A stretch of 22,426 bases of DNA from a virus, in the IMG/VR virus record IMGVR_UViG_3300037189_018481, positions 1 through 22,426 of that record. The stretch is one strand, 5' to 3'. The notes under the pieces are model-generated. The model searched no databases, was not told where the DNA came from, and saw nothing but the letters and a program-made list of their open reading frames with translations. Shown piece after piece: positions 1-22,426 of the stretch. Position 1 is the first letter of the stretch. Each line of letters begins with the position of its first letter. A program made the position numbers and the translations under genes.

Positions 1-609
1 GTTCCTAATGGAGATCAACTTCAAAAATTGGTCTCCATTACTTCTGTAACCAGTCATATTAATCGTCAGATTTTTGTTGATTGGAGAAATAAGATAGGAG
101 AAGAAGAAGCAAATAAAATCACTAAAGCAGCAACCAGTCGTGGTACTGATATGCATACTTTGGTTGAGAATTATCTTCAGAATATTCAAGAACTTCCAGA
201 GGTTCAACCTCTATCAAAACATCTTTTCAGAATTGCTAAAACTGATCTCGATAAAATTGATAATATACATGCATTAGAAAAATCCATGTATAGTTTGCAA
301 CTTGGAATTGCTGGAACTGTTGATTGTATTGCTGAATACAATGAAGAATTGGCAATTATTGACTTTAAAACTTCAAAGAAACCTAAACCAAGAGAATGGA
401 TTGAACATTACTTTGTTCAATGTGCTGCATATGCTTGCATGTTATACGAACTTACTGGTATAATAGTGAAGAAGTTTGTAATTATAATGTCTTGTGAAAA
501 TGGAGAATGTGAAGTTTATGAAGAGTATGACAAGAAAAAGTACATTAAATTATTACACCAATACATTACAGAATTCGTAGAGTACAAATTAAAAGAATAT
601 GGAAAATAA
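1..609 (+). CDS. Cas4/RecB-like PD-(D/E)XK exonuclease, 5' end cut off by window
   Basis: The reading frame is open from the first base, so the gene starts outside the window; the TTG at 28 is inside the protein and not a likely start. Numbering from base 1, the order of motifs fits the PD-(D/E)XK exonuclease family: SRGTDMH with His52, GIAGTVD with Asp108, IIDFKTSK with Asp121 and Lys123, then VQCAAYA with Gln140. These are the metal and catalytic positions of Cas4/RecB nucleases. Many cyanomyoviruses carry a relative, with the N-terminal pattern SVTSI...WR..VGEEEAN also visible here in diverged form. It probably processes DNA ends in phage recombination or replication, or degrades host DNA; the exact substrate is not known. 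It overlaps gene 33 by 11 bases and so belongs to the same transcript. Confidence 0.75.
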   Translation, partial: VPNGDQLQKLVSITSVTSHINRQIFVDWRNKIGEEEANKITKAATSRGTDMHTLVENYLQNIQELPEVQPLSKHLFRIAKTDLDKIDNIHALEKSMYSLQLGIAGTVDCIAEYNEELAIIDFKTSKKPKPREWIEHYFVQCAAYACMLYELTGIIVKKFVIIMSCENGECEVYEEYDKKKYIKLLHQYITEFVEYKLKEYGK

Positions 610-856
610 AGTAGAAACAATTTTGGATCAAAAGTTTTTGAGTGCGGCAAAATTTTCAGAACTTATAGAATGTATTGTGAAGAATAATTCTGAAATGAAT
701 TATATTGATGCAATCGTTTATTATTGCGAAGAGAATAATATTGAGATTGAATCAATTTCAAAATTGATTAGTAAACCACTAAAAGAAAAACTAAAATACA
801 ATGCAATCACTCTAAACTTTTTAAAAAGAACATCTAAAGCAAAACTTGCACTATGA
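599..856 (+). CDS. 33: Late transcription co-activator gp33
   Basis: Small protein of 85 residues. The core, roughly residues 33-76 (EMNYIDAIVYYCEENNIE, then ISKLISKPLKEKLKYNAI), lines up with T4 gp33 (GMSYLEATTAFLEENSIP followed by a similar helix and SEAIDENLL). In T4, gp33 binds the beta flap of host RNA polymerase and links it to the sliding clamp and the gp55 sigma factor, so that late genes are transcribed from replicating DNA. T4 gp33 is 112 residues, so this copy is short at the N-terminus. Its start overlaps the nuclease gene and its stop overlaps gene 59 (ATGA at 853-856), which suggests translational coupling. The gene 33-59-32 order is the same as in T4 and supports the call. Confidence 0.85.
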   Translation: MENKVETILDQKFLSAAKFSELIECIVKNNSEMNYIDAIVYYCEENNIEIESISKLISKPLKEKLKYNAITLNFLKRTSKAKLAL

Positions 857-1446
857 CACCTTTTGATGCTTATACACAATATCTAGCATTCAAAAATCAT
901 TTTAGTAAATTAAAATATGACTATCACAAATATGCAGGTAAGTCTAGAGCATCAATAAAATCTTTTAACGAAAGAAAAGATAAGTATTGGTTTGAAAGAA
1001 TCAGTCGTCAAAAATCTGATGATGAGATTAAGAATTATTACCTTGCAAATTTTGTAGAATCTGATACTCCTGATAGACTTTGGATTGGAGAAATTATTCG
1101 AGATGGTGAATCCAAATACCAACAGTGGACGAAAAGAAATCAAAGTTTATCTTATGTTTTTAAAGAACAATCCAAAGAAATGTTGTCTGAACACAACTTA
1201 AATGAGTTATTGGATTGCTCAAAGCAACATCCAATCATATTAAAAAGATTACTGAGCGGTAAGATTTGTATAGAAACTCTAGTCATTTGGGACAAGATCT
1301 TACTGTTCGGGAATGAATTTGATAAGAAACTTTTAGATCCAGTGTGGGAAACCGTAAGTTTAAAAATAAAAAAATATTCAACATTTCTAAATATTGACGT
1401 ATGTGATTATAAGCAATTTTTGAAACAAATTATTTCACAGGGGTAA
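853..1446 (+). CDS. 59: Helicase loader gp59
   Basis: Protein of 197 residues, close to the 217 of T4 gp59. Recognisable stretches are YDYHKYAGKSRAS then RKDKYWFERISRQ (residues 22-53), LANFVESD followed by WIGEI, and a C-terminal domain with LLSGKICIETLVIWDKIL and DPVWE. T4 gp59 has corresponding segments (YDVIKYNW, RRDKYFFQKLS, WIGDI, LLQSNIISFETFILLDSFL, NLVW). The T4 protein binds forked DNA and gp32, loads the gp41 hexameric helicase and coordinates leading- and lagging-strand synthesis. The position between genes 33 and 32 agrees, since its partner gp32 is encoded two genes downstream. It starts at an ATGA overlap with gene 33 and ends one base before the next start codon. Confidence 0.88.
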   Translation: MTPFDAYTQYLAFKNHFSKLKYDYHKYAGKSRASIKSFNERKDKYWFERISRQKSDDEIKNYYLANFVESDTPDRLWIGEIIRDGESKYQQWTKRNQSLSYVFKEQSKEMLSEHNLNELLDCSKQHPIILKRLLSGKICIETLVIWDKILLFGNEFDKKLLDPVWETVSLKIKKYSTFLNIDVCDYKQFLKQIISQG

Positions 1447-1447
1447 T

Positions 1448-1780
1448 ATGTCTTTTTTTGAGTCAGAATTAGTTCAAGATGAGATGGAAGATATCTATGA
1501 TCTTCAATCCAATATTTATGTTGGAATTCAACGTTTTACTACAATGTCAAGAGAAGAAAAAATAAATCATATCAATACTCTTTCTACACTTTTAGATAAG
1601 CAACAAATTTTATATACAAGATTGAGTTTATCTAATGATCCAGAAGCAATCAAAATGAAAGAACAGATTCAAGAAGCAACATCAATTCTTGGATTTGGTA
1701 AAGCAGATATGAATGTTATTTTCAATTCAATGAAAAAAACTATTGAAAGTTTGAAAAAAACTGTTCACATTGACACCTGA
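1448..1780 (+). CDS. DUF1825 family protein
   Basis: 110 residues, predicted soluble and mainly helical. The start MSFFESELVQDEMEDIYDLQ and the segment YVGIQRFTTMSREEKINHIN...LLDKQQILYTRLSLSNDPEA fit DUF1825, a family of about 110 residues found in cyanobacteria (typical start MGFFDSEIVQ) and in cyanomyoviruses. Its function is not known, and I do not assign one. The start has a good ribosome binding site (AGGGG about six bases before ATG), in contrast to gene 32 downstream. It lies between genes 59 and 32, which are adjacent in T4, so it may be a host-derived gene placed in the replication and late-transcription operon. Expression together with gp33, gp59 and gp32 suggests a role in host takeover or replication, but that is only inference. 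Confidence 0.85.
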   Translation: MSFFESELVQDEMEDIYDLQSNIYVGIQRFTTMSREEKINHINTLSTLLDKQQILYTRLSLSNDPEAIKMKEQIQEATSILGFGKADMNVIFNSMKKTIESLKKTVHIDT

Positions 1781-1795
1781 TGATCCTTGTGCTAG

Positions 1796-1832
1796 AATCA
1801 ATCCGTACAATCCAATCAATCCGATTAATCTA
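1796..1832 (+). promoter_or_regulatory. AATC-repeat leader of gene 32, candidate autogenous operator
   Basis: The leader just before the gene 32 ATG has AATC at 1796, 1800, 1809, 1814, 1818 and 1827, ending three bases from the start codon, and lacks a Shine-Dalgarno sequence. T4 gp32 represses its own translation by binding an unstructured, repetitive AU-rich leader in the mRNA. A short repeat run free of G-rich pairing could serve the same purpose here. The role is inferred from this analogy; no pseudoknot was identified. Confidence 0.35.
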
Positions 1833-2732
1833 ATGTCCTTTTCAAATCTTAAAAAGCAATCTCAACTTGGTTCTCTTACGTCTAAACTCGTAAAAGAAGT
1901 TGAGAAGATGAGTAATTCTGGTGGATCTACTGATGATCGCATCTGGAAACCAGAAGTAGATAAAGCAGGTAATGGATTCGCAATTATCCGTTTCTTGCCT
2001 GCTCCAGAGGGAGAAGATCTTCCTTGGGCAAAGGTTTATAATCATGCATTTCAAGGCACTGGTGGTTGGTTAATTGACAATTGCCTAACCACAATTAGTC
2101 AAAACTGTCCTGTATGTGAAGCAAATCGAGAATTGTGGAATACAGGTAGTAAGGCAAATCAAGATATTGTGCGTGATCGCAAACGTAAGTTATCTTACTA
2201 CAGCAACATCTATGTTGTGAGTGATAAGGCACATCCTGAAAACGAAGGTAAGGTATTTCTATTCAAGTATGGTAAAAAAATCTTTGATAAGATTACTGCT
2301 GCCATGCAACCAGAGTTTGAAGATGAAAAACCCATTGATCCATTTGACTTTTGGAATGGTGCAAACTTCAAGGTAAAAATTACCAAGAAGGATGGTTATT
2401 GGAATTATGATAAGTCGGAATTTGAAAAATCTTCACAACTATCTGATGATGATGATGAAATGGAATCAATTTGGAAGAAGTCTCATTCTCTTTCAGAGTT
2501 TGTAAATCCAGAAACCTTCAAGTCTTATGAGCAACTAGATGCTCGTTTGAAAGCAGTTCTTGGTAAAACAAAAACTCAACCAAAGGTAGATGAATCTTTT
2601 GAAGATGAGGATAGTAATTCTGCTCCTCCTCTTCCTGAGAATCTTCGTAAGGAACTCAACAATCTTTCATCCTCAAATGCAGATGAAGATGATGATGCCC
2701 TCAGTTACTTTGCTCGTTTAGCAGAAGATTGA
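1833..2732 (+). CDS. 32: Single-stranded DNA binding protein gp32
   Basis: 299 residues, same size as T4 gp32 (301). ATG at 1833 is chosen because MSFSNLKKQSQLGSL gives the expected N-terminus with a basic LAST-like patch (KKQS); an in-frame TTG at 1770 would add an unusual Asn/Pro stretch and overlap the previous gene. The zinc ligands are visible as His71-X12-Cys84-X7-Cys92-X2-Cys95, matching the T4 zinc subdomain. The core contains the aromatic/basic DNA-binding region (VRDRKRKLSYYSNIYVV). The C-terminus is very acidic (NADEDDDALSYFARLAED), as expected for the domain that contacts gp59, polymerase and recombination proteins. It binds ssDNA cooperatively at forks. It is the last gene of its transcript, with a terminator immediately downstream. 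Confidence 0.96.
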   Translation: MSFSNLKKQSQLGSLTSKLVKEVEKMSNSGGSTDDRIWKPEVDKAGNGFAIIRFLPAPEGEDLPWAKVYNHAFQGTGGWLIDNCLTTISQNCPVCEANRELWNTGSKANQDIVRDRKRKLSYYSNIYVVSDKAHPENEGKVFLFKYGKKIFDKITAAMQPEFEDEKPIDPFDFWNGANFKVKITKKDGYWNYDKSEFEKSSQLSDDDDEMESIWKKSHSLSEFVNPETFKSYEQLDARLKAVLGKTKTQPKVDESFEDEDSNSAPPLPENLRKELNNLSSSNADEDDDALSYFARLAED

Positions 2733-3395
2733 TTATCTTGGGGAGAGGATTCTTAAATTCTCTCCCTTTTTTGTATTATCATCTACATATTGAGAAGAAA
2801 ATCCATAAGACATTACTTCTCGCATATCATCAATTGCAGTTTGAAGATAATTATTTCTCAGTACATAGATATTTCTTTTTGCATCATTTTTTTGAATTTC
2901 ATATTCATAATTAGTCACAGATTTAATTGGAGTAATTGTTTGAGTTTGATTTAAAACTTCATCAAAATAAGTCATTGAGAAATTTGAATCAACTTGTCTT
3001 CCACTTGGTAGAATTAATTTTCCTCTTGAATCATAATAGGTTAAAGTTTCCCAATGATGTACTTCGTATAATTGCTCTGAAGTATATTTTCTAAATATAA
3101 AGTTCTCAAATTCATAATCATTTAACGGCCATTCAGTTCTAATGTTGAGAATATTATTTGCAATTAGAACTACCCAATCATAAGCAGAACTTCTATGAAC
3201 TTTTTCTGCTACTTGTTCTGGACGTTCATTTCCAATAATTTTATATTTTGTAAATACCACAACATTTTGAAAAAAGTCATCACGAATCTTTGCTCTACGA
3301 AATAGATTCTTGACTCTTACATAATCATAAGAAGAGTTTCTGTTTGGTTGCTGGGACTGATAAAGTAAGTCCGATACTTCTCTAAAATAAGTCAT
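2733..3395 (-). CDS. 53: Baseplate wedge protein gp53
   Basis: 220 residues, near T4 gp53 (196). The N-terminal half has the family pattern: YVRVKNLFRRAKIRDDFFQN, then GNERPEQVAEKVHRSSAYDWVVLIANNI and RTEWPL (about residues 25-105), which includes the LysM-like motif seen in gp53 of T4-like phages. gp53 joins wedge arms to the central hub late in baseplate assembly. Its ATG is one base away from the stop of the gp48-like gene, so the two are co-transcribed. The stop codon directly abuts the gene 32 stop on the other strand, and the last 11 or so codons encode the gene 32 terminator hairpin. Downstream of about residue 110 the sequence is less familiar to me. Confidence 0.85.
   Translation of the reverse strand: MTYFREVSDLLYQSQQPNRNSSYDYVRVKNLFRRAKIRDDFFQNVVVFTKYKIIGNERPEQVAEKVHRSSAYDWVVLIANNILNIRTEWPLNDYEFENFIFRKYTSEQLYEVHHWETLTYYDSRGKLILPSGRQVDSNFSMTYFDEVLNQTQTITPIKSVTNYEYEIQKNDAKRNIYVLRNNYLQTAIDDMREVMSYGFSSQYVDDNTKKGENLRILSPR
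2741..2772 (+). terminator. Rho-independent terminator after gene 32
   Basis: Stem of 11 base pairs (2741-2751 with 2756-2766, one G-T wobble), core GGGAGAG/CTCTCCC, loop CTTA, followed by six T (2767-2772). It starts nine bases after the gene 32 stop. On the minus strand the hairpin has no T run, so it should stop plus-strand transcription only. It lies wholly inside the last codons of gene 53 on the other strand. Confidence 0.88.
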
Positions 3396-3396
3396 T

Positions 3397-4968
3397 TTAG
3401 TTTGCTGGAGGTAATCCTAATGATGGTTGATTGGGTCCAGTTCCTTGCGATTGTGTTCTTGTTGGGGATGTTGCTTGTCCTGCAGGTCCTGGTGCTGCTG
3501 CTGGTGGTGCTGCTGCTGCTGGTTTTCCTGTGGGACCATCTTCCAATTTATCCCACCCAACAGTATCAGAGTCTTCATAGTTATCATTATACAATGGAGT
3601 TAATTCAGTAAATGCTAATGTCATTGTTACAGCAATTGGTTGACTTCCTCCAGCATTTTTTTGAGTATCTTCATATGCTGCATAAAATCCATCGGGGGTG
3701 TAGTTAACTACACATTGTTGAAGAGCACAGGTTTTAATTTTTCCAATACTTCCTAATTCGGTATCCCCAGATTTGAAATTAATATCAAATACATTAGGAG
3801 TTCCTAAGAAATATGCTGCTTTACTATCGGTAAAATTTCTTTTTGCTGCCATTCCTTTTTTGAAGAACTTAATAATATATCTTATGTTTTTTGCTTCATC
3901 CTGATTTCTTGGAGACATTTTAAATTGAAATGCAAAACTTCTTAGTTTTGGTCCTTGGAATAATAATTCTAAATTAGGATTGATTGCAGTTCCAGTAATA
4001 CGACTTCTAAATGCTTCTGGATTAATATTAATTCCAAACTTTTTAGTGACTTCTGCAGCAGCATTTAATGTTAATAATTGTTTAATTGTTTCATTTGCTC
4101 CACTTTCTTTATTTAAAGTCGTTTTTATTGCTTCATTGGCAGCCTTACCAATCTTATCAAAGTTCCCGGCACCTAATCCCCCAACAACACCTAAAGCAGC
4201 ACCACCAACTAATGCTGCCAATGAAGAAAGACTATCTTCTCCCCATGCAGTCACATTAGTTTCTGATATATCATTCGGCATTGGTAAAATTACTGTGCCT
4301 AAAAGTTGTTCTTTGGTTGGTGGTTCTTTAAATCTTTCTTGAGAAATTGCATTTTCACTTATCTTTCCCTCCGAAAATGCATTAGTTGCAATATATCTTC
4401 TTTGAGTTATGACAATTCTATCTTGAGAAGGATTCATATCTTTTGGATATTTCAACCAATCCTTATTGCTAAACTCTTCATCATTTTGAAAATTATTAGA
4501 TGATATATCAAATACTGCAGGAGACGATGCGGGATCAGCATTATCTGGATTTTGATTATTTGTATTATCTGGTGAGGTTCCTATTCCCAATCTTCCTGGT
4601 GGTGGTGGTTGTTGAACTTGTGCTAGATGTTTATAAACTTTACTATTATTTAATGCTTCTATGTTATCTTTTATTCCTGTATTCTGGACTAGTTTATAAA
4701 CATCTTTTTCGATTTTTTTATCAACAATTGTTATATCTTCAAATCTTTTCTTATCTAAGTTTTTATTAGAATTTTTATCTATTTGATATAATAGTTTGTT
4801 TCCAAAAGTTGTTTTTTCATATACCATATAGCTTCCATTAATATCATTTGCAACAACTGATATTGGGCGTAAAAATTTATCTTTATCTATCAGTCGTAGT
4901 GAATTGTTTGTATAAATGCCTGGTGAATTTGGATCCGATTGTTTCCATCCTGCTGGTGGTGTTGCCAT
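3397..4968 (-). CDS. 48: Baseplate tail-tube cap protein, gp48-like
   Basis: 523 residues from the ATG at 4968 (MATPPAGWKQSD). That start leaves one base after the upstream stop; an in-frame alternative at 5016 would overlap the upstream gene by 47 bases. Parts in order: a variable N-terminal region to about 115; a Pro/Asn/Asp linker (about 118-155) with PPPPGRLGIG; a Gly/Ala hydrophobic stretch LAALVGGAALGVVGGLGAG (about 250-268); then a conserved core from about 325 (GTAINPNLELLFQGPKLRSF, MSPRNQDEAKNIRYIIKFFKKGMAAKR, VVNYTPDGFYAAYED, MTLAFTELTPLYNDNY). The core resembles cyanophage gp48, which has the tail-tube fold and caps the baseplate so that the tube can start. The last 40 or so residues are Ala/Pro/Gly-rich and probably disordered. 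gp54 is the alternative name for this fold, but another candidate for gp54 is encoded at 6024. Confidence 0.72.
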   Translation of the reverse strand: MATPPAGWKQSDPNSPGIYTNNSLRLIDKDKFLRPISVVANDINGSYMVYEKTTFGNKLLYQIDKNSNKNLDKKRFEDITIVDKKIEKDVYKLVQNTGIKDNIEALNNSKVYKHLAQVQQPPPPGRLGIGTSPDNTNNQNPDNADPASSPAVFDISSNNFQNDEEFSNKDWLKYPKDMNPSQDRIVITQRRYIATNAFSEGKISENAISQERFKEPPTKEQLLGTVILPMPNDISETNVTAWGEDSLSSLAALVGGAALGVVGGLGAGNFDKIGKAANEAIKTTLNKESGANETIKQLLTLNAAAEVTKKFGININPEAFRSRITGTAINPNLELLFQGPKLRSFAFQFKMSPRNQDEAKNIRYIIKFFKKGMAAKRNFTDSKAAYFLGTPNVFDINFKSGDTELGSIGKIKTCALQQCVVNYTPDGFYAAYEDTQKNAGGSQPIAVTMTLAFTELTPLYNDNYEDSDTVGWDKLEDGPTGKPAAAAPPAAAPGPAGQATSPTRTQSQGTGPNQPSLGLPPAN

Positions 4969-4969
4969 C

Positions 4970-5530
4970 TTATCTACCCCACACTCTTTCTGATGGAACT
5001 GGTATTTCTGCCCCACCTAGATCTCGAACAAATTCTTCTATGTGCAATAAGCATATGGTATCCCATTCTCTTGTGTCGAAATCTAAGTAAGGACTACGTA
5101 CCTCTGATAATAAGTATTTATGCGCTCCCTTTTCAAATCTCGGAATTTTATTTTGTGCTAAACTTCTTGCTATTCCAACTCTTTCTTCTGGTGAATAATA
5201 ATGCAAATTTACTGCAAAAAAAGAATTGGGTTTAAAATCTAAAATAAATGCCAATGGATATTTGTCATAAAAGGGAAGTTCCCCTCTATACTTTGCTCTA
5301 TATTCATACAACATTAAACTGAACAACTTAGGAAATGGTCTTACAATATTTTGATCTCTTCCTCCCATCGAATCAACTTCATCTTCTCGTTCATCTGCAA
5401 TCATTGAATTGGGATTGGTCTCATACTTCATTGAACGAGCAAAGAAAATATTTGAACGATACCATTCCTTAGAATGACTTTGACCTCTTGATTTGATTTG
5501 AATTTCTTCGAAGATTGTTTGATATGCCAT
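4970..5530 (-). CDS. Conserved T4-like phage protein of unknown function
   Basis: 186 residues, no signal peptide or membrane segment. Conserved-looking features: WYRSNIFFARS near residue 24, LMLYEYRAKYRGELPFYDKYPLAFIL (about 72-97), SFFAVNLHYYSPEERVGIAR (about 103-122), and a C-terminal YLLSEVRSPYLDF...EWDTI...EEFV. I recall proteins with YDxFPL, GLNLHYL and WETAIFLP motifs in many cyanomyoviruses, and this appears to be a diverged member. I do not know an established role. The gene sits between gene 4 and the gp48-like gene. In T4 the neighbour of gene 4 on one side is gene 2, the DNA end protector, but I see no gp2 similarity and do not make that call. Co-transcription with virion genes suggests a structural or assembly role. 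Confidence 0.7.
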   Translation of the reverse strand: MAYQTIFEEIQIKSRGQSHSKEWYRSNIFFARSMKYETNPNSMIADEREDEVDSMGGRDQNIVRPFPKLFSLMLYEYRAKYRGELPFYDKYPLAFILDFKPNSFFAVNLHYYSPEERVGIARSLAQNKIPRFEKGAHKYLLSEVRSPYLDFDTREWDTICLLHIEEFVRDLGGAEIPVPSERVWGR

Positions 5531-5557
5531 TTAATTTTCTAAAACTACTTTAACTTT

Positions 5558-5992
5558 TTATCCAAATAAATTATCTTCTGTGATGATTTGAAATTCCCAT
5601 TTTCTATCTGCACAAAATTCTTTTGCGGCATCCCATTTTGCTTGATTTTTAGCAAACTCTTTCATTTCTACAAGTTGCTTTTGAGTTATTTTTTTACTAA
5701 CTTTAGGACCATTCACTTGTCTTTTTGGTTTAACTTCCACTAAACTTTCTTTAATATTTCCTTCACTATTATTATATTTAATATAAAAATCTGGAAAGTA
5801 TTTGTGACAACGATTATCTAATGGTGAAACATAGGGAATCCAAATCTCTTCAGATGACCACTTAATAATATTTTCATTCAGATCACAATAGTTCATAAAT
5901 TTTAATTCCCAAAGTGAACGGTAAATTATATTTTTATAATTACCTATATATTTTTCAGGAAAAGATGGTTTAAATTGTCCTTTATAAGACAT
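5558..5992 (-). CDS. 4: Head completion protein gp4
   Basis: 144 residues from the ATG at 5992 (MSYKGQFKPSFPEKYIGN); an in-frame GTG at 6010 would add six residues not seen in the family. The family pattern is clear: NIIYRSLWELKFMNY (21-35), IIKWSSEEIWIPYVSPLDNR (42-61), HKYFPDFYI (63-71) and SLVEVKPK (83-90). T4 gp4 (150 residues, formerly gp50) completes DNA-filled heads and is needed for tail joining. The YFPDF...EVK pattern (Asp68, Glu86, Lys88) is that of a PD-(D/E)XK nuclease core, so it may trim DNA ends. It is the first gene of the minus-strand unit and is followed after a 27-base gap by the 186-residue gene. Confidence 0.92.
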   Translation of the reverse strand: MSYKGQFKPSFPEKYIGNYKNIIYRSLWELKFMNYCDLNENIIKWSSEEIWIPYVSPLDNRCHKYFPDFYIKYNNSEGNIKESLVEVKPKRQVNGPKVSKKITQKQLVEMKEFAKNQAKWDAAKEFCADRKWEFQIITEDNLFG

Positions 5993-6015
5993 ACATACAA
6001 TATAGGACACTCAAT

Positions 6016-6023
6016 TTATTTAG
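6016..6023 (-). promoter_or_regulatory. Possible late promoter for the gene 4 unit
   Basis: On the minus strand this reads CTAAATAA. Its TAAATA core is that of the T4 late promoter TATAAATA, and it ends 24 bases before the gene 4 ATG. That spacing agrees with the other candidate late promoters here (22-28 bases). One position of the eight-base box differs, and the AT-rich sequence makes chance matches common. Confidence 0.35.
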
Positions 6024-6683
6024 ATGGCAAATAGCATATATGTAAACGAAAGTTTGGATATTCAACCAACAGAAAAAATTTATAGGACTCTTTTAGATTT
6101 ATCATTATCTTCTTTATTTTCTGTTGAAATAAAGAATAAAAATTTTGGAGGATATAGTCAAGAATATATTTCATTACTTGCCTATGAAGCAGTTCTTCCT
6201 GGAACTTCATTTAATCTTAATCAAGTTGTAGGTGATAGACAAGGAGTTACTGAACAATATCCAAATCAAAGAGTATATCCTCCGGTGGATGTTAGTTTTT
6301 ATATTAAAGCAGATTATGGAACTATCAGTTTCTTTGAAAATTGGATGAATCAAATATCACCTTTATTTTCTGTTCCTAATGAAGGTCTAAAAAACTCATA
6401 TTTTAAATTTAAGTATCCTGATAACTATGAAACAGAAATTAGTATCGTAAAATATGAAAGAGATGGAAGACCTGCTGGTTATAATGGAAGATTAAAACCT
6501 AAAGGTATGGAAGGTGCTACGGTTGATCCAAGGGCAATTACTTATACTTTATTAAATGCATATCCAACAAATATAATTTCAATACCATTATCATACGAAC
6601 AATCATCTGTGCTGAAAACCACTATTACATTTAATTATGATAGGTATATTTTTCAAAAACATAAAAAAGTTAATCCTAAATAA
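6024..6683 (+). CDS. Tail-tube-fold baseplate protein, gp54-like
   Basis: 219 residues. The layout fits the gp19/gp54 tail-tube fold: a charged start, then LLAYEAVLPGTSFNLNQV (about 50-67), a beta-rich block VYPPVDVSFYIKADYGTISFFENWMNQI (about 84-111), FKFKYPDNYETEISIVKYERDG (about 128-149) and ITYTLLNAYPTNIISIPLSY...LKTTITFNYDRY (about 172-210). The LNAYPTNI...Y...TF.YDRY ending resembles the WPTNVG...F.LALDYW ending of T4 tube protein gp19. Phages of this group have several such paralogues: tube gp19, gp48 and gp54. The neighbours are gp26, gp51, gp27 and gp5, so the tube initiator gp54 is the most likely role; another tube-fold baseplate protein is possible. It is transcribed divergently from gene 4, 31 bases away. 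No clear promoter or Shine-Dalgarno sequence is seen. Confidence 0.6.
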   Translation: MANSIYVNESLDIQPTEKIYRTLLDLSLSSLFSVEIKNKNFGGYSQEYISLLAYEAVLPGTSFNLNQVVGDRQGVTEQYPNQRVYPPVDVSFYIKADYGTISFFENWMNQISPLFSVPNEGLKNSYFKFKYPDNYETEISIVKYERDGRPAGYNGRLKPKGMEGATVDPRAITYTLLNAYPTNIISIPLSYEQSSVLKTTITFNYDRYIFQKHKKVNPK

Positions 6684-6687
6684 TGAC

Positions 6688-6695
6688 CATAAATA
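6688..6695 (+). promoter_or_regulatory. Candidate late promoter before gene 26
   Basis: CATAAATA, matching the NATAAATA form of the T4-like late promoter at seven fixed positions. It lies in a 38-base gap between genes and ends 26 bases before the gene 26 ATG, with AGGAA between it and the start. It would drive gene 26 through the hub and spike genes downstream. Confidence 0.55.
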
Positions 6696-6721
6696 ATCAT
6701 ACCTGAATTTTATAGGAAATT

Positions 6722-7453
6722 ATGCCTTTACCAAAAATTGTAACTCCGACTTATGAGTTGACTTTGCCATCGAATAAGAAGCAGATTAAATATCGTCCCT
6801 TTCTTGTGAAGGAAGAAAAGGTATTAATTCTTGCAATGGAAAGTGGTGATTCTGAACAAATCACTAATGCAGTTAAAAATGTTTTAAGAGATTGTATTCT
6901 TACTAGAGGAATTAAGATTGACACTCTTCCAAGTTTTGATATTGAATATCTATTCTTAAACATTAGAGCAAAATCTGTTGGAGAATCCGTTGAACTTTCA
7001 ATTACTTGTCCAGATGATGGTGAAACTCAAGTAGATGTTGTAGTTAATATTGATGAAATTAAAGTAGAAATTCCAGAAGGGCATGAAACTGAAATTAAAG
7101 TAGATGATTCTATTACTGTAAAGATGAAGTATCCTTCACTTCAAGAATTTATTGATAATAATTTTGATTTTTCTAAACCGAATAGTAGTGAAGAAACAAT
7201 TAATAAATCTTTTGAGGTTATTGCATCTTGCATTGATATTGTTTATACCAAAGATGATTCTTGGTCTTCTAGTGATGTGACCAAAAAAGAAATTGTAGAA
7301 TGGTTACAGACAATGGATTCAAATCAATTCAAAGGAATTGAAAATTTCTTTGAAACTATTCCTAAATTATCTCACACTTTGATTGTCAAGAATCCAAAAA
7401 CCGAAGTAGAAAGTGAAGTTATTCTTGAAGGGTTATCAAGTTTTTTCGGATAA
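6722..7453 (+). CDS. 26: Baseplate hub subunit gp26
   Basis: 243 residues. The N-terminus MPLPKIVTPTYELTLPSNKK followed by IKYRPFLVKEEKVLILAMES is the hallmark of the T4 gp26 family (PF12322-type baseplate protein); T4 gp26 is 208 residues and has the same RPF...REEKVLL core. The middle holds SITCPDDGETQVDVVVNIDE and the C-terminal part is acidic and helical. gp26 takes part in hub assembly in T4. The ATG at 6722 has AGGAA about eight bases upstream. The stop overlaps the gene 51 start by one base (TAATG), as expected for coupled translation of two proteins acting in the same assembly step. Confidence 0.9.
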   Translation: MPLPKIVTPTYELTLPSNKKQIKYRPFLVKEEKVLILAMESGDSEQITNAVKNVLRDCILTRGIKIDTLPSFDIEYLFLNIRAKSVGESVELSITCPDDGETQVDVVVNIDEIKVEIPEGHETEIKVDDSITVKMKYPSLQEFIDNNFDFSKPNSSEETINKSFEVIASCIDIVYTKDDSWSSSDVTKKEIVEWLQTMDSNQFKGIENFFETIPKLSHTLIVKNPKTEVESEVILEGLSSFFG

Positions 7454-7635
7454 TGCTAAGTCATGAGGACTTAGAGGGATTTTATAGAATTAACTTTGCA
7501 TTGATGCAGTATCATAAATATTCATTAACTGAAATTGAAAATATGATACCCTGGGAAAGAGAAATTTATTTGACTCTTTTGGAAAATCATATTCAAGAGG
7601 AAGAAGAGAAGGCATCAAAAAAACAAAGTCTTTAA
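7453..7635 (+). CDS. 51: Baseplate hub assembly protein gp51
   Basis: 60 residues. DLEGFYRINFALMQYHKYSL (residues 6-25) followed by EIENMIPWEREIYLTLLENH and IQEEEEKA is the family signature; T4-type gp51 has a similar FYRLNFALMxxHxYSLxEIExMxPxERxI pattern. The protein is small, helical and acidic at its end. In T4, gp51 is required to assemble the hub but is catalytic or chaperone-like rather than a major virion part. It begins at the TAATG junction with gene 26. A CATAAATA string occurs inside the gene at 7513-7520 but is probably fortuitous. Confidence 0.9.
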   Translation: MLSHEDLEGFYRINFALMQYHKYSLTEIENMIPWEREIYLTLLENHIQEEEEKASKKQSL

Positions 7636-7638
7636 TCC

Positions 7639-9762
7639 ATGAATACTAAAGATCTTATTGAATTAAAAAAACAAAGAATCCAGGAGGAACTTCGAAAATT
7701 AGTTCCTCCTGGATTCCATTTGTTTCCACCTCCAAAAATGAGAGGTGATTCTTATGATAAGTTAGATAAGTTTCTAGGAAGAGATGCTGAGTTTTTGATG
7801 CAGGTTGGATATTTAAATCCAACAAATAAAGGATATGATATTGCATTACAACATTTAAGATTCTTCGGTGGAAAACTTAAGGACTATAAAGAATTTGAAA
7901 ATACTGGATCATTTTATAATGATCCAGAATTAAATAAAAATCTTCGAGAGTGTTGTGATTATATCCTTCGATTCTATGAACTTGCAGAGATTACGATTAA
8001 AAGAATCAATGACGAAGAAGATGTAAGGTTAAAATTAATTCAGAAAGAAAGAGATAAACAGCAAAAAGACCTAGAACAATCTCAAGAAAAGAAAAAGAAA
8101 GCATCTGGGTTTGTTGCTGGTGCTACTAAGTTTCGTCCAGGAGAAACTGCATCAATTAAATCTGCAAAAGTTTCTGGTATTATTCCAAAAACAAAGGCAA
8201 TACCACAGGAACTTGCAGAAAAAATTTCAAAACCAGTAGATGCAACTATTGAAGAAACGGTTGCAGCACCAAAAAAGGTTGTATCTACTCTTGGAAGATT
8301 AACTCTTGATCTGGTTCAGATTAATGATAATTTGGATAGTGTCCGAAAAGTCATTGTAGAAGATTATAAAAATACTAAAGAATTTAATAAAAAAGAAGTA
8401 GATGAATATAGAAAGAGAGTTGCAAATCGTGGTAGAAGAATTGGTAGAAAAGAACTTGGTAGTGATAAAACAAGTCTTAAAGACTTAGTTAAAAAGTATG
8501 TTGGTGGATTTTTCACTGGAACTGGTGGTGCTATTCGTGCATTAGCACTTTTTAATATGCTTGAAGCATTTGCCAATGGCAATCCTATGAAAGCAATTGG
8601 ACCACTTCTTGGGATTGGTGCAACCTATTTGCCTGCAATTGGACAAGCAGTTGGTGGAATAATTGCTGCTAAAGTTCTTGGTGGAATATTTAAAGGTGGT
8701 AGAGGTGCTACTCAAGGTGTAAGAGCAGGAGCAGAAGTTGCTGGGAAGGGTGCTAAATTTCTTCCAGCACTTGGTAGAAGAGGTTTAGCAGGACTTGGTA
8801 TAGGGGCAGGAATTTTTGCTGCAAGTAAATTTTTAGGGTCTGGAAATGAACCTGATGCTCAACAACAAAGATTAGAAGATCTTACTCAAGAACAAAAAGG
8901 ATTGGTCAATCCTCAAAATCTTGTACCAATTCCTGAAGATGATTTGCAAAGATTTGAAAATTTAAATAAAAAATTTGAAAAAGCACTTGACCTTTTGATG
9001 GGAAAACAAAAGGACCAGGACAAAGGAACACCTACTGGTGCAGGAAATGCTCCACCAGCACCAATTTTGCCCCCACAAGATAACCCAACTCAACTAAATT
9101 CAGGTCAATATAAAGATATAATTAATCAAGCATCTCAAATTAGTGGAATTCCTGCTTCTCAAATAGCAGCAATGGGTAAAATTGAATCTACATTTGATCC
9201 AAATGCAAAATCAGAATCTGGTGCTCTTGGAATAATGCAAATGATGCCAGATACTTTTGCCGAACAATATAAAAAATATGGAAAACAATATAATTTAAAA
9301 AATGATATTAAAGACCCACAAACAAATATAATTTTAGGTTCTTTGTATATGAAGGATCTCTTAAATGGACCAGCAAAAGGTAATGTGGAACAGATGGTTA
9401 AAATGTATAATGCTGGACCCGCAGGGAATCTATCTGCATCACAACCAATGGAACATTGGAAAAAATTTAAAAGTGCCTTGAAAGATTTTAAAAATTTGGA
9501 ATCTGGATTGAGTGGAATGAACTTAGTTCCATCGGCACCAGTTTTACCACCACCAACACAAACACCAAGACAATATCAAAATGTAACTCTTGCTCCATCA
9601 TCACCTTCACCAGTGATAGTTCCATTTGCAACACCACAAAAACAAGAATCATCTCCAATGTCAATGAGTGACCAAGGTAATGTTATAATTGATCCAGTAT
9701 CTACATCTTATTCTGATAATTTTTTAACATTATATTCAAGATTAATTTATCAAATTGTATAA
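7639..9762 (+). CDS. Tape-measure-like tail protein with lytic transglycosylase domain
   Basis: 707 residues. Residues 1-125 contain MRGDSYDKLDKFLGRDAEF and other motifs I do not know from T4. A long charged helical region follows (about 115-285, KERDKQQKDLEQSQEKKKK). At 287-400 comes a Gly/Ala hydrophobic part (YVGGFFTGTGGAIRALALFN, AIGPLLGIGATYLPAIGQAVG). A soluble lysozyme-like SLT domain spans about 490-615: catalytic Glu516 in KIESTFDPNA, then SGALGIMQMMPDTF (527-540) and YNAGP (590-594), the three motifs of Slt-type transglycosylases. The tail is Pro-rich. The enzyme would cut glycan strands with formation of 1,6-anhydro-muramic acid at DNA injection. Location between genes 51 and 27 and the coiled-coil/hydrophobic layout suggest a tape measure or hub-lumen protein; no gp29 similarity was recognised. 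The gene starts three bases after gene 51. Confidence 0.75.
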   Translation: MNTKDLIELKKQRIQEELRKLVPPGFHLFPPPKMRGDSYDKLDKFLGRDAEFLMQVGYLNPTNKGYDIALQHLRFFGGKLKDYKEFENTGSFYNDPELNKNLRECCDYILRFYELAEITIKRINDEEDVRLKLIQKERDKQQKDLEQSQEKKKKASGFVAGATKFRPGETASIKSAKVSGIIPKTKAIPQELAEKISKPVDATIEETVAAPKKVVSTLGRLTLDLVQINDNLDSVRKVIVEDYKNTKEFNKKEVDEYRKRVANRGRRIGRKELGSDKTSLKDLVKKYVGGFFTGTGGAIRALALFNMLEAFANGNPMKAIGPLLGIGATYLPAIGQAVGGIIAAKVLGGIFKGGRGATQGVRAGAEVAGKGAKFLPALGRRGLAGLGIGAGIFAASKFLGSGNEPDAQQQRLEDLTQEQKGLVNPQNLVPIPEDDLQRFENLNKKFEKALDLLMGKQKDQDKGTPTGAGNAPPAPILPPQDNPTQLNSGQYKDIINQASQISGIPASQIAAMGKIESTFDPNAKSESGALGIMQMMPDTFAEQYKKYGKQYNLKNDIKDPQTNIILGSLYMKDLLNGPAKGNVEQMVKMYNAGPAGNLSASQPMEHWKKFKSALKDFKNLESGLSGMNLVPSAPVLPPPTQTPRQYQNVTLAPSSPSPVIVPFATPQKQESSPMSMSDQGNVIIDPVSTSYSDNFLTLYSRLIYQIV
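7676..7716. repeat. Perfect 16-bp inverted repeat (hairpin) in the 5' coding region
   Basis: GAATCCAGGAGGAACT (7676-7691) pairs without mismatch with AGTTCCTCCTGGATTC (7701-7716) around a nine-base loop. It begins 37 bases after the ATG at 7639 and encodes part of RIQEELRKLVPPGF. No T run follows, so it is not a typical terminator. The left arm contains AGGAGG, a full Shine-Dalgarno match that would be hidden in the stem. Presence is certain; function is unknown. Confidence 0.9.
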
Positions 9763-9765
9763 GAT

Positions 9766-12069
9766 ATGCAAGACATTAATATAAAACCAGTAGAAAAAAA
9801 GAAACCTCAAGTTGTTGCAAAAGTTTCCAAAATTAGTGCAATTTTAGAAGTTTCAGATAAAGCAAAAAAAAGTTCTCTAAAATTAAGAAGAACTTTTGAA
9901 AAAGGAATTTATCAAAAAAGAACACAATTATCAGTTTTAAAACGATATAAAAGAAGACTTGATCTTATTGAATTGGAAGATGATAGAAGAACAAGGTTAA
10001 AATCAAGAAAAAAGATCCAACTACCAAATATAAAAAAGTTTGCAGGAAACTTCTTTTCTCCTGGTGCTGCTGATGATCCGTTTAAAGCAATTGGAGCATT
10101 AGCAGCATTTAATGCTGCAACTAAGGCATCAAGTGGTGATTGGTTGGGAGCATTTGGTCCAGCATTAGTTGCCGGTGGAGCATTACTTGGTCCTGGATTA
10201 TTAGGTGCAGGTGCAAATAGATTATTCAATAAGGGAGGAAAAGTTCCTAAAGGATTTGATAAATTTGGAAGAAGAGTTTCTAAACCTGTTCAACAAAGAT
10301 ATGCTCAAAGATATGGTGATAAAGCATTTAAAAATAGATTTGGTGCAAGAAATTTAAAAAATATTTCACCTTCAAATGGAGCATCAAAATTAGCAGGAAA
10401 GGGAATTCAAAAAGCATTAGGCAAATTTGGTAGAGCAATAATTCCAGGTGCTGGTGCATATTTTAGTGCTCAAGATGCAAAAGAAAGAGAAAAGGAAGGA
10501 GATATATTTGGATCTAGAGTTTCTGGATTATCTGCTACATTAGCAGGAACTGCTGCAGGACTTCAATTGGCTGCTGGTGGTGCTGCTGCTACTGGAATTG
10601 GATTGCCAGCAGCAGGAGTTATTGAATTAATTGCTGGTTCTGCTGAAGTATTGTCATTTGGATTAGATGCATTTAATTTACTTAGAGATGTAACAGGACA
10701 AAGTGATCCAAAAAATCAATTAAAAAAACAAACAGAAAAGCAAAAAGAATTAGTATTAAAAAAGAAAGATGATAAAAATAAATTAACATTCAAAAAAACT
10801 TTGAATAGTTATGAACGTGTTATTGATAAGTTTGATAAGTTTTCAAAATCTTTTTCTGGATCCTTTAATTCATATACAAAGGATGAATCAACTACAATGG
10901 CACGAAGAGTTGAAGATCAACTTGGGAATCAACCCACAGGGGGTGGAATTCCTGGGGAAGGATTTAGAGGACAGGTTGCACAATATCTTACTGGAGATAC
11001 AAGTGATTCAGGGTATGATAAATTTCACGATAGCACATATATTAATGGTAGATTTAATGACAACTATCATGATCATTTTGCATTTAAGGATAGAGCAACT
11101 GCAGTAAGAGCATATAAATTTTTAAAAGGAAAGAATATACAAGTTACTGAGTTGAAAGGTTATGATGTTGTGGGTGGGCACGGAGATGGATCTGCTCACT
11201 ATTCTGGTTTAGCATTTGATGTTCCTGGGGCACAATGGGGAGGAACTCCAGGAACTCCTTCTGGTCCAAAAGAACGTGCTGGATCTGCAAGAGTTAGAGC
11301 ATTAATGAATGAATTTTTTGGAGCATCAAATTCTAGTGGTGCAAGAAATATGTTTAATATGGAAATACATGCTACTGCAGCAAATGAAAAACAAAAATCT
11401 GGATTGATGCCAAGTTATCTAGATCCTTCTTCTAAAGTATCTAAAGAATTTGCATCTGTGTTTGGACAATATCCAAGAAGTTGGAGAGTTGATTCTAAAA
11501 CTGGAAAGGGACTGGGAATGTTGGAAAGAGGTGGAAACATTTTAGAAACTGATATGAAAAAGGGAGTAGATAAAAATGCTCAAGATATATTTAATGTCAT
11601 AAAAAATAATCCAAACACAACCTTTAATATTTTTGCAGGACATAATGATGTAACAAAAGGAGAACTTGGTGCTCCTGGAGAACAAAATTATAATAGATTA
11701 GTTGCAGAAAAATTAGAGGAAATGTCAAGAAGTTCAAAATTGAAAAATTTTACTTATCATAGATCTATAATTGCCAATAATGATAATGACCCAAATGCAA
11801 ATTGGAATCGAGTAAAGGCATTACGAGAACGTAATACTCAAATTATACAACCTCAACCTCAACAAAGAAATATAGCATCATATACACAATATGCACCAAG
11901 CACAAGACAGCAGCAAGTTATACCATTACCAATGCCATTATTACAACAACCAAATCAACCAATAATGATGCAGCAAAGTTCTTCTGCTCCATCTTTAATG
12001 CAAGGACCATCAGAAGAACAGGTGTTAAATAGTTTTTATAAGAGAGTCCTTCTTAATACATTACAGTAA
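9766..12069 (+). CDS. Tape-measure-like tail protein with M15 zinc peptidase domain
   Basis: 767 residues. A basic helical N-terminus is followed by a Gly/Ala hydrophobic part (about 90-150 and 235-310); FAGNFFSP, IGALAAFNAATKA and FGPALVAGGALLG match the corresponding part of the preceding protein. From about 400 to 545 lies an M15-like peptidase: SAHYSGLAFD (476-485) fits SxHxxGxAxD with zinc ligands His478 and Asp485, and MEIH supplies Glu533 and zinc ligand His535. M15 enzymes cleave D-amino-acid peptide bonds in peptidoglycan. A further segment (about 612-690) has AGH (His626) and GEQNYNRLVAEKL (Glu639), which may be an amidase-like fold; this is weak. The C-terminus is Gln/Pro-rich. The gene begins three bases after the previous stop and ends in a TAATG overlap with gene 27. 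It would open the cell-wall peptide cross-links during infection. Confidence 0.72.
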   Translation: MQDINIKPVEKKKPQVVAKVSKISAILEVSDKAKKSSLKLRRTFEKGIYQKRTQLSVLKRYKRRLDLIELEDDRRTRLKSRKKIQLPNIKKFAGNFFSPGAADDPFKAIGALAAFNAATKASSGDWLGAFGPALVAGGALLGPGLLGAGANRLFNKGGKVPKGFDKFGRRVSKPVQQRYAQRYGDKAFKNRFGARNLKNISPSNGASKLAGKGIQKALGKFGRAIIPGAGAYFSAQDAKEREKEGDIFGSRVSGLSATLAGTAAGLQLAAGGAAATGIGLPAAGVIELIAGSAEVLSFGLDAFNLLRDVTGQSDPKNQLKKQTEKQKELVLKKKDDKNKLTFKKTLNSYERVIDKFDKFSKSFSGSFNSYTKDESTTMARRVEDQLGNQPTGGGIPGEGFRGQVAQYLTGDTSDSGYDKFHDSTYINGRFNDNYHDHFAFKDRATAVRAYKFLKGKNIQVTELKGYDVVGGHGDGSAHYSGLAFDVPGAQWGGTPGTPSGPKERAGSARVRALMNEFFGASNSSGARNMFNMEIHATAANEKQKSGLMPSYLDPSSKVSKEFASVFGQYPRSWRVDSKTGKGLGMLERGGNILETDMKKGVDKNAQDIFNVIKNNPNTTFNIFAGHNDVTKGELGAPGEQNYNRLVAEKLEEMSRSSKLKNFTYHRSIIANNDNDPNANWNRVKALRERNTQIIQPQPQQRNIASYTQYAPSTRQQQVIPLPMPLLQQPNQPIMMQQSSSAPSLMQGPSEEQVLNSFYKRVLLNTLQ

Positions 12070-13373
12070 TGTCATCATATTTAAATTACAAAATACAAGA
12101 ATTCGTTATTGAATCATTAGATGGAACAAAATCCATCAATGCAGTTGGATGCATTGCTTCGGCAAAATATTATGAAGATTTATTTTCTCCATCTATTTTT
12201 ATCTCAATGGTTCTTGTGAACACTGATGGATTATTATCTGCACTTCCAATTCGAGGAGGAGAAAGAGTTAGATTAAAGATTGACCAAGAAGCAACTGGAA
12301 AATCAATTTCTATTAATGAAACCAAAAATCCATATTATATCTACAAAGTTTATGGAACAACAACTGAATCTACAAGAGAAACAATATTAGTTGAACTTGC
12401 TCCATCTGAACTTTTTACAAATGAAACTACAAGGGTTTTTAGAAGGTATCCAGATAAAGAAGGGTCTGTAGAAAAAATTAGTGATTCTGTAAGAAAAATT
12501 CTTAAAGATGTTTTGAAAACTACAAAAAATATAGATGTTGAACCATCAATGAATAGTTATTCTTTCTTTGGAAATTCAAAAAAACCTTTTGGAGTTTTGA
12601 CTTGGTTATGTCCAAAAGCAATTCCACAAGCAGGAAGTTCTTCTGGAGAATCTGGAACTGCTGGATTTTTATTTTATGAAAATAATAAAGGATATAATTT
12701 CAAAAGTGTAGATTCATTAATGAATGGATTGCAAATTAATTCTGGCAATGTAAAATCTTACGAAAAATATTTTTATACTGCAAACGCACCAGATCCAGCA
12801 TCAACTGAGGAAAATTATAGAGTAGTTGTGACTCCAACTTTTGAAAAGAACGTAAATATTTTTGAAAATCTAAGAATTGGTATGTATTCAAGTGTTAATT
12901 ATTTTTATGATATTAATACTCGTATTCCAACTGTTTATAAGTATAAACTTACTGAAAGTTATGATATTATGAAACATACTTCAAAAAGTACTGAACGACC
13001 AAAGATTTTAAATGGATTAGAAAATTCTCCATCTAGATTGATGGTAAAGATGATTGATAACTATACAATGGATACTTTATCCCCATCTGGAACATCAAAA
13101 GATTTGAAAGAAAAATATCAGTCACAATCTGTGGCAAGATATAACCTAGCATTTAGTCAAACTTTAAGTATTACTGTTCCATTAAATCTAAATCTTACAG
13201 TTGGTGATGTAATTGAGTTAAATATAGGTGAGGTTACAAAACAAGAAAAACAAAAGGATGCTAAGAAGTCAGGTCTTTATTTAATTAAAGAACTTGCACA
13301 TTCTTTTGAAACTAATCAAGGTTACACTGGTCTCAAACTTATTCGAGATTCTTACGGAACACAACAGAAATGA
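12069..13373 (+). CDS. 27: Baseplate hub protein gp27
   Basis: 434 residues (T4 gp27 has 391). Features: YKIQEFVIESLDGT at the start, LFSPSIFISMVLVNTDGLLSALPIRGGERV (about 33-63) and PYYIYKV, typical of the gp27/VgrG-type hub barrel; later SNSKKPFGVLTWL-like core, and at the end LNLNLTVGDVIELNIGE, GLYLIKELAHSFE and GYTGLKLIRDSYG (about 375-430), which I recall in cyanophage hub proteins. gp27 trimers form the ring that links the tail tube to the gp5 spike. The gene overlaps the hydrolase gene before it by one base and gene 5 after it by four (ATGA at 13370-13373), in the gene order expected for hub proteins that form one complex. Confidence 0.82.
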   Translation: MSSYLNYKIQEFVIESLDGTKSINAVGCIASAKYYEDLFSPSIFISMVLVNTDGLLSALPIRGGERVRLKIDQEATGKSISINETKNPYYIYKVYGTTTESTRETILVELAPSELFTNETTRVFRRYPDKEGSVEKISDSVRKILKDVLKTTKNIDVEPSMNSYSFFGNSKKPFGVLTWLCPKAIPQAGSSSGESGTAGFLFYENNKGYNFKSVDSLMNGLQINSGNVKSYEKYFYTANAPDPASTEENYRVVVTPTFEKNVNIFENLRIGMYSSVNYFYDINTRIPTVYKYKLTESYDIMKHTSKSTERPKILNGLENSPSRLMVKMIDNYTMDTLSPSGTSKDLKEKYQSQSVARYNLAFSQTLSITVPLNLNLTVGDVIELNIGEVTKQEKQKDAKKSGLYLIKELAHSFETNQGYTGLKLIRDSYGTQQK

Positions 13374-15409
13374 TACTAGAACATACTTTAGTTAATCCTA
13401 ATTTTGCTGGTAGAGATGGGTTCAAGTGGTTTATTGGACAAATTGCACCTTCAATCTCAAATGTAAATGAGAATGTAGAAGCAAAGGGTGGTCTTCGTTG
13501 TAAAGTAAGAATTCTTGGACATCATCCAGCAGATTCTACAATTAGTAATGAAAATCTTCCATGGGCACATGTATTGGTTCCTCCAAGTTTAGGTGCTGGG
13601 GAAGGAAACTATTCTGCTATGGGATCTGTTCAACCAGGAACAATTGTATTTGGATTCTTTTTGGATGGTGATGATGGTCAACAACCTGTAATTGTTGGAG
13701 CATTTTATTCTGGTTCTGATATTGAATCCATTAAATCTTGGAATAATATTTTATCTAAAGGAACATCAGAATTTAAACCATTTAGTCCACCTCCAACAAA
13801 AATTCCACCTCCATCAACAACTCCAATAGGAGTTGGAAGTACTAATACAAGTGCGGATAGAGGTGCTCCAAAAACTTCTGGAAAAGTTGTTAGTGCTGGT
13901 ACAACTAGAAAAGAACAACAAACAATTTTAGCAAATCAGACAGAAGCAAAAGGAATTATAATTGAACCTATTTTAAAATGTGAAACATCTTCAGGACCTT
14001 TATCAGGTATTACAAATCTTTTAAGAAAGTTTATTCGTATTGCAAATACACTTAAAGATGCAATTAATTTATATGTTAATCCAATTTTAAATAAAATTTC
14101 TGATATTGCAAATGAAGTTAAACAAATTGCAAACGCAATTGCAGATTTAATTATTGGACTTCTTAAGAAAATAAGAGATAAAATTATTGGAGAAATTTAT
14201 AAACTTTTAAAGGGACTTATAGATCAATTACTTCCCGCAAACTTAAAGGCATTAAAAGAGGCAGCAGCAGATAAAGCAACAAAACAAATTTGGTGTGTTT
14301 TTGAAAAAATTGCACAAAAAGTTTCTAAATTTATTTTAGATTTCTTAATGAATTTAATTGGAAAAGTTGTAAGTTTTCCTCTTTGTGCAGCAGAAGCATT
14401 TTTGGGTAGCATTCTTGGTTCAATTGTAAATGAACTTACAGATTCAATTCAAAATATTTTGGGAGAAATTACATCTAGTTTGGGAGGGGCAATCTCATCA
14501 GTGCTCTCAATTTTAGAAAATATTATTAATGCAGCTTCAAGTGCAATTACATTTTTATCATGTGAAGATAATAAGTGTACTCAACAATATGCATATGAGT
14601 TGAATAAAGGATATATTCCTAACCCAGGAATTGGATTTGATAATATAATGAAATATTCTGCATCTCAAGGAGCAAGAAATCTATCCAAAGATGTTAATTC
14701 TGCTGTGGATAAATTCTTAGGAAATACTTCAGGAACAACTGAAGGAAGTGAGTTTTCAACCTGCAATGCAACATCTATAAATTGTATTATTCCAACTGTT
14801 GCAATTTTTGGTGGTGGTGGTTCTGGAGCAATTGGAGAATCAGTTGTTAATTCATTAGGGCAAATTATTGGAGTCAATTTATTAAATGGTGGTTCTGGAT
14901 ATAACACTGCTCCATTTGTCTCATTCAATGATCCTTGCGAAAATGGATCTGGAGTTCAGGCATATACTAGGATTAATGAGAACGGACAAGTTACTAATGT
15001 CGTTATGATAGATCCTGGTTCTGGTTATCTTGGTCCTGCCGTAGTAACAACTCCTTGCGAAACAACTCCAGTAACTGAAAATGGATCAGAAATCTTTGGA
15101 ACAATTGCAGATGTAATTGTAGTAGAACCTGGATTTGGTTATACTAATTCGGATATAATTGTAGATTCTTCTTGTCCAAATGATGTGTCATTATCACCAG
15201 TAGTGGATGAAGATGGTAGAGTTGTTGGAATTAATATTATTAATCCCGGATCTTCTATTAATGTATTCCCAGAATTGCAAATAAATAGTGAGAATGGACA
15301 AGGTGCTGTTTTATTACCAGTCCTCAATTTCAAAAATGACATTTCATATGTTGAAACTGACCCTCAAAAAGTTCAAAAAGTAGTATATTGTGCAGAAGAT
15401 CATGAGTAA
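13370..15409 (+). CDS. 5: gp5-type spike base with OB domain, no lysozyme
   Basis: 679 residues. Residues 17-118 form the gp5/VgrG OB domain: FKWFIGQIAP, GLRCKVRILGHHP, LPWAHVLVPPS, PGTIVFGFFLDGDDGQQPVIVGAF. A Pro/Thr linker (136-175) follows. Where T4 gp5 has its lysozyme, I see no lysozyme motifs but a long helical, partly hydrophobic region (about 207-395, with LLRKFIRIANTLKDAINLY and LADLIIGLLKKIRDKIIGEI). Residues 478-655 hold four copies of a beta unit around GGSGY: IIGVNLLNGGSGYNTAPFV, VTNVVMIDPGSGY, ADVIVVEPGFGY and GINIINPGSSI. Such a protein would form the spike base bound to gp27. The muralytic role may have passed to the two proteins upstream of gene 27. It overlaps gene 27 by four bases and the next gene by eight. 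Confidence 0.8.
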   Translation: MILEHTLVNPNFAGRDGFKWFIGQIAPSISNVNENVEAKGGLRCKVRILGHHPADSTISNENLPWAHVLVPPSLGAGEGNYSAMGSVQPGTIVFGFFLDGDDGQQPVIVGAFYSGSDIESIKSWNNILSKGTSEFKPFSPPPTKIPPPSTTPIGVGSTNTSADRGAPKTSGKVVSAGTTRKEQQTILANQTEAKGIIIEPILKCETSSGPLSGITNLLRKFIRIANTLKDAINLYVNPILNKISDIANEVKQIANAIADLIIGLLKKIRDKIIGEIYKLLKGLIDQLLPANLKALKEAAADKATKQIWCVFEKIAQKVSKFILDFLMNLIGKVVSFPLCAAEAFLGSILGSIVNELTDSIQNILGEITSSLGGAISSVLSILENIINAASSAITFLSCEDNKCTQQYAYELNKGYIPNPGIGFDNIMKYSASQGARNLSKDVNSAVDKFLGNTSGTTEGSEFSTCNATSINCIIPTVAIFGGGGSGAIGESVVNSLGQIIGVNLLNGGSGYNTAPFVSFNDPCENGSGVQAYTRINENGQVTNVVMIDPGSGYLGPAVVTTPCETTPVTENGSEIFGTIADVIVVEPGFGYTNSDIIVDSSCPNDVSLSPVVDEDGRVVGINIINPGSSINVFPELQINSENGQGAVLLPVLNFKNDISYVETDPQKVQKVVYCAEDHE

Positions 15410-15950
15410 TAAAGGATTTGTATTTAATGATCCAGAATTTGGGACAATTTATATTGGCAAAGATGCAGCAAATCGTAAAAGACAAATTCAAATTAGTTCA
15501 GCATCTGGTGCTACAGTAAAATTATTTGAGAATGGTGGATTTGAAATTCAAAGTCAAAAGCCATCAAAAAAGGATAGTTATGCAGATCATATTATAAGTC
15601 GTCAAAGTGAAGGATTAAAAATAGTATCTGAAAATGGTGGAGATATTGATATACGCACAGATGGAAAATTTACTGTAAAGGCAAGTGAAATTGCCCTTGA
15701 GGCAACAAGTCAAAAAAGTGATTTTATTATTAAATCAAATTCAAATATAAGAATTGATTCTGGGGATACTTTAAAAATGACAGGTGCCAATGTTGGAATT
15801 GGTGCAAGAAATAAAATGGTATTACGTTCAGTTGGTGGAATATATCAGTCAAATACAGTAATGATTTCCACGAATGCTTCTTTAATTCCAACAAGTTTGA
15901 AAGATTTATTTGATAAAATAGTAGAAAATTTACTCTTCGATTTGGTATAA
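15402..15950 (+). CDS. Beta-rich spike protein, gp5 C-terminal-like
   Basis: 182 residues from the ATG at 15402 (MSNKGFVFNDPEFGTIYIG); an in-frame GTG at 15390 is possible but would lengthen the overlap with gene 5. The middle is made of short alternating strands (GLKIVSENGGDIDIRTDGKF, TVKASEIALEATSQKSD, IIKSNSNIRIDSGDTLKM), the pattern of the triple-stranded beta-helix of T4 gp5C and VgrG needles. Position directly after the OB/spike gene, with an eight-base overlap, supports a needle or spike tip made as a separate chain. No His-rich metal-binding tip like that of PAAR proteins was seen. It could also be a fibre protein. Confidence 0.6.
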   Translation: MSNKGFVFNDPEFGTIYIGKDAANRKRQIQISSASGATVKLFENGGFEIQSQKPSKKDSYADHIISRQSEGLKIVSENGGDIDIRTDGKFTVKASEIALEATSQKSDFIIKSNSNIRIDSGDTLKMTGANVGIGARNKMVLRSVGGIYQSNTVMISTNASLIPTSLKDLFDKIVENLLFDLV

Positions 15951-15951
15951 A

Positions 15952-16653
15952 ATGTCATACATAGATCACTTACAATCTGGAAGCATTCAAGTTGGAGATG
16001 CTTTAACTCCTCCTTTAGCATCTTTGGAAGTTTGGCAAAGTTTAGATGCAACTAAACCATTTGCATTTCAATCTCTTGGAATCAATAACCTTGTGGGATT
16101 AACAAATCAACTTGGACTATATTATAGAGAAGGATTGGAACTTGGAATAGGAGCAGATGTTCAATTTGGAGTTGATACAACTATTGGGTTTATAACTGAT
16201 ATTGGATATACTTGTGAAGTAGGAGGTCACATTGAAGCAATTCCTTCTGCTTTTATGGCAGTTCCATTTAATCCAAATGCAGCAATTCTTCATGATTTTT
16301 ATGGAGCATTTAGAGTAAATGGAGCACCAGTTCTTACATCTGATGTGAGATTGAAGAAAAATATTATACCTTTAACAAATTGTTTAGATAAGGTTCTTCA
16401 ACTTCAAGGAGTTGAATATGATAGAATTGATTATGAGGGACACGAGTTAGGATTGATTGCTCAAGAAGTAGAAAAAGTTATACCTCAAGTTATTCATGAC
16501 AGTGAGTATAAATCTATAGCATATACCAGTTTAATTCCAGTATTGATTGAGGCAATTAAGGAACAGCAGCATCAAATAGAGGATCTGAAAGAGACAGTCG
16601 AAAAACTGTCCACTCCTTGCCCCAAATGCTCTGGTCTGTGCTATGATGTATAG
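15952..16653 (+). CDS. Spike or fibre protein with S74 self-cleaving chaperone domain
   Basis: 233 residues. Residues 1-128 are beta-rich, Gly-rich and not recognised. From 130 the intramolecular chaperone of endosialidases (peptidase S74) is clear: SDVRLKKNIIPL with Ser130 and Lys135 at the spacing of the catalytic dyad, then LDKVLQLQGVEYDRIDYEGHELGLIAQEVEKVIPQV (145-180) and IAYTSLIPVLIEAIKEQQHQIEDL (189-212), a terminal coiled coil. In this family the domain trimerises the upstream fold and then cuts itself off just before the serine, so the mature part would be about 129 residues. The last residues contain CPKCSGLC (223-230), a possible metal or disulfide knuckle that is not part of the usual domain. 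The gene begins one base after the spike gene stop. Confidence 0.82.
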   Translation: MSYIDHLQSGSIQVGDALTPPLASLEVWQSLDATKPFAFQSLGINNLVGLTNQLGLYYREGLELGIGADVQFGVDTTIGFITDIGYTCEVGGHIEAIPSAFMAVPFNPNAAILHDFYGAFRVNGAPVLTSDVRLKKNIIPLTNCLDKVLQLQGVEYDRIDYEGHELGLIAQEVEKVIPQVIHDSEYKSIAYTSLIPVLIEAIKEQQHQIEDLKETVEKLSTPCPKCSGLCYDV

Positions 16654-16676
16654 GTAAACAAGATTTCTACTAACCT

Positions 16677-16847
16677 ATGATTATCACCAGGGACCAACTT
16701 CAAGACCTCAATGAACTTCAAGATGATATTGCGTCTCATTACACAGATTCCAATTTTGTCAGTGGGGAAACTTATTGGACTTGTGTGAGTGCATATGCAG
16801 AGGCAAAACTTGCTGAACTTCGTGGTGAATTGGAGTATGAGGGTTGA
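16677..16847 (+). CDS. Small hypothetical protein, 56 residues
   Basis: ATG at 16677 to TGA at 16847. The product (MIITRDQLQDLNELQDDIAS...NFVSGETYWTCVSAYAEAKLAELRGELEYEG) is acidic and probably two helices. It fits the gap between the S74 gene and the opposing gene 16855-17559, and codon use looks like its neighbours. No Shine-Dalgarno sequence is obvious. I do not recognise a family. Its stop is only seven bases from the opposing stop codon. Confidence 0.5.
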   Translation: MIITRDQLQDLNELQDDIASHYTDSNFVSGETYWTCVSAYAEAKLAELRGELEYEG

Positions 16848-16854
16848 TATTTTT

Positions 16855-17559
16855 TTAGAAAAATTGCTGCAATGAGGTATTTTTTAGAATATTTAAGATA
16901 GCAGTACTATCTGCAATTTGAGAATTTATTTGTACTATTGATTGATTATATCCAAGTTGTTCTAATTGATATTTTACTCTTGCTGCTTTTAATGAATTTA
17001 CACTTGAAATATAAGAATCTCTTTGAATTGCTAATGTATTAATTTGTGATAATTTAGCATTAATTGCAGCAGAAGCAATTCCACAAACTCCTATATTACT
17101 ATCAAATTCAAAGTATGTTCCAATTGCAACTTGTGAAATAAAGTTTTGAGTTCCAATTCCAAGATTTCCTGTTGTAATTGTTCCGGTAGAAGTTCCAAAA
17201 ACATTTGGGAATGTGAAGTTATAAGTTCTGTAACTTACTACATCAGCATATACAGTTGTAATTCCTGCTGGAGATGCAGGACAACCATTAAAATTTGCTT
17301 GAGTAGCAATTCCTACAATATCTTGATATAAAAAATATATACTTGAATTGATACCTACAATCTGATTGTCTAGTCCACTTATAGGAACATTGAAATTTGC
17401 AAGATTTTCTGTTACACCATAAATTTTAACAATTTGTGTTCCAGTATTAATTTCATATCCTGCTATTGTATTATTAATTTGAACTAATTGTGTTTGATCT
17501 TGTATTATTTTCTTTTCATATAAATCAATAAGTGCTTCTGTTTGAGTGCTGATTGCCAT
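16855..17559 (-). CDS. Coiled-coil and beta-rich protein of unknown function
   Basis: 234 residues, starting MAISTQTEALIDLYEKKIIQ. Both ends are predicted coiled coils (about 5-35 and 170-230: LSQINTLAIQRDSYISSVNSL, YQLEQLGYNQSIVQINSQIAD). The middle (about 75-165) is rich in Thr, Gly, Ile and Phe and likely beta (YNFTFPNVFGTSTGTITTGN). There is no signal peptide or enzyme motif. Coiled coils around a beta core fit a trimeric virion fibre or neck part, but this is inference. It is the only minus-strand gene between two plus-strand structural genes and converges on the small ORF before it. Its likely promoter is the bidirectional late box at 17582-17597, with 22 bases from box to ATG. Confidence 0.65.
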   Translation of the reverse strand: MAISTQTEALIDLYEKKIIQDQTQLVQINNTIAGYEINTGTQIVKIYGVTENLANFNVPISGLDNQIVGINSSIYFLYQDIVGIATQANFNGCPASPAGITTVYADVVSYRTYNFTFPNVFGTSTGTITTGNLGIGTQNFISQVAIGTYFEFDSNIGVCGIASAAINAKLSQINTLAIQRDSYISSVNSLKAARVKYQLEQLGYNQSIVQINSQIADSTAILNILKNTSLQQFF

Positions 17560-17581
17560 AACTAAAAAATATTAATAAACA

Positions 17582-17597
17582 TATTTATTGATAAATA
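17582..17597. promoter_or_regulatory. Overlapping divergent late promoters
   Basis: TATTTATTGATAAATA contains GATAAATA on the plus strand (17590-17597) and AATAAATA on the minus strand (17589-17582), two abutting NATAAATA late boxes. TATTTAT and ATAAATA form a perfect inverted repeat around TG. The boxes end 28 bases before the plus-strand ATG at 17626 and 22 bases before the minus-strand ATG at 17559. A single gp55/gp33 polymerase should occupy one orientation at a time. Confidence 0.6.
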
Positions 17598-17625
17598 AGA
17601 CAGAAGAAATTATAGTAAAGATAAG

Positions 17626-20600
17626 ATGCCTTTAGCTAGATTAGATAATTTATTAAAAAATCTCAATGGCAATATTCTGTATGTTGATCCTGGTCAGCTA
17701 GATTCTACAGATTCTATTGAGAATAAGGGCAATTCTGCATTAAGACCTTTCAAAACAATTCAAAGGGCACTTCTTGAGGCAGTTAGATTTTCATATGTTC
17801 AAGGATCAAATAATGATTTGTTTGATCAGACTACAATTTTAATTTCTCCAGGAACTCATTATATTGATAATCGTCCTGGATACTATGTTGATAGTGATGG
17901 TGTAACAACTAAAAAATATAATGGATCTGTTGCTACAATTAGTCAACTTTCAATAGAAAGTAATTTCAATTTAAATGATTCTGACAATAGTTTATACATC
18001 TATAACAGTGCAGATGGTGGAGTTATTGTTCCCAAAGGTGTATCAATTGTTGCAAATGATCTTAGAAAGACAAAAATAAGACCAAAATATATTCCAGATC
18101 CTACAAATACTGAGGTTAATTCTTCTGCTATTTTTAGATTAACTGGATCTTGTTATCTTTATGGATTCACAATCTTTGATGGAAATCCAGTTGGAAATGT
18201 ATATAATAATCCAGGATCCGAAACTGTAACAGTTGTTCCTAATTATTCTCACCATAAATTAACTGCATTTGAATATGCAGATGGAAAAAATAAGTATGTC
18301 AAAAATGGTGTAACTTTAACTAAAACTGATCTTGAAATGTATTATTACAAGATCAGTAAAGGATATGGTGATTTTGCTGGATATCCTGTTATTATTGATG
18401 GATATAATGATCTTCAGCAAAATTCTGAAGAAAATAAAATTGTTGGAGATTTAGGATTAGGTTCTATTCGAATTTCAAATCTCATTGCTGGAGATGGAAT
18501 TTCAAATGCAACAAATATTGTTACTGTAACAACTGCATCAGGTCATGGATTATCCCCACTTTCATCAATTTTAATATCTGGAGTTGGTAATAATTCTCAA
18601 CAAAGATTAGAATATAACGGGTCATTTTCTGTTGCTCAAATTATAAGTTCAACCCAATTTACTTATCGTTTAACTGATATTCCTCAATCTACTCTTGCAC
18701 CATATGTTGATACAACTTCAAAAGTAACCACAGTTTCTGATACTGTTTCATCATCTTCACCTTACGTTTTTAACTGTAGTTTGAAGTCGGTTTATGGAAT
18801 GAATGGACTTCATGCTGATGGATCTAAGGCAACTGGATTCAAGAGCATGGTTACCGCACAATTTACTGGAATTTCTTTACAAAAAGATGATCGTGCGTTT
18901 GTAACTTATAGTGATACAACTGGAACATATCTTGAACAAAGTGGAACTACAAACTTCTTGCATCAAGAATCAAAGGCAATATGTAAACCCTCTTGGGAGA
19001 GTGTTCATATTAAAGCATCAAATGATGCTTTTATTCAATGTGTTTCAATTTTTGCAATTGGATATTCAAAGCAATTTGTTGCGGATAATGGAGGAGATCA
19101 AAGTATTACTAATTCAAATAGTAACTTTGGTTCAATTGCACTTGCCTCTAAAGGATTTAAAGATTATACCTTAAGTAAGGATAATCATGCATTCATTACT
19201 CATATTATTCCTCCAAAAGAGATATCCAATTCTGAGAATGATATTAATTGTCTTGCAATTGATGGCACAAATACTGCATCTAGAGCAAGTTCAAATTCAA
19301 ATACTAGAATATATTTAAAAAATTATAACAATTTACTTGTTCCTCCATCTGGAAAGTTTAGAGGATTTTCAGTTGGTGGTAGGCAAAATGATAAAATATA
19401 TTTTAAATCAGGAGCATCAGAATATAATGCAACAATAACTCCAAATTATAAATTTGAAGTTCCTATTAGTAGTTCACAAGCAATATCTACAACTGATACT
19501 CTTACATTAACTCAAAGTCAAACTGTTGGCAGTCCAACAGGAATTAATGCATCTCAGGCAGTTCGAATTGTTTCAAATAATGCAATATTGCCAGATGGAT
19601 TAGAACCTAATAGAATTTATTATATTCATAATAGTTTAACTTCTACTACAATAAAATTATCTGAAAATATTTTTAATAGTACTTCAACCACCGGATATTT
19701 AAATATCAAAAGTGAACAAGGTTTACCCTCTCAAAATCTTAAATTAGTAAGTAAAGTTTCTGACAGAAATCCAGGAGATGTTGCTCATCCAATTCAATTT
19801 GATGCTACAAATAATCAGTGGTACTTATCAATTGAATCAAATTCAGCATTTATTGCAGCACTTTCTGGAACTACTGATCCTGTATTTTATATTAAGAGAA
19901 AAATTGATACAAGAAATTTAGATGATAAACTTTATAGAGCAAGAATTGTAATTCCAAAAACTTCTTCAGGTGCATCTGATCTAAATGTAGGATACATCAT
20001 TGAAAGATCTTCTACTGAAATGAGTTCTAATTATACTCTGACTTCAAATAGTATAAGTTCATTAGAAGATGCTAGAAATACAAATCAAATTGTAGATGCT
20101 TGGACTACTGTTTCTGGTGGAATAAGAACTTCTCATATAATTACAAAGAATTCACATGGATTAAAAGTAGGAAATAAAATCAATATTTTAAACTTAAAAA
20201 GTTCAAATGAACTAAATCCAGTTGGATTAGGAACAGGAACAGGATATAATGGTTCTTTTGTAGTTTCTTCTGTTGTTAGTGATTTATATTTTACTTATGT
20301 AATTACATATAATCCTGGAACAATTAAAACTCTAACTCAAACAAGTTACTTAACTTGGATGAACGAAAGAAATTGTGCGTCTTCAACTTATAGAGTTCCA
20401 CCTTATACTACTGATAGTGATTCTGCAGTTAGAGTAAATCTTCCATATTTCACTTGTCAGCAATTAAATAATGATTATCAATTATATAAAGTTAATACTA
20501 TTCAACCTTATTCAGAAGGATCTTCTGATGGAATTTATCATGTAACTTTAAATCCTTATAAAAATATTCCTACAGTTTCTCCATTTAATGTAGAAGATGT

Positions 20601-22426
20601 AAAATTATCTCAAAGTGTAGAATATTTGTATCCAACTATTGATTTAGATAATCCCAATTCTGATCCATATCCAACAAAAACTGTTGCATCAAGAAAGTTA
20701 ATTGGTAAAGTTGATATTAATAATATTGAAAATAGTGTTACCAAAGAATCTACTTCTCAATTTATTAAAGATTTTAATGCAGGATTTGAAGTTTCTCAAA
20801 TATCAAAAGTAGGATCTAATTGTATTATTACTACTACAAAAGGTATTAATCTTAAAGGTGCTTTACAATTTGTTATTCTCTCAGCAGGAACAGGTTTTGT
20901 AAATGGAACTTGGTATGATATTCCAGTATGTGGAGGTTCAGGAATTGATGCTACTGTAAATGTAACTGTGTCTGGTGGATCTGTTACTTCAGTTCAAGCA
21001 TCAAACCCAGGATCTGGATATGCTGTAAATGACAATTTACAAATCAAAGGAATACCACATTCCAGTTCAAGTGGTTCTATAGCAGAAGTAAGTGTTGCTA
21101 CTGTTGATAATGCAGATTTAACTTCCATTCATGTTATTAATTCTACAAATTCTGGAAATGATGGGTTCTTCCCAATCACTTCAGTAACTTACAATACAAT
21201 TACATATGTAAATGCAAATGGAGTTACTGAAACAGGATCAACCGCAAGTGCAGTATTATCTGGAGGAACTCAAACAGTTTTATCTGTTTCTGGAACTACA
21301 AATACAACTGTTACAACTTCACTTCCACATTCATTAGTATCTGGAAATAAAGTTTATTTTCAAGATATTGCAACAACTTTTAATGTAGTATCAGCAACAT
21401 CTACTTCATTTGTTGTTGATGGAAATGCTTCTACAGTAAATCCTGGATCATATTTTTATTCTGTTCAGTTAGCACCATCTCTAAGAGATACTAACTCTTC
21501 TCTTGAAAATCTGTCTTCAAGACATTACTCTTTATTTGATGGATATCAAAATAGAATTACATCTTCAATTTCATTAGTTGCTACAACATTTAATTTAAAC
21601 AATACTAGAGGACTTCAGAAATCTAATTTTGTTCAAATTGATGATGAAATTATGTTAGTAACTTCAGTTGCTGGTGTAAGTGTTTTTGTTCAAAGAGGAG
21701 TATTTAATACCAAAGTTGCTGCACATGCTGCCAGTTCGATTGTAAGACGAATTAAAGTTATTCCAATTGAGTTAAGAAGGAACTCAGTTCTTCGTGCATC
21801 TGGGCATACTTTTGAATATACTGGATTCGGTCCTGGAAATTATTCCACTGGAATGCCAACAAATCAAAGTCGAGTTTTAACTGATGATGAAGTATTAATT
21901 TCTCAATCTTTGACAACTCGTGGTGGTTCTGTTTTATACACTGGAATGAATAGTAATGGTGAATTTTATATTGGTAAAAAGAAAATCAATGCTCTTACTG
22001 GAGAAGAAGTATTTTTAGGAGTTCCAGAAGCACAATCAACTGCAACAACTCAAAATTTCTCTTCAGAATTAAGTGTAAATGAACTTACTGTTGTAACCAC
22101 TTTAAATGCTTCAACTGCAGATGTAAGTGCGAAAAAAATAACAGTTTCTGATAATATAACAGTTTCTAATAATGTGACTGCACTTGCATTTGTTGGAAAT
22201 GGAACCATTCCAGTTGGTGGAATTATCATGTGGTCTGGAAGTATTGTTAGTATTCCAACTGGATGGGCATTATGTAATGGATCAAATGGAACTCCAAATT
22301 TGAGAGATAAATTTATTGTTGGTGCTGGCAATGGATATGCAGTAGCAGCAACTGGTGGTAGTGCCGATGCTGTAGTTGTGAGTCACACTCACACAATTGC
22401 CGATCCTGGGCATAGTCATACAGTTA
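17626..22426 (+). CDS. Giant fibre or collar-type structural protein, 3' end cut off by window
   Basis: Open from ATG 17626 to the window end, 1600 codons, with no stop. The N-terminus (RLDNLLKNLNGNILYVDPGQ, then LRPFKTIQRALLEAVRFSY and TTILISPGTHYIDNRPGYYV, to about 85) opens like a beta-helix fold common to large cyanomyovirus virion proteins. A conserved block follows at about 390-530 (GLHADGSKATGFKSMVTAQF, SLQKDDRAFVTYSD, NDAFIQCVSIFAIGYSKQF, SITNSNSNFG). Internal repeats lie at 297-351, 834-894 and 1224-1266, and GSGY units at 1081-1140. Residues 1386 onward contain SGHTFEYTGFGPGNYSTGMP and GGSVLYTGMNSNGEFYIG. From about 1527 a phage tail collar domain begins (TIPVGGIIMWSGS, PTGWALCNGSNGTPNLRDKF), with an HxH-type SHTHTIADPGHSHTV at the edge. 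It is probably a baseplate or tail fibre that contacts the host. Transcription should start at the divergent late promoter. Confidence 0.85.
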   Translation, partial: MPLARLDNLLKNLNGNILYVDPGQLDSTDSIENKGNSALRPFKTIQRALLEAVRFSYVQGSNNDLFDQTTILISPGTHYIDNRPGYYVDSDGVTTKKYNGSVATISQLSIESNFNLNDSDNSLYIYNSADGGVIVPKGVSIVANDLRKTKIRPKYIPDPTNTEVNSSAIFRLTGSCYLYGFTIFDGNPVGNVYNNPGSETVTVVPNYSHHKLTAFEYADGKNKYVKNGVTLTKTDLEMYYYKISKGYGDFAGYPVIIDGYNDLQQNSEENKIVGDLGLGSIRISNLIAGDGISNATNIVTVTTASGHGLSPLSSILISGVGNNSQQRLEYNGSFSVAQIISSTQFTYRLTDIPQSTLAPYVDTTSKVTTVSDTVSSSSPYVFNCSLKSVYGMNGLHADGSKATGFKSMVTAQFTGISLQKDDRAFVTYSDTTGTYLEQSGTTNFLHQESKAICKPSWESVHIKASNDAFIQCVSIFAIGYSKQFVADNGGDQSITNSNSNFGSIALASKGFKDYTLSKDNHAFITHIIPPKEISNSENDINCLAIDGTNTASRASSNSNTRIYLKNYNNLLVPPSGKFRGFSVGGRQNDKIYFKSGASEYNATITPNYKFEVPISSSQAISTTDTLTLTQSQTVGSPTGINASQAVRIVSNNAILPDGLEPNRIYYIHNSLTSTTIKLSENIFNSTSTTGYLNIKSEQGLPSQNLKLVSKVSDRNPGDVAHPIQFDATNNQWYLSIESNSAFIAALSGTTDPVFYIKRKIDTRNLDDKLYRARIVIPKTSSGASDLNVGYIIERSSTEMSSNYTLTSNSISSLEDARNTNQIVDAWTTVSGGIRTSHIITKNSHGLKVGNKINILNLKSSNELNPVGLGTGTGYNGSFVVSSVVSDLYFTYVITYNPGTIKTLTQTSYLTWMNERNCASSTYRVPPYTTDSDSAVRVNLPYFTCQQLNNDYQLYKVNTIQPYSEGSSDGIYHVTLNPYKNIPTVSPFNVEDVKLSQSVEYLYPTIDLDNPNSDPYPTKTVASRKLIGKVDINNIENSVTKESTSQFIKDFNAGFEVSQISKVGSNCIITTTKGINLKGALQFVILSAGTGFVNGTWYDIPVCGGSGIDATVNVTVSGGSVTSVQASNPGSGYAVNDNLQIKGIPHSSSSGSIAEVSVATVDNADLTSIHVINSTNSGNDGFFPITSVTYNTITYVNANGVTETGSTASAVLSGGTQTVLSVSGTTNTTVTTSLPHSLVSGNKVYFQDIATTFNVVSATSTSFVVDGNASTVNPGSYFYSVQLAPSLRDTNSSLENLSSRHYSLFDGYQNRITSSISLVATTFNLNNTRGLQKSNFVQIDDEIMLVTSVAGVSVFVQRGVFNTKVAAHAASSIVRRIKVIPIELRRNSVLRASGHTFEYTGFGPGNYSTGMPTNQSRVLTDDEVLISQSLTTRGGSVLYTGMNSNGEFYIGKKKINALTGEEVFLGVPEAQSTATTQNFSSELSVNELTVVTTLNASTADVSAKKITVSDNITVSNNVTALAFVGNGTIPVGGIIMWSGSIVSIPTGWALCNGSNGTPNLRDKFIVGAGNGYAVAATGGSADAVVVSHTHTIADPGHSHTV

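Follow-up and report, generated by a model that had tools for sequence, protein, structure and literature searches.

The adjoining genes A and B of a T4-like phage probably encode paralogous proteins of the tail interior, that is, tape-measure or tube-lumen scaffolds that bear interchangeable wall enzymes. Relatives of the two proteins occur in virions and are longer where tails are longer, and this suggests a double role for the pair, as ruler of tail length and as wall drill.

The window, by which we mean the whole stretch of DNA analysed, is a 22,426-bp virus record and a fragment of a T4-like phage genome. Its genes follow the cyanophage-type order gp59, gp32, gp53, gp48, gp2, gp4, tail tube and a gp26/gp51-type hub protein, and continue with a 60-aa ORF, A, B, a gp27-position protein, a gp5-like spike and tail-fibre genes. 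The annotated phages with the closest synteny are mostly Kyanoviridae, and the window phage is T4-like, of the Kyanoviridae/cyanophage type. The cassette and its flanking genes are arranged as follows.

6722..7453, + strand: gp26/gp51-type baseplate hub protein, upstream anchor of the cassette (PF12322 T4_baseplate, Pfam E = 2.3e-73; phrog_150, PHROG E = 5.5e-80)
7453..7635, + strand: 60-aa ORF at the position of the short cyanophage gp51 (hub assembly catalyst), named by synteny with annotated cyanophages
7639..9762, + strand: protein A, slot 1, 707 aa (scaffold, SLT lytic transglycosylase, Pro-rich linker, C-terminal tail)
9766..12069, + strand: protein B, slot 2, 767 aa (scaffold, hedgehog/M15-like peptidase, Amidase_3-like module, C-terminal tail)
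12069..13373, + strand: gp27-position tail protein, downstream anchor (phrog_350, T4-GC15, PHROG E = 2.7e-99; synteny)
13370..15409, + strand: gp5-like spike/hub protein with an N-terminal OB domain and without a lysozyme domain (phrog_1922)

The two long ORFs A and B were already recognized in a first-pass annotation of this DNA, which had overlooked the 60-aa ORF at the gp51 position. T4 gp51 itself matches phrog_150 (2.6e-84). Spacing in the hub cluster is tight, with a 3 bp gap between A and B and a 1 bp overlap between B and the gp27-position gene. No similarity between the gp27-position protein and T4 gp27 was detected. The OB-domain match of the gp5-like protein is weak, and a search of the whole window with PF00959 (Phage_lysozyme) gave no match, the gp5-like protein included. 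The spike was thus correctly described as a gp5 that lacks a lysozyme. Its lack of this domain leads us to suggest that the enzymes of A and B act in wall opening. The accompanying proposal that these activities had moved from the spike gains no support here, since we reconstructed no such event and a gp5 without lysozyme is no evidence of transfer.

Both proteins combine a scaffold with predicted peptidoglycan-cutting domains that differ between them.

9118..9429, + strand: SLT domain of A, residues 494-597, with predicted catalytic Glu516, GALGIMQ and YNAGP (PF01464)
10978..11316, + strand: hedgehog/M15-like metallopeptidase domain of B, residues ~405-517, with conserved H435, H437, H478, D485 and E462
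11344..11832, + strand: mobile Amidase_3-like module of B, residues 527-689, with apparent circular permutation; H535, E594, H626 and E639 invariant
12028..12066, + strand: C-terminal tail of B, LNSFYKRVLLNTL, kept across slot-2 proteins bearing different enzymes

A carries a canonical SLT domain with predicted lytic transglycosylase activity. It scores 75.3 bits against PF01464 (curated cut-off 21.3) and retains the motif residues named in the first-pass annotation, E516, GALGIMQ at 528 and YNAGP at 590. Foldseek places the SLT part of the low-confidence full-length model closest to MltE, MltC and Slt (E ~1.5e-3, probability 1.00).

The peptidase domain of B is less conventional. A PDB profile search returned hedgehog N-domains (Desert hedgehog, E = 9e-6) over only ~45 residues, confined to the VTE...GH...SxHYxGxAxD stretch; this zinc-site motif is common to B and the hedgehog N-domain/D-Ala-D-Ala peptidase (M15) superfamily (PMC6027127). 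Unlike members of that superfamily, B has no Pfam match (neither M15, VanY nor hedgehog, in native or rotated order), carries an HxH upstream and lacks a conserved third ligand downstream. H435, H437, H478 and D485 are invariant in 55 of 55 non-redundant relatives, and E462 is nearly so; the SxHxxGxAxD motif starts at 476, with the invariant HxH on its N-terminal side. The M15 peptidase proposed earlier therefore stands with respect to this motif and fails with respect to the ExH assigned to it. Among peptidase relatives, only the window phage and L002, a neighbour 97% identical to it, have ExH (E533-H535), which is part of a distinct module that starts at ~residue 527 and is found also in M23-bearing proteins. 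No third zinc ligand of the ExH or ExxH type is conserved C-terminal to SxHxxGxAxD in relatives of the domain. Since ExH is missing from the other relatives, H435 or H437, on the N-terminal side of the motif, is probably the third ligand. Circular permutation of an M15-like domain would explain an upstream ligand. Moving the HxH segment to the C-terminus changed the score in the PDB profile search from 29.1 to 29.2 bits, no gain, and we therefore do not claim a permutation of this domain.

The module behind the peptidase appears to have travelled. It shares 87.6% DNA identity over 468 nt with part of L259, a slot-2 gene whose upstream enzyme is an M23 peptidase, and the rest of the two genes cannot be aligned as DNA. 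This pattern is that of a recent exchange of the module between phages, from one slot-2 protein to a different one. By sequence comparison the module is a probable circularly permuted Amidase_3-like domain. Against Amidase_3 (PF01520, curated cut-off 27 bits), module relatives in native order match no further than its opening 48-50 positions and score 17.4 and 16.2 bits. Once the N-terminal part is placed after the C-terminal one, the match reaches position 86-87 at 25.6 and 26.8 bits, under the cut-off; controls in which the moved part was shuffled or reversed gave 16.4-17.2 bits, and the C-terminal part alone gave 18.6. The L259 module reached 18.0 bits when rotated and did not match in native order, and rotation of the window's own sequence produced no match to Amidase_3. 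A PDB profile search found an amidase (8c0j) at E = 1.0 only for the rotated module and none for the native order. The module has in common with Amidase_3 the GH...GxxGE...N motif, ExHA and a conserved Glu; it differs in that its segment order seems rotated. In the small module alignment H626, E639, H535 and E594 are invariant; judged by motif, the first three would bind zinc and E594 would be catalytic.

AlphaFold models of A (28-sequence alignment) and of B residues 319-767 (25 sequences) are of low confidence (pLDDT 59 and 61) and uninformative about assembly, with the N-terminal domain of A, the SLT domain and portions of both B domains modelled better. Foldseek and VIA returned no significant match for the B model, and no hedgehog or amidase chain was among the matches listed. 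The best VIA hit among these, a resolvase (Z 7.3), does not lend itself to interpretation; a sequential aligner may miss permuted domains.

The two-slot arrangement is general among relatives. In all 128 loci that hold both anchors (128/128), the upstream hub gene and the gp27-position gene enclose two long ORFs, nearly always preceded by a short ORF. The pair is likewise present in annotated cyanophages, where the slots are labelled hypothetical, lysozyme C plus D-Ala-D-Ala carboxypeptidase, GH104 plus endolysin, SleB hydrolase plus endolysin, or M23 peptidase. Pfam searches of slot 1 (n = 76) found SLT in 15 proteins, SLT_3 in 8, Phage_lysozyme2 in 4, Hydrolase_2 in 3, glucosaminidase in 2, and DPBB and Phage_lysozyme in 1 each. 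Slot 2 (n = 70) yielded M23 in 40, VanY in 1 and Phage_lysozyme2 in 1; the M15-like domain of B, for which there is no Pfam model, occurs in at least a dozen further slot-2 proteins. Within the window clade, the 26 slot-1 sequences can be aligned over the scaffold to ~residue 460 and over the C-terminal tail, and their middles fall into 11 enzyme clusters without mutual BLAST similarity. That the enzyme is swapped between a conserved scaffold and a conserved C-terminal tail is well supported by these alignments. The domain swap proposed in the first-pass annotation is thus borne out as exchange on conserved scaffolds, with one module transfer visible in the DNA. Its idea of complementary activities, one on glycan and one on peptide, agrees with the window and the majority of relatives: slot 1 would hold mostly glycan cutters and slot 2 mostly peptidases. 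This is a strong bias and not a rule. Slot 1 of S-CREM1 is a VanY, and S-CREM2 combines a slot-1 GH19 with a slot-2 lysozyme, which rules out a strict division of labour.

Published virion proteomes of relatives support the placement of these proteins in the tail. CsCl-purified S-CREM2 virions contained ORF208 and ORF209, labelled lysis proteins, with 73 and 71 unique peptides (PMC10665884), and the coordinates of these ORFs are those of the two slots. The S-SCSM1 virion proteome includes a glucosaminidase (ORF213) and a D-Ala-D-Ala carboxypeptidase (ORF214) (PMC9602691). These agree with the domain content of its two slots, to which we matched them through domain content and adjacency and not through protein accession. 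The authors of both studies did not class the slot proteins as structural (PMC10665884, PMC9602691).

For eight isolates with published tail lengths, the lengths of the slot proteins can be compared with those of the tails.

S-SRM01: tail ~100 nm; slot 1/2, 536/636 aa
S-SZBM1: tail 113.6 nm; slot 1/2, 893/780 aa
MS29: tail 124 nm; slot 1/2, 932/990 aa
S-H34: tail 129 nm; slot 1/2, 943/735 aa
S-N03: tail 138 nm; slot 1/2, 933/722 aa
S-CREM1: tail 165 nm; slot 1/2, 1016/991 aa
S-SCSM1: tail 173 nm; slot 1/2, 950/1131 aa
S-CREM2: tail 418 nm; slot 1/2, 1565/1456 aa

In this set, which was measured by TEM in different groups and includes two close relatives, tail length correlates with the length of slot 1 (Spearman rho 0.95, permutation p 3.5e-4, n = 8) and of slot 2 (rho 0.79, p 0.014, n = 8). 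Without S-CREM2 and S-H34 the coefficients are 0.94 and 0.83, and the gp27-position protein, used as a control, gave rho -0.44 (n = 8). The gp29 family (phrog_1283) was not found in six Kyanoviridae-type genomes searched and was found in T4, and hhalign of T4 gp29 against all slot profiles detected no similarity. A match of Syn9 slot 2 to phrog_196 ('baseplate hub') was rejected as a gp29 assignment, since T4 gp29 is phrog_1283. Several slot-1 relatives match tail tape-measure PHROGs within the scaffold (L175 at 4.9e-7, L156 at 3.5e-5), for which helical composition could be the cause. A tape-measure role of the slot proteins is likely, and the tape-measure or hub-lumen placement proposed before gains indirect support from the length correlation, the gene position and the gp29 family not being found.

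The tail length per residue is not constant across isolates and amounts to 0.27-0.29 nm in S-CREM2. An alpha-helix rises by 0.15 nm per residue, so that neither slot protein alone can serve as a helical ruler for a tail of 418 nm. A special form of the tape-measure reading has A-type and B-type proteins form a mixed bundle, their lengths co-selected. The two slot lengths do correlate over 89 loci (rho 0.69, without correction for kinship) as well as individually with tail length, and the S-CREM2 peptide counts are nearly equal; yet the correlation over the 89 loci may carry shared ancestry with it, and peptide counts are not stoichiometry. We regard such a heteromeric ruler as possible but doubtful. 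Somewhat less probable still, though by no means negligible, is that A and B are scaffold-anchored lysins of the tail tip, situated in the hub or lumen, while another protein sets the length and the correlation stems from ancestry or coincidence. The adjoining hub genes, the virion data and the enzyme content would fit this, as would the variable length per residue and the lack of gp29 homology. It is countered by the failure to find the gp29 family in the six genomes, by the lengthening of both slot proteins, but not of the gp27-position protein, with the tail, and by the tape-measure PHROG matches of L175 and L156, possibly compositional as these are.

Several records annotate slot proteins as endolysins, PMC10665884 uses the label 'Lysis protein', and the authors of PMC9602691 leave entry versus release open. 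A and B might accordingly be read as endolysins for progeny release that were carried over into virion preparations. Against this reading, which we consider very improbable, speak the tight spacing within the hub gene cluster, the large conserved non-enzymatic scaffolds, the high peptide counts in CsCl-purified virions and the scaling of slot length with the tail.

The remaining element of the tail-interior reading is the common origin of the two scaffolds, which lies in the following regions.

8398..8982, + strand: A residues 254-448, the part of the scaffold with homology to B 58-358 (hhalign E = 6.4e-13, against shuffled controls)
9937..10839, + strand: B residues 58-358, the part of the scaffold with homology to A 254-448 (hhalign, against shuffled controls)

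Here the first-pass annotation had noticed a shared basic, helical and Gly/Ala-rich part. Comparison of the N-terminal parts by hhalign (profiles of 28 and 28 sequences) confirmed that the resemblance is beyond chance, with a probability of 97.9 and E = 6.4e-13. The alignment is colinear across 191 columns and includes the conserved LxxxTxxQK...KFE segment. The reversed profile gave E = 0.15, and of 20 block-shuffle controls 19 stayed at 0.02 or worse and one reached 1.3e-4. The bare sequences of A and B are only weakly similar (BLASTP 7e-5 without and 2.9 with composition correction). When the slot-1 and slot-2 proteins of one genome are compared directly by BLASTP (E-values for an assumed 1-million-residue database), the similarity is significant in Syn9 (5.8e-19), S-PM2 (7.8e-16), S-CREM1 (1.6e-10), S-CREM2 (3.2e-9), S-SCSM1 (3.4e-9), S-SZBM1 (5.1e-9) and MS29 (3.4e-6); other genomes, P-SSM2 for example, gave no signal. 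In Syn9 the two proteins moreover fall into common PHROG families across the first ~230 residues. Cross-slot profile signal in other clades is weaker, and in some there is none. Same-slot profiles of distant clades match across most of the protein, so the duplication predates those clades. That A and B are true paralogues from an old, family-wide duplication, not peculiar to the window phage, is well supported by these comparisons, and the duplication postulated at the outset is upheld. Convergence of low-complexity sequence (basic helices and Gly/Ala stretches) could draw on the weak similarity of the single A/B pair, the clades without cross-slot signal and the one low shuffle, but is hardly credible given an E-value ~eight orders of magnitude past the best control, colinearity over 191 columns and independent BLASTP matches in isolates from other clades.

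Taken as paralogous scaffolds of the tail interior, A and B would occupy, among the hub genes, the place that gp28/gp29 have in T4. Each slot protein would consist of a scaffold that is largely helical and includes hydrophobic Gly/Ala stretches, an exchangeable peptidoglycan-cutting cassette and a C-terminal tail. Above the hub, we infer, the scaffolds occupy the lumen of the tail tube, where they determine tail length or contribute to it. On contraction of the sheath they would be expelled through the tube, and in the periplasm their enzymes would cut glycan strands and peptide stems, making a local hole through which the DNA passes. A more far-reaching version, which we offer as tentative, is that two ancient paralogous rulers share the tube, each of them tipped with a wall enzyme that can be exchanged, that this two-slot system replaced gp29 and the gp5 lysozyme, and that slot 2 here adds a circularly permuted amidase.

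T4 splits the two tasks between a ruler (gp29) and a wall enzyme (the gp5 hub lysozyme). Its genes 28 and 29 occupy the same part of the hub gene cluster as A and B; in contrast to T4, the slot proteins show no detectable homology to gp29, the gp5-like protein lacks a lysozyme, and both slot proteins bear wall enzymes. Further counterparts are the T4-GC13/GC14 and related clusters of P-SSM2, S-PM2 and Syn9 (PHROGs 12696, 13530, 35029, 35997), which fill the same slots and have so far been labelled hypothetical or endolysin; the Syn9 proteins belong to PHROGs of unknown function and have their N-termini in common. Tape-measure proteins with wall hydrolases are known from mycobacteriophage TM4 (PMC1796659) and, with lytic transglycosylases, from enterococcal phages (PMC10194240). 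Like A and B, these are long proteins of the tail that are carried in the virion and have a wall hydrolase built in; they differ as single tape measures from a tandem of paralogues with different enzymes in a T4-like myophage, whose ruler role is the likely one argued above.

The literature searched, which included few subscription papers, held no description of the paralogy, enzyme exchange or length scaling of the cyanophage slots and no assignment of the tape measure and wall-entry enzymes of T4-like cyanophages. The locus is one candidate for both, family-wide, in these abundant phages, and it would explain the strong variation of the neighbouring 'hypothetical' and 'endolysin' genes. It allows direct tests of scaffold length against tail length and of enzyme content against host peptidoglycan. 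It also offers a natural catalogue of wall enzymes, unusual domain layouts included, that appear to be swapped among related phages on fixed scaffolds.

The lysozyme of T4 gp5 lies C-terminal to the OB domain, whereas the gp5-like protein of the window carries a helical-looking region at that place.

Window 13370-15409: gp5-like protein, OB domain followed by a long helical-looking middle region (residues ~215-450)

In PHROG and Pfam profile searches, this middle region was weakly matched by several tape-measure PHROGs; a profile search also returned a match to the exocyst Sec5 model. In three cyanophages, the gp27-position and gp5-like genes are separated by a gene for a CP12-type regulator of carbon metabolism, inserted inside the hub gene cluster.

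L013 10251-10463: CP12-type gene
L017 10295-10516: CP12-type gene
L019 10262-10489: CP12-type gene

The window contains no CP12-type gene between these two hub genes. Further along, a gene for a short protein follows the spike region and precedes the large tail-fibre gene, and an ORF of opposite orientation lies within the tail-fibre region.

Window 15952-16653: short protein with a C-terminal Peptidase_S74 intramolecular chaperone (match 5.5e-16)
Window 16855-17559, minus strand: 234-aa ORF in the tail-fibre region

PHROG and Pfam searches with the 234-aa ORF gave no match.

Among the slot-1 relatives aligned in A3, one matches ADP-ribosyltransferase models (PF01129, 1.3e-5; PF03496, 1.6e-4). 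The slot-2 protein of the related locus L281 is encoded in two pieces.

L281 2570-4129 and 4098-4661: slot-2 protein, broken inside the Amidase_3-like module

This split is a frameshift or an assembly error. The Hh/M15-like peptidase domain of B, the slot-2 protein of the window, recurs on other viral contigs (L238-L255) in very long proteins of ~1400-1850 aa, most of which are open at the 5′ end, and Synechococcus phage S-CBP3 contains a stretch that resembles this domain.
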